Assembly (NCBI GenBank): GCA_902582105.1 | Contig: CACHQT010000002.1 | Span: 25,706-89,705 of the forward strand | From: an uncultured Pelagibacteraceae bacterium | Lineage (GTDB): Bacteria > Pseudomonadota > Alphaproteobacteria > Pelagibacterales > Pelagibacteraceae | DNA length: 64,000 bases | Direction of reading: 5' to 3' | Shown: one piece after another, positions 1-64,000 of the stretch | How the letters are laid out: the number at the start of each line of letters is the position of its first letter | How positions within the stretch are numbered: position 1 is the stretch's first letter | Program-made: the position numbers and the translations under genes | The notes under the pieces: model-generated | Told to the model about the DNA's origin: nothing | Seen by the model: the letters and a program-made list of their open reading frames with translations, nothing else | Database searches by the model: none

Positions 1-300
1 AAGAATTTTTGGTAAAAATTTCATCATAATCTTTTTTGATAGAGTTTTTCTTATTAAAAATGAGTACTTTTTTAATTTTTCAACTGTTTCTTCTGCATTT
101 TTTCCACCCAAAGGAAGAACGAATGCTTTAGCAACTTTAAGATCTTGACTCATTTTAACTTCCGTTACGGTAATGTGGTTTGTTTCTAAATCAGGAACTT
201 TTGCTTCATTTTTAACAAATATCATTCCTAATGACTGTTTTATCATCTCTCCTACGCGTAATTGTCTTTGAGTAATTGGTTTTCCTAATTTATTATTCAT
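1..300 (-). CDS. rbfA: Ribosome-binding factor A, partial (C-terminus runs off the window start)
   Basis: Minus-strand reading from ATG at 300: MNNKLGKPITQRQLRVGEMIKQSLGMIFVKNEAKVPDLETNHITVTEVKMSQDLKVAKAFVLPLGG...; RbfA-like, directly downstream of infB. Confidence 0.9.
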   Translation of the reverse strand, partial: MNNKLGKPITQRQLRVGEMIKQSLGMIFVKNEAKVPDLETNHITVTEVKMSQDLKVAKAFVLPLGGKNAEETVEKLKKYSFLIRKTLSKKIMMKFLPKIL

Positions 301-2517
301 TTATATCATTCTTTCCGTAGATGTAGAATTAAACACTTCAATTATATCTTTTTTTTGATAATCACTAAAATCTTTTAAAGTTATACCACACTCTTGACCT
401 GTGCTTACTTGTTTAGCTTGGTTTTTTTCTCTAAAAATTGAGTTGATTTTACCAGTATATACTATGGCGCCATCTCTAATTAGTCTTGCGCTTGAGGTAT
501 TTAATATTTCTCCTTCTACCACCTTAGATCCCGCAACTTTGCCAACGCTAGATACTTTAAAAATTTCTAACACCTCTGCTGATCCAATAATCTTTTCTTG
601 CACGTCTGGAGCTAATAGGCCTGACATTCTTTTTTTAATATAATCTAAAACCTCATAAATTATATTGAAAGACGAAATAGTAATTTTTTCTTTCTCAGCT
701 AATTTTTTTGCTTCTTTGCTTGGTTTAACATTAAATGCAATGAGCACAGCATTTGATGCTTTTGCTAGTGTAACATCCGTCTCCGTAACCATTCCTATAT
801 CTGATAAAATAATTTTTGGTTTAACCTCTTCGTGGATTATTTGATTAATCGCTCCTTTAATAGCTTCCGATGAACCGTGAACATCCGATTTAACAATAAT
901 ATTTAATTCTTCTGAAACTTTATCCTTAAATGCAGACTCTTGTGTTGCAAAAGTTAATGGATTTTTTCCTTGCTTAGACTCATCAACTCTTGTCTCCCAT
1001 AATGTTTTTGCTTCTTTCTCATTATTTAATACTAAAAAATCATCTCCAGATTTTGCTGCTCCATTTATTCCTAAAATTTCAATTGGTGTTGAAGGAAATG
1101 CTTCTTCTAAATTTTTACCTTTATCATCTATTAAGGCTCTAGCTTTTCCCCATTTTAATCCACTTACAAAATAATCACCTTTTTTTAAAGTCCCAGATGT
1201 AACTATAACTGTCGCTACTGGGCCTCTTCCAATATCAATTTTTGACTCTAAAACTACACCAGATGCTTTCGACTCAAAGTCTGTTTTTAAATCTAAAATT
1301 TCTGACTGCAAAACTATTGCTTCAACTAATTTATCTATATTTTTTTTTGTCTTAGCAGAAATTTCAACCATCAAAGTTTCGCCTGAAAGTTCTTCAGCTA
1401 TAAGTTCATACTCTAGTAATTGATTTTTAACTTTTTGTGGATCTGCTTCAGGCAAGTCACATTTATTTACGGCAACAACTATAGGAACTTTTGCTGCTTT
1501 TGCGTGTTTAATTGACTCTATGGTTTGAGGCTTGACTCCGTCGTCTGCTGCTACGACCAAAACAACTATATCAGTTAATTTTGATCCTCTTGCTCTCATT
1601 TCGGTAAATGCTGCATGACCAGGGGTATCTATAAAAGTAAGTTTACTTTTCTGATTTTCAATTTGATAAGCACCTATATGTTGAGTAATTCCACCAAATT
1701 CCCCAGACACTACATTTGCACTTCTTAAAACATCTAATACTGATGTTTTGCCGTGATCCACATGTCCCATTACAGTTACTATAGGTGGTCTATTTTTTAA
1801 ATTATCAGATCTATTGTCTTTTATTTTTTGTACTATTTCCTCAGCTTTAGTTTCTCTTATTGGATTATGATCAAACTCTTTAACTAAGTATTCTGCAGTA
1901 TCTGCAGCCAAAGTTTGATTTATTGTCACTGTAACCCCCATTCCTAAAAGATGTTTTATTACGCTGCTAGACTGCTCTGCCATTCTATTTGCTAGCTCTC
2001 TTACTGTGATTGCTTCAGGAATATTAACGTCTCTCTTAATTGGTTTAAAATTTTCTTGTTTTTCCTCTTTTTTAAGATCTCTATTTTCTTTTTGCTTAGC
2101 TCTTTTCAATGAAGCTATACTTCTTGCTCTCGTTTCAAGTTTGTCGCTTAGTGCTGCAGATATTGTAAGCTTTTGTTCCCTTTTTTTTGAAATATTTTTG
2201 TCCTTTGTATCCTTATAATTTTTTTCTCCTTTTATCCTTCTTGTGGCTCTTTGTTCAGCAAGTTTACGTTTTTCAAAATCATTAGATTTAGATAAAGAGG
2301 GAAAACTTTTCTTAACATTTGAGGTTTTTGATGAAAAAAGTGAGTTATTTCTTGGTTTTTGGTAACTTGAGCTTCGGTTGAATGAACCTTTGCTAGAAAA
2401 TTTATTCGTTTTTTTTTCAATAACTACTGAATTTTTACTTTTAGTTTTAGCTAATTCAATATTTTCTATAGATTTCTTTGCAATACCAGAAATAGTTAAT
2501 TTTGTTTTTTTTTCCAT
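301..2517 (-). CDS. infB: Translation initiation factor IF-2
   Basis: 738 aa; GTPase motifs GHVDHGKTS, DTPGHAAF, NKCD; between nusA and rbfA. Confidence 0.98.
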   Translation of the reverse strand: MEKKTKLTISGIAKKSIENIELAKTKSKNSVVIEKKTNKFSSKGSFNRSSSYQKPRNNSLFSSKTSNVKKSFPSLSKSNDFEKRKLAEQRATRRIKGEKNYKDTKDKNISKKREQKLTISAALSDKLETRARSIASLKRAKQKENRDLKKEEKQENFKPIKRDVNIPEAITVRELANRMAEQSSSVIKHLLGMGVTVTINQTLAADTAEYLVKEFDHNPIRETKAEEIVQKIKDNRSDNLKNRPPIVTVMGHVDHGKTSVLDVLRSANVVSGEFGGITQHIGAYQIENQKSKLTFIDTPGHAAFTEMRARGSKLTDIVVLVVAADDGVKPQTIESIKHAKAAKVPIVVAVNKCDLPEADPQKVKNQLLEYELIAEELSGETLMVEISAKTKKNIDKLVEAIVLQSEILDLKTDFESKASGVVLESKIDIGRGPVATVIVTSGTLKKGDYFVSGLKWGKARALIDDKGKNLEEAFPSTPIEILGINGAAKSGDDFLVLNNEKEAKTLWETRVDESKQGKNPLTFATQESAFKDKVSEELNIIVKSDVHGSSEAIKGAINQIIHEEVKPKIILSDIGMVTETDVTLAKASNAVLIAFNVKPSKEAKKLAEKEKITISSFNIIYEVLDYIKKRMSGLLAPDVQEKIIGSAEVLEIFKVSSVGKVAGSKVVEGEILNTSSARLIRDGAIVYTGKINSIFREKNQAKQVSTGQECGITLKDFSDYQKKDIIEVFNSTSTERMI

Positions 2518-2527
2518 TTTTCATTAC

Positions 2528-4081
2528 TCAATCTTTATATATTTTACTTCTTGCCGACATGATAAGTTCATCAGCTTCTTCTTTTGATAAAGCGAAATCT
2601 TCTAAATAACCTTTTATTCTCACTCTTTCACCTTTTATAATATCATAACCACCAGTTAGTTCATCAGATGCAAGATCAGCAAAATCGGACAACTTTAATA
2701 TTCTTTGTTCCCCTAAAGTAACTAACATACCAGGTGTCAGTCCTTTATGTTTAATTAGTTCGCTTTCCAAACCTAAATCTTTAATTTTATTTGAAATTTC
2801 TTCCTGGTCTTTTTGATAAAACTCTTTAGCTCTATCAATTAAAGCTTTAGCAGTTGCCTCTTCGATACCCTCAATTTTAATCAATGATTCTACTGAACTA
2901 TCTTTAATATCATCTATTGATGAAAATCCCTCAGCCACAAGCAACTGTCCTAAAGTTTCGTCTAATTCTAAGTTTTTTACAAAATTCTCTGTTTTTTCCT
3001 TGAATTCAATTTGCCTTCTTTCTGAATCTTCTTCATCTGTCATAATATTAATTTCAAAATTTAAAAGCTTAGTTGCCAACCTTACATTTTGACCTCTTCT
3101 ACCAATAGCTTTACTTAAATTTTCTTCTGTCAGAATTACATCTAGTTTTTTTAAATCATTATCTACATTAACTCTTTGCACTTCTGCTGGTGATAAAGCA
3201 TTTGAAACTACTATAGCTGGATCCTCTGACCAGTTTACAATATCAATTTTTTCTCCTTGTAGCTCATTAACTACTGCTTGAACTCTTGAGCCTCTCATAC
3301 CTACACAAGCACCCACGGGGTCTAAAGAAGTATCGATTGCTTTGACACATATTTTGGCTCTACTGCCTGGATCTCTTGCTGATGATTTTATTTCAATTAA
3401 ACCATCATAAATTTCGGGAACCTCTTGAATAAATAATTTTTCCATAAATTTTGGATGAGCTCTTGATAAAAAAATTTGTTGTCCTCTAGTTTCTCTTCTA
3501 ACATCATGACAATATGCTTTTACACGGTCACCAGCTTTAATATTTTCTCGTGGGATCATTTCATTTTTTTGAATTATTCCCTCGGCTTTTCCTAAATCCA
3601 CAATTACATTTCCAAATTCTAAACGTTTAACTATACCGCTTAAAATTGTATCTTTTTTATCAATAAAATCGTTAAACTGTCTTTCTCTCTCTGCTTCTCT
3701 TACATTAAAATTAATAACTTGCTTAGCAGTTTGTGCAGCTATTCTTCCAAAATCAAAAGATGGTAAAACTTGAAGTATTTCATCACCTATTTTTTTATTT
3801 TTATTTTCTTCTCCCAATTTTATCGCATCTTTTATGCCTATTTCGGTATTAATGTTTTCAGGATTTTCAACTACTTTTAATTTTCTAAAAATTCCAATAT
3901 CTCCATTATCTCTATTAATTAAAACTTTGATTTCATTATCTTGACCAAATTTTGATTTTGCAGCTTTTGCTATTCCAGTTTCCATAGATTCTATAATAAG
4001 TTCTTTATCTATAGATTTTTCTAATGCAACTGCCTCGGCAATCCTTAACAATTCAAGTTTATCAGCTCTTTTATTTAACAT
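2528..4081 (-). CDS. nusA: Transcription termination/antitermination factor NusA
   Basis: 517 aa; S1/KH region (GRRGQNVRLATKLL) and C-terminal repeats; upstream of infB. Confidence 0.97.
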   Translation of the reverse strand: MLNKRADKLELLRIAEAVALEKSIDKELIIESMETGIAKAAKSKFGQDNEIKVLINRDNGDIGIFRKLKVVENPENINTEIGIKDAIKLGEENKNKKIGDEILQVLPSFDFGRIAAQTAKQVINFNVREAERERQFNDFIDKKDTILSGIVKRLEFGNVIVDLGKAEGIIQKNEMIPRENIKAGDRVKAYCHDVRRETRGQQIFLSRAHPKFMEKLFIQEVPEIYDGLIEIKSSARDPGSRAKICVKAIDTSLDPVGACVGMRGSRVQAVVNELQGEKIDIVNWSEDPAIVVSNALSPAEVQRVNVDNDLKKLDVILTEENLSKAIGRRGQNVRLATKLLNFEINIMTDEEDSERRQIEFKEKTENFVKNLELDETLGQLLVAEGFSSIDDIKDSSVESLIKIEGIEEATAKALIDRAKEFYQKDQEEISNKIKDLGLESELIKHKGLTPGMLVTLGEQRILKLSDFADLASDELTGGYDIIKGERVRIKGYLEDFALSKEEADELIMSARSKIYKD

Positions 4082-4099
4082 TTTTCATCTTTTCCAAAA

Positions 4100-4123
4100 A
4101 AAAATGGGCCTAGGCCCATTTTT
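4100..4123. terminator. Perfect 24-bp palindrome, likely intrinsic terminator between metK and nusA
   Basis: AAAAATGGGCCTAGGCCCATTTTT, GC-rich core flanked by A- and T-runs, in the 98-bp metK-nusA gap. Confidence 0.75.
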
Positions 4124-4179
4124 GAAATTTCAACAATGTGAACTGAATATATGTATTTTTAGTATATTTTCAACTTTAA

Positions 4180-5343
4180 TTACTTCTTAAAAACATCTGC
4201 TTTGTCTGTTTTTTCCCAAGAAAATGCCCCGTTAGACTCTGGAACTCTTCCAAAATGTCCATATGCTGCGGTTTTTTCGTATATAGCTTTGTTTAAACCT
4301 AACATTTCTCTTATACCTCTTGGGCTTAAATCGAAATTATCATTAATCAATTTTTCTACATGTTTATTTTTTTCTTCATCATTATCAAAAAGATCTACAT
4401 AAATAGACAAAGGCTTAGATACACCAATTGCATATGCAAGTTGAATTAAACATTTATCTGCAATCTTTGAGGCAACAACATTTTTTGCCAAATATCTTGA
4501 TGCGTATGCAGCTGATCTGTCAACTTTTGTAGGGTCTTTTCCAGAAAAAGCTCCACCTCCATGTGGTGCCGCACCTCCATAAGTATCTACAATAATTTTT
4601 CTTCCTGTTAATCCACTGTCTCCATCTGGTCCACCAATTACAAAATTACCTGTGGGATTTATATAAATCTCTTTTTCATCGAGATTTCCTAATAAATCTT
4701 TTGGGATAGATCTTTCAATATATGGCATGCAAAGTTCTTTAACTTTTACGAGGTCAACATCTTTTGAATGTTGTGTAGAGATCACAACTGATTTTACCGC
4801 ATTAGGCAAACCGTCTTTATATTCAATTGTAATTTGACTTTTTGAATCTGGCTCTATTCCTTTGAGCTTTCCAGATTTTCTATCTTCAGCCATCAATCTT
4901 AAAATTCTATGTGAGTAATGAATTGGAGCAGGCATTAGAACATCAGTTTCATTACATGCATATCCAAACATAATTCCCTGGTCTCCTGCACCTTCATCTT
5001 TATTTCCAGATGAGTCTACACCCATAGCTATATCTGCTGACTGAGCATGCAAATGAGTTTCAATCTTAGTAGTATCTTTCCAACTAAAACCATCTTGATC
5101 ATATCCGATGTCTTTAATACATTCTCTAACTTTTTGAATCAAATCCTCTTTTTTTATTTCTGGTCCTCTTACTTCTCCAGCTAAAACTACCTTATTTGTT
5201 GTTGTTAAAGTTTCGCAAGCTACTCTTGATTGTGGTTCCGCACCTAAATAACTATCTACAACCATATCCGATATTCTATCGCAAACTTTATCTGGATGTC
5301 CTTCTGAAACTGACTCGCTAGTAAATAAATAATTTTTTTTCAT
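4180..5343 (-). CDS. metK: S-adenosylmethionine synthetase
   Basis: [22 protein letters not shown]..., [30 protein letters not shown]. Confidence 0.98.
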
Positions 5344-5344
5344 C

Positions 5345-6871
5345 TTAACTCCCTTTCTTTTTTAAAAAAAAAATTAAACTAATATAAAATAGTAAAAAAT
5401 AAAAGAAAATCTTATTACCATATTGGCCAAATATAGTTTTGGAGATTTTTCTAAAATTTTTTATTTCGAAAGTTCCCTTTTCAGTTGATTCTACTTTTTT
5501 TACTATTTGACCTATGGGATTGATGTAAACAGACATCCCATTATTTGCAGAACGGATCAAATTTTTACCCTCCTCAACTGACCTAAATATCGAATGCAAA
5601 AGGTGTTGATGAGGTCCTATTGAATTTCCAAACCATCCATCCTCAGAGATATTTAATATGAAATCGAATTTTTCACCACTCTTATTGAGCTTTCCTGTAT
5701 AAATTATTTCATAACAAATAAGTGGGAGAAATTTAATATTATTTATATCTATAATTTTTCTATCATCATCACTACTAAATGATTGATAACCATGAGTAAT
5801 TTTTTTTAAACCGATTTTAGAGAAAATATTTTCAAATGGTAAAAATTCACCAAATGGAACAAGATTATTTTTTTTATAATTTGCTAAAATATTTAAATTA
5901 TTATCCAAAACTACTAGAGAATTATAAATTTTTAGGTCAGATTGAGAGTTTATACCAAGAATAATTTTATGATTTTCTGAAAAATTATTTTTGAAATTTT
6001 CTTTATAAATATTTAAATCTTTTAGATATATGTTTGTTAAAATACCTTCAGGTAAAATAAATAAAGTTTCTTTTTTTTCTTCAGGCTTACTTAGATCAAT
6101 TAATTCATTAATAATTATATTGGGATCCTCATTTTGAAAAAACCTGCTTAACTCTACTTTGGGTGAAACAACTTTAATTTTTGTATTTAAATCGATTAAT
6201 TGTGCTTCATGATATTTATTGATTACACTTTTACCAAAATAAATATTAGCGCCAACAGAAACTATAGAAAAGATAACTATTAATATTTTAGAAAATTGAC
6301 TTTTTTTAAAAAATATTATTACAGGCAACAAGAATAGGGTAATTGATAACAAGTTAAAAGAATAGGTCCCTATAATAGATAATATTTGTATAAAATTGAT
6401 ATATTCAGTCCAGCTATAAGCAATTAAATTCCAAGGAAAGCCACCTAATATATTTCCCCTTAGAAATTCGGCAATTGAAAAAATTAAAGCAAAAATTAAT
6501 ATAGATCTATAATTTTTTTCTAGGTTAAAAAATGAGCATATAAATGTAATAAGACCATAAAACAAACCAAGAAATAAAGGTATCAAAAAAAATGCAATTG
6601 GCATTAATGGTAAAAAAATTTCCTCAAATGTTAAAGAGTTTATAATCCAATAGATATTCGATACAAAATATCCAAAACCAAATGCCCAACCTAGTAAAAA
6701 TAATCGCCACTTACCCAGATAAAAATTTGAAACTATAAAAAGAAATAAAAAAGAAAATGTAAAAAAATTTAGTATAAAAAAATTATATGGTGGTAAACTA
6801 AAGGAACTTATTATACCAAGTAAAATTGGTATAATAAAAAAAAACAATTTGTTATTTATTTTTTTTAACAA
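5345..6871 (-). CDS. lnt: Apolipoprotein N-acyltransferase
   Basis: 508 aa; multiple TM segments then nitrilase-like domain ([25 protein letters not shown]). Confidence 0.93.
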
Positions 6872-6872
6872 T

Positions 6873-7301
6873 TTATTTATTAAGACTTTGTAATATTAGT
6901 TTTTCTTTATTATGCATTTTTTTATAATCTTTATTTTTCTTATGATCGTATCCAACTAAATGTAAATAGCCATGTATCCAAGTTTTATCAAATTCATAGC
7001 TAAAATTTGACAAAGAAGATTTTTTATTAATTATTTCAAAACTTATAGCAATATCCCCAATATAAGATTTACTTTTTAAAGGAAATGATAATACATCTGT
7101 TTTTTTATTTTTTTTTCTAAATTTACTATTTAATTTTTTCATTACATTGTTATTAGTGAGTAAAATCGAAAATTCTTGATTTTTATTTTTGAAAGGTAAT
7201 ATTTTTTTTAATTTATTGACTTTTTTCTTTAAGTATTCTTTTGGGTTTTTAATTTTTTTTTTCCATTTTGGAAAATCAACTACTACATTTACTTTTATCA
7301 T
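6873..7301 (-). CDS. ybeY: Endoribonuclease YbeY
   Basis: HGYLHLVGYDH zinc motif; between lnt and phoH. Confidence 0.93.
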   Translation of the reverse strand: MIKVNVVVDFPKWKKKIKNPKEYLKKKVNKLKKILPFKNKNQEFSILLTNNNVMKKLNSKFRKKNKKTDVLSFPLKSKSYIGDIAISFEIINKKSSLSNFSYEFDKTWIHGYLHLVGYDHKKNKDYKKMHNKEKLILQSLNK

Positions 7302-8308
7302 TCATCACTTTTTTGATCTGAATATGCTTTAACTATTTTTGAAACGAGCGGATGTCTTACAACATCTTTGTGGTCAAAATCAACTATAGAAATTTCTTTA
7401 AGATGTCCCAAAAGTTTTTTTGACCTAATTAACCCAGACAAAGATTTGTTTGGTAAGTCTATTTGAGATGGATCTCCATTAATAACAATTTTAGAGTTTT
7501 CACCAATTCTAGTCAAAAACATTTTTATCTGAGTGTCTGTTGCGTTCTGAGCTTCATCTAAAATAGCAAAAGAATTTTTTAGAGTTCTGCCTCTCATAAA
7601 GGCTAGTGGTGCGATCTCAATATCTCCAATCTCTATTTTTTTTTGGATTTTTTCATAGTCTAATAAATCATATAAAGAGTCGTAAAGAGGTCTTAGATAT
7701 GGATCTACCTTTTCTCTCATATCACCAGGCAAAAAACCTAATCTTTCCCCCGCCTCAACGGCAGGCCTTGATAATATAATTCTTTCAATTTTTTTTTCTA
7801 ATAGCATTGTTAAAGCTACCGCTACAGCTAAAAATGTTTTTCCTGTTCCAGCGGGTCCAGCTGAAATTATAACTTCACTTTCTCTTAATGACCTAACATA
7901 TTTTTTTTGTTTTTCAGACCTTGGAATAACTGATTTTTTTGGAGTTTTAATTATATACTCTATATTTTTTTCAGAATTATTTAATTTTTCATCAATCATA
8001 AATTTATTTACAGATGAAATTATATCTTTTTTTTCTATTGCGCCATTTATTTTAAACTGTTCATGCAAAAATTGAATAGCATTTTTAATTAATTCATTCT
8101 TTTCTGGATTACTTTTAACTAGAATTGAATTTCCTCTTGAATAAATTTTAGTTTTTGTAATTTTCTCTAAATCTTTAATATTATTATTAAATTCACCCAC
8201 AACTCCTAACAACATTTCATTTTTTTGAAATATTATACTAAGAGTATTATTGTCAGAATATACAAACCTAAGATCGGAATTTAGTTTTTTATATGCAGTA
8301 TTTCTCAA
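7298..8308 (-). CDS. PhoH-like ATPase
   Basis: GPAGTGKTFLAVAVAL Walker A; PhoH family domain; ybeY neighbour. Confidence 0.93.
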   Translation of the reverse strand: MRNTAYKKLNSDLRFVYSDNNTLSIIFQKNEMLLGVVGEFNNNIKDLEKITKTKIYSRGNSILVKSNPEKNELIKNAIQFLHEQFKINGAIEKKDIISSVNKFMIDEKLNNSEKNIEYIIKTPKKSVIPRSEKQKKYVRSLRESEVIISAGPAGTGKTFLAVAVALTMLLEKKIERIILSRPAVEAGERLGFLPGDMREKVDPYLRPLYDSLYDLLDYEKIQKKIEIGDIEIAPLAFMRGRTLKNSFAILDEAQNATDTQIKMFLTRIGENSKIVINGDPSQIDLPNKSLSGLIRSKKLLGHLKEISIVDFDHKDVVRHPLVSKIVKAYSDQKSDE

Positions 8309-8309
8309 T

Positions 8310-9644
8310 CTATGCTGCTCTCGAGTTATTATTCATAATTTCACCAAACAAAGTATTTTGATTACAACTTTCTATTTTAACTTTAATAACTTTTCCAATA
8401 TTCTTCTCATCACCTTCAAAAATCACCGAATTTAAATACTTATTTCTACCGAAAAGTTTATTTTGGCCTTTCATTTTATTTTCTACTAAAATATCGATTG
8501 GTTTATTTTTAAAAGATTTATTCATTTCTAATTGATAAGAAAATAAAATTTTTTGTATTTTTGTTAGCCTCTCTTTGGATATTTCATTATCAATCAATTT
8601 TAAATTTGCTGCTTTAGTGCCTGGTCTAGGACTAAAAATAAAAGAATAAGAATTAATAAATTTTATTTTTTTTATTAATTCAACGGTATCATTAAAATCT
8701 TCATCTGTCTCACCTGGGTACGAAATTATAAAATCACTTGAAAATTCTATATTAGAATTAATTTTCTTTAACTTATCAAAAATTGTTAAATATTCTTCAA
8801 CACTATGCTTTCTGTTCATTAATTTTAAAATCTTATTAGAGCCACTTTGTATTGGCAAGTGGATAAAAGGCATTAATTTTTTATTTGTAGAATAACAATC
8901 AATCAAATCATCTGACATATCTCTTGGGTGTGAAGTGGTATACCTTATTCTTTCTAGCTCAGAAAACTTTTCTAGCTCATTTAATAAATCAGAAATTTTA
9001 TAGAACTTGGAATTTTCTTCATAAGAATATGCGTTTACATTTTGACCTATCAGTGTGATTTCTTTGGCACCATTTTTAATTAATTCCTCTGCCTCTTTGA
9101 TAATTTTTCTAAAAGGTCTTGAATATTCTGGGCCCCTTGTAAAGGGAACAACACAGAAATGGCAAAATTTATCACATCCCTCTTGTATAGTTAAAAATGT
9201 TGAAATTTTATTGTTAGTATTTTTTATTTTGTCGAAATATTCAAACTTTTGGATTGTATCAAAATCAGTTTCTTCTTTCTTTTCCTTTTCAGTAAAACTT
9301 TTTAATATTTGATTAATTTTATGATAAGATTGTGGACCTATTACAACATCAATGTAAGGTTCTCTTTTAAGCATTTCTTGGTTTTCTGCTTGAGCAACAC
9401 AACCAGCAACAACCATTATTGGTTTTTTTTTTGTTTTATATAATTTTTTTATTCTTCCTACTTCGTGGTAAACTTTTTCTTTAGCCTTATCTCTTATATG
9501 GCAAGTGTTTAATATATAACAACTTGCATCATCATGTTTATCAGCTTTAATAAAACCAATTTTTTTTACTGAGTCATAAATACGATTTGAATCATACTCA
9601 TTCATCTGGCAACCAAATGTTTTAATAAATATTTTTTTTTCCAT
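8310..9644 (-). CDS. miaB: tRNA-2-methylthio-N6-dimethylallyladenosine synthase MiaB
   Basis: FGCQMNEYDS, radical SAM CDKFCHFCVVPFTRG. Confidence 0.96.
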   Translation of the reverse strand: MEKKIFIKTFGCQMNEYDSNRIYDSVKKIGFIKADKHDDASCYILNTCHIRDKAKEKVYHEVGRIKKLYKTKKKPIMVVAGCVAQAENQEMLKREPYIDVVIGPQSYHKINQILKSFTEKEKKEETDFDTIQKFEYFDKIKNTNNKISTFLTIQEGCDKFCHFCVVPFTRGPEYSRPFRKIIKEAEELIKNGAKEITLIGQNVNAYSYEENSKFYKISDLLNELEKFSELERIRYTTSHPRDMSDDLIDCYSTNKKLMPFIHLPIQSGSNKILKLMNRKHSVEEYLTIFDKLKKINSNIEFSSDFIISYPGETDEDFNDTVELIKKIKFINSYSFIFSPRPGTKAANLKLIDNEISKERLTKIQKILFSYQLEMNKSFKNKPIDILVENKMKGQNKLFGRNKYLNSVIFEGDEKNIGKVIKVKIESCNQNTLFGEIMNNNSRAA

Positions 9645-10055
9645 CTAGGATTTTTTTTTTATGCCATACAATTCTAGCTTGTGATCAACCAACTTGTAAC
9701 CATGTTTTTCTGCAACTTTTTTTTGTAATTCTTCAATGTCGTTATCTACGAACTCAATAATTTCTCCAGTTTTTATATCTATCAAGTGATCATGATGACC
9801 TTCGTTTAACTCTTCGTATCTTGCTTTTCCTCCCTTGAAATCATGCTTTGCTAAAATTCCACTTTCTTCAAAAAGTTTCACTGTTCTATAAACAGTTGCA
9901 ATGCTAATTTTTGGATCAGTTTTTGAAACCCTGTTATACAGTTCATCAACATTTGGATGGTCAGTGGACTCTGACATAACTTTAGCAATAACTTTTCTTT
10001 GGTCTGTAAGTTTAACACCTTTTATCTTACATTTTTTTTCAATATTAGATGACAT
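9645..10055 (-). CDS. fur: Fur family transcriptional regulator (Fur/Mur type)
   Basis: LTDQRKVIAKVM, ISIATVYRTVKLF, HHDHLID; no CxxC structural Zn motif. Confidence 0.9.
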   Translation of the reverse strand: MSSNIEKKCKIKGVKLTDQRKVIAKVMSESTDHPNVDELYNRVSKTDPKISIATVYRTVKLFEESGILAKHDFKGGKARYEELNEGHHDHLIDIKTGEIIEFVDNDIEELQKKVAEKHGYKLVDHKLELYGIKKKS

Positions 10056-10064
10056 TGTTTTATT

Positions 10065-10508
10065 CTAACTCAAATAAAGTGGTTTAATCAAATTTTTTTT
10101 AATTTTATATTTACTACACAATTCGGGTATTTTCTCATATTTTATATTATGATATTGTGAAAGAAGTGATGAATTTTTAAAAATTTCATTTTTTATAGAA
10201 TATTTTAAACTAATAAAATCTAAAAAACTAAAACAATAGTAGTCAATATTTTGAGAAACATGATAACCTTTTGCAATAGAAATGGAATTTCTGATTCCTG
10301 CAAAGCTACCGGGACCTCTATTTACATAAATTCTATTTAAATTTTTTGCTAATAGTTTATTTTTATCTAGTAAATCATCTATTAAAATTACCAATTTATC
10401 AAAATTATTTTTACTATTTTCAAACTTGCTTGTATAAATATTTTTAGTATTTTTTATGAGAGTTAAAAAAATTTTATCTGTAGTTGCATCAATAATTAAA
10501 TCATTCAT
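10065..10508 (-). CDS. tsaB: tRNA threonylcarbamoyladenosine biosynthesis protein TsaB (short)
   Basis: IIDATTDKIFLTL, NRGPGSFAGIRNSISIAKG; likely start is the internal ATG at 10508 (MNDLIIDATT), not the track start at 10559. Confidence 0.85.
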   Translation of the reverse strand: MNDLIIDATTDKIFLTLIKNTKNIYTSKFENSKNNFDKLVILIDDLLDKNKLLAKNLNRIYVNRGPGSFAGIRNSISIAKGYHVSQNIDYYCFSFLDFISLKYSIKNEIFKNSSLLSQYHNIKYEKIPELCSKYKIKKNLIKPLYLS

Positions 10509-11514
10509 AATTTTATTTTTATTAACTGTGAATTCTAAATCAGAAGAAAATAATATCAAATATTATTCTAAAGACTTAGGAACTCTTTCATTAATGTACC
10601 ATAGATTTAATGAGAATAAATATCCATCAACCAATATTCAAATGAATATTTTTAAAAAACAGATAAATATTATAAAAAGTAAGAACTATGAATTTGAAAG
10701 TCCTAAAAATTTTGATTTAAAATTTAATAAACCAAAGTCTAAAAAGAAAATTTTAATTACAATTGATGATGCATTTAGTTCTTTTTACGACAATGCCTGG
10801 CCATTTTTAAAAGAAAATAAAATTCCATTTATATTATTTGTTTCCACGCAACCAGTAGGAAAAAAAGGATATATGACTTGGGAACAAATAAAAGATGTTG
10901 AAAAAGAAAATTTTGCTTTTATTGGAAATCATTCTCACTCACATGAATATTTATTAGATTTTAGTTTTAATGATTTTAAAAAAGATATTGATAACTCAAT
11001 TAAAATATTTAATGAAAATTTAGGCTATAATCCAATTTTTTTTTCGTATCCATTTGGCGAGTATAGCTTGGAGCAAGAAAATTATATAAAAGAAAAATTT
11101 AAATATGCTTTCGGGCAACACTCAGGTGTAATTGATATCAATAAAGATATTTATGAATTACCTAGATTTCCAATTAATGAAAAATATGGAGATTTAGAAA
11201 GATTTAACTTTTTAATTGATCTTCTTCCTCTACAGTACAAAAATATTTTTCCTAAAGATAAATACGTCAAAAATAATAATCCCCCAAAATTAATTATAAA
11301 CTTTTTTAAAGACCAAAAAAATTTAAAAAATATCAACTGCTTTTCAGATGAAGGAAACAACTGGGGTAAATCAGATATAGTATTAGAAAAAAATAAATTA
11401 ATTGTTAATTTTAGAGAAAAGTTTCTTTTCAGAAGAGGTAGAATTAATTGCTCATTAAATGATACAGATGGATGGAGGTGGCTTGGTTTGCAGTTTTCTG
11501 TTAAACTAAATTAA
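10456..11514 (+). CDS. Polysaccharide deacetylase (NodB-like) family protein
   Basis: LMYHRF, ILITIDDAFSSFYDNAWPFL, GNHSHSHEYL, FFSYPFGEYS; hydrophobic N-terminus; true start uncertain (ATG 10456 or a downstream non-ATG start). Confidence 0.8.
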   Translation: MRVKKILSVVASIIKSFIILFLLTVNSKSEENNIKYYSKDLGTLSLMYHRFNENKYPSTNIQMNIFKKQINIIKSKNYEFESPKNFDLKFNKPKSKKKILITIDDAFSSFYDNAWPFLKENKIPFILFVSTQPVGKKGYMTWEQIKDVEKENFAFIGNHSHSHEYLLDFSFNDFKKDIDNSIKIFNENLGYNPIFFSYPFGEYSLEQENYIKEKFKYAFGQHSGVIDINKDIYELPRFPINEKYGDLERFNFLIDLLPLQYKNIFPKDKYVKNNNPPKLIINFFKDQKNLKNINCFSDEGNNWGKSDIVLEKNKLIVNFREKFLFRRGRINCSLNDTDGWRWLGLQFSVKLN

Positions 11515-12642
11515 ACTTTTGAGTTTTTTATTAGAAGGTAGTAATTTAACATCATCAAATTCTGTTAAATTATTTTGTTTTATAATTTTTTTTAATATCT
11601 TCACATATTCTTTGCCGGTCTCAGCATATTTATCAAGATAGTTTGCAAGAATTAAGCTATCAACTTTCATTTTATTGTCTCTTAATTCAGCTCTTGCTAA
11701 TCTAAAATCTTTATAACTCGAATGTGTGTTCAAATTTCTTTGATATGCTCTAACTGAAGACTTTAGAATTTTAAATTTCATAACTTTATGAGTTGTGTCA
11801 TTATCAGCTCCAGCAGGTTTAATACCGTCTCCTGAATAAGTCCATTGGCCAAACAATGCATTTCCTTCAAGCGCAAACCGTGACGTGCCCCATCCTGTTT
11901 CTTTAGCAGCTTGTGCAATCGCTAAGGATACTGGTATTTCATCCATTCTAATTTTTAAAGTTGATAAATCTTTATTAAGTACTCCATATTGTTTAAATTT
12001 TAAATTTAACCATCTTCTTTCTATCTCTGAATTTTTATTTTTATTTAAGATGTTAAAAAGTTTTCTTCTATCTGCCCTAATTCTATTATTTTCTTCTAAA
12101 ATTAAAGGCAGAATTATTTTTATAAATAAATTTTTTTTCTTCTTTGAACTTTCTATCATTTTCATTTCTTCAGGTAACAATGATAACGATATAGGTTTAA
12201 CTAATTTCGTTTTTCTAACATCTTCAAGATTATAGTTTGTATCTTTAAATAGTTGTTCTATTGTCGATGCATTTAACCTTACAGTATCAGTTGGAAGTTC
12301 ATCAAATTTAAAAACATCTTCAAACAAGCTTTTTACATTTAAACCTTCTTCAACTTTAGGACTGTTATCTAAGGGTTGACCTTTTAAAACTTTTTCTAGA
12401 TTGCTTTTAGATTTATTTTCAGTTTCTTTAGAAGCTAAAATTGAATTCTTTTGAAAATTAACAAAGGTTGGAAGCATAAAGAAAAATATTATTACAGCAA
12501 AACTTACTAACAGCGTTTGGTAAATGCTTTTAAGATCTTTGTTGACGATTGGTAATTTTATAGTTTTTTTTTTTGATATTATTAGACCTTTTTTTTTAAG
12601 AATCTTTTTAACTTCATCTAAATCAAATTTTTTTTTTATCAT
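11506..12642 (-). CDS. Bax-like / glucosaminidase-domain protein with N-terminal TM segment
   Basis: SLAIAQAAKETGWGTSRFALEGNALFGQWTY typical of the Bax/flagellar-muramidase-like glucosaminidase fold. Confidence 0.8.
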   Translation of the reverse strand: MIKKKFDLDEVKKILKKKGLIISKKKTIKLPIVNKDLKSIYQTLLVSFAVIIFFFMLPTFVNFQKNSILASKETENKSKSNLEKVLKGQPLDNSPKVEEGLNVKSLFEDVFKFDELPTDTVRLNASTIEQLFKDTNYNLEDVRKTKLVKPISLSLLPEEMKMIESSKKKKNLFIKIILPLILEENNRIRADRRKLFNILNKNKNSEIERRWLNLKFKQYGVLNKDLSTLKIRMDEIPVSLAIAQAAKETGWGTSRFALEGNALFGQWTYSGDGIKPAGADNDTTHKVMKFKILKSSVRAYQRNLNTHSSYKDFRLARAELRDNKMKVDSLILANYLDKYAETGKEYVKILKKIIKQNNLTEFDDVKLLPSNKKLKSLI

Positions 12643-12644
12643 TA

Positions 12645-13187
12645 TTAAATTGCCTCTACCTCTTTAACTTCAGGAATATAATGTTTCAACAAATTTTGAA
12701 CTCCTTGTTTTAAAGTCATTGTTGAACTTGGACAACCAGAACAACTGCCTTGCAATTGAACTTTAACTTTACCGTTTTTATATTCTTTAAATTGAATATC
12801 TCCTCCATCTCGAGCTACCGCAGGTCTAATTTTAGAATCCAATATTTGAATTATTTTTTTTTCTATTTCTTTAAATTCTTTTTTATTTTCTAGTGTAATG
12901 TTTTCATCATAAATAAAATCTTTTCCATTTAAATAAAATTCACCAATCAAAGATTGTGCTATATGCTTAATATCTTCCCAGTCGATATTCTGATCTTTAT
13001 TTATTGATAAAAAATCTGGTCCTAAAAAAACTCCTGTTACTCCATTTATTGACAGTAAATTTTTTACTAGATCATTATTAATTTGATTTTTTTTTGTAAT
13101 TTCAATTTGACCATTCTTGGAAACTATTTTTCCTGGAATAAATTTTAATGAATTGGGATTTGGGGTTTTTTCTGTTTGTATAAACAT
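12645..13187 (-). CDS. NifU-like/Nfu Fe-S scaffold protein
   Basis: MFIQTEKTPNPNSLKFIPG N-terminal Nfu domain; C-terminal CSGCPSS. Confidence 0.92.
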   Translation of the reverse strand: MFIQTEKTPNPNSLKFIPGKIVSKNGQIEITKKNQINNDLVKNLLSINGVTGVFLGPDFLSINKDQNIDWEDIKHIAQSLIGEFYLNGKDFIYDENITLENKKEFKEIEKKIIQILDSKIRPAVARDGGDIQFKEYKNGKVKVQLQGSCSGCPSSTMTLKQGVQNLLKHYIPEVKEVEAI

Positions 13188-13211
13188 ATATAAGAATATA
13201 GTAATTTATTT

Positions 13212-14213
13212 TTAAAAACCTATAATTTTTTTCATTTCTTTTACTTTTGTTGAAGCAAATTCATTAGCTTTTTCGCCACCTTCTAATAAAATTTTATCTA
13301 AATGTTTTTCTTCATTTAATAATCTTTTAATTTCTTTAGAAATGGGTTCAATTTTTTCAACTATCAAGTAAGAAAGTTTTTCTTTAAAAAAAGAAAAATT
13401 TTTTCCAGCAAATTCGTCGCAAGATTTTTCAAGACTTTGATTTGACAAACTTGAATATATTTCTAATAAATTTAAAGCTTCAGGTCTATTTTTAAAATTC
13501 TCATCTTTTTTTGGCATTGGCATTGTGTCCGTTTTTGCTTTTTTAATTTTATTTATAATTTTGTCTTTATCATCTGTAAGGTTTATTCTGCTTAAATCAG
13601 ATTCATCTGATTTGCTCATTTTTTTTTCACCATCTTTTAAACTCATAATTCTTGAAAAGTGTTTTTGTATTAATGGTTCTGGAACTTTCAAAAAGTTTGG
13701 TGCTTCAAAATCATTGTTAAATCTTTGTGCAATGTCTCTACATAATTCTAAATGCTGTTTCTGATCATCGCCAACCGGTACATGAGTAGTATCGTAAAGC
13801 AGTATATCAGCTGCCATTAAAACTGGATAAGCATAAAGTCCTACACTTGCTTTTTCTTTATCTTTTCCAGCTTTTTCTTTGAATTGAGTCATTCTATTTA
13901 ACCAACCCATTCTTGCTATGCAACTTAAAATCCATGCACACTCAGAATGAGCAGGAACAGACGATTGATTAAAAATTATACTTTTATTTTCATTCAATCC
14001 ACTTGCGATAAAAGCTGCCAGCGTTTCTCTAATATTTCTTCTTAATTCCTTTGGGTCCTGTTTAACAGTGATAGCGTGCAAATCTACGATGCAATAAACA
14101 CATTCTGTATTTTTTTCATTTTGAAGCTCAACAAAATTTTTAATAGCACCTAAATAATTACCAAGATGTAAATTTCCAGAAGGTTGAACACCAGAAAAAA
14201 TTTTTTTAGACAT
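13212..14213 (-). CDS. trpS: Tryptophanyl-tRNA synthetase
   Basis: [17 protein letters not shown] and KKMSKS motifs. Confidence 0.97.
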
Positions 14214-14217
14214 TGAC

Positions 14218-15747
14218 TTAATACTTTAAATTAATATCTGTGATTTTGAAAGCCTTGATCAAAAATGCAATTAATAAATAAGAAATTAGTCCAACTATTA
14301 CAATTCCTATAAGAAAAACTGATTTATAATTTTGATCGTAGGCAAGATTCGTTTTAAAGAAAATTACCAAATAGTAAATAAAAATTCCCATAACTATTGA
14401 AGAGAATAATATTTTAAAAAATTTTGAGATAAACTCAGAATTAAAATTAAAAAAATTATCCTTTTTTAAAAATATAAATAGTAAAATAGAGTTAAACCAC
14501 GAAGAAATACTGGTAGCAATCGGAATAATTATAAATCCAACTTTTTTAAAAAAAATTATACTTACTAAAATATTTAATAAAACAGAGGCTAGTGAGATAT
14601 AAAATGGTAATTTAGTATTTTGTCTTGCAAAATAAAAACTGGAAAAAACTTTTATTAATGAAAAAGCTGGGAGTCCAAGTGCAAAAAAGAATAATGCTTT
14701 TGAAGAATTTTTAACTGATATCTCATCAAAAGTTCCATAACCAAATAAAGCAGATATAATTTGTTCAGATGCAAGCAATAAAGCTATAGTGGCTGGTAAA
14801 CTTAAAAATAAACTTAGCTCTAAGGCTTTATTTTGTATTAATAATATTTTATCATTTTCTTTACCACTAACATACTTCGAAAGTTGAGGTAAAATAACTA
14901 CTCCTATTGCAATTCCTGCAATAGCAAGATTTATTTGATAAATTCTATCAGCATAATATAAATAAGATACCGCACTAGCTTGAAATGAAGCAATTATTGT
15001 TCCCACTAATATATTTATCTGAGTTACACCTGATGAAAAAATGCTAGGCAATAATTTTGAGAAAAAATTTTTGATTTTTGTATCAATCGAAAAATTAAAA
15101 ATAAATTTTGGAGAATAAAATTTTTTTACGTAAAAAAATAAGTAAATAAACTGAGCAATACCGGCTAAAGTTACAGCATATGATAAATAATAAACAAGCT
15201 TGTCTCCTAATAACGTTCCATAAAATAGTACTGATATTAAAAAAAAATTTAAAATAACTGGTGCGGCAGCAGCTACTGCAAATCTATTATGAGAATTTAA
15301 TATTGCAGAAAAAAAAGATGATAAACTTATAAAAAATAAAAAAGGCAATGTAATTCTTGTTAAATTTACGGCTAAACTCATTTTTTCCTCATTTCCGCTA
15401 AAACCAGGTGCAATCAGAAAAACAAAATAAGGCATAAAAATTTCAATAATTAAAACTAAAAAAAATAAAACTATGATTAGTAAACTAAATACGTTTGTTG
15501 CAAATTTTTCAGATTCTTCTTTTCCATTTGAAAGTTCTGATGCATAACTTGGAACAAAAGCGGCATTAAATGTTCCCTCAGAAAACAATCTTCTAAAAGT
15601 ATTCGGAATTCTAAAAGCAACGAAGAATGCGTCAGCTATAGGGCCGGCTCCTAAAAAAATTGCAATCAATATATCTCTTAAATAACCAAGTATTCTACTG
15701 ATTATAGTAAAAAAACTGAATGTCCCTGTTGACTTAATAAGGTTCAT
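14218..15747 (-). CDS. murJ: Lipid II flippase MurJ (MviN)
   Basis: 509 aa multi-[52 protein letters not shown]. Confidence 0.96.
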
Positions 15748-15797
15748 AAATCATATTAGTCTTAAAATTGCTCTAATTGTATATCTAATTATCATAA

Positions 15798-18086
15798 ATG
15801 AAAAAAACAAAAATTGATCATTACACAGATAAAGAAGCTTTAGATTTTCATATTACCAATAAATCAGGCAAGATTGAGATTATATCTTCTAAACCAATGA
15901 CAACTAAAAGAGATTTGGCATTAGCATATTCTCCTGGTGTCGCAGCCCCAGTAAGAGAGATATCTAAAGATCCCAATGCAGCTTACGATTATACAACTAA
16001 AGGAAATTTGGTAGCTGTAATAAGTAACGGCTCAGCGGTTCTTGGAATGGGTAACTTGGGCTCTTTAGCTTCAAAACCAGTAATGGAAGGAAAAGCTATT
16101 TTGTTTAAGAGATTTGCTGATATCAACTCGATTGATATTGAAATTGACTCATCTGATACCAATGAAATAATTAAAAGTATAAAAAGTATTGCGGGAAGTT
16201 TTGGTGGAATAAATTTGGAGGATATAGCTGCTCCAGACTGCTTTGTAATAGAGGAAAAACTTAAAGAAATTTTAGATATACCTGTCTTTCACGATGATCA
16301 GCACGGGACAGCAATAATAACAACTGCTGCATTAATCAACGCCTTGGAAATATCAAAAAAATCACTAAAAAAAATTAAAGTTGTTGTAAATGGTGCTGGA
16401 GCATCTGCGATTGCCTGTACTAATTTATTAAAAAAAACAGGTGTACCTCAGAAAAATATAATAATGCTTGATAGCAAGGGTGTCTTATATCGTGGTAGAG
16501 ATAATTTAAATAAATGGAAATCTACACACGCGATTAAAACAAAAAATAGAACTTTAGATGATGCAATTAATCAAGCTGATGTTTTTTTAGGATTATCTTC
16601 AAAAAGTATTTTGTCAAAAAAAATGGTAAAAAAAATGGCAAAAAATCCGATTATTTTTGCATGCGCAAATCCCGATCCTGAAATTACACCTGAGGAAGTG
16701 GAGGAAGTCAGAGATGACGCAATTATAGCTACTGGTAGATCTGACTATCCAAATCAAGTAAATAATCTTATTGGATTTCCATATATTTTTAGAGGAGCTT
16801 TAGATGTAAGGGCCAAAACAATAAATGAAGAAATGAAAATGGCTGCAGCAAACGCGATAGCAGCTCTTGCAAGAGAAGATGTTCCTGATGAAGTAGTTGC
16901 GGCTATGGGTGGTGAGCGACCAAAGTATGGAAAAGAGTATATTATTCCATCTACTTTTGATCCAAGATTAATTGTTGAAATACCATTAGCAGTAGCAAAA
17001 GCTGCTATTAAAACAGGTGTTGCAAGAAAAGATATTAAAGATTTTGAAGTTTATAAAGAGCAACTTAAACAAAGGCTTGATCCTTCCGTTACCATTATGC
17101 AGGGTATAAATAACCAAATTAAAAAAAATCCAAAAAAAATTGTTTTTGCAGATGGTGAAGATGAAAACACTTTAAAAGCTGCAATTGCATTTAAAAATAG
17201 TAAATTAGGAATTCCTGTGTTAGTAGGTAAAAAAGAAAAGATAAAAGAGCAACTTCAAAATATCGGATATAGTGAAAACCTTGATATTGAAATTGTTAAT
17301 TCAACTAACAAACAACAAAGAGCAAAATATGCAAATTATTTATTTAGAAGATTACAAAGAAAAGAGGGATTGTTAGAACGAGACTGCGATAGAATGATAA
17401 GAAATGATAGAGTTATCTGGGCGTCTTGTATGGTTTCGTGTGGTGATGCCGACGGCGCTGTAACAGGAAACACAAGAAAGTATGCTGCCTCTTTAGAAAA
17501 AATAAATAAAGTAATAGATGTAAGACCAGGAGAAATAATGTTTGGCTTAAATATGATAGTGAATAGAGGTAAAACTGTATTCATAGGAGACACTAGTGTA
17601 CATGAAAATCCAACTGCTGAACAACTTTCTGCCATAGCAATTTCATCGGCTAGGGTTGTAAGATTATTCGGGTTTGATCCTAAGGTTGCATTTGTTTCAC
17701 ATTCAACATTTGGGCAACCAGCAACAAATAAAACGAAACATATCAGAGATGCAGTAGAAATTTTGCAAGATAAAAAAGTAGATTTTCAATTTGACGGAGA
17801 TATGCAACCCGATGTGGCTCTTAATGAAGAATATAAGGAGCTATATTCTTTTTCAGGAATTGTGGGAAATGCAAACATATTAATTATGCCAGGACAACAT
17901 AGTGCGGCAATATCATACAAAATGATGAAAGAGTTAGGTGGAGCAAAAGTAATTGGACCATTTTTAATTGGATTAGGTCAGCCAATCGAAATTGCTCCTC
18001 TAAGATCTTCTACTTCAGATATATTAAATCTTGCTTCAATAGCAGCATATTCTGCTAGCGTTATCAACTACGGGAAAAAAAATTAG
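15798..18086 (+). CDS. maeB: NADP-dependent malic enzyme with C-terminal phosphotransacetylase-like domain
   Basis: 762 aa; YSPGVAAPVREI, HDDQHGTAII; C-terminal PTA-like region. Confidence 0.95.
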   Translation: MKKTKIDHYTDKEALDFHITNKSGKIEIISSKPMTTKRDLALAYSPGVAAPVREISKDPNAAYDYTTKGNLVAVISNGSAVLGMGNLGSLASKPVMEGKAILFKRFADINSIDIEIDSSDTNEIIKSIKSIAGSFGGINLEDIAAPDCFVIEEKLKEILDIPVFHDDQHGTAIITTAALINALEISKKSLKKIKVVVNGAGASAIACTNLLKKTGVPQKNIIMLDSKGVLYRGRDNLNKWKSTHAIKTKNRTLDDAINQADVFLGLSSKSILSKKMVKKMAKNPIIFACANPDPEITPEEVEEVRDDAIIATGRSDYPNQVNNLIGFPYIFRGALDVRAKTINEEMKMAAANAIAALAREDVPDEVVAAMGGERPKYGKEYIIPSTFDPRLIVEIPLAVAKAAIKTGVARKDIKDFEVYKEQLKQRLDPSVTIMQGINNQIKKNPKKIVFADGEDENTLKAAIAFKNSKLGIPVLVGKKEKIKEQLQNIGYSENLDIEIVNSTNKQQRAKYANYLFRRLQRKEGLLERDCDRMIRNDRVIWASCMVSCGDADGAVTGNTRKYAASLEKINKVIDVRPGEIMFGLNMIVNRGKTVFIGDTSVHENPTAEQLSAIAISSARVVRLFGFDPKVAFVSHSTFGQPATNKTKHIRDAVEILQDKKVDFQFDGDMQPDVALNEEYKELYSFSGIVGNANILIMPGQHSAAISYKMMKELGGAKVIGPFLIGLGQPIEIAPLRSSTSDILNLASIAAYSASVINYGKKN

Positions 18087-18676
18087 TTTTTTTGAATTCT
18101 CAAATCTTCAGCTAAAAAAATACTAGCAATAACTTTTTCAACATCTAGTATGCCTTTTGCTTCATATATAACCTCTTTTCTTTCCTCTTTAGACATGGCA
18201 ATTCCGTAAATGAAAATTTTTCTTTTATATGTATCAATATTATAATTTGTAGCTTTTATATTTTTATTTAAAATTATTGCTGTTCTTAATTGTGAAGTTA
18301 TTAGCAAGTCTTTGGCAGATTGTTTAAAGTTAAATTCTTCCTTAACTTTAATATCATTTCTAACTGACCTTACGCCTTCTGTTTCCCATGCAGCTTTTGT
18401 AATTTTAAGTTTTTCTTCTGGATCATCAACTTTTCCTGTTAAAAAAATTCTACCATCTAAAACTTTAGTTTTAACAGAAACAATATAATTTTTATTCATT
18501 ACAATTAATCTAGCACCTAAATTTTTTTGCATTATTGAGTCGTCAATTTGTGTACCCAAAGATCTTGGATCCAAAGCTATACTTACGCCAGTACCAAAAA
18601 CCCCCTTCGAACCCGTGCCTACACATGAATTTAAAAGAAAAAAAATAAAAAATATTAATATTGATTTATTTTTCAT
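18083..18676 (-). CDS. BON-domain lipoprotein, DolP/YraP-like
   Basis: Lipobox LLNSC; two BON-like repeats; next to rsmI and LpoA-like gene as in the E. coli yraL-yraP region. Confidence 0.78.
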   Translation of the reverse strand: MKNKSILIFFIFFLLNSCVGTGSKGVFGTGVSIALDPRSLGTQIDDSIMQKNLGARLIVMNKNYIVSVKTKVLDGRIFLTGKVDDPEEKLKITKAAWETEGVRSVRNDIKVKEEFNFKQSAKDLLITSQLRTAIILNKNIKATNYNIDTYKRKIFIYGIAMSKEERKEVIYEAKGILDVEKVIASIFLAEDLRIQKN

Positions 18677-19529
18677 TTTTGATTTTTAAACAATAGTTGT
18701 AAATTTCTTTTTTTGAAATATTTCTATTTGAACTCATTAAATTTACAATATCTTTGATACTTAAATTTTTTATCATTCTTTTAATATATTTTTTATCTGA
18801 TTCGTCTAAATTATTCGAAATATTTTTATTTTGATTTCCTTCAGAAATTACGACGGTAAGCTCTCCTTTTAAATTATTTTCGAATGGTTTCAACTGTTCA
18901 ACTCTAGTTCTAATGAACTCTTCATAGAACTTTGAAATTTCTCTACAAATTACTATTTTTCTAGTATTAAAAAAAAAGTTTAATGATTTAATTATTTTGT
19001 TTATTTTCTTTGGTGATATAAAAAAAACAATAGAACAGTTTAATTTAGATAAAATTTCAAGTCGTTCTTTTATTTCTTTTTCTTTTTCGGGAAAAAAGCC
19101 AAAAAAATAATAATTGTCAGAAAAACCACTAATTGAAACTGCAGATGTTACAGCAGAAGCTCCCGGTATCGGGTATATTTCAATTTTGTGTTTTATACAC
19201 TCATTAATCAAAATTTTTCCTGGATCCGAAATAGCAGGAGTTCCTGCATCTGAAATTAAAGAAACTACTTTTTGAGATTTTAAAATATTAATTATTTTTT
19301 CTAAATTTTTTTTTTCATTAAACTTGTGGAATGAAATTAATTTAGATCTAATTTTATACCTATCTAGTAATTTTTTGGATATTCTTGTATCTTCACAGAG
19401 AATGTACTGAGAATTTTTTAGCACATCTATTGCTCTAAAAGTAATATCACTTAAATTTCCTATGGGCGTAGAAACTACGTATAGGCCAATTTTTAATCTT
19501 TTAAATTTTATGTCGTTTTGTGGAATCAT
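18666..19529 (-). CDS. rsmI: 16S rRNA (cytidine1402-2'-O)-methyltransferase RsmI
   Basis: GLYVVSTPIGNLSDITFRA, CEDTRISKKLLD, VSLISDAGTPAISDPG, PIPGASAV. Confidence 0.95.
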   Translation of the reverse strand: MIPQNDIKFKRLKIGLYVVSTPIGNLSDITFRAIDVLKNSQYILCEDTRISKKLLDRYKIRSKLISFHKFNEKKNLEKIINILKSQKVVSLISDAGTPAISDPGKILINECIKHKIEIYPIPGASAVTSAVSISGFSDNYYFFGFFPEKEKEIKERLEILSKLNCSIVFFISPKKINKIIKSLNFFFNTRKIVICREISKFYEEFIRTRVEQLKPFENNLKGELTVVISEGNQNKNISNNLDESDKKYIKRMIKNLSIKDIVNLMSSNRNISKKEIYNYCLKIKNEK

Positions 19530-19561
19530 TAAAATATAAATAATATAATAATAACATTAAA

Positions 19562-20713
19562 ATGAAAATATTAGTCAAAATTATAATTCTGATAATTTTA
19601 TTTACTTCTTCAAGTTTATCCAAAGTAGTTGCTCAAGAAAAAATTAAATTTGGATTGCTTGTACCAATTAGTGGTGAATACAGCAAAATAGGAAAATCAA
19701 TACTTAAATCAACCTTGCTCGCTTTAAATAAAATTGACAATTCATTAATAGAAATAATTCCTAAAGATACCGCATCAAATCCAGATGTAACATTTGAAAA
19801 AGCGAAAGAACTTAGAGAGGCTGGTGTTAAAATAGTCATAGGACCAGTATTTAATAAAAATTTAACTAAATTGGAGGAATTAAGTGATATGACTTTTTTA
19901 TCTTTAACAAATAAAATTATCGATAATCCAAAAAATATTATAAGCGCAGGTATCAATGCAGGCTCTCAACTTAATACCATAGCAATATTTCAAAAAAATA
20001 ATGAACTTAAAAAAACAATTTTTCTAATTCCAAATAAAAATTATAAAAACGAAATAAAAAAAGCTATTAAAAAATCAAAAATTAAAACTTTTAAGATACA
20101 TTATTATGATACTGATCCAACTAAACTTACAAAACAAATAGAAAAAATTACTAAGTATCCTCAAAGAAAACAAAATGTAAAAGATGAAATTAAAAGACTT
20201 GAAGAGTCACAAGATCCCAATAAAGAAAAAAAAATAGAAATATTAGAAAAAAAAGATACCATTGGAAAAATAGATTTTGACTCTTTAATAATTGCAGATT
20301 TTGATGAAAGTTTAAAAAGTATTACTACTTCTCTATTATATACAGATGTCTCTCCTACAAAAACTTATTTTATAACTTTAAACCAGTGGTTTGATGAGTC
20401 TTTACTAAAAGAAAATAGCTATCAACCAATTTATTATCCTTCCATTAACAAAAAGAATTATGAGGAATTTACAAATACATATTTTAAAAAATTTAAAGAA
20501 TATCCAAATCAACTGTCGTTTTTAAGCTATGATTTAGTTGGATTAGTTTACTATTTAATTTTTCAAAATAATTGGATTATAGACGAAAAGATATTTTCTA
20601 AAAAAAATAAATTCAAAGGTAAAGTAGGAATTTTTGAAATAAAAGACAAAAAAATTAATCATGTTCTTAATTTTTATAAAATAGAAAACAACAATATCAA
20701 AAAAATCTTTTAA
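19562..20713 (+). CDS. Penicillin-binding protein activator (LpoA-like) / periplasmic-binding-fold protein
   Basis: Signal peptide; KIKFGLLVPISGEYSKIGKSILKS, VIGPVFNKNLTKL; divergent from rsmI. Confidence 0.75.
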   Translation: MKILVKIIILIILFTSSSLSKVVAQEKIKFGLLVPISGEYSKIGKSILKSTLLALNKIDNSLIEIIPKDTASNPDVTFEKAKELREAGVKIVIGPVFNKNLTKLEELSDMTFLSLTNKIIDNPKNIISAGINAGSQLNTIAIFQKNNELKKTIFLIPNKNYKNEIKKAIKKSKIKTFKIHYYDTDPTKLTKQIEKITKYPQRKQNVKDEIKRLEESQDPNKEKKIEILEKKDTIGKIDFDSLIIADFDESLKSITTSLLYTDVSPTKTYFITLNQWFDESLLKENSYQPIYYPSINKKNYEEFTNTYFKKFKEYPNQLSFLSYDLVGLVYYLIFQNNWIIDEKIFSKKNKFKGKVGIFEIKDKKINHVLNFYKIENNNIKKIF

Positions 20714-21299
20714 TTTTATTAAAAGCTTTAAACCTATGATCAATTTTGTATTTTTTATTAGGTTTCATTTGACCAAATGTAATTTTGCTCTTTAAAGGTA
20801 TAAAAATTGGATCGTATCCAAATCCATTTTTTCCTTTTTTTTTGTTAGATATAAAGCCTTCAACTTTTCCTACAGAATTAATTTTCTTACCATTTGGCCA
20901 ATAAATTGTTAACGCGCAAACAAATCTGGCTTTTATTTTTTTTATTTTCCAATTTTTATCTTTTTTGTAAAGTTCTCGAAAAACTTTTAAAATAGCTTTA
21001 TTAAAATCATTTCTGGCGCCTCCCCACCTGGCTGAATATATGCCTGGCTTTCTATTCAAAATATCAATTTCAAGACCAGAGTCATCTGCTAAACATATCA
21101 AATTTGCCTTCTTTGAAAAAAATTTAGCTTTAATAAGTGAATTTTTTAAAAAAGAATTGCCTGTTTCTTTAGGACTGCTTAATCCAAAATCTTTAGTTGA
21201 AAAAATTTTAGTTGATTTTGGCAATAAATCCTTAATTTCTTTAAGTTTTCCGATATTATTAGTACCAATTAATATTTTTTTAATTTTTTTATTTAACAT
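20697..21299 (-). CDS. rdgB: XTP/dITP diphosphatase (RdgB/HAM1)
   Basis: ILIGTNNIGKLKEI, ADDSGLEIDILNRKPGIYSARW, GFGYDPIF. Confidence 0.95.
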   Translation of the reverse strand: MLNKKIKKILIGTNNIGKLKEIKDLLPKSTKIFSTKDFGLSSPKETGNSFLKNSLIKAKFFSKKANLICLADDSGLEIDILNRKPGIYSARWGGARNDFNKAILKVFRELYKKDKNWKIKKIKARFVCALTIYWPNGKKINSVGKVEGFISNKKKGKNGFGYDPIFIPLKSKITFGQMKPNKKYKIDHRFKAFNKIKRFF

Positions 21300-21335
21300 C
21301 TAGCAATTATTAAATTTCTTACCATATAAGTCATA

Positions 21336-21962
21336 ATGGAAAAAGATCCAATTTTAAAAACAGAAAAAAATAATGAAAACCAGGAAAATCCTGAAATCAA
21401 CAAACTAAAAGACAACGAGGAAGCAAAAGAAGAAAAAATTTTAACTCCTGAAGAAAAAATTAAAGAACTAGAAGACAAACTAACTAGAACCCTCGCCGAA
21501 ATGGAAAATCAAAGAAGAAGGTATGAAAAAGAAAAAGATGAAGCTTTTGAATATGGTGGTTTTTCTTTTGCGCGAGAAACTTTAAACCTGACTGATAATC
21601 TTGAAAGAGCTAAAGAATCTTTAAAAAATGATGAAAGTTTAAAAAACTCTGAAAGTTTAAAAAAAACTCTTGAGCACATAGAAATTATTCATAAAGATGT
21701 TTTGTCTATTTTTAAAAAAAATCATATTGAGCCTATAAATTCAATTAATAAGAAACTTGATCCAAACTATCATCAGGCAATGATGGAAATTGAAGACAAC
21801 ACAAAAGAGCCAGGCACAATAATACAAGAAATCCAAAAAGGTTTTCTTATGAAAGATAGATTATTAAGACCAGCATTGGTCGGTGTTTCTAAAAAAAAAG
21901 AAGAAAAAGCAACTAACGATAAAGAAGATAAAAAAGATAAGGAAAATAACGAAAAAAAGTAG
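21336..21962 (+). CDS. grpE: Co-chaperone GrpE
   Basis: Coiled coil ENQRRRYEKEKDEAFEYG; EPGTIIQEIQKGFLMKDRLLRPALVGVSK; upstream of dnaK. Confidence 0.95.
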   Translation: MEKDPILKTEKNNENQENPEINKLKDNEEAKEEKILTPEEKIKELEDKLTRTLAEMENQRRRYEKEKDEAFEYGGFSFARETLNLTDNLERAKESLKNDESLKNSESLKKTLEHIEIIHKDVLSIFKKNHIEPINSINKKLDPNYHQAMMEIEDNTKEPGTIIQEIQKGFLMKDRLLRPALVGVSKKKEEKATNDKEDKKDKENNEKK

Positions 21963-21984
21963 TCAAAATAAGTACTTAAAAAAA

Positions 21985-22012
21985 CTTGTAGATTGAAATT
22001 TAACACTTATAT
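21985..22012 (+). promoter_or_regulatory. Candidate RpoH (sigma-32)-type heat-shock promoter of dnaK
   Basis: CTTG-N17-CTTATAT, matching the alphaproteobacterial RpoH pattern CTTG-N17/18-CYTATNT; 21 bp before the dnaK ATG. Confidence 0.65.
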
Positions 22013-22033
22013 GACTTTAAGGAATTATAAATT

Positions 22034-23959
22034 ATGAGCAAAGTAATAGGTATAGACTTAGGAACGACAAATTCATGTGTTGCAATAATGGAGGGAACAC
22101 AGGCAAAAGTATTAGAAAATGCTGAAGGTGCAAGAACTACCCCTTCTGTTGTTGCTTTTACAGAAGAAGACGAAAAATTAATTGGTCAACCAGCGAAAAG
22201 GCAAGCAGTAACCAATCCTGAAAATACAATTTTTGCTGTTAAAAGACTAATTGGAAGAAATTTTGAAGACGCATCAGTAAAAAAAGATATTCAATCAGCG
22301 CCTTTTAAAATAGTAAATTCAGAAAAAGGTGATGCTTGGATAGAAGCAAAAGGACAAAAATATTCTCCATCTCAAATATCGGCTTTTATTTTACAAAAGA
22401 TGAAAGAGACAGCTGAAAAATATTTAGGTCAAGAAGTAACAAAGGCAGTTATTACTGTGCCTGCATATTTTAATGATGCTCAACGGCAAGCAACAAAAGA
22501 TGCTGGAAAAATTGCAGGACTTGAAGTGCTAAGAATTATAAATGAACCAACTGCGGCTTCTTTAGCATACGGTTTGGATAAAAAAACAAATAAGAAAATA
22601 GCAGTTTATGATTTAGGTGGAGGAACTTTTGATGTTTCTATTCTTGAATTGGGAGATGGTGTCTTCGAAGTTAAATCTACAAATGGTGATACTTTTTTAG
22701 GAGGTGAGGACTTTGATAATACTATTGTTGATTATCTTGTTGCGGAATTTAAAAAAGATAATGGTATTGATTTAAAATCAGATAAACTTGCTCTTCAAAG
22801 ATTAAAAGAAGCTGCTGAAAAGGCTAAAATAGAATTGTCTTCAGCAGAACAAACTGACGTTAATCTTCCTTTTATAACTGCAGATAAAACAGGACCAAAA
22901 CATATTAATTTAAAAATGACCAGGGCAAAATTAGAGGCTCTAGTAGAGGAGCTAATTACCAAAACGCTACCACCGTGTAAAACTGCTTTAAAAGATGCTG
23001 GCCTTACAGCAAACGACATTAATGAAGTCGTGATGGTTGGTGGTATGACAAGAATGCCAAAGGTTATTGAAGCAGTAAAGAATTTCTTTGGTAAAGACCC
23101 AAACAAAAGCGTTAATCCTGATGAGGTAGTCGCGATGGGTGCTGCTATCCAAGCTGGAGTGCTACAGGGAGATGTTAAAGATGTCCTTTTGCTAGACGTT
23201 ACTCCGCTTTCTTTGGGTATCGAAACACTAGGCGGAGTATCAACAAAATTAATTGATAAAAATACGACAATACCTACAAAAAAAAGCCAAGTATTTTCGA
23301 CTGCTGAAGACAATCAGCCGGCTGTTTCCATTAGAGTGTTGCAAGGTGAAAGAGAAATGGCAGCAGATAATAAAATTTTGGGAAACTTTGAGTTAGTCGG
23401 TATAGCTCCTTCTCCAAGAGGAGTACCACAAATTGAAGTAACTTTTGATATTGATGCCAATGGTATTGTAAATGTCTCTGCAAAAGATAAAGGAACAGGA
23501 AAAGAACAAAAAATTCAAATCCAAGCCTCTGGCGGATTAAGTGAAGATGAAATAAATAAAATGGTTAAAGAGGCAGAGTCTAATAAAGAAGCAGATAAGA
23601 AAAAAAGAGAGTCTGTTGATTCAAGAAATCAAGCTGATACTTTATTACATTCCACAGAAAAAAATTTAAAAGAGCATGGATCTAAAGTTTCAGATACTGA
23701 CAAAAAAGCTATAGAAACTGCCTCTGCAAACCTAAGGAACTCCTTAAAAGGAATTGATGTTGAAGATATAAAGAAAAAAACACAAGAATTAGTTCAAGCA
23801 TCAATGAAGTTGGGTGAAGCAATTTATAAATCTCAGCAAAGTGCTAAGCCTGGTGATGCACCAAAAGACGAAAAAAAAGAAGAAGGACAAAAAGACGATA
23901 ATGTTGTTGATGCAGACTTTGAAGAAGTAAAAGACGAGAATAAAGAAAAAAGCGCCTAA
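22034..23959 (+). CDS. dnaK: Chaperone DnaK (Hsp70)
   Basis: [21 protein letters not shown]...; 641 aa. Confidence 0.99.
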
Positions 23960-23987
23960 GCTTTCAACTGATTGTCTATAATAAGTT

Positions 23988-25115
23988 ATGGCAAAAAGAG
24001 ATTATTATGACGTCTTAGGTGTAAGTAAAAGTTCTACAGCAGACCAAATTAAATCAGCCTATAGAAAATTAGCTGTAAAATATCATCCAGATAAGAATGA
24101 AGGTGATAAAGCTGCTGAGGAAAAATTTAAGGAAGCTTCTGAAGCTTATCACGTTTTATCAAACTCTGAACGTAAGCAGAACTATGATAATTTTGGTCAC
24201 GCAGCATTTGAAAATGGTGGAGGAGGAAGAGGAGGTTTTAGTAACTTTGACTTTTCCAATCATTTCTCTGATATTTTTGAAGACTTTTTTGGAGAAGGAT
24301 TTGGTGGAGGTGGCAGAAGAAGTAGAAGAGCAAATAATAGAGGATCAGATCTAAGGTACGATTTATCAATAACTCTAGAGGAAGCTTATACTGGAAAAAA
24401 ACAGGATATTAAGTTTTCAACATCGGAAAAATGTGACACTTGCAAAGGTAGCGGTTCTAAGCCCGGACACAACGCAGGATCATGTTCAATGTGTGGTGGG
24501 CATGGACAGGTTAGATCAAGTCAAGGTTTTTTTACTGTTCAACAAACTTGTCCGCAATGTTCAGGGTCTGGTGAAGAAATTACAAATCCATGCTCTAATT
24601 GTAATGGACAGGGTAAAAAACAAGCATCAAAAAGATTGTCAGTAACAATACCTAAAGGTGTTGATGATGGGACCAGGATTAGACTTGCTGGAAAAGGAGA
24701 GGCAGGTTCTAGAGGAGCTGGAAATGGAGACCTTTATTTATTTATAAATGTTTATTCACATGAACTATTTAAAAGATCAGATGAAAACTTATTTTTCGAG
24801 TATCCAATCTCAATCGCAGATGCTGCACTTGGAACTTCTATAGAAATACCAACAATAGATGGTGGAAAAGCAAAAATAAAAATACCAGCTGCTACTCAAA
24901 ATGGAAAACAATTTAGGTTAAAAAATAAAGGAATGCCTTACATGAGAGGCAATGGAACAGGTGATCTTTATATACAAGTTAATACGGAAGTGCCTGTATC
25001 TTTAAATAAAGAGCAAAAAGAATTACTTGAAAAATTTAGAGAAATTGAAAATGAAAAATCAAATCCAAGTATTAAAAAATTCTTTCAAAAAGCTAAGAGT
25101 TTTTGGAAAAATTAA
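23988..25115 (+). CDS. dnaJ: Chaperone DnaJ (Hsp40)
   Basis: J domain YHPDKN; Gly-rich region; four CxxCxGxG-type zinc repeats. Confidence 0.98.
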   Translation: MAKRDYYDVLGVSKSSTADQIKSAYRKLAVKYHPDKNEGDKAAEEKFKEASEAYHVLSNSERKQNYDNFGHAAFENGGGGRGGFSNFDFSNHFSDIFEDFFGEGFGGGGRRSRRANNRGSDLRYDLSITLEEAYTGKKQDIKFSTSEKCDTCKGSGSKPGHNAGSCSMCGGHGQVRSSQGFFTVQQTCPQCSGSGEEITNPCSNCNGQGKKQASKRLSVTIPKGVDDGTRIRLAGKGEAGSRGAGNGDLYLFINVYSHELFKRSDENLFFEYPISIADAALGTSIEIPTIDGGKAKIKIPAATQNGKQFRLKNKGMPYMRGNGTGDLYIQVNTEVPVSLNKEQKELLEKFREIENEKSNPSIKKFFQKAKSFWKN

Positions 25116-25118
25116 AAA

Positions 25119-25289
25119 ATGGGATTGGAAGAAATCTTTCCAGCAATATCTTTAATAGCTATTTTAATATTAGTTCTCCCAGCATTTCTTAGATCTAATT
25201 CAAAATTAAAACAGTTTTTAACAAATCTATCTATTTGGGCTATAATTGTTTTAGTAGTTATGATAGTTTCATATCTTATCTTTAAATGA
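25119..25289 (+). CDS. Small two-TM hypothetical membrane protein (56 aa), absent from the ORF track
   Basis: MGLEEIFPAISLIAILILVLPAFLRSNSKLKQFLTNLSIWAIIVLVVMIVSYLIFK*; fills the dnaJ-dapB gap; stop overlaps dapB start (ATGA). Confidence 0.7.
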   Translation: MGLEEIFPAISLIAILILVLPAFLRSNSKLKQFLTNLSIWAIIVLVVMIVSYLIFK

Positions 25290-26062
25290 AAAAAATTAAT
25301 TTAGCTATCACTGGATGTATGGGAAGAATGGGTCAACAGATTGTTAAATCTGCTAGATCAGATAAAAATTTTAAGATAGTGGCTCTTACAGAAAATAGAA
25401 TTATTAATAAAAAAATTGCTGGAATTAAACTTAGCCTAAATAAAGAAGAATCTTTTAAAAAAGCTAATTTAATTATAGATTTTACAGTTCCTAAATGCAC
25501 ATTTGAAATTTTAAAAATTGCATCAAAATTAAAAAAAAGAGTAGTCATTGGAACAACTGGATTTTCAAAAAAAGAAGAAAATTTGATTAAAAAATATTCT
25601 AAAAAAATACCCATACTTAGAGCTGGAAATATGAGTTTAGGTATAAACTTATTAATGTATTTAACTGAAATTGTATCAAAATCTCTTGGAAACAATTTTT
25701 TAAGTAAAGTCTTCGAAGTACATCATAAACATAAAAAAGATCATCCATCAGGAACTGCTTTAATGCTTGGAAAAGGTATAGCAGTTGGAAAAAATAAGGA
25801 TTTTTATAGATTGATGGGTAAAAAATATTTAAATAAAAAATCTTTTCCTTATGGAAGAAAAATTAATTTTAATTCACTAAGAAAAGGTGAGATTGTTGGT
25901 GAACATGAAGTAACCTTCTCAAGCGGTAAAGAAATAATAACATTAAATCATGAAGCATTTGATAGAGCACTTTACTCAGAAGGAGCATTCACTGCAGCTA
26001 AATGGTTAATGAATAAAAAACCTGGTCTTTATTCAATGAGAGATGTTTTGAATTTCAAATAA
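25286..26062 (+). CDS. dapB: 4-hydroxy-tetrahydrodipicolinate reductase
   Basis: ITGCMGRMGQQIVKS, GTTGFS, EVHHKHKKDHPSGTAL. Confidence 0.96.
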   Translation: MKKINLAITGCMGRMGQQIVKSARSDKNFKIVALTENRIINKKIAGIKLSLNKEESFKKANLIIDFTVPKCTFEILKIASKLKKRVVIGTTGFSKKEENLIKKYSKKIPILRAGNMSLGINLLMYLTEIVSKSLGNNFLSKVFEVHHKHKKDHPSGTALMLGKGIAVGKNKDFYRLMGKKYLNKKSFPYGRKINFNSLRKGEIVGEHEVTFSSGKEIITLNHEAFDRALYSEGAFTAAKWLMNKKPGLYSMRDVLNFK

Positions 26063-26715
26063 TGAATGAAATTCAAAGATCTAAAATAATATTAAAGATT
26101 CTTAATAAAATTTATCCTACAACACCAATACCTTTAAAACATAGAAATAAATTTACCTTATTAGTTTCAGTTTTGTTATCTGCACAAACTACAGACGTTA
26201 ATGTAAATAACGTAACTAAAAAAATATACCCAAAATATAATAAACCAGAACATTTTATAAAATTAGGAAGAAAAAGAATTGAAAATTTAATTAAAAGTAT
26301 CGGTATTTTTAGAGTGAAAGCAAAAAGTGTTTATTTACTCTCAAAACAACTGATAGAGAAGCATGGAGGGAAAGTTCCAGAAACATTTGACGAGCTCGAA
26401 GAACTTCCGGGTGTAGGTCATAAAACTGCAAGTGTAGTAATGTCTCAAGGATTTGGTCATTCAGCATTCCCAGTTGATACTCATATCCACAGATTAGCTC
26501 AAAGATGGGGGTTAACTAATGGTAAAAATGTTATTCAAACTGAAAAGGACTTGAAGAGATTATTTCCAAAAAAATATTGGAACAAGCTGCATCTTCAAAT
26601 AATTTATTACGGAAGAGAGTATTGTAAAGCAAGAGAATGCTATGGTTTAGCTTGTAAAATTTGTACTACTTGTTATCCTAATAGAAAATCACCAATAAAA
26701 ACAAGGAAAGCTTAA
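26062..26715 (+). CDS. nth: Endonuclease III
   Basis: LLSAQTTDVNVN, LPGVGHKTASVV, C-terminal 4Fe-4S C-x6-C-x2-C-x5-C. Confidence 0.96.
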   Translation: MNEIQRSKIILKILNKIYPTTPIPLKHRNKFTLLVSVLLSAQTTDVNVNNVTKKIYPKYNKPEHFIKLGRKRIENLIKSIGIFRVKAKSVYLLSKQLIEKHGGKVPETFDELEELPGVGHKTASVVMSQGFGHSAFPVDTHIHRLAQRWGLTNGKNVIQTEKDLKRLFPKKYWNKLHLQIIYYGREYCKARECYGLACKICTTCYPNRKSPIKTRKA

Positions 26716-26717
26716 TT

Positions 26718-27647
26718 ATGAAAATTTTAGGAATAGGAAATGCGATTGTAGATGTTATCTGTAAAGTTGATGATAATTTTATTAGTCAAAACACTTTGAC
26801 CAAAGGTACAATGAAATTAATTTTCGACGAAAAAGAATTCAAAAATTTATTAACTAACCTAAAAATAGAAAAAACTGTTTCTGGTGGGTCTGTTGCAAAT
26901 TCAATTGTAGGTATATCTCAACTAGGAAATAAAGTTGGATTTATAGGAAAAGTATCTGACGATGATCTTGGAAGTAAATATGAAGAAGGATTAAAAAATG
27001 AAAATGTAGAATATTTTTACTCCAAAAAAAAAGAGGAATTACCAACTGGAACATGTTTAATTTTAGTTACACCAGATTCTGAAAGAACAATGTGTACATT
27101 TTTAGGTACTGCTGGAAAAATTAATGAAAATGATGTTAATACCGATGCTATAAAAAAAAGTGAAATAATATTTCTAGAGGGCTATCTTTGGGATGAGGGA
27201 GAACCAAAAAAAGCATTTGATAAAGCAATTAATAGTGCAAAAAAAGTTGCAATGTCTTTATCAGATCAATTTTGTGTTGATAGACACAAAGTTCATTTTT
27301 TAGATCTTGTAAAAAATAAGCTTGATATCACTTTTGCTAACGAACAAGAAATAATGTCATTGATCGGTGCCAAAACGTTTGACGAAGTTATTAACTTTTC
27401 AAAAAAACTTAAAAAGCTTTTAGTGATTACTAGAGGGGAAAAAGGAGCTATTGCAATAAATGGTGACGAAGTTGTTGAATGTGGAGTTGAAAAAAATCTT
27501 AAAATAGTAGATCTAACAGGTGCAGGCGACTTATTTGCTGCTGGGTTCTTACATGGTTACGTAAATAAACTTTCATTAAATGAAAGCTTAGAAAAAGGTA
27601 CTGAAATGTCATCTAAGGTTATTCAACAAATTGGAGCCAGATTATAA
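26718..27647 (+). CDS. PfkB-family carbohydrate/adenosine kinase
   Basis: GGSVANSIVGISQLG, DLTGAGDLFAAGFLHG. Confidence 0.9.
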   Translation: MKILGIGNAIVDVICKVDDNFISQNTLTKGTMKLIFDEKEFKNLLTNLKIEKTVSGGSVANSIVGISQLGNKVGFIGKVSDDDLGSKYEEGLKNENVEYFYSKKKEELPTGTCLILVTPDSERTMCTFLGTAGKINENDVNTDAIKKSEIIFLEGYLWDEGEPKKAFDKAINSAKKVAMSLSDQFCVDRHKVHFLDLVKNKLDITFANEQEIMSLIGAKTFDEVINFSKKLKKLLVITRGEKGAIAINGDEVVECGVEKNLKIVDLTGAGDLFAAGFLHGYVNKLSLNESLEKGTEMSSKVIQQIGARL

Positions 27648-27652
27648 AGTAA

Positions 27653-28276
27653 ATGAGTGATAAATTTATTCATAAACTATTTGCTACACCCGTTTTTCAA
27701 TTTAAAGTTAAAGGTTATGAAAAGTTAAACGTAGAATTATCTAAATATATTTATGATTTATATGAAAACGATAAAGATGGAACACAAAGATCTAATGTTG
27801 GGGGATGGCACTCTAAAAACTTTAAAGTTGAGAAAGGTAATGTTCCACACAATTTCATTAACGCTGTTCACGGATATGTTAAAGAAGTTATGGTTGATGG
27901 ATTTGGTTGGAAATTTAACCCTGAAAAAGTAGGAGTTACTGAAATATGGGGAATAATTAATAAGAAAAATAGTTTTAACCAAATTCATAATCATCCAAAT
28001 ACTTATTTGAGTGCAGCTTATTATGTTAAGGCACCAGATGATTGTGGCAGTATTCAGTTCCACGAGCCGAATGAAGTTAAAAAATTTCGCCACCCTGTAA
28101 TTGAAAAACATAATGAATTAAATTCATCTGGTTTTAGTATTAAGGCTGAAGAAGGAAATTTGTTAATTTTTCCATCCTATCTATATCACTCGGTTGGTAA
28201 AAATTTATCTTCAGAAGATAGAATTATAATTAGCTTTAATGTTGATATAATAACTTATAAAGATATAAAATATTAA
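27653..28276 (+). CDS. 2OG-Fe(II) oxygenase-like protein (TIGR02466-type)
   Basis: FNQIHNHPNTYLSAAYYVKAPDDCGSIQFHEP...EEGNLLIFPSYLYHSVGKN; His/Asp/His-type arrangement. Confidence 0.8.
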   Translation: MSDKFIHKLFATPVFQFKVKGYEKLNVELSKYIYDLYENDKDGTQRSNVGGWHSKNFKVEKGNVPHNFINAVHGYVKEVMVDGFGWKFNPEKVGVTEIWGIINKKNSFNQIHNHPNTYLSAAYYVKAPDDCGSIQFHEPNEVKKFRHPVIEKHNELNSSGFSIKAEEGNLLIFPSYLYHSVGKNLSSEDRIIISFNVDIITYKDIKY

Positions 28277-28280
28277 AAAT

Positions 28281-28388
28281 TTATTTTTTTTTTCTTTTAA
28301 AGCTTCCTTTACCTTTTTTAGGTTTTACTATTCTTGGCCTAAACTTTTGTGTTCTAAGTTCTTTAGCAACCAAATTTTTTTTTTTCAT
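28281..28388 (-). CDS. arfA: ArfA-like alternative ribosome-rescue factor (35 aa), absent from the ORF track
   Basis: Read on minus strand: MKKKNLVAKELRTQKFRPRIVKPKKGKGSFKRKKK*; core resembles E. coli ArfA [21 protein letters not shown] (recalled sequence); ATGA overlap with the upstream regulator gene. Confidence 0.75.
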   Translation of the reverse strand: MKKKNLVAKELRTQKFRPRIVKPKKGKGSFKRKKK

Positions 28389-28981
28389 TCAATAGAATAT
28401 CCCTCTTTATAACTTACTATGAAATTTTCATCTTTAAACTGGTCTTTTATTTTTTTTCTTAATCTATAAATATGAGTTTCAACAGTATGTGTTTCAAGGT
28501 CTGAAGAATAATGCCATATTTCTTTTTGCAAAACTTCTATTGTCTTTGGTTCTTTTTGTTTATTAAGAAAAAGTATTATATCTATTTCTCGTTCAGTTAA
28601 TTTTAAATCTTTTTCATTTTTGGAAATTTTTCTTGAATTTAAGTTTAAATTATAATTTTTAATATTTATTTTTGACTGAAAATCATATCTCTGTTTAATA
28701 AGCTGAATATTAATTTGATCAATTATTATGCTTAGTTGGATTGGCAAATCCTTAAAAACTAAAATATTTCTCTTATCTATATTTTTGTTATCTGATTTAA
28801 AATAATCTATTGAGTTAGTCACGATTGTGGATTGGGCTAAAATATTATTTTTTTTCAGGTCCTGAAAAAAATCTTCCTTATTTACATAATTTTTTATATC
28901 AAAAAATATAAAATTCTTAATTTCATTTAAAATATTATATAATCCAGTATGATTTACAAATGTTACGATTTGTTTATTCAT
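28385..28981 (-). CDS. OmpR/PhoB-type winged-helix regulator with degenerate receiver domain
   Basis: C-terminal LTEREIDIILFLNKQ...THTVETHIYRLRKKIKD...YKEGYSIE; N-terminal half lacks a clear phospho-acceptor Asp region. Confidence 0.8.
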   Translation of the reverse strand: MNKQIVTFVNHTGLYNILNEIKNFIFFDIKNYVNKEDFFQDLKKNNILAQSTIVTNSIDYFKSDNKNIDKRNILVFKDLPIQLSIIIDQINIQLIKQRYDFQSKINIKNYNLNLNSRKISKNEKDLKLTEREIDIILFLNKQKEPKTIEVLQKEIWHYSSDLETHTVETHIYRLRKKIKDQFKDENFIVSYKEGYSIE

Positions 28982-28994
28982 AAATTAAAACTTT

Positions 28995-29483
28995 ATGCTA
29001 ATAAAATTAAAAAATAAAGAAACATTAGTAATAGGCGATTTCAGATTTAATTGTTCAGTAGGAAAAAAAGGAACTAAAAATAATAAAATCGAAGGCGATA
29101 AGGCTACTCCCAAAGGTATTTTTTCTTTGGGAAAACTTTATTACAGAGCTGATAGAGTAAATAGACCTCAAACAAAAGTTAAAATCAATGTCATTAAAAA
29201 AAATATGGGATGGTGCAATGACTCAAAAAGTAAATTTTATAATTCTGAAGTAAAAATAAATAAAAAATTTACATATGAAAAACTATTCAGAAATGATTAT
29301 AAATATAATTATATTTTAGTAATAAACTATAATTTAAAAAGGATACCACATAAAGGTAGTGCTATTTTTTTCCATTTAACAAAAGATTATAAACCAACAG
29401 TAGGATGTGTTGCTTTAAAAGAAAAAGACTTCTTGATTATGCTTAAATTAATAAACAATAAAACAAAGATAAAAATATATTAG
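28995..29483 (+). CDS. L,D-transpeptidase (YkuD) domain protein, no evident signal peptide
   Basis: GDKATPKGIF, GSAIFFHLTKDYKPTVGCVAL catalytic motif. Confidence 0.85.
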   Translation: MLIKLKNKETLVIGDFRFNCSVGKKGTKNNKIEGDKATPKGIFSLGKLYYRADRVNRPQTKVKINVIKKNMGWCNDSKSKFYNSEVKINKKFTYEKLFRNDYKYNYILVINYNLKRIPHKGSAIFFHLTKDYKPTVGCVALKEKDFLIMLKLINNKTKIKIY

Positions 29484-30124
29484 CTTCTTGGACCGAAAAT
29501 TTTTGATCCAATTCTTAGAAAAGTAGAATTAAATTTTAATGCATCAATATAATCATTAGTCATTCCCATACTTAAATCCTTAAGGTCAGTACTTTTTAGC
29601 AATTCTAACATTTCTGAAAAATAAACACTCGTATCATTATCATTTGGTGGGAGACACATTAAACCGATTATGTTTAGATCATAATTTTTTTTACAATCTA
29701 AATAAAATTTTTCTAAATTTTCTATATCAATACCATTTTTTTGGACTTCTTTTCCTATGTTTATTTGAATAAAAATTTTGGGCTTAAATTTTTTTTTAAT
29801 TTGCTCGTTAGCAATTTTTTCAGCTAACTTAATACTATCTAGTGAATGGATATAATCAAACAATGGTAAGGTAAATTTTACTTTATTAGTCTGAAGTTTT
29901 CCAACAAAATGAAGTTTTATATTTGTAAAATCTTTTTTAATATCTGTCCATTTATCAACCGCCTCTTGTATTTTGTTTTCACCATAATGTTTATGTCCAA
30001 AGTTAATTAATGGTAATATTTTGCTTAAAGGAAAAGTTTTTGATACAGCCACAATTTCTGCTTTACTATTATTTGACTCTATTTCTTTTTTAATTGATAT
30101 TAAGTTATCAACAATATTATGCAT
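29480..30124 (-). CDS. YggS/PROSC-family PLP-binding protein
   Basis: AVSKTFPLSKI, HYGENKIQEAVDKW, HFVGKLQTNKVKF, LSMGMTNDYIDAL. Confidence 0.94.
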   Translation of the reverse strand: MHNIVDNLISIKKEIESNNSKAEIVAVSKTFPLSKILPLINFGHKHYGENKIQEAVDKWTDIKKDFTNIKLHFVGKLQTNKVKFTLPLFDYIHSLDSIKLAEKIANEQIKKKFKPKIFIQINIGKEVQKNGIDIENLEKFYLDCKKNYDLNIIGLMCLPPNDNDTSVYFSEMLELLKSTDLKDLSMGMTNDYIDALKFNSTFLRIGSKIFGPRS

Positions 30125-30685
30125 AATTTCTTAAAAATTTACTACTTTATAAACGAATTTAATAGAGAAGAAATTCAAAAATTGCATAAAAATATTGATA
30201 TAATTTACAGAAATTATGATGGAAATTATAATTTAAAATTAATTAAAAAAATAAAAAACTTTTGTTTAAAACAAAAACGAAAATTTTATATATCTAATAA
30301 CTTAAAATTAGCACTTAATCTAAATTTAGACGGATTATATATACCCTCTTTTAATAAATTATGTAATTACAAGAATCTTAGTTCAAAAAAAAACTTTAAA
30401 GTAATAGGATCTGCGCACAACTCGATTCAGATAAAAAATAAAGAAAAACAAGGTTGTATAAGTATTTTCATTGCACCAGTATTTAAAACCAAAAAAAATA
30501 ATTATTTCTTAGATGTTGCTCGTTTTAATCTATTGGCAAAAAACACTAATAGAAAAGTTATGGCTCTTGGTGGTATAAATAGCTTAAATTATAAAAGACT
30601 AAAATTAACTAAAGTTAGTGGCTTTGCCTCTATATCATGGATAAAAAAAAACCGGCCTAAAAATATAGGCCGGTTTTTAAAGTAA
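30119..30685 (+). CDS. Thiamine-phosphate synthase/TenI-like protein
   Basis: TIM-barrel-like VIGSAHNS, IFIAPVFKTKKN, VMALGGINSLN. Confidence 0.75.
   Translation: MHNFLKIYYFINEFNREEIQKLHKNIDIIYRNYDGNYNLKLIKKIKNFCLKQKRKFYISNNLKLALNLNLDGLYIPSFNKLCNYKNLSSKKNFKVIGSAHNSIQIKNKEKQGCISIFIAPVFKTKKNNYFLDVARFNLLAKNTNRKVMALGGINSLNYKRLKLTKVSGFASISWIKKNRPKNIGRFLK
30644..30679. terminator. Strong hairpin overlapping the 3' end of the TenI-like CDS; likely bidirectional terminator with the porin gene
   Basis: AAAACCGGCCTAaaaataTAGGCCGGTTTT: 12-bp stem, A/T tails on both sides. Confidence 0.85.
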
Positions 30686-30699
30686 TCTTAAAGTACTAA

Positions 30700-31749
30700 C
30701 TAGAATGCGAAAGATACAGAAAGTTCTGTTTCTTCGTATTTACCAGTAGTTCCTTCTGGGTTATCAGTCTCATACATAGATGCACCTAAAGTCATAGCAC
30801 CCATTGTGTAAGTAGCCTGTAACGCAGTCATTTCAACTTCTAATGAAGTTGTAGCTGAAATATCTTTAACTTCTTCGTTAACTTCAGCATATGATACTGA
30901 CAAGTTGTCTTGTGTGAACGCAATTGCCATACCATCACCTTCAACGTCAGGAGCTTGAGTAGTGTTATCTCCTAAGTTTTCAGAGTTTTGGAACATTTCT
31001 TGGTAACCAATTGATACTGGACCGTTAGAGTACAATATGTAACCAGTAGCTCTTTGTAGGTCTTTAGAAGTTGTAGTTCCAGACGCGCTAGAATTAACAT
31101 CTTCATGACCTGCACCAACTACTAATCCCATACCAGTGTCTAATTTTGCAGTAACTGCAGTACCAGAGTGGTCATTAGCAGCTACTCCACCAGCACTTGC
31201 AGGACCTGATCCAGCGTTTGGATCGTAAGTCGCTGTTAAAGACAAAGACATATCTCCAAATGATAATGCTGGAAGTCTATAGTCTACAGAACCTGATTGA
31301 GTTGATGAACCAAAAGAATGGAATGAAGATGAGTGAGATGTACCATCCCATGTTTCTTCATAAGCTTTTGGAAGAACGTCATCGATTGCGTTTGCAGCAG
31401 AACCTGAGATATCGTTAAACTGAACTGTACCTAGTGATCCCATTCCGATCGTCATTTGTGCAGAAGAGTTTACTCCACCAGATGTTGCAGTGTTTGATTG
31501 TTCTAAGTCAAGAGCAGTAAATACAGAAACAGTAAAACCGTTATCTAATTCACCACCTGCTGTGAAATATAAGTCAGTGTCAACACCGATTCCTCTACCG
31601 TTTGAACTAGCTGAGTCAGCTTCGTTACCTTCTGCAGATGACCATACAACTTGTGTATCACCAGTTACAGAGTAATCAGAAGCGCTCGCAGAAACAGCAG
31701 CAAGAGAACCAGCTAGTGCTGATAAACCAACTTTTGTTAATTTATTCAT
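30700..31749 (-). CDS. Outer-membrane porin
   Basis: Signal peptide MNKLTKVGLSALAGSLAAVSASA; alternating beta-strand pattern; terminal Phe (LSVSFAF); strong SD AAAGGAG upstream. Confidence 0.88.
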   Translation of the reverse strand: MNKLTKVGLSALAGSLAAVSASASDYSVTGDTQVVWSSAEGNEADSASSNGRGIGVDTDLYFTAGGELDNGFTVSVFTALDLEQSNTATSGGVNSSAQMTIGMGSLGTVQFNDISGSAANAIDDVLPKAYEETWDGTSHSSSFHSFGSSTQSGSVDYRLPALSFGDMSLSLTATYDPNAGSGPASAGGVAANDHSGTAVTAKLDTGMGLVVGAGHEDVNSSASGTTTSKDLQRATGYILYSNGPVSIGYQEMFQNSENLGDNTTQAPDVEGDGMAIAFTQDNLSVSYAEVNEEVKDISATTSLEVEMTALQATYTMGAMTLGASMYETDNPEGTTGKYEETELSVSFAF

Positions 31750-31919
31750 AATTTCTCCTTTGTTATTAGTTATTCATATGAATGCTGGTTTTTTAGCATT
31801 ATTAGACTTGATAAAGCTTATTATTCTATGAAAACAGTTATTTTTTCTCTATTTGTTGCAAAAATATCACACTAAATTAGTCTTTTGAATTAGCCATTTA
31901 TTAAGCTAAACCATTAATT

Positions 31920-32507
31920 GTGATGAATTTTTTAAAATTTCTTAGATATCTAATGATCATATTGTTCGTTTTTTCATCAATTTCGGGGTGCAAAAAAATT
32001 GATTGGGAAGGTGATTTTGAGCCTGATGGAAAAAAAAGAGCTAGAAAAAATGTTCAAGAAGGTAAGGGTTTTGGTACCGGAGGTCTTTTTGGCGGCAAAA
32101 GAAAAGGAGGAGATTTTGATTTTGCTTCCTCAAATGAATTATGGCGCGCAAGTTTAGATACTTTAGATTTCATGTCATTTTCAAATGTAGATTACTCTGG
32201 AGGTTTAATAATTACAGATTGGTATTCTGAAAGTCAAAACAATCAATCAATTAAAATTACCATAAGATTTTTAAGCAATGAAATAAGAGCAGATGGACTA
32301 AAAATAACTTTACATCAAAGAATATGTGGATCAAATAATTCTTGTGCTATTAAGGAAATTAAAAGCTCTTTAAGTGGAGAGATAAAAGATAAGATTTTAA
32401 GAAAAGCAGCATTAATTAAAAAAATGAAAGATGATAAGGACTCAGAATATTATAAAAATGAAGACGGAGAAGTTAATTGGTGTGGAGATGGCAGATCTAT
32501 TTGCTAG
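31920..32507 (+). CDS. DUF3576-like lipoprotein
   Basis: Lipobox ISGC; FASSNELWRASLDTLDFMSFSNVDYSGGLIITDWY; start may be the second ATG at 31923. Confidence 0.72.
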   Translation: MMNFLKFLRYLMIILFVFSSISGCKKIDWEGDFEPDGKKRARKNVQEGKGFGTGGLFGGKRKGGDFDFASSNELWRASLDTLDFMSFSNVDYSGGLIITDWYSESQNNQSIKITIRFLSNEIRADGLKITLHQRICGSNNSCAIKEIKSSLSGEIKDKILRKAALIKKMKDDKDSEYYKNEDGEVNWCGDGRSIC

Positions 32508-32555
32508 CAATTCTTTAAGTGATGTTAAGTAAATAATTTTAAAAAAAATTCTAAG

Positions 32556-35105
32556 ATGGACAGATATAATTTTAAAATAATTGAAAAAAAATGGCAAGAA
32601 TTTTGGGAAAAAAATAAAACTTTTAAATCCAAATTAAATAAAAATAAAAAAAAATTTTACTGTCTTGAAATGTTTCCATACCCATCTGGAAAGATTCATA
32701 TGGGACACGTAAGAAATTATACGATTGGTGATGTTTTGGCGAGATACAAAATTATGCAAAATTATAATGTATTGCATCCTATGGGCTGGGACTCATTCGG
32801 TATGCCAGCTGAAAATGCTGCAAGGCAGAATAATTTAGATCCTAAAAATTGGACCAACCAAAATATTTCAGTAATGAAAACACAGCTTAAAAAGCTTGGT
32901 TTATCTATTGATTGGGATAGAGAGATTTCTACCTGTTCTTCGGACTATTATAAGCATCAACAACTTTTCTTTTTAGAGCTTTTTGAAAAAGGTCTTGTCT
33001 ATAGAAAAGAAAACTATGTTAATTGGGATCCTATTGATGAAACTGTTTTGGCAAACGAGCAAGTAATTGATGGGCGTGGTTGGCGATCTGGTGCGTTAGT
33101 TGAAAGAAAGAAATTAAACCAGTGGTTTTTTAATATTTCAAAATTTTCTGAGGAATTATTAAATGGTCTCGAAAAATTAAAAGAGTGGCCGAAAAAAGTA
33201 ACAACTATGCAAAAAAATTGGATAGGTAAATCCTTTGGTTGTGAAATTGATTTCAAAATTGAAGGAAATAATTCTATAAACAATATTAAATGCTTCACTA
33301 CTAGGCCAGATACATTATTTGGTTTTTCTTTTTTAGCAGTATCTATTGATCATCCCATCTCTAAATTTTATGAAAAAAACGATGATTTTATAAAGTTCAA
33401 AAAAGAATGTTCTAAAACAGGAACCACAGAAGAGTCTATCGCACAAGCCGAAAAAATTGGTTTTAAAACAGAACTGACTGCAATTAACCCTTTAGACGAA
33501 AAAATAAAGGTTCCAGTTTATTTTGCAAATTTTGTACTTATGGATTATGGATTTGGTGCAGTTTTTGGTTGCCCTGCTCACGATCAAAGAGATTTGGATT
33601 TTGCAATTAAATACAATCTAAAGGTAACTCCAGTGGTTAAACCGCAGGATTCCAATGGAGACTTTAAAATAAAAAATAAAGCATATACGGATAAAGGTAT
33701 AATTTTTAATTCTAATTTTTTGAACGGTTTAAAAGTTCCTGAAGAATCTATTTCTAAAACAATTGAAATACTTGAAAAAAGAAAACTAGGTAAAAAGAAA
33801 ATTAATTTCAGATTAAAAGATTGGGGTGTTTCAAGGCAAAGATATTGGGGATGCCCTATTCCAATAGCATATGATGAAAATAATAATATTATCAAAATAC
33901 CAAAAGAAAAATTACCTATTAACTTACCTGAGAATATTAAATTAAATACTAAAGGGAATCCTCTTGATCATCAAAATGATTGGAAAAATATAACCATCGA
34001 TGGAAAAAAATATACCAGGGAAACTGATACTTTAGATACTTTTGTAGATTCATCATGGTATTTTTTAAGATTTTGTTCACCTGAAAATAAAAATTATGGC
34101 TATGATAATGAGGAGATAAATTATTGGATGCCTGTTGATCAATATATCGGAGGAGTAGAACATGCAATACTCCACTTGTTATATTCAAGATTTTTTATGC
34201 ATGCACTTAATTACAAAAATAAAAAGTTTAACTTTAAAGAGCCTTTTAAAGGTCTTTTTACTCAAGGTATGGTTTGTCACGAAACTTATAAAGATAAAAA
34301 TAATAATTGGGTTAACCCCGAAGAAGTTTTTACCAAAGATGGAAAAAATTATTTTAAAAAAATAAATGAAAAAGAAAAAATAAAGGTTGGACCAAGTGAA
34401 TCAATGTCAAAATCTAAAAAAAATACTATAGACCCTGAAACCATAATTGATAGCTATGGAGCAGATGCAGTTAGACTTTTTATTCTTTCAGATAGCCCGC
34501 CAGAAAAAGATGTACAATGGTCTGAACAAGGAATGGCTGCATCCTACAAATTCTTACAAAAATTTTGGACACTTCACAAAAATATTAAGAATATATCATC
34601 AAAAAATGATGGGGATGAAAAAGAAAGTACAGTAGAGGTCAACCGTTTTACAAATGAAATAATAAAAAAAATTACCCAAAATTTAGAAAAATTTCATTAC
34701 AATGTAATTGTAGCTAATTTATACGAGACTTATAATTTTTTAATTAAAATAATTAACAAACCGTTAAATAAAAAAATTATTTTAGATAATTATATTGAGA
34801 TATTAAAAACAATGACGCCAATAGTTCCACACTTTGCAAGTGAATGTCTTGAAGATTTAGGAGAAAAAGGACATAAAAACTGGCCTAAAATTAATGAAAA
34901 ATATCTTGAGAAAGAAAATGTAAATATTGTTTTGCAAATTAATGGGAAAAAAAGAGCAATTATTTTCAGCAAAAAAAATGTAGATAAAGAAACTTTAGTT
35001 GATGAGATTAAAAACAATACTCAATATAATAAATTTTTAGAAAACAAAAAAATTGTAAGAAATATTTACGTTAAAGATAGATTAATTAATTTGATTGTAG
35101 AATGA
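32556..35105 (+). CDS. leuS: Leucyl-tRNA synthetase
   Basis: 849 aa; [31 protein letters not shown]. Confidence 0.98.
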
Positions 35106-35551
35106 AAAAAATAATATTATTTTTAGTTTTTTTATCATTGGCAAGCTGTGGTTATGAGCCCATGTTTTCAAGCAAAAATCAAAATTTTCTAATTGAGGAA
35201 ATAATTTATAATGAAAATGATCCTATTAGTTTAAAAATTGAAAAAAAACTAAAGTATCTTACATTAGCAAAAAATTATACAAAAATTATTAAACTAAAAT
35301 TGAATTCAGAAAAAAAAATAAATATATCTAGCAAAGATAGCAAAGGAGACCCATTAGTTTATAAAATGACCGTCAATAGCGATATAGAAATTTATTCTAA
35401 TGATAAAATTATTAATAAGAAAAGTATTATAAAAAATTTCAGTTATAAAAATACTTCAAACAAATTTAATTTAAGTCAATATGAAAAAACAATTGAAAAA
35501 AATTTAATCCAGTCAATCACAGATGATATAATTCTAATTTTATATAATTAA
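35102..35551 (+). CDS. lptE: LptE-like LPS-assembly lipoprotein
   Basis: Lipobox [10 protein letters not shown]; between leuS and holA, as in other alphaproteobacteria. Confidence 0.75.
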
Positions 35552-35554
35552 TAA

Positions 35555-36550
35555 ATGATAATAAAACATTTTGAATTAAGCAAAATTAATAATTGTAAAG
35601 CTAAAATTTTTTTGTTGTATGGACAAAATGAGGGTTTTAAAACTGATATAACAAAAAAATATTTTATTGATAAATTTAAGAATGATATTTTTAGATACGA
35701 TGAAAAAGAAATATTAGAAAATAAATCTAATTTTTTTAATGGAATTCTTTCTAAGTCTTTTTTTGAAGAAAAAAAATTATTTATTATCTCAAGAGTTACA
35801 GACAAATTAGTAGATATAATTGAAGAAGTTTTAGAAAAAGAAATAAAGGATATAACAATAGTTCTTAATGCATCAATTTTAGATAAAAAAACAAAACTTA
35901 GAAAATTATTTGAAAAAAGCAAAGATGTTATTTGTGTTCCTGTTTATGAGGATAATAGTCAAACTTTAAGTGTAATAGCTCGAGATTTTTTTAAAATAAA
36001 TAAAATATTAATTTCACAAGAAACAATAAATTTACTTATAGAGAGAAGCAGAGGAGATAGAGGTAATTTAATTAATGAATTAAAGAAGATTGAGTCATAT
36101 ATGAAAACTCATAAAAATATTAGTTCTGAAGAAATTCTTAAATTAACAGATTTAGCAGAAAATTATAATGTTTCGGAATTGTTAGACAATTGTTTGTGTA
36201 AAAATTCAAAAAAAACAATTAATATATTAAATGAAAATAATTTTAGTTTGGAAGATTGCATCATAATTATTAGATCTTTCTCAAATAAATTAAAAAGGCT
36301 TCAAAAAATTCTTAGAGAGATTAAACTAAATAAAAATTTAGACTCAGTAATTGCTTCTTACAAACCACCAATATTTTGGAAAGATAAAGATGTAATAAAG
36401 AATCAAATCAATAAGAATGACTTAGAAAATATTGAAGATATGATTTTTAAAATTAATGATATAGAGCTTCTAATTAAAAAAAATTCTGATAGCGCTATAA
36501 ATATTATGTCCGATTTTATAATTAATTCTTCAATTCAAGCTAATAATTAG
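35555..36550 (+). CDS. holA: DNA polymerase III subunit delta
   Basis: LLYGQNEGFKTDI; HolA-like length and context. Confidence 0.88.
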   Translation: MIIKHFELSKINNCKAKIFLLYGQNEGFKTDITKKYFIDKFKNDIFRYDEKEILENKSNFFNGILSKSFFEEKKLFIISRVTDKLVDIIEEVLEKEIKDITIVLNASILDKKTKLRKLFEKSKDVICVPVYEDNSQTLSVIARDFFKINKILISQETINLLIERSRGDRGNLINELKKIESYMKTHKNISSEEILKLTDLAENYNVSELLDNCLCKNSKKTINILNENNFSLEDCIIIIRSFSNKLKRLQKILREIKLNKNLDSVIASYKPPIFWKDKDVIKNQINKNDLENIEDMIFKINDIELLIKKNSDSAINIMSDFIINSSIQANN

Positions 36551-37388
36551 CTTTGATTACTTCTATAATTTTATTCAATTGCTCTAGGTCTTTATAATTA
36601 AATATTATACTTCCAGAATTATTTTTTTTATTTTTAATTAAAACATTTAATCCTAATTTTTCAGTAATTGATAATTCTAATTGGGATAAATTAGGATCTT
36701 TTGATTGACTTTTTCTTAATTTTTTGCTCTTAAAAATTTTAACCAAACTTTCAGCTTGTCTTACAGATAATTTCTTATCTATGATCTTCCTTGCAATAAA
36801 TAGGGCGTTTTCCAAGCCAACTAAAACCTTAGCATGTCCTTGGGTTAATTTATTATTTTCAATCAATTTAATTACGTCTTGAGGCAAACTTAATAAACGC
36901 AAACAGTTCGTAACATGGCTGCGACTTTTTCCAATAAATTTTGAAACCTTTTCTTGATCATAAGAAAACTCACTTATTAATTTTTGATATCCTTGAGCCT
37001 CTTCAATGGCGTTTAAATCATGTCTTTGTACGTTTTCTACAATAGCGAATTCAAGCGATTTTAAATCATCAGCCTCGGTAACTACTACAGGAACTTCGTG
37101 CAAACCAGCTTTTTGAGCTGCTAACCATCTTCTTTCTCCAGCAATGATTTCATATTTATTTTTTTGTTGTTCTGATTGCCTAACTATAATTGGCTGAATA
37201 ACACCTCTTTCTTTAATTGAATTTGTTAACTCTACAAGGTTTTCTGGGTCAAAAGTTTTACGTGGTTGATACTTATTTCTTATCAAATCTCCTATTAAAA
37301 CCTTGTTAGTGCTTTTTTCAGCTTTAGTCTCGCCTATTAGTGACGATAATCCCCTACCTAAACCTTTTTTTATTTTTGATGCATCCAT
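36540..37388 (-). CDS. parB: Chromosome partitioning protein ParB
   Basis: GLGRGLSSLIG, RKTFDPENLVELTNSIKERGVIQPIIVR, GERRWLAAQKAG, helix-turn-helix. Confidence 0.97.
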   Translation of the reverse strand: MDASKIKKGLGRGLSSLIGETKAEKSTNKVLIGDLIRNKYQPRKTFDPENLVELTNSIKERGVIQPIIVRQSEQQKNKYEIIAGERRWLAAQKAGLHEVPVVVTEADDLKSLEFAIVENVQRHDLNAIEEAQGYQKLISEFSYDQEKVSKFIGKSRSHVTNCLRLLSLPQDVIKLIENNKLTQGHAKVLVGLENALFIARKIIDKKLSVRQAESLVKIFKSKKLRKSQSKDPNLSQLELSITEKLGLNVLIKNKKNNSGSIIFNYKDLEQLNKIIEVIKANY

Positions 37389-38182
37389 TAAGCTGCGCTT
37401 TCAAATTCTTTATCTTGATTAATAAATTCATCTGTAAAACTAAAATATGAAATACTTCCAGGACAATTTTTATCATACATTAAAACTGGAACACCATGAG
37501 ATGGTGCTTCTGATAATCTAACATTTCTTGGTATTACTGTATTGTAAACTTGGTCGTTAAAATAATCTCTTGCTTCTTTTTCAACTTGTGATGAAAGTTT
37601 ATTTCTTTTGTCATACATAGTTAAAAGGATGCCTCTAATTTTAAGTTCCTTGTTCAAGTTAGTTCTAATTCTTTCTATTGTTTTCATTAGTTGTGTTAGT
37701 CCCTCTAAAGCAAAAAACTCAGTTTGAAGAGGTACAACTAATGAAAAAGAAGCTACCAGCGCCATAACAGTCAAAAGACTTAATGAAGGCGGACAGTCAA
37801 TGAAAATATAATCATAATTGCCTCTAGAATCCTTTAAATACGCCATTAATTGATCCTTCAAAATAAATGCTCTTTTACTATCGCCAGCTGTTTCCACCTC
37901 TAAACCCGATAAATCTACGTTAGAGGTAATTATATCTAAATTTTGAAATTCAGTTTTTTTTACAACTTCATTTATTCTCTTTGTACCATTCAAAACTCCG
38001 TATATTGTATTACTTGAATTTTCAATATTTGAAAGACCTAGGCCTGTTGTCGCATTTCCTTGTGGATCCAAATCGATTACTAAAATTTTTTTACCTTTCT
38101 TTGACAGCCCTGCTGCTAAATTTATAACTGTAGTAGTTTTTCCAACTCCACCTTTTTGATTTATTATAGAAATAATTTGCAT
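37388..38182 (-). CDS. parA: Chromosome partitioning ATPase ParA
   Basis: IINQKGGVGKTTTVINLAAGL deviant Walker A. Confidence 0.97.
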   Translation of the reverse strand: MQIISIINQKGGVGKTTTVINLAAGLSKKGKKILVIDLDPQGNATTGLGLSNIENSSNTIYGVLNGTKRINEVVKKTEFQNLDIITSNVDLSGLEVETAGDSKRAFILKDQLMAYLKDSRGNYDYIFIDCPPSLSLLTVMALVASFSLVVPLQTEFFALEGLTQLMKTIERIRTNLNKELKIRGILLTMYDKRNKLSSQVEKEARDYFNDQVYNTVIPRNVRLSEAPSHGVPVLMYDKNCPGSISYFSFTDEFINQDKEFESAA

Positions 38183-38187
38183 TTGTT

Positions 38188-38832
38188 TTAATTTTTTTTT
38201 TTTATATTTTTTATACTCAACAAAAATGAGTCTTCATTTGTAAGACTCCTTTTTTCCTTATACTCAAAATCCCAGTCCTTTAAAGTTTCAGTTAATGTTT
38301 TTTTTCCACTTTTGCCCATAAACAAAATTAGATTTTTATATTTACTAAAATTTTTATAGACTAAATCTAAAACTATTGGCATTGGTTTAAAAGCTCGTGC
38401 CATGATTGTTCCGGATATTAATTTTTTAGTTTTGAATACATCTTTTTGAATAATTTCAGTTTCTAAGTTTAATTCTTTAGAAACCTCTTTTAAAAAAGAA
38501 CTTTTGTGATAGCTCTTTTCAAATAAATTCATTTTTATTTTTTTTTTCAAGTTTTTTGCCATTATTGCTATAACAATTCCAGGCATTCCACCCCCTGTAC
38601 CTAAATCACAGGTTGTACTTTGATTTAAATCAACAAAATCAATAACTTGCGCTGAATCTATTATATGTCTTTTGCGAATTTCTGCATTCTTAGAGGTTTT
38701 TTTGCCAATAATGTTAATATTCTCATTTTTTGAGCTAATCATTGATATTAGTCTCTCAAAGTCTAAACACGTTTCACGTGAAACATTAAATCTATCTAAT
38801 AAAGAATAATTTTTTAAAATATTTTCATCCAT
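38188..38832 (-). CDS. rsmG: 16S rRNA (guanine527-N7)-methyltransferase RsmG (GidB)
   Basis: FNVSRET, KRHIIDSAQ, DLGTGGGMPGIVIAI. Confidence 0.96.
   Translation of the reverse strand: MDENILKNYSLLDRFNVSRETCLDFERLISMISSKNENINIIGKKTSKNAEIRKRHIIDSAQVIDFVDLNQSTTCDLGTGGGMPGIVIAIMAKNLKKKIKMNLFEKSYHKSSFLKEVSKELNLETEIIQKDVFKTKKLISGTIMARAFKPMPIVLDLVYKNFSKYKNLILFMGKSGKKTLTETLKDWDFEYKEKRSLTNEDSFLLSIKNIKKKN
38770..38785 (-). promoter_or_regulatory. parS centromere site inside rsmG
   Basis: Minus strand TGTTTCACGTGAAACG, 15/16 match to canonical parS TGTTTCACGTGAAACA; about 1.4 kb from parB. Confidence 0.92.
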
Positions 38833-40715
38833 TAAGCTATTTGCTTAATAGACTTTCTTTTGACGTGTGACAACAAAATATATACAGCAGCAGGAGTTAT
38901 TCCATCAATTCTTAGAGCCTGACCTAGTGTTTTAGGCCTAATTTTCTTAAATTTTGTCTTAACCTCATTTGATAAACCACTAAACACATCATAATTAATA
39001 TTTTCCGGTATTTTTAAGTTTTCATCCTTTTTAAAAGCTAATATATCAGCATTTTGTTTTTTTAAATATCCTCTATAATGAGAGTTTATTTCTAGTTGAT
39101 CATCAATTTCCTTAGAAGAATAATATATTTCGGGCCATATTTCACGAATTTTCATCATATTAACACCTTTTTGACTTAGAATTTGTATTGCTGAACGATT
39201 TATACCGTCTTTTGCTATATTAATTCCAAATTTAGAGGCTTTTGAAGGGGTAATTGATAGTTTATTCATTTTCAAGGATATTTTTTTTAAATTAAGGGCC
39301 TTATTTTTAAATATCTTAGATCTTTCATCGCCAACTAGACCAATTTTGATGCCTTTTTCAGTTAGTCTTAAGTCTGCGTTATCAGATCTTAGCGTTAGCC
39401 TATACTCAGCTCGTGAGGTAAACATTCTATAGGGTTCAGCTACTCCTTTGGTAACCAAATCATCTATCATTACACCAATGTATGCTTCAGACCTATCGAG
39501 TATAAAAGGTTCCTGACCTTTTACTGATAGTGCAGCGTTAATTCCTGCAATAAGTCCTTGTGCTGCTGCCTCCTCATAGCCAGTTGTACCATTGATTTGA
39601 CCAGCTAGGTACAAATTGTCTATTTTCTTTGTTTCTAAAGTTAATAAAAGCTCAGTTGGGTCTATATAGTCGTATTCTATAGCATATCCAGGTCTTATAA
39701 TTTTGACATTTTCTAAACCATTGATTTTGTTACATATTTCTTGTTGCACGTCATAGGGGAGTGAAGTAGAGATCCCGTTTGGGTATATTGTATGATCATT
39801 GAGACCTTCTGGCTCCAAAAAGATCTGATGCCGAGTTTTTTCAGCAAATTTAACCACCTTATCTTCTATCGATGGACAATAGCGTGGCCCAACACCTTTA
39901 ATGCTGCCTGAGTACATTGCACTACGACTTATATTTTTGGAAATTATTTTATGAACTTCGTCATTAGTGTATGTCATACGACATGTAACTTGTTTGTTAT
40001 AATTTTTATTCGATAAAAAAGAAAAGAAATATGGATCATCGTCAGCATGCTGTTCCTCCAAATTATCAAAATTAATCGTTCGTGCATCTAATCTAGGTGG
40101 CGTTCCAGTTTTAAGTCTACCAATTCTAAAATTATGTTTTTTTAATTGTTCGCTTAAGCCTGTTGTTGGTTTTTCATTATATCTACCAGCAGGTGTTTGT
40201 TTTTCGCCAACATGTATCAAACCGTTCAAGAAAGTGCCTGTTGTAAGTATTAACTTGGATGTTTGGACTTTTCTACCGGACTTTGTAATAAATCCATTTA
40301 CGGAGTTTTTATTAAAAATAAACTCAATTACAGGATCCGAAAAAATGCTTAAATTACAATAGTTTAGCAGTTTTTTTTGCATATACTTCTTATATAATGC
40401 TCTATCACTCTGAGTTCTGGGACCTCGGACTGCTGGCCCTCTACTTCTATTTAACAGTCTAAATTGTATTCCAGATTTATCTGCTACATCGCCCATGACT
40501 CCATCTAATGCATCTATTTCCCTGACTAGATGTCCCTTGCCCAATCCTCCAATAGCCGGATTGCAAGACATCTCCCCTATTGTTTCTATTTTATGAGTAA
40601 ACAATGCAGTATTAACTCCTAATCTTGCTGATGAAGCGGCTGCTTCAGCGCCTGCATGTCCTCCACCTATTACGACTACATCAAAAATTAAATCATTCTT
40701 CATAATAAATATCAA
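38832..40715 (-). CDS. mnmG: tRNA uridine-5-carboxymethylaminomethyl modification enzyme MnmG (GidA)
   Basis: [36 protein letters not shown]. Confidence 0.98.
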
Positions 40716-40775
40716 ATATTAACTTATAATTTTATAGGGAGTCTATGCGAAATCTTAAAAAAGATAAAATAATAT

Positions 40776-42101
40776 TTATTTGCCTATACAAAAATCATTA
40801 AAAATTGAACTTAATATTTCTTCAACATCAACTTTTCCAACAATCATTCCTAAATGACGAGTGGCCAATCTTAGATCTTCTGCTGCTTTATCAAAGTCAT
40901 CTTTCTGGTTTTTAAAATTAATTAAATTTTCTAAACACTTTTCAAGATTTTGCCTGTGCCTTTCTCTTGTTATAATAATTTCCTCGGCTCGAATAAATTT
41001 GCCTTTTAGCTTTGATTTTATTTTTAAAATTAAATTTTCTATATTTGTATTATTTTTGACAGATATTATCGCATGATCTATTTTTCTCATTTGCTCTGTT
41101 AATATCACTTCTTCTAAATCACACTTATTTATTACTAAAATGGAGTTTGGCTTTATCAAATCCTTCAAAAAGCCAGTAAAATCAAGGTTTTTTGGCTCTA
41201 TAACAATTAGATTTAAATCGGCTTCTTCAGCTTTTTTTAATGCTAATTTAATACCTTTTGTTTCAATCTCATTTTTGGATTTTCGTATTCCTGCAGTGTC
41301 CGATACAACTACTGGATATCCATCAATATTTAAATGCACTTCAATAACGTCTCTTGTTGTTCCAGCAATTTCTGAAACAATTGCCACGTCTCTATTTGAA
41401 AGATGATTTAATAAACTAGATTTTCCTGCATTTGTTGGCCCAACTATTGCAATTTTAAATCCTTCTCTAATTCTCTCTCCAACTTTTTGATCATTTAAAA
41501 TTTTTTGTATTTTTTCAATAACATAATCGACGTTTTTTTTAATTTCATTAATTATTTTTTCAGGTATTTCTTCTTCTGGAAAATCTATTTTAGCTTCAAT
41601 ATTTGATAGGGATTTTATTAACCTATCTCTCAAATCATCATAAACTTTGGATGATTTGCCATTCATAATATTTATTGCTTGTTTTCTTTGAATTTCTGTT
41701 TCAGATGAAATTAAATCAGAAATACTTTCTGCTTTTAATAAATTTATTTTTCCATTTTGAAAAGCAATTTTTGTAAATTCACCAGGTTCAGCAATTCTAC
41801 ATTTTTTTGTATCTTCTAACGCTTTATGAATTGCATCAATAACAGCTTTGCTGCCATGAGCATGAAGTTCAGCCATATCCTCTCCTGTGTAACTTTCTGG
41901 GCCAGGAAACCACAAAATTATTCCTTCGTCTATTAACTCTGAACTTTTTGGATCAATTATCTTTTTAATAGTTGCTACTCTTGGTTTTGGTAAATTTTTT
42001 TTTGTTAGAAGTTTTAGTATTTCTGAAGTTTCTTTTCCTGAAATTCTTATTACAGCTACACCGGATATTCCTGGACCAGATGAAAGGGCATAAATAGTCA
42101 T
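40776..42101 (-). CDS. mnmE: tRNA modification GTPase MnmE (TrmE)
   Basis: GPTNAGKSSLLN, GTTRDVIE, C-terminal FCIGK. Confidence 0.97.
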   Translation of the reverse strand: MTIYALSSGPGISGVAVIRISGKETSEILKLLTKKNLPKPRVATIKKIIDPKSSELIDEGIILWFPGPESYTGEDMAELHAHGSKAVIDAIHKALEDTKKCRIAEPGEFTKIAFQNGKINLLKAESISDLISSETEIQRKQAINIMNGKSSKVYDDLRDRLIKSLSNIEAKIDFPEEEIPEKIINEIKKNVDYVIEKIQKILNDQKVGERIREGFKIAIVGPTNAGKSSLLNHLSNRDVAIVSEIAGTTRDVIEVHLNIDGYPVVVSDTAGIRKSKNEIETKGIKLALKKAEEADLNLIVIEPKNLDFTGFLKDLIKPNSILVINKCDLEEVILTEQMRKIDHAIISVKNNTNIENLILKIKSKLKGKFIRAEEIIITRERHRQNLEKCLENLINFKNQKDDFDKAAEDLRLATRHLGMIVGKVDVEEILSSIFNDFCIGK

Positions 42102-42147
42102 GCAATTAGTATACCTTCAATTAAATAAAAGCAAAGCTAGGAAAAAA

Positions 42148-43836
42148 TTATAAATTTTTATTTTGCTGAGAGAATAATCTCCACTTATCTTTTAAAATTT
42201 TGCTTAATTCTTGTCCAAGATTTTTATTATCGAATAGTGGAGAGTTAATAGCTAAGTTTCTTAAAGAGTGTCTAATTTGGCTTAATTTATTAATTTCTGA
42301 AGAAATGATTTTAGCCTTTTCTATGTACTCATTTTTATCTTTGGCAATAAAATTATCAAGATTTAGGTTTTTGTTAATTGACACACCAAATTTAGAATTA
42401 AATATTTCGCCTGAAAGCGTAATTGTGGGTACTCCCATCCATAAGGACTCGAATGTAGTTGTTGCGCCGGCAAATGGAAATGTATCAAGAGATATATCTA
42501 TATTATTATACATTTTTAAATGGTCATCGTAATTTTTTAGTCTTTCCAAAAAAATAATTTTTTCTTCCTTAACCCCATTTTTTTTAAATTTGTTTTTAAT
42601 ATTATCCCTAAGTAATTGATGATCATGAACAGAAGATTTTAAAATTAACTTAGAATTATTATTTTTTAAGATTTCACTCCATGTTTTTATCGTTTCATCT
42701 GATAATTTTGCATAATTATTAAATGAACCAAATGTTATATATTTATTTTTTTTAGCAGGAAGTTCATTAATTTTTATTTCTGAAGAAATCAAAAAATGAC
42801 TATTCCATATTTTTGGTAATCTGATTATTTTTTCTGTGTAATTGAAATCTTCTTCTTTTTTAATTAAATTTTCATCAGCTATTAAATAATCCATTTCTCT
42901 TATTCCAGAAGAATTACAATAGCCACACCAAGATATTTGCAATGGTGCTGATTTATTTTTAAAAATTTCACATCTATTTCCTGTTGAATAACCTGTAAGA
43001 TCAAACAATATATTAATTTTTTTATCTCTAATGAGATTAACGGCTTCTAGATCACTTAATTTAACTATATCGTACCATTCATGGAATATTCCTTTTAGTC
43101 TTTCTGTAGTTGAGTCATCAGCTCCTAAATTGTTATTACTAAAGGCTATAATTTCATAATTATCTTTTTTTAAAATTTTAATTGTTTCTTCAATAAATTT
43201 TGCAACCGAATGGGTTCTTAAATCAGCTGAAAAAAACCCTAATCTTATTTTTTTAGGATTTGTCTCATACTGAAATTTTTTTAGTGTTTTTTCATCAAAT
43301 TTTTCTAGTTTTTCTGAATATTTGTGACAAAAATTTAGATAATCTTTTTGATTATATTGATAAGTGTAATTTGTTGTAAAAAGAAAAGCTGACCAGAGCT
43401 TGGAGTTAGCTTCTTTATTGTCAATAATTTTTTTGTAATTAACAAGGCACTCATTCATATCTCCTAAATAAAAGTGCATTCTTGATAAAGCTAAAGTAGC
43501 TTTATAGTCATATTTTTTTTTACTTAAATATTCGATTAATAAATCTTTTGCTTCCCCATATTTAAAAAGCCTAATAGAAATTTCTGCATAATTAAAAAGT
43601 GCATCTATTAAAGTTTTATCTTTTAAATATGCTTCTTTAAACAAATCTAAAGATTCATTTAAATCTTTTTTGGAAGTTGGTATTTTTGATATTTTAGAAA
43701 CACCAAGTAAATTTAAAAGGAAAGGTGATCTTTTTTCTAAAATTAATGAATTTACTTCAAATTCTAATTGATGAAATTTTTTATTTTGAACTAAGCTTTT
43801 AATTAGTTCCTGTTTTGCTTCACTTAAATCTTTCAT
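42148..43836 (-). CDS. TPR protein with O-GlcNAc transferase (SPINDLY/OGT, GT41)-like domain
   Basis: N-terminal TPR-like repeats; KKIRLGFFSADLRTHSVAKFIEE, LFDLTGYSTGNRCEIFKNKSAPLQISWCGYCNSSGIREMDYLIAD, FPFAGATTTFESLWMGVPTITL. Confidence 0.85.
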   Translation of the reverse strand: MKDLSEAKQELIKSLVQNKKFHQLEFEVNSLILEKRSPFLLNLLGVSKISKIPTSKKDLNESLDLFKEAYLKDKTLIDALFNYAEISIRLFKYGEAKDLLIEYLSKKKYDYKATLALSRMHFYLGDMNECLVNYKKIIDNKEANSKLWSAFLFTTNYTYQYNQKDYLNFCHKYSEKLEKFDEKTLKKFQYETNPKKIRLGFFSADLRTHSVAKFIEETIKILKKDNYEIIAFSNNNLGADDSTTERLKGIFHEWYDIVKLSDLEAVNLIRDKKINILFDLTGYSTGNRCEIFKNKSAPLQISWCGYCNSSGIREMDYLIADENLIKKEEDFNYTEKIIRLPKIWNSHFLISSEIKINELPAKKNKYITFGSFNNYAKLSDETIKTWSEILKNNNSKLILKSSVHDHQLLRDNIKNKFKKNGVKEEKIIFLERLKNYDDHLKMYNNIDISLDTFPFAGATTTFESLWMGVPTITLSGEIFNSKFGVSINKNLNLDNFIAKDKNEYIEKAKIISSEINKLSQIRHSLRNLAINSPLFDNKNLGQELSKILKDKWRLFSQQNKNL

Positions 43837-43854
43837 TTAGTGAATTATTATCAA

Positions 43855-45123
43855 CTACGCAGGCTTATTCATAGAATTAAAAAATTCTGCATTATTTTTG
43901 GTATTTTTTAGTTTTGAGTTTATAAATTCTATCGCATCCATTGTGCCCATTGGAGCTATAATTCTTCTTAAAACATTCATTTTTTGTAAATCATTTTTAT
44001 CAAAAAGTAATTCTTCTCTTCTTGTTCCTGATTTAGTTATATCTATTGCAGGATAAATTCTTTTTTCTGATATTTTTCTATCTAGTATAGTTTCGCTATT
44101 ACCTGTTCCTTTAAATTCCTCAAAAATTACCTCGTCCATTCTACTGCCTGTGTCAATCAATGCTGTAGAAATTATAGTCAACGACCCACCTTCCTCTATG
44201 TTTCTAGCGGCACCAAAAAATCTTTTCGGTCTTTGTAAAGCATTAGCATCTACTCCTCCTGTTAAGACTTTTCCCGAGCTTGGTATAACGGCATTATAAG
44301 CTCTTCCAAGTCTTGTTATAGAGTCTAAAAGAATTACTACATCTTTTTTATGCTCGGTTAATCTTTTTGCTTTTTCTATAACCATTTCAGCTACAGCTAC
44401 ATGCCTTTGAGCGGGTTCATCAAATGTTGAACTAATTACTTCGCCTTTTACAGTTCTTTGCATATCAGTTACTTCTTCTGGCCTTTCATCTATTAATAAA
44501 ACCATTAAGTAACATTCTGGATAATTTGCAGCTATGGAATTAGCGATACTTTGTAAAATCATCGTTTTCCCTGCCTTAGGAGGTGATATAATTAATGATC
44601 TTTGACCTTTTCCTATAGGACTAACCAAATCTATAAGTCTTGGTGTTAAGTCTGGTTTTTTTTCAGTTTTATTGTTTTCAACTTCCATTACTAATTGTTT
44701 ATTAGGATATAAAGGTGTTAAATTATCAAAGGCTATTTTATGTCTAGATTTTTCAGGATCTTCAAAATTAATCTTACTAACTTGTAATAAAGCAAAATAT
44801 CTTTCTCCGTCTTTTGGTGCTCTTACTGGGCCTTCTACAGTGTCACCAGTTCTTAATCCAAATCTTCTTATTTGACTTGGACTAACATAAATATCATCTG
44901 CTCCTGGTAAATAGTTTGACTCCATTGCTCTTAAAAATCCAAAACCATCTTGCAATAATTGTAGAACTCCGCCCCCAGTAATTTCTTCTTTTTCTGCAAG
45001 TTTTTTTAAAATTGCAAAAACAATTTCCTGTTTTCTTAATGTGCTTGCGTTTTCAATACCAAGTTCTTCTGCTTGGTTAATAAGATGCTCTGATGATTTT
45101 GTTTTAAGTTCTTGTATATTCAT
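43855..45123 (-). CDS. rho: Transcription termination factor Rho
   Basis: [49 protein letters not shown]. Confidence 0.98.
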
Positions 45124-45159
45124 GCTTGGGGGTTAAATTGTGATTAGTAAGATATGTTG

Positions 45160-45187
45160 AATATATATACTCTTTTAAAAATTTCAA
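45160..45187 (-). promoter_or_regulatory. Candidate sigma-70-type promoter of rho
   Basis: Minus strand TTGAAA-N16-TATATT, 37 bp upstream of the rho ATG. Confidence 0.45.
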
Positions 45188-45189
45188 TA

Positions 45190-45624
45190 CTAGATTGGCT
45201 TAAAAACTACGATAAAAACTATTAAAATTAGTAAAATAGTGGGTACTTCATTAAAAATTCTATAAAATCTTGATGAGTATGTGTTTAGATCTAAACTAAA
45301 CTTTTTAAGACAAGCACCAAGGAAAAAATGATATGCGGTTAAAACTATAACCAAAAACAGCTTAATTTGAAGCCATTTATTAGCCATTTGATCAAATCCT
45401 ATGCTACCAATTAATAACAACCCGAATATCCAGGAAAGTATCATCGCTGGAATCATTATATAATTATATAATTTTCTCTCCATCACTTTAAATATCTCAC
45501 ATGTTTCTAAACTATCTTTATTTTCAACATGATAAACAAAAATTCTTGGTAAATACAAAAGTCCAGCCATCCAAGAAATTACAGCAATAAGATGCAATGC
45601 TTTAAGAGTTAAATAAATATTCAT
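45190..45624 (-). CDS. hemJ: Protoporphyrinogen oxidase HemJ
   Basis: 144 aa multi-TM; LKALHLIAVISWMAGLLYLPRIFVYH; hem cluster. Confidence 0.92.
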   Translation of the reverse strand: MNIYLTLKALHLIAVISWMAGLLYLPRIFVYHVENKDSLETCEIFKVMERKLYNYIMIPAMILSWIFGLLLIGSIGFDQMANKWLQIKLFLVIVLTAYHFFLGACLKKFSLDLNTYSSRFYRIFNEVPTILLILIVFIVVFKPI

Positions 45625-45625
45625 T

Positions 45626-46621
45626 TTATAGAATAAAATTACTAATGAGTTTTTTTATTAAATTTATGTGATCATCATTATCATTTAAACAAGGGATAAC
45701 ATCAAAATTTTTTCCACCAGATTTCATAAAGCTTTCCTTTCCCTGTATCGCTATTTCTTCCAATGTCTCCACACAATCTGAAGAAAATCCTGGACAAATA
45801 ACTAAAATGTTTTCTTTACCTTCTTTGGGCAAATTCTCTAAAGTTTTATCAGTATAGGGCTGTAACCACTCTTGTGGACCAAAACGGGATTGAAAAGTAG
45901 TTTTGATAGGAATTTCTTCATATTTTTCTGACATTAATCTTGAAGTTTTGTGACAATAACAATGATAAGGATCACCTTTTTCAAAATATTTTTTAGGTAT
46001 TCCATGGTAAGAAGCTATTATTAAATCTGGTTTCCAATTTAATTCTGAAATTTTCTTAGTAATACTGTTTACTAATGCATCTATGTATAAAGGTTCAGAC
46101 TCATAGTGCGGTATAATTTGTAAACTAGGCTGCCATCTCATTTTAAGCAGAGTCCTATAAACTTCATCACAAACAGTTGCTGTAGTTGGCGCAGCGTATT
46201 GAGGATATAGTGGCAACACTATTATATTTTCACATCCTGCTTGGTGAAGTTTTGTCATTATGTTTTTTATACTTGGGTTGCCATATCTCATTGCATAATC
46301 AACAACTATTTTATTACTATCAAATCTTTCTCTTAACTTTTTTGTTTGCATTAAAGTATAATACCTTAATGGGGACATATTTTCTTTTTGCATCCAAATT
46401 TCCTTATAAGCTTTAGCAGTTTTTGATGGTCTAAAAGTTAAAATGAAGAGATTTAAAATTATTTGCCATACAAAGGGGTTCACTTCAATAACTCTTCTAT
46501 CTGAAAGAAATTCTTTTAAATATTTTCTGATATCCCACCAACTAGTCGAATCTGGTGTGCCAAGGTTTACTAAAAGTATCCCTGTCTTGCCGTACTGTAC
46601 TTTTGGATGATCTTTTTTCAT
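45626..46621 (-). CDS. hemH: Ferrochelatase
   Basis: GILLVNLGTPDS, SYHGIPKKYFEKGDPYHCYCHKT, PGFSSDCVETLEEI. Confidence 0.97.
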   Translation of the reverse strand: MKKDHPKVQYGKTGILLVNLGTPDSTSWWDIRKYLKEFLSDRRVIEVNPFVWQIILNLFILTFRPSKTAKAYKEIWMQKENMSPLRYYTLMQTKKLRERFDSNKIVVDYAMRYGNPSIKNIMTKLHQAGCENIIVLPLYPQYAAPTTATVCDEVYRTLLKMRWQPSLQIIPHYESEPLYIDALVNSITKKISELNWKPDLIIASYHGIPKKYFEKGDPYHCYCHKTSRLMSEKYEEIPIKTTFQSRFGPQEWLQPYTDKTLENLPKEGKENILVICPGFSSDCVETLEEIAIQGKESFMKSGGKNFDVIPCLNDNDDHINLIKKLISNFIL

Positions 46622-46638
46622 TAAAATAAAAAATAACT

Positions 46639-47643
46639 CTAATAATATCCTTTTACAAACTTTATTAAATAATCCAACATTTGTGGATTAGTTTTGGGCA
46701 ATACTCCATGCCCTAAATTAAAAATATAAGGATGATCTTTAAAAATATCTAGATACCTTTTGGCCTCAACTTTTAATTTTTCTTTGTCTGTTAATAGAAC
46801 TTTTGGGTCTAAACCACCTTGCACAACTATGTCTGTTTTTTTAATTATTTTCTCTGGATTTATTTTATAATCGATATTAATTACATCTGGCTTAATTATT
46901 TTACAATACTCTTCATAATTTTTAATTTCTCTTGGAAAACATATAACGGGCACTTTATGTGCTTTAACAAAATTGACTATATTTAGAGTTCGATCATAGA
47001 TATAATCTTCTATATATTTATGTTCTAATAATCCCGCCCAACTATCAAATATTTGAATAATTGTTGCGCCATTCTTTATCTGATTTTTTATATGAATCTT
47101 TAAAAATTTATCTAACATTTTAAATGTCTCTTTAATTAAAATTTTATCTTTAAAAAAATTTTTATTTAAATTCCGCTTGGGCGAACATTTATTAATCATA
47201 TAAACTAACAATGTCCAAGGGGCACCAACAAACCCGATTAGATCTTTACGTTTAACTAACTTATTTTTACTTACTTTTTTTATTGACTTATAAACAGGCA
47301 ACAATTTTTTAGAAAATTCTGAATCTTTAACTTCATTTATTATCTCTAAGTTTAAACTATTTAATTTAGGTCCAAAATTCTTTTTAAAAGTAACTTCTTG
47401 TCCGAGACCATAAGGAACCATCAATATATCTGAAAAAATTATCGCAGCATCCAAATCAAACCTTTTAAGTGGTTGCAGTGTAATCTTTGATGATAAATTA
47501 ACATCTAAACATAATTTAATGAAATTTTTATTTAATTTTCTTATTTTTCTAAATTCAGGTAAATATCTACCAGCCTGCCTCATAAACCAAATAGGTTTAC
47601 TATCTACCTTTTTATTTCTTATACATTCTTGAATAGGAGTCAT
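46639..47643 (-). CDS. hemE: Uroporphyrinogen decarboxylase
   Basis: PIWFMRQAGRYLPEFR; IIFSDILMVPYGLG; FNLGHGVLP. Confidence 0.97.
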   Translation of the reverse strand: MTPIQECIRNKKVDSKPIWFMRQAGRYLPEFRKIRKLNKNFIKLCLDVNLSSKITLQPLKRFDLDAAIIFSDILMVPYGLGQEVTFKKNFGPKLNSLNLEIINEVKDSEFSKKLLPVYKSIKKVSKNKLVKRKDLIGFVGAPWTLLVYMINKCSPKRNLNKNFFKDKILIKETFKMLDKFLKIHIKNQIKNGATIIQIFDSWAGLLEHKYIEDYIYDRTLNIVNFVKAHKVPVICFPREIKNYEEYCKIIKPDVINIDYKINPEKIIKKTDIVVQGGLDPKVLLTDKEKLKVEAKRYLDIFKDHPYIFNLGHGVLPKTNPQMLDYLIKFVKGYY

Positions 47644-47925
47644 TTAAACATTAATATTTTATTTTAGTTTTAGTATTATATTATGTTAATAAAGGTAATA
47701 ATTTATTATCAACAACTTATACATATTTTATTAACAAATAAATCTTATTAAAATTACTGTATATTGGCTAATTTGAAGCGCTATTTAATTTTATTTTATT
47801 AAATGTATATTGTTTATTAACGTTGATAATAATGTTTATAAAATTAATGTTTTACAAAAATAATAAAAAAAAATTTTTAAAATAAAAATTAATTATAATA
47901 ATATTTTAATATTAACTACTTATAC
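47644..47925. other. Putative chromosomal origin of replication (oriC)
   Basis: 282-bp gene-free AT-rich region between hemE(-) and ppsR(+), the position of oriC in Caulobacter and other alphaproteobacteria; DnaA-box-like TTATCAACA 47706-47714, TTATACATA 47717-47725, CGTTGATAA 47821-47829; G/C-free stretch 47856-47915. Confidence 0.75.
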
Positions 47926-48747
47926 ATGAATAATACATATCAAATCTACTTAATATCAGACTCTACTGGAGAGACGCTTGATAGAATTTTTTTAGCTCTT
48001 AAAGCTCAGTTTAAAAATTTCAATTATAAAATACATTCATACTCATTTATAAGAACGCAAAATCAAATATCTAAAATAGTCGATATTTTAAACAATCAAA
48101 AAAATTCAATAATACTTTATACAATAGTTGATGTTGATCTTGCTAATTTTTTATTAAAAAAAAGTGAAAGATATAAAATTCCCTGTTTTAGTGTTTTAGG
48201 AAACTTAATAATTAATTTTTCAAAAATACTTGATCAAAAAGCAACGCATGTGCCCAGTGGTCAACATACTTTAAATGAAGAATATTATGATCGAATTGAT
48301 GCAATCCAATTTACAATGAATCATGACGACGGTAATTCGATAAATGATTTAGAGAAATCAGATGTTATATTGTTAGGAGTTAGTAGAACTAGTAAAACTC
48401 CAACTTCTATTTATTTAGCTAACAGAGGATTAAAAACTTCAAATATACCTCTTGTAAATGAAAATTCAGTCCCAGAATTACTTAAGAAAAAACCAAAAAT
48501 ATCTTGTGTTGTAGGATTAACTACAGAACCAGCCAGATTATTAGATCTTAGAAAGAATAGAATGAACTCTTTAAAAGAAAATGAGCCAATTGATTATACA
48601 AATTTGGAGACAATTTCTAGAGAAGTAGAGAAAGCAAAGAAAACCTTCAAAAAATATAATTGGCCTGTTATTGATGTTACTAGGAAATCTGTTGAAGAAA
48701 CAGCTGCGTCAATTATTAAAATTCACGAGATATATAAAAAAAAATGA
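47926..48747 (+). CDS. Pyruvate,water/phosphate dikinase regulatory protein (kinase-pyrophosphorylase, DUF299)
   Basis: YLISDSTGETLDRIF, LLGVSRTSKTPTSIYLANRG. Confidence 0.93.
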   Translation: MNNTYQIYLISDSTGETLDRIFLALKAQFKNFNYKIHSYSFIRTQNQISKIVDILNNQKNSIILYTIVDVDLANFLLKKSERYKIPCFSVLGNLIINFSKILDQKATHVPSGQHTLNEEYYDRIDAIQFTMNHDDGNSINDLEKSDVILLGVSRTSKTPTSIYLANRGLKTSNIPLVNENSVPELLKKKPKISCVVGLTTEPARLLDLRKNRMNSLKENEPIDYTNLETISREVEKAKKTFKKYNWPVIDVTRKSVEETAASIIKIHEIYKKK

Positions 48748-49322
48748 ACAACAAAATAGTATTAGCTTCTAAAAGCAAAGTAAGAAAAAATATTCTAGAA
48801 AATAATGGTTTTAATTGTATTGTTAAGCCTGCAAATATTGACGAAGAAGCTGTTAAGGAAAGCCTAACAAAAGAAGGAGCAACACCACTTTTAATTTCTA
48901 AAAATCTCGCTGAACTTAAAGCAAATAAAATTAGTGAGAATTTAAACGGAGAAGTTGTTATAGGAGCTGATAGCGTTATTGATCTTGGTGGTCATATAAT
49001 ATCTAAACCATCTAGTCGCAAAGAAGCCATGGAAATACTCAAAAAACTGAATGGAAAAATACATTATTTAATTAGCTCTGTTTGTGTTTCAAAAAATGGT
49101 CAAATGATTTGGAATCACACTGATAAAGCATCTTTAACCATGAAAAATATGTCTAACTCAGATCTTGAAAAATATTTATCAAAAATAACTGATGAGGATT
49201 TGTATGCTTATAATGTTTATCAAATTGAAGGAGAAGGAAGGACGCTATTTTCGAAGATACAAGGCGATAAAAACACAATAATGGGATTGCCAATAAAAAA
49301 AATAAAAGAATTTTTACTATGA
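48744..49322 (+). CDS. Maf-like nucleotide pyrophosphatase
   Basis: LASKSKVRKNILENNG, GADSVIDLGG, AYNVYQIEGEG. Confidence 0.92.
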   Translation: MNNKIVLASKSKVRKNILENNGFNCIVKPANIDEEAVKESLTKEGATPLLISKNLAELKANKISENLNGEVVIGADSVIDLGGHIISKPSSRKEAMEILKKLNGKIHYLISSVCVSKNGQMIWNHTDKASLTMKNMSNSDLEKYLSKITDEDLYAYNVYQIEGEGRTLFSKIQGDKNTIMGLPIKKIKEFLL

Positions 49323-50113
49323 AAAAATATATTGTTATTGGAAATCCTATAGAACACTCATTATCACCCAAACTTCATAATCATTGGATTAAAAAAAATA
49401 ATATTGACGCAATCTACGATAAAAAAAAAATTGATCAAAGTGAGTTAGAAAATATTATTTTTGAAGTTAAAGAAGGGAAAATAAATGGAATTAATGTTAC
49501 AGTGCCCTTTAAAAAAGCAGCACTTCCTTTTTTAGATGAATTAAGTATCGAGGCAAAAAAAACGAGATCAGTTAACACAATTTATCTAAACAATGGAAAA
49601 ACCATTGGGCATAATACTGATGCTGCTGGGTTTGAATTAGCTATAAAGTATTTAAGATACAATATTAACAATAAAAGAATTTTTGTATTAGGAGCTGGTG
49701 GAGTAGTTCCATCGATAATCTTTTCTCTTAATAAAATGCAGCCTTCAAAAATTATTTTAAGCAATAGAACTAGAGAAAAGGCTGAAGATCTAAAAGATTT
49801 ATTTAAAAATGTGGAAATTGTTGATTGGGGTGAAATGCCAAATTTTGATATGGTAATAAATGCAACAAGCATAGGGCTTAAAGAAAATGACGAAATTAAA
49901 CTAGACTTTTCAAACGTTGGATATAATAAAATTTTTTACGACGTTATTTATAATCCGAAACAAACAAATTTTTTAAAAAAAGCCAAAGATTTAGGGCATA
50001 AAGTGGAAAATGGAAAAATGATGTTTATTTATCAAGCACACCAGGCGTTCACATTGTGGAATAAAATTATGCCAGATATAGATAGCGAAACCATAAAATT
50101 ATTAGATCAATGA
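49319..50113 (+). CDS. aroE: Shikimate dehydrogenase
   Basis: VIGNPIEHSLSPKLHNHWI, GINVTVPFKKA, LGAGGVVPSI. Confidence 0.96.
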   Translation: MKKYIVIGNPIEHSLSPKLHNHWIKKNNIDAIYDKKKIDQSELENIIFEVKEGKINGINVTVPFKKAALPFLDELSIEAKKTRSVNTIYLNNGKTIGHNTDAAGFELAIKYLRYNINNKRIFVLGAGGVVPSIIFSLNKMQPSKIILSNRTREKAEDLKDLFKNVEIVDWGEMPNFDMVINATSIGLKENDEIKLDFSNVGYNKIFYDVIYNPKQTNFLKKAKDLGHKVENGKMMFIYQAHQAFTLWNKIMPDIDSETIKLLDQ

Positions 50114-50679
50114 TAAGAATTGGAATAGTTGGCGATATAGGCTCTGGTAAAAGTTTTGTTGCAAATAAATTTGGCTATCCAGTATTTGATGCCGATGCAG
50201 AGGTTGATAGATTATATAAAAGTGACAGAGATTGTTTTAGAAAACTTAATAAAATACTGCCTAAATATATTAATTCTTTCCCAATACTTAAAAAATCAAT
50301 CAGTTTAGCTATTTTAAAAAATGATTTTAATTTAAAAAAAATAATTAAAATTGTTCATCCTATTGTAAGAAAAAAAATGAGTAAATTTTTAATTAAAAAT
50401 AAAAAAAAAAAAATAATTATCTTAGATATTCCACTTCTTTTAGAAAATAAAATGTACAAAAAATCAGATATAATAGTTTTTGTGGAATCAAAAAAAAATA
50501 AAATTTTAAAAAGATTAAAAAAAAGAAAAAATTATAATTCAAAGTTAATGTTAAAATTTAAAAAAATTCAACTTCCCATAGAATATAAAAAGAAAAAATC
50601 TCAATTTATTATAAGAAATAATTTTAGTAATAAATTTTTAAAAAGAGATATAAATAGGATAATTGAAAGAATTTTATAA
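50110..50679 (+). CDS. coaE: Dephospho-CoA kinase
   Basis: RIGIVGDIGSGKSFVANKFG, FDADAEVDRLY, DIPLLLEN. Confidence 0.93.
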   Translation: MIRIGIVGDIGSGKSFVANKFGYPVFDADAEVDRLYKSDRDCFRKLNKILPKYINSFPILKKSISLAILKNDFNLKKIIKIVHPIVRKKMSKFLIKNKKKKIIILDIPLLLENKMYKKSDIIVFVESKKNKILKRLKKRKNYNSKLMLKFKKIQLPIEYKKKKSQFIIRNNFSNKFLKRDINRIIERIL

Positions 50680-51351
50680 ATGCTTGAAGTCGTATTAGAT
50701 ACAGAGACAACAGGATTATCTTTAAAGGACGGACATAGAATTGTCGAAATAGGTTGTATTGAACTTAATAACCAGATACCAACATCAAAAAAATTCCATT
50801 GTTATCTTAATCCAGAAAGAAAAGTTTCTGAAAAAGCACTCGAAGTTCATGGTTATACAGATGATTTTTTATCAGATAAAAAAAAATTCAAAGAAATTGC
50901 TGATAAATTTTTGAATTTTATTAAAAATAAAAAATTAATAATTCATAATGCGGAATTTGATTTAGGGCATCTTGATAATGAACTAATTATTGCGGGTAGA
51001 GATAAGATTAATAGAGATAACGTTGTAGACACTCTAGAATTGGCACGAGACAAGTTTCCTGGCTCTGCTATTAATCTCGATGCTCTTTGCAAAAAATTTA
51101 GAATAGATAATTCAAAGCGGTCTCATCATACGGCTTTAATAGACTGTGAATTACTATCTAAAGTCTATATAAATTTGATTGACCAAAGAGAACCATCTTT
51201 AAACCTTTATAATCACAATGAAAAAAATGAAAATTTTTATTTAAATAATAGCAATTCGTATTACAAGAAAGTTGTCAAACCTTCTGCCCAGGAAATAGAA
51301 TTACATAAAAAGTTTTTAAAAAAAAGTCTTAAAAAAAATTTTTTTAGTTAA
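50680..51351 (+). CDS. dnaQ: DNA polymerase III subunit epsilon
   Basis: VLDTETTGLSLKDGHRIVEIGCIEL, NAEFDLGHLDNEL, HTALIDCELL. Confidence 0.96.
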   Translation: MLEVVLDTETTGLSLKDGHRIVEIGCIELNNQIPTSKKFHCYLNPERKVSEKALEVHGYTDDFLSDKKKFKEIADKFLNFIKNKKLIIHNAEFDLGHLDNELIIAGRDKINRDNVVDTLELARDKFPGSAINLDALCKKFRIDNSKRSHHTALIDCELLSKVYINLIDQREPSLNLYNHNEKNENFYLNNSNSYYKKVVKPSAQEIELHKKFLKKSLKKNFFS

Positions 51352-51772
51352 ATTTTTCTTTATAAAGTTGCTCGAAGTCAATTTTTCTCCCAAATTTTAC
51401 ATCAGAAAATCCACAATCATGAATGAGGTTTAATAACGCCTTCTCTAATCTTGGATAAATTTCTTTTTGAACCTCACATAACAAAATTTTTTCTAGAGTT
51501 TTTTTATCTTTAATTTCTTCACCAATTTTTACAACTGTTACATAATTGATCTCAAAATAAGATCTTTTTTCGCTGCCTTCTTTATCTTCATACTTTAAAG
51601 TGGTGCAAACTTCTATCATATGATTTTTTAGAGCTTTAGAATTTATGTTAATAGCGAGGTGATATTTTGATATTTGATCTTTTACATACAAATAAGTTTC
51701 TATATCAGGTGTCTCACTAGACATGTCTTTTACAAACTCAGCTAAGATTTTATAATCTTCTGTCATCATCAT
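51344..51772 (-). CDS. secB: Protein-export chaperone SecB
   Basis: Small acidic SecB-like protein, Y(K)ILAEFVKDMS...TPD; alphaproteobacterial dnaQ/secB/fxsA context. Confidence 0.85.
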   Translation of the reverse strand: MMMTEDYKILAEFVKDMSSETPDIETYLYVKDQISKYHLAININSKALKNHMIEVCTTLKYEDKEGSEKRSYFEINYVTVVKIGEEIKDKKTLEKILLCEVQKEIYPRLEKALLNLIHDCGFSDVKFGRKIDFEQLYKEKFN

Positions 51773-52175
51773 CCCTTATATCTTCAGATTCACCATCAAT
51801 GAAATTTTGTTGGTCTTTTACTTTTTTTGAATAGTTTTTGCTAACATTTTTTAATAAAAATTTCCTAGTAGGAGGAAAAATAATCAATAAACCAAACGTA
51901 TCAGTAGCAAACCCAGGTATAATTAGAAGTAGTGCAGCGAAGGCAAGAGCCGCTCCAGAAATAATCTCATATATTGGCAATTCATTCCTTATTAATTGCG
52001 ACATTCCAGATCTTAGAGTATTAAAACCCTCATATCTTGCATAGAGAACCCCAATAAATGCTGTAAGAAAAATTAGAGAAATTGTTGTTAAAGCACCTAT
52101 CTGAGATCCAATTTTAATAAATAAGTAAATTTCAGCGACTGGCAATATAATTATTAATATTAATAGTGCGTTCAT
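51750..52175 (-). CDS. fxsA: FxsA family membrane protein
   Basis: EIYLFIKIGSQIGALTTISLIFLTAFIGVLYAR; AALLLIIPGFATDTFGLLI. Confidence 0.9.
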   Translation of the reverse strand: MNALLILIIILPVAEIYLFIKIGSQIGALTTISLIFLTAFIGVLYARYEGFNTLRSGMSQLIRNELPIYEIISGAALAFAALLLIIPGFATDTFGLLIIFPPTRKFLLKNVSKNYSKKVKDQQNFIDGESEDIRDDDDRRL

Positions 52176-52235
52176 TTGTTTACAGTGTAAATTGCTAGTT
52201 GAAATAAAGCAACATAGTACATATTATTATTAAGT

Positions 52236-52832
52236 ATGAATTATAGTTTTGAATATATTGATATTATTCTTTTAGCAATGATTGCTGGGTTTATTTTCTT
52301 GAGGCTAAGAGGAATTTTGGGCAAAAGAACTGGTTTTGAGGGAAAAATAGGAGAAGAATTCAAAGAAGAGATTAATAAAACAATTATTAAAAATATTACT
52401 AAAAATAATCAAATTTTTGATGAGGACGCAAAAAACGATTTTCTAAAAGGGGCAAAAATTGCATACGAAACAATAATCACTGATTTTAGCGATAGAGATA
52501 ATAAAATTACAGAAAGCAAACCACTTTTAAGTAAAAAAATGTACGATAAATTTAATGAAGCTTTGAGAGATAGAAAAGAAAGAGGTCATTTCGCAGAAAT
52601 AACTTTCATTGGCGTAAATTCAGCTACAATTAAAGAACATCAAAAAATTGATCAAATTTTAAATGTTACCGTAGATTTTGTTGGTGAGGTTATAACATGC
52701 ATTAAAGATAAGGATAAAAAAGTTATTTCAGGTGATCCTAAAAAAATAAAGAAAATACATGATACGTGGATTTTTTCTAGAGATACTAGGTCCAGCAATC
52801 CTAATTGGCAACTAGTAGATACATTAACTTAA
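52236..52832 (+). CDS. Tim44/TimA-domain protein
   Basis: N-terminal TM; FLRLRGILGKRTGFE; C-terminal TIM44-like domain; adjacent to fxsA/secB. Confidence 0.87.
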   Translation: MNYSFEYIDIILLAMIAGFIFLRLRGILGKRTGFEGKIGEEFKEEINKTIIKNITKNNQIFDEDAKNDFLKGAKIAYETIITDFSDRDNKITESKPLLSKKMYDKFNEALRDRKERGHFAEITFIGVNSATIKEHQKIDQILNVTVDFVGEVITCIKDKDKKVISGDPKKIKKIHDTWIFSRDTRSSNPNWQLVDTLT

Positions 52833-53255
52833 TTGATAAAAAAACTTTCAGATAAAGACAAGAAAGATTGGGAGAGTTTTATTAAAAACAAAGAGAAAGT
52901 TTATAATAAAGAGTCATCAGAAAATACAAACTCTAAAGATAAAAAATTTTCAAAAAAAATTGATCTACATGGATATTCTTTAGAAAATGCGAATAAAACT
53001 ATCAGCGAATACATAGAGAGATGTTTTTTTGATAATGTTAAAAGATTAGTTGTTGTTACTGGAAAAGGCTTAAGATCTAATACTGAAAAAAACCCTTATG
53101 TTTCAAAAGATCTAAGTATTTTAAAACATTCTGTGCCTGAATTTATCAAATCTAATTTGAAATTAATGAAACTTATAAAAGAGATTAAAATAGCTAAAGA
53201 AGAAGAGGGTGGAAGTGGAGCTTTTATTATTTATTTAAAAAATTTTAAAGAATAA
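52833..53255 (+). CDS. Smr-domain protein (TTG start)
   Basis: [48 protein letters not shown] abuts the preceding TAA. Confidence 0.88.
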
Positions 53256-54615
53256 ACTTTGATAAATCAGTATCTTTAACTAGTTCACCTAAGTTTTTCT
53301 TAACATAATCAGAATTGATAGTAATTGTTTTTCCAGAATTATCTGTAGCTGTAAAACTTATATCATCTAAAACTCTTTCTATAATAGTATGAAGTCTTCT
53401 TGCTCCGATATTTTCAACTGTGGAATTCACTTCTGTTGCCAAGTTTGCAATTGTATCTATACCATCGTCTGAAAAATCTAGTTCAACATTTTCAGTTTTT
53501 AAAAGTGCTTTGTATTGTTTTATCAGGGAATTATCAGGTTCTTTTAGTATTCTTTTGAAATCCTCACTTGTTAAAGCATCAAGTTCAACCCTTATAGGTA
53601 GACGGCCCTGAAGTTCTGGTAAAAGATCTGATGGCTTGGCAAGCTGAAAAGCACCAGATGCTATGAATAAAATATGGTCCGTTTTTATTGGTCCATATTT
53701 TGTACTTACAGTTGTTCCTTCAATTAAAGGCAAAAGATCTCTTTGAACTCCTTCTCTAGAAACATCACCACCAACACGATCTGTACGTGCTGAAATTTTA
53801 TCTATCTCATCTAAAAAAACAATTCCATTATTCTCAGTAGAATTTTTTGCTGCCTTAATAATTTTATCTTGTTCAATTAGCTTGTCAGACTCCTCGTTAA
53901 TTAAAATTTCATGTGACTCTTTTACGGTCATTTTTTTCTTTTTTGATTTATTACCCATAGATTTTCCAAGCATTTCTCCTAAATTTATCATCCCTACATT
54001 TGCGCCTGGCATTCCAGGAATTTCAAAAGAAGGCACAGAGCTACTCTCGTTAACTGCTATTTCAATTTCATTATCATCTAAGTCACCATTTCTAAGTCTT
54101 TTTCTAAAACTTTCTCTAGTTGCAATACTTGCTTTATTACCTACTAAAGCATCGAGAACTTTCTCTTCTGCATGTTTCTGAGCCTGTGCAGATACCTCTT
54201 TTCTTTTTTTTACTTTTTCCATGGCAATTGCAATTTCTAGTAAATCTCTTACAATTTGTTCAACATCTCTTCCAACATAACCAACTTCAGTAAAACGTGT
54301 TGCTTCTACTTTTACAAATGGAGCTTCTGCAAGTTTTGATAATCTTCTAGAAATTTCGGTTTTTCCAACTCCTGTAGGCCCAATCATTAAAATATTTTTT
54401 GGTAAAACTTCATCTTTCATTTCACCTTCAAGAGCTTGTCTTCTCCATCTATTTCTTAACGCTATCGCTACTGCTCTTTTAGCTTTATTTTGTCCAACTA
54501 CAAATCTATCAAGCTCTGATACTATTTCTCTTGGGGATAAAGAGCTTATATAAGATTTATTTTCGTCTTTATTTTTGTCTTTTGGAACCAAGGTTGTAAC
54601 ATTTGAATTTTCCAT
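53245..54615 (-). CDS. hslU: HslU ATPase subunit of HslUV protease
   Basis: [47 protein letters not shown]-terminal DLSKFIL. Confidence 0.98.
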
Positions 54616-55130
54616 TAAATTTTTTCTATACTTAAGTTGTCATTTGTAAAAACACATATTTCAGAAGCAATTTTAATAGCTTTCTTTGCAATTTCTTCAG
54701 CAGATAAATCAGTATCCATTAAAACTTTTGCTGAAGCTAGCGCATAATTACCCCCAGAGCCAATTCCGATCACATCTCCCTCTGGTTCCAAAACATCTCC
54801 AGTGCCTGAAATAATAAAACTTTTTTCCTTATCTCCGATTGCCATAAGAGCTTCAAGTCTTCTTAAGTATTTGTCTGTCCTCCAATCTTTAGCTAACTCA
54901 ACAGCCGCTCTTGTTAAATTGCCAGCGTGCTTTTCCAATTTTGATTCCAATCTTTCAAATAAAGTTAGAGCATCTGCTGTCGATCCAGCAAAACCAGCGA
55001 TCACATTTCTTTTCTCGATTTTTCGTACTTTATTTGCAGTGCTTTTAATTACTGTATTACCCATGCTTACTTGTCCGTCGCTAGCAACTACGACGTCTTT
55101 ATTCTTTCTAACTAGTACAATTGTTGTCAT
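54615..55130 (-). CDS. hslV: HslV peptidase subunit
   Basis: [41 protein letters not shown]. Confidence 0.98.
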
Positions 55131-55137
55131 AGTATCT

Positions 55138-55165
55138 AAATGGATATTAATTTTAATAGTTCAAG
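55138..55165 (-). promoter_or_regulatory. Candidate RpoH-type heat-shock promoter of hslVU
   Basis: Minus strand CTTGAAC-N13-ATCCATTT, close to E. coli sigma-32 CTTGAAA-N13/14-CCCCATNT; -10 lies 7 nt from the hslV ATG. Confidence 0.5.
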
Positions 55166-55219
55166 GGCTATATTAGTATTGTTGATATAAACAAATAATG
55201 AATATATACCTATAAAATT

Positions 55220-55810
55220 ATGAAGCGAAAAGCCAATATTACGAGAAAAACAAAAGAGACATCTATTAAGGTAGACCTAAATATTGATGGCAAAGGAAAA
55301 TATAAAATTGATACAGGAATTGGTTTTCTTAATCATATGCTAGAACAGTTATCGAAACATTCGTCTATAGACTTAAATGTAAAAGCAAAAGGAGACACCC
55401 ACATAGACTTACATCACACTACCGAAGATACAGGAATTGCTATTGGAGAATGTATAAAGAAAGCTTCTAAAAATTTTGTAGGTATAAAAAGATATGCTCA
55501 TGCCCTACTACCCATGGATGAGACATTGACAAGAGTAGCGATTGATATGTCAAACAGACCATATTTAATTTGGAATGTAAAATTGAAGGTAGAAAAACTT
55601 GGAGAAATGGATACCGAATTGTTTAAAGAATGGTTCCAAGCTTTCTCACAAGCTGCTGGTATAACTTTACATATTGAAAATATTTATGGTGATAATAGCC
55701 ACCATATAATTGAGTCTTGTTATAAAGGATTAGCTAGATCATTAAGGACAGCACTTGAATTAGATCCAAAGAACAAAAATACTGTCCCATCTACAAAAGG
55801 CTCTTTATAA
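55220..55810 (+). CDS. hisB: Imidazoleglycerol-phosphate dehydratase
   Basis: [31 protein letters not shown]. Confidence 0.97.
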
Positions 55811-55823
55811 AATTAAAGAATTA

Positions 55824-56450
55824 ATGAAGATTACTATCGTTGATTATAAATCAGGAAATATTAGCTCTGTAATAAACTCTTTTAAGGAAGTTGCTAAAGA
55901 TAAAGTAAATCTAGAAGTGACTTCAGATTTAAATAAAATTAAATCTAGTGATAAAATAGTTTTGCCAGGTCAGGGTTCTTTTAAGAGTTGCGTGGATGCT
56001 CTAAACAAAATTAATGGTTTAGCAGATACCTTAAATGACTTTACAATTAATAAAAAAAAACCTCTTCTTGGAATTTGCGTAGGTTTACAAATGTTTGCAG
56101 ATACAGGATATGAGGAAATCGAAACAAAAGGCTTAGGGTGGATTTCTGGAAAAGTATCAAAAATTAATAATCAAAATGGAAAATATAAACTTCCTCATAT
56201 AGGCTGGAATCAAATAAGTATTGTTAAAGGGAGTAGAATTTTTAAGGATATAGAAAATAACGCTCACATGTATTTTGTACACAGTTTTGAATTTATTCCT
56301 AAAGATAAAAATGTAATTTTAGCAACAACAGATTATTCTTCAAATATTGTTTGTGCTGTTGAGAAAGAAAATATCTTTGGAACACAATTTCACCCTGAAA
56401 AAAGTGATAAAATTGGATTACAAATAATTGATAATTTTATAAAATTATAA
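55824..56450 (+). CDS. hisH: Imidazole glycerol phosphate synthase subunit HisH
   Basis: IVDYKSGNISSV, LGICVGLQMFAD, GTQFHPEKS. Confidence 0.97.
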   Translation: MKITIVDYKSGNISSVINSFKEVAKDKVNLEVTSDLNKIKSSDKIVLPGQGSFKSCVDALNKINGLADTLNDFTINKKKPLLGICVGLQMFADTGYEEIETKGLGWISGKVSKINNQNGKYKLPHIGWNQISIVKGSRIFKDIENNAHMYFVHSFEFIPKDKNVILATTDYSSNIVCAVEKENIFGTQFHPEKSDKIGLQIIDNFIKL

Positions 56451-57167
56451 ATGAAAATATTTCCTGCAATAGATATTAAAGATAAAAAATGTGTAAGATT
56501 AGTTAAAGGAGACTTTGATAATAAAACCGAATATGAAATGTCCCCCGTTGATCAAGCAGGCAAATACATGGATCATGGATTTAAAAATTTGCACATTGTG
56601 GATTTAGATGGAGCTTTAACCGGAAAGACAGTTAATTTAGAAATTATTCGAGAAATAGTAAAAAAATTTAATTTTAAAATTGAGATAGGTGGAGGAATCA
56701 GGAGTTTTGATAGTATTAAACAATACACTGATGTTGGAGTTGAAAAAGTAATTTTAGGGAGCGCTGCAATAAAAGATAAAAACTTTTTAAAAGAAGCTTG
56801 TCTTAAATTTCCAAATAAAATTGCACTAGGATTAGATGCTAAAAATGGATTTTTGTCAGTATTTGGATGGAAAGAAAATTCTAATAAATTAACCATAGAT
56901 TTTTTAAAAGAGATAAACGAATATGGTATAAGTAGATTGATTTTTACTGATATTAATAGAGATGGCACTAAGCAAAGTCCAAACTTTGACGAGACCTCAA
57001 AAATTGCCGATATTTCAAAATGTCCAGTGATAATATCTGGTGGAGTTTCTTCAATAGATGATATTAAAAAAGCTAAAAATTTAAAAAATATTGAGGGTAT
57101 AATTGTTGGTAAGGCAATATACGATGGTGATATCCACCTGAAAGATTTGGTGAAAGAAGATGCTTAA
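56451..57167 (+). CDS. hisA: HisA (ProFAR isomerase)
   Basis: [31 protein letters not shown]. Confidence 0.97.
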
Positions 57168-57915
57168 AAATAGAATAATTCCTTGCCTAGATGTAAAAAA
57201 TGGAAGAGTGGTCAAAGGAATTAACTTTGTAGATCTAAAAGATGCTGGCGACCCTGTAGAGCAAGCAAAAATTTATAGCGATGGTGGAGCAGATGAAATT
57301 TGTTTTTTAGATATAACAGCCTCAAATGAAAATAGAGATACGATTTATGATGTTGTTAAAGAGACATCAAAAAAATGTTTTGTACCCCTAACAGTAGGCG
57401 GAGGCGTTAGAAGCGTTGAAGATATTAATAAATTATTAAGTTGTGGTGCGGACAAAGTGTCAATTAATACAGCTGCTGTTCAAAATGCTGAAGTAGTTTT
57501 AGAGAGTTCTAAGAAATTTGGATCTCAATGTATTGTTGTAGCAATTGATGCAAAAAAAAATGGTAACAAGTGGGAAGTTTTCACCCATGGTGGAAGAAAT
57601 AATAGTGAAATTGATGCATTGGAATTTTCGAAAAAAATGGAAAATAGTGGGGCAGGTGAATTATTAGTTACTTCTATGGATAGAGATGGAACTCAAGTAG
57701 GTTACGATATTGATTTAATGTCAAAAATATCTTCCATAGTAAATATACCTGTAATTGCATCTGGAGGTGTTGGTAATTTAGATCATCTAGTTGATGGTAT
57801 TAAACTGGGAAAAGCCAGTGCAGTTTTAGCAGCCTCAATATTTCACTATGGAAAATATTCAGTTAAAGAAGCCAAGGAATATTTGGACTCAAAAGGAATA
57901 CCTGTTAGAATTTAG
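57160..57915 (+). CDS. hisF: Imidazole glycerol phosphate synthase subunit HisF
   Basis: [35 protein letters not shown]. Confidence 0.98.
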
Positions 57916-57916
57916 A

Positions 57917-58189
57917 ATGCTAAGTACATTAGAAAACTTATTTAATCTTGCAAGAGAAAGAAAAAAAAATCCAGTAGAGGGCTCTTATACAAATAAGTTG
58001 CTAAATGACAAATCATTTAGCAAAGCAAAAGTTTTAGAAGAAATAGGCGAACTTATAGAAGCTGTAGAAAAAGACACAAATAAAATCCATGAGGCGGCAG
58101 ATGTTTTTTATCATTTAATAATGTATCTTGAAGCAAATGATATCAAAGTTGAAGAAGTAATAATGGAACTCAATAAAAGAAAAAAATAA
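57917..58189 (+). CDS. hisE: Phosphoribosyl-ATP pyrophosphatase
   Basis: MLSTLENLFNLARERKKNPVEGSYTNKLL, KVLEEIGELIEAV; likely start is the internal ATG at 57917, one base after hisF. Confidence 0.92.
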   Translation: MLSTLENLFNLARERKKNPVEGSYTNKLLNDKSFSKAKVLEEIGELIEAVEKDTNKIHEAADVFYHLIMYLEANDIKVEEVIMELNKRKK

Positions 58190-58195
58190 AATTTT

Positions 58196-58534
58196 ATGAG
58201 CAAGATTAAAATTATTTTTTTAATTATATTAGTATTTATTATTTATAAAGGAGTAGTAGCATTCAAGAATTTTGAGATTGGGGTCGGTGATAGAGTTGCA
58301 ATGCTTGAAGAACAAGCAGATTTTGAAAAAGAAGGAGAAGTGATTGGCCTTATTATGTACCTAGATGGTGAACTGCAGGAACATCTCTTAACTCCATCAA
58401 AATCTAAATGTCTAAAAATGAAAGAAGTTGCAGAGGAAACGTCTTATGCAGAATATGAATGTGCCGTTGTATTAGCAGTATTGCAGGGAAATAAAATATT
58501 AAGTATTATAGAGGAAATTGAGGTTATTGAATGA
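58196..58534 (+). CDS. Hypothetical single-TM or secreted protein
   Basis: 112 aa, hydrophobic N-terminus; co-directional between hisE and HIT gene with overlapping ends. Confidence 0.65.
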   Translation: MSKIKIIFLIILVFIIYKGVVAFKNFEIGVGDRVAMLEEQADFEKEGEVIGLIMYLDGELQEHLLTPSKSKCLKMKEVAEETSYAEYECAVVLAVLQGNKILSIIEEIEVIE

Positions 58535-58896
58535 AATATGATGATAATAATATATTTGCAAAAATTTTAAGAGGCGAAATTCCCTGTAAAAAAATTTATG
58601 AGGATGATTTTGTTTTGTCATTTCATGATATAAGTCCCCAAAAAAAAATTCATGCATTAGTAATTCCAAAAGGAAAATATATTGATTTAGATGATTTTTC
58701 TTCTCGAGCAACCCCAGGAGAGATGGTTGGATTGTTAAAAGGTATTAATGTTGTTGCAAAAAAACTTGGTATATCGGTAGATACTGGAAAAGGTTACCGT
58801 GCTCTTGCAAATATAAGCGAGGATGGAGGTCAGGAAGTTCCACATTTACATTTTCATCTATTTGGGGGTGAAAAAATTGGTAAAATGGTACAGTGA
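58531..58896 (+). CDS. HIT-family protein (HinT-like)
   Basis: NIFAKILRGEIPCKKIYEDDFVLSFHDI, VPHLHFHLFGG. Confidence 0.95.
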   Translation: MKYDDNNIFAKILRGEIPCKKIYEDDFVLSFHDISPQKKIHALVIPKGKYIDLDDFSSRATPGEMVGLLKGINVVAKKLGISVDTGKGYRALANISEDGGQEVPHLHFHLFGGEKIGKMVQ

Positions 58897-59405
58897 TTGA
58901 AAAAATTTCCAGAACTTATCTAGAAATAAAATCTATTAATAATTTAAATGAGGTTGAAAAACCAATAGGAAATTATTCAATTAATTTAGTTAACCCAACA
59001 GACTTCCAATTAAATAAATTTCTTTACAAACAGATAGGTCAAAAATATTTTTGGAAGGACAGACTGGAATGGTCTAATCAAACTTGGATTAAATATGTTT
59101 CAGATAAGAAACTTTCAACTTATGTTTTAAAAAATAAAGATGAATTTATTGGATATTTTGAACTAATTTTTCATGAAACAAAGACAGAAGCTGAGATTGC
59201 ATATTTTGGAATTTTAGAAGACTATTTTGGTAAAAAATTAGGAGGTTATCTTTTAAGTTATGCAATTAAAAAGGCTTTTAATTTAAATATTAAACGTGTG
59301 TGGCTTCACACATGTTCTCTAGATCATAAAAATGCCCTAAAAAATTATTTATCAAGGGGTATGGTAGTTTTTAAATCTGAGATTTTGCAAATAAAGGTTG
59401 CCTAA
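58893..59405 (+). CDS. GNAT-family N-acetyltransferase (GTG start)
   Basis: AEIAYFGILEDYFGKKLGGYLLSYAIKKAF, RVWLHTCSLDHKNALKNYLSRGM. Confidence 0.85.
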   Translation: MIEKISRTYLEIKSINNLNEVEKPIGNYSINLVNPTDFQLNKFLYKQIGQKYFWKDRLEWSNQTWIKYVSDKKLSTYVLKNKDEFIGYFELIFHETKTEAEIAYFGILEDYFGKKLGGYLLSYAIKKAFNLNIKRVWLHTCSLDHKNALKNYLSRGMVVFKSEILQIKVA

Positions 59406-59962
59406 TTCATTTTCATTTTAGGTATTTTAAAAATTGTATCATCAATTTCTTGATTGGTTTTCACTTTTGAAATGAAAATAATAGCTAAATTTTGATAAAT
59501 ATCTTCAGTTTGCCACCCAATTAAGTTGTAGTTTTTGTTATTAAAAAAAATATTAATTTTGTTATTATTTTTTAGTATTGTGAAATTATAATATTTATTA
59601 TCTACATTTCTTCCTTCTAAACTTTCAATTTCTTTAATTAAAAAATCTTTGTCTAATATTAGCTCTAAAGGTGTCTTTTTAAGAGGATAAAGATAATAAT
59701 TACTTTTTTTTTTATTGGTGATAACTAAAGTTCTACCATTTGATACCATTATTTTTTTTTTCTTATTTTTATAAAGGCAAAAAATTTTTTTTGGATATTC
59801 AATAGTACACTTTCCCTTTTCTACAATATTGTTGATAGTCTGTTCAAAATCGAATGTGATATTTTTAGTTTTTTTTAAATTTAGAATTATATTTTCTTTA
59901 ATTGAAGCTTGAAGTTGTTTTGTAATTAAAAAAAAAATAAAAAAAATAAATATTTTTTTCAT
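59402..59962 (-). CDS. LolA-like outer-membrane lipoprotein carrier
   Basis: Signal peptide; FDFEQTINNIVEKGKCTIEYPKKIFCLY; next to ftsK. Confidence 0.8.
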   Translation of the reverse strand: MKKIFIFFIFFLITKQLQASIKENIILNLKKTKNITFDFEQTINNIVEKGKCTIEYPKKIFCLYKNKKKKIMVSNGRTLVITNKKKSNYYLYPLKKTPLELILDKDFLIKEIESLEGRNVDNKYYNFTILKNNNKINIFFNNKNYNLIGWQTEDIYQNLAIIFISKVKTNQEIDDTIFKIPKMKMN

Positions 59963-62073
59963 TAAAGAACGTCTCTTTTTCCAACATGATTTGCTTTACT
60001 TACTATGCCTTTTTCCTCCATCATATCAATAATTCTAGCAGCTCGATTGTATCCAATTTGTAATTTTCTTTGTAAAAATGATGTAGAAGCTTTTCCTTCT
60101 GATTTTATTATTTCTACAGCGGCATTATAAAGCTCATCTTTTTCAGACTCATCTGAAGAAATTCCACCCGTTTCTTTCTCATCTGCGAAGCTTAATATTT
60201 CATCAACATAATCAGGCTCTTCCTGTGACCTTAGGTGGTTATTAACTTTTTCTATTTCATTTTCTGATACATATGGAGCATGAATTCTAATCATTCTATT
60301 TGCTGAAGTCATAAAAAGCATATCACCCTTACCAAGCAATTGTTCAGCTCCCTGTTCTCCTAAAATTGTTCTTGAGTCAATTTTAGATGTTACTTGAAAC
60401 GATATCCTTGTCGGAAAGTTAGCTTTTATTGTTCCAGTTATAACGTCAACACTTGGACGCTGGGTTGCCATAATAATATGAATTCCTGCAGCTCTAGCCA
60501 TTTGAGATAATTTTTGTATGTAATTTTCTATTTCTTTCCCTGCTACCAGCATCAGATCTGACATTTCATCAACAATTACTACTATAAATGGCATTGGAAG
60601 TTTATGTTTTGAGTTATAACCATCAATATTTCGAACACCTTCTCTAGTCATCAATCGATATCTGCTTTCCATTTCTTTAACAACCCAACCTAAAACAGAA
60701 GCAGCCTTCTTTGCCTCTGTGATTACAGGGCACAATAAATGAGGAATGCCCTCATAAGTGGACAACTCTAACATTTTTGGATCAATTAAAATAAATTTGC
60801 ATTTTTCAGGAGTATGTCGGTAAAGCAAGGAAAGAATAATTGTATTTATACAAACTGATTTTCCTGAACCTGTAGTTCCAGCTATCAATAAATGAGGCAT
60901 TGATGCTAAATCTCCTATTATGGGAGCACCAGAAATATTTTTACCCAAAGCTATAGGTAACTTTATATCTTTTTTTAAAAAATCATTATTGGATAATATT
61001 TCACTTAGATAAACATTTTCTCGGGTTGGATTTGGAAGTTCAATTCCAATTGTATTTCTTCCAGGTATTGTAGAAATTCTTGCTGACTCAGAACTGGTAT
61101 TCCTTGCTATGTCTTCTGATAGATTAATAATTTTTGAAACTTTTACACCAGCCGCAGGTTCAAACTCATTTAAAGTTACTACTGGACCACTACTAATTTT
61201 TTTGATTTTTCCTTCAACGCCAAAATCCAATAAAATTTTTTCCAAAAATTCTGAATCTAGACCAGTAGGATTTGTATCTTTATTTTTACCTTTTTTAGGT
61301 GATGATTTTAATAAATCAATTGAAGGTATATTAAACTTATTTTTCCTTACATATTCTTTCTTTACATTTGAAAAAGAGAAATTTTCTTGTGTAAGACTTT
61401 TGGTATCCTGTCTAGAAAAGTTATTCTCTTCTTTAATTTCGTCTTCAGAACTTTGCATTTGTTTTTTTCTTAAAAATATAATTTTGGTAAATGATTTAAT
61501 AAATAATATAAATTTTTTAGGATGGAAATTTACACTTAATAAAAAAAGTATAAAAATAATTAATATTAAAAAATAGAAGTAAATTTTTTGTTTTAAATCG
61601 ATAACTGAAAATATAAAATTTCCTTCTAAAAATTTTCCAACAAATCCTCCATTACCATTAATCGACAACCAAAAAGACTCTGAATAAAAAAATGTAAAAA
61701 ATAAAGATCCACACAAAGAATATAAAACAGTGAAAAATAAATTTTCTAGTAAAATTATTGTATTTTTAGTTCTAAAGATATTAATACCAGTTATAAAAAT
61801 TGTTATTGCCACAAGGAGCGAAATGAGTCCAATTGACTGAAAAAAAATATCAGAAACAATGCTTCCTTTAAATCCTAGAATATTCTTAATTTCCTGTTTA
61901 CCTGTGAATAAAAAATTTGGATCTTCAGGTGAATAACTAAGCAATGATATTAAAAGTACAAATCCAACAATGCTGATACAAAACCCTAGTAATTCTATAA
62001 ATCTATTAATAAGAAAATCAAAGCTATTTTTGGCGATTTTTTTAAATTCCATAAAATGAATCAAATTAATCAC
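59962..62073 (-). CDS. ftsK: DNA translocase FtsK
   Basis: N-terminal TM segments; HLLIAGTTGSGKSVCINTIILSLLY; C-terminal winged-helix gamma domain. Confidence 0.97.
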   Translation of the reverse strand: MINLIHFMEFKKIAKNSFDFLINRFIELLGFCISIVGFVLLISLLSYSPEDPNFLFTGKQEIKNILGFKGSIVSDIFFQSIGLISLLVAITIFITGINIFRTKNTIILLENLFFTVLYSLCGSLFFTFFYSESFWLSINGNGGFVGKFLEGNFIFSVIDLKQKIYFYFLILIIFILFLLSVNFHPKKFILFIKSFTKIIFLRKKQMQSSEDEIKEENNFSRQDTKSLTQENFSFSNVKKEYVRKNKFNIPSIDLLKSSPKKGKNKDTNPTGLDSEFLEKILLDFGVEGKIKKISSGPVVTLNEFEPAAGVKVSKIINLSEDIARNTSSESARISTIPGRNTIGIELPNPTRENVYLSEILSNNDFLKKDIKLPIALGKNISGAPIIGDLASMPHLLIAGTTGSGKSVCINTIILSLLYRHTPEKCKFILIDPKMLELSTYEGIPHLLCPVITEAKKAASVLGWVVKEMESRYRLMTREGVRNIDGYNSKHKLPMPFIVVIVDEMSDLMLVAGKEIENYIQKLSQMARAAGIHIIMATQRPSVDVITGTIKANFPTRISFQVTSKIDSRTILGEQGAEQLLGKGDMLFMTSANRMIRIHAPYVSENEIEKVNNHLRSQEEPDYVDEILSFADEKETGGISSDESEKDELYNAAVEIIKSEGKASTSFLQRKLQIGYNRAARIIDMMEEKGIVSKANHVGKRDVL

Positions 62074-62115
62074 TTTGTATCATTTAATATTTATGGTTAA
62101 AATTAAATTTTAAAT

Positions 62116-63207
62116 ATGAAAGTATGTTTAATAGGCAACAATTTAACAACGTTATCTTTAGCTAAAAACTTAATAAATAAGGATATTAAAGTTTTTAACT
62201 ATGTAACAGATAGTAAACTTGTATCAAAAACTAGAACAATTGGAATATCAAACGATAGTCTAAATTTTTTTAATAGGGAAATTATAAAATTAAAAAAAAA
62301 TATGATTTGGGATATTAAAAAAATAGATATTTATTCTGAAAAATATAAATATAAAAAGATTTTGAATTTTGAAGAGTCTAGAAGCAACTTATTTTCTACT
62401 TTTCTAAATAGCGAAATTATTAAATATTTAGAAAAAAATTTAAAAAAAAATAAGCTTTTTAAAAAAATTTTAGTAAAAAAGAATCAATCTTTAAAAAAAA
62501 TCATAAATAATAAATTTGATTTAATTGTAAATTGTGATGCCAATAATTCTATTGCAAAGGAATTTTTTTTTAGAAAAATAACTAAAAAATATAAAAGCAA
62601 GGCATTTACCTGCATTATTAAACATCAAAAAATTCCAAATAAGAGCGCAACGCAAATTTTTACAAAATTAGGTCCAATCGCATTTTTACCTTTATCCAAT
62701 TTTAAAACATCTGTAGTATTTTCAGTTAGTACTGAAGATAAAAATTATACTGATAAAGAAATTTTAAAGTTAATAAAATTTTATAATTATAAATATAAAA
62801 TAATAAATTTAAGTAAATTAGAAAAATTTAATTTGTCATTTTCTGCATCAAGAATTTATTCTTATAAAAATATACTTGGATTTGGTGATGTTATTCACAG
62901 AGTTCATCCACTTGCAGGGCAAGGGTTTAATATAACACTCAGAGACATTAAAGTTCTATCCAAACTTATTCAAAATAGAATTGAGCTTGGTCTGCCTTTG
63001 GATAATTCAATTTTTCAAGATTTTGAAAAAAAAACAAAACATTTAAATTATATTTTTACATCAGCTGTAGACTTTGTTCATGAATTTTTTAAACTTGATA
63101 ATAAAATTAATAATAATTATTCAAAAAACTTTTTTAATTTAGTGGATAAAAATAGCAGACTTAATAGATTTTTTTCTCAATATGCAAACAAAGGTTTGGT
63201 TTTATAA
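62116..63207 (+). CDS. UbiH/COQ6-like FAD-dependent hydroxylase
   Basis: C-terminal GFGDVIHRVHPLAGQGFNITLRDIKVLSKLI; short protein with poorly conserved N-terminal FAD motif. Confidence 0.78.
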   Translation: MKVCLIGNNLTTLSLAKNLINKDIKVFNYVTDSKLVSKTRTIGISNDSLNFFNREIIKLKKNMIWDIKKIDIYSEKYKYKKILNFEESRSNLFSTFLNSEIIKYLEKNLKKNKLFKKILVKKNQSLKKIINNKFDLIVNCDANNSIAKEFFFRKITKKYKSKAFTCIIKHQKIPNKSATQIFTKLGPIAFLPLSNFKTSVVFSVSTEDKNYTDKEILKLIKFYNYKYKIINLSKLEKFNLSFSASRIYSYKNILGFGDVIHRVHPLAGQGFNITLRDIKVLSKLIQNRIELGLPLDNSIFQDFEKKTKHLNYIFTSAVDFVHEFFKLDNKINNNYSKNFFNLVDKNSRLNRFFSQYANKGLVL

Positions 63208-63209
63208 TT

Positions 63210-63854
63210 TTATTGAAGTGTAGAGTTGTGAAAATTATCAAAAATGTAGGTTTTAAGAATTTTTTCTAACTCTTCTTTTCTTGTTCTCAAATTTTTAGTT
63301 TCCAATAGTATTTGTTTTTCTTCTAGTGAAAAAGGTGAAGCCATTGCGAGTGTATTAATAGTTTGTTCTAAACTTTGTTTTTTTAACTCATCCCAATTTA
63401 TAGAATAGCCCCTTTTTTCAAACAGGTTTTTTAAATCTTTGAAAATAAACTTAAGATCAGAAAATTTTATTTCTTCATCATTTATTTTAACGTCATCTTG
63501 AAAATCATTAAAACTAACCTCACATTCACGATAAGGCTTTCCGTTATTGATTTCTTTAATTACTTTAAATCTAGATAAACCATTTAATATAATTAAATAT
63601 CTTCCATCTTCAGTCTCACTAAAGCTTGTTATTTTTCCTAGGCAACCAATATCGTAAAGTTGATTATACGAATTTTTTAATTTTTTTTTTGGTTGAATCA
63701 TTCCAATTAATCTTGAACTTTTCATACTGTCATTAACCATTTCCAAATATCTTTTTTCAAAAATATTTAGGGGGATGTTAGTATTTGGAAAAAAAATAAA
63801 ATTAGACAATGGAAAAACTGAAATCTTATTTGGAAATTTTACTTTTTTTGTCAT
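63210..63854 (-). CDS. LON peptidase substrate-binding domain protein
   Basis: ISVFPLSNFIFFPNTNIPLNIFEKRYLEMVNDSM, IGMIQP. Confidence 0.87.
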   Translation of the reverse strand: MTKKVKFPNKISVFPLSNFIFFPNTNIPLNIFEKRYLEMVNDSMKSSRLIGMIQPKKKLKNSYNQLYDIGCLGKITSFSETEDGRYLIILNGLSRFKVIKEINNGKPYRECEVSFNDFQDDVKINDEEIKFSDLKFIFKDLKNLFEKRGYSINWDELKKQSLEQTINTLAMASPFSLEEKQILLETKNLRTRKEELEKILKTYIFDNFHNSTLQ

Positions 63855-63876
63855 TATTATTTTTATAAGTTATACT

Positions 63877-64000
63877 ATGAACAATTCGAATTTAATACCA
63901 ACTTTACTTGAATTAGGTATATCTGCAACACAACAAGGAAAATTCAAGGAAGCAAAAGAACTTTTTTTAAAAATTATAGGTCTCAATGACAATATTTTAC
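63877..64000 (+). CDS. Partial ORF, possibly TPR protein
   Basis: MNNSNLIPTLLELGISATQQGKFKEAKELFLKIIGLNDNIL...; one TPR-like helix pair, runs off the window end. Confidence 0.5.
   Translation, partial: MNNSNLIPTLLELGISATQQGKFKEAKELFLKIIGLNDNIL

Follow-up and report, generated by a model that had tools for sequence, protein, structure and literature searches.

The window, a 64,000-nucleotide stretch of an uncultured Pelagibacteraceae genome, is part of an 89.7-kb contig in a draft assembly of 953 kb and 42 contigs. Among named genomes it is closest to Pelagibacteraceae single-cell genomes, which places it in SAR11. Its genes follow the order parB–parA–rsmG–mnmG–mnmE–(a gene at 42148)–rho–hemJ–hemH–hemE, then an intergenic gap, then ppsR–maf–aroE–coaE–dnaQ, and gene directions around the gap are those given in a preliminary description of this DNA, with transcription running away from it on both sides. 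At 282 bp, the gap is the largest gene-free stretch of the window, as had been claimed, though narrowly, as another at 57916–58195 measures 280 bp and a nominal 505-bp gap at 58897–59401 looks by eye like an open reading frame that begins with TTG. Its GC content is 11.7%, compared to roughly 21–36% in 2-kb stretches of the window. As a side observation, the gene at 42148–43836 (minus strand), between mnmE and rho, encodes a 562-residue protein weakly similar to UDP-glucose:protein N-glucosyltransferase; mnmE and rho are nearly adjacent in the complete genome of a relative (G012).

DnaA boxes at the hemE–ppsR gap

The features of the locus, with those from 47706 to 47829 placed by a site scan and comparison with relatives, are:

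36540–38182, minus: parB and parA, adjoining the parS-like site
38770–38785: parS-like site CGTTTCACGTGAAACA inside rsmG, 9 kb from the gap (within 9.2 kb); rsmG of G012 has an identical core
46639–47643, minus: hemE, left flank (Pfam PF01208)
47644–47925: predicted oriC, the whole hemE(−)/ppsR(+) intergenic region, with a DnaA-box cluster
47644–47670: AT-rich DNA between hemE and the trios, which the polarity of the basal unwinding system (BUS) marks as the duplex likely to open first (DUE); sister family f2 has ATATATATA there
47671–47679, plus: DnaA-trio-like repeat TAG-TAT-TAT (3′-GAT-5′ type, read on this strand), 4 nt from a box; TAGTAGTAGTAG there in an f2 locus
47684–47692, minus: predicted DnaA box TTATTAACA adjoining the trio repeat; many relatives have TTATTCACA instead, and the site ranks with the best-conserved 10-mers in the gap
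47706–47714, plus: predicted DnaA box TTATCAACA
47717–47725, plus: weaker predicted box TTATACATA, 11 bp past the 47706 box
47728–47736, plus: predicted DnaA box TTATTAACA, 11 bp past the 47717 box
47814–47822, plus: DnaA-box-like TTATTAACG
47821–47829, minus: DnaA-box-like TTATCAACG, overlapping the preceding one by 2 bp
47833–47841, minus: predicted DnaA box TTATAAACA, conserved (mean KL 1.01)
47856–47915: 60-nt tract without G or C, poorly conserved, which may ease opening
47909–47928, plus: two boxes at the right-hand end, ATATTAACT and TTATACATG, spaced by 11 bp, of which the latter takes in the start codon of ppsR
47926–48747, plus: ppsR (COG1806/DUF299), right flank (Pfam PF03618)

The five DnaA-box-like 9-mers of the preliminary description (starting at 47706, 47717, 47728, 47814 and 47821) all lie where it had placed them, and the boxes are AT-shifted (TTATNAACA), as it proposed. 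It overlooked the minus-strand boxes at 47684–47692 and 47833–47841, as well as the spacing of exactly 11 bp between the boxes that start at 47706, 47717 and 47728, a three-box tandem run that arises in 0.0008 of shuffles. We found four perfect TTATNNACA sites in the gap compared to a mean of 0.36 in first-order Markov shuffles (fraction at or above the observed count 0.0004), and no other 282-bp stretch of the window is as dense in them. DnaA itself retains the motifs RRSRYLVRPRQ and RDHTT, which we take to be the base-contact motifs of its domain IV. For IHF there is one match, at 47707, which overlaps a DnaA box and shows no enrichment over relatives; genes of the HU/IHF family are present.

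At the right-hand end, a DnaA-box-like 9-mer (47920–47928) covers the start codon of the flanking gene in most relatives, even at several maf loci. Of the 108 gaps, 87 contain the form TTATNNATG, in which the ATG is that of ppsR, commonly preceded by TTATNNACA at a distance of 11 bp, and TTATGAACA overlaps the gene start in other genera and at several f2 loci. Because ATGAACA is also a plausible common gene beginning, a regulatory role for this box is only a suggestion.

Conservation, flank swaps and GC skew

The arrangement hemE(−)/gap/ppsR(+) is present in all 108 relatives in which both flanks are readable, with gaps of 261–289 bp and a GC content of 12–20%. These gaps hold on average 3.55 perfect boxes compared to 0.38 in shuffles, a sample of 108 that is inflated by densely sequenced close relatives and has an effective size of about 38 at 85% identity. 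Per-position conservation is high at 47684–47693, at 47834–47843 and at the ppsR start. The preliminary description had expected both the 9-mers and the AT-only tract to be conserved; the gap and its boxes are kept throughout the 108, and the AT-only tract is poorly kept. A mid-gap block past the tandem boxes (47764–47813), which is not a DnaA box, is also well conserved in the closest relatives.

Both flanking genes have been exchanged in related lineages, a natural experiment that separates the origin from its neighbours' promoters. In sister family f2, no match to PF03618 (ppsR) was found in 24 genomes, and hemE, a gap of about 275 bp and maf are retained at all eight loci examined, with 1.9 perfect boxes per gap compared to 0.29 in shuffles. 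Relocation of the origin in this family was considered and rejected, with the hemE/maf gap in place. In another complete genome (G063), rho adjoins ppsR across a 353-bp gap that also has boxes; in its genus, g6 (G063, L248:16504–18950), rho directly faces ppsR over the origin gap and the hem genes are not there. As the gap and its boxes outlast both the loss of ppsR and the replacement of hemE by rho, it is the gap itself that is kept, not a neighbour's promoter.

The GC-skew minimum that had been predicted near the gap was sought in relatives, as the 42-contig draft is too fragmented, and from sampled 20-kb stretches, so that the resolution is tens of kilobases. In G012 (1,343,202 bp in one contig, gap at 1.262 Mb), the sampled cumulative minimum falls at 1.23–1.29 Mb, depending on the calculation, and so no more than about 35 kb from the gap, the maximum lies opposite, near 0.62–0.63 Mb, and the two arms have mean skews of +0.044 and −0.071 (P = 0.00012). 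This comparison took the expected position as the dividing point; free scans placed the optimum nearby. The arms also differ in G063 and G064 (P = 0.0014 each) and in the f2 genome G037 (P = 0.034), with P = 0.056 in G067, and the fit in three other complete genomes is looser than in G012: the minimum of G064 is 115 kb from the gap and the maximum of G067 is 168 kb off the opposite point. The prediction is thus borne out in G012, G063 and G064 and more weakly in G067 and G037. The skew supports the region, and the case for these particular 282 bp comes from the boxes, their conservation and the synteny.

Could the gap simply be the divergent promoter of hemE and ppsR, its box-like words a product of AT-richness? 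The two genes are indeed transcribed away from this strongly AT-rich gap, but a roughly tenfold excess of boxes over composition-matched shuffles, their survival through the flank swaps and the skew switch nearby make this very improbable. Less probable still is an origin elsewhere, for example beside dnaA as in many bacteria. On the window's own contig dnaA (C2:9905) is about 63 kb from the gap, and the distance is 61–72 kb in eight complete genomes and in G037 (for example, G012:C1:1198936); in some genomes the sampled skew is too coarse to tell dnaA from the gap, and one SAR11 study begins its genome alignments at DnaA (PMC12421898). Against this, the parS-like site, parAB and the conserved gap are all at the hemE/ppsR locus, and hemE marks the known alphaproteobacterial origin.

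Strand opening and regulation

The conserved layout on the hemE side consists of DnaA-trio repeats (TAGTATTAT), a 4-nt spacer, the inverted box and the tandem boxes, which is the layout of BUS. T-A-N trinucleotides reach the inverted box across this spacer (TAGTATTAT in the window, TAGTATTAGTAGTAT in the relatives L115 and L118), and the f2 locus L105 has ATATATATA followed by TAGTAGTAGTAG at the equivalent place. The relative orientation of trios and box is presumably also that of BUS. In its published form the pattern is a box separated by a spacer of 0–16 nt from three or more trinucleotides with A in the middle (PMC8287927), and in the window a DnaA box does lie within 16 nt of at least three NAN trinucleotides. 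Three of the stricter TAN trios are reached in 43 of 108 gaps; the mean run over the 108 is 2.68 compared to 0.58 in shuffled gaps, a test that also rewards the presence of a box, and runs are short (two repeats) in many relatives. Given this match to the published pattern, we infer an opening site at 47644–47680.

The preliminary description had instead assigned the unwinding element to the AT-only tract adjoining ppsR. The 60-nt run without G or C is exactly where it was said to be and is the longest in the window (the next has 43 nt), but it is the least conserved and most scrambled part of the gap among the seven closest relatives, per-position conservation is low at 47864–47903 within it, and the median longest such run in the 108 relatives is 21 nt. 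Because the trio–box elements are conserved at the opposite, hemE end, and in the sister family too, opening that begins in the AT-only tract of this origin is improbable; strand opening probably takes place next to hemE.

CtrA silencing of the origin is central in Caulobacter, and CtrA sites are a Caulobacter feature that is not universal among hemE-type origins. TTAA-N7-TTAA sites are missing from the window's gap and number 0.32 compared to 0.28 expected over the 108 gaps, and GANTC (CcrM) sites show no excess either. A scan of OmpR-type regulators from the window's genome and G012, one of them PhoB, gave none that reached the cut-off of a Rhodobacterales CtrA model, and Pelagibacter has been reported to lack ctrA (PMC2877005). 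With no excess of sites, no recognised CtrA and ctrA reported missing, silencing of the origin by CtrA is therefore probably absent in SAR11.

A very probable hemE-type origin in SAR11

We conclude that the hemE/ppsR gap is the chromosomal oriC, of the alphaproteobacterial hemE/COG1806 type, in SAR11 (probability about 0.95), and thereby keep the preliminary placement while correcting its internal map. The finding is ordinary in kind and well supported. In Caulobacter the origin was located by experiment at hemE|COG1806 (PMC1914354), and the gap resembles Caulobacter crescentus Cori and the Rickettsia prowazekii ori in its flanking genes, AT-rich sequence, several DnaA boxes and non-adjacent dnaA. 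It differs from that type in being shorter (282 bp compared to more than 400 bp; PMC1914354), in its AT-shifted boxes and in showing neither an excess of CtrA sites or GANTC nor a recognised CtrA. With BUS of Bacillus subtilis and other bacteria (PMC8287927, PMC10721633) it shares a DnaA box, a short spacer and central-A trinucleotides beside AT-rich DNA, although it has only three clear trios and more TAT than the preferred 3′-GAT-5′. Metagenomic replication studies imply SAR11 origins (PMC9589681), with no locus named in the accessible part of that source, and our literature search found no paper on experimental mapping of SAR11 oriC.

In the mechanism we propose, DnaA-ATP would bind the tandem plus-strand boxes (47706–47736) and the inverted box at 47684–47692, then extend onto the trios at 47671–47679 and, in the manner of BUS, unwind the AT-rich DNA in the direction of hemE; DnaB would be loaded next, and forks would depart both ways. 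The boxes at 47814–47841 and the pair at the ppsR start codon may help complex assembly or tune initiation and ppsR expression. More tentatively, and at rather long odds, SAR11 might have a minimal, CtrA-free origin of about 280 bp run by DnaA alone, in which the start-codon box (of ppsR, or maf) ties that gene's expression to initiation.

SAR11 bacteria are among the most abundant in the ocean, and read depth near the origin is used to estimate their growth. With dnaA 61–72 kb from the gap, software that takes dnaA as its origin anchor would err by about 5% of the chromosome, and an oriC fixed at hemE|ppsR is a better anchor for read-depth methods. Boxes and trios conserved in a lineage probably free of CtrA also indicate what a stripped-down alphaproteobacterial origin keeps.
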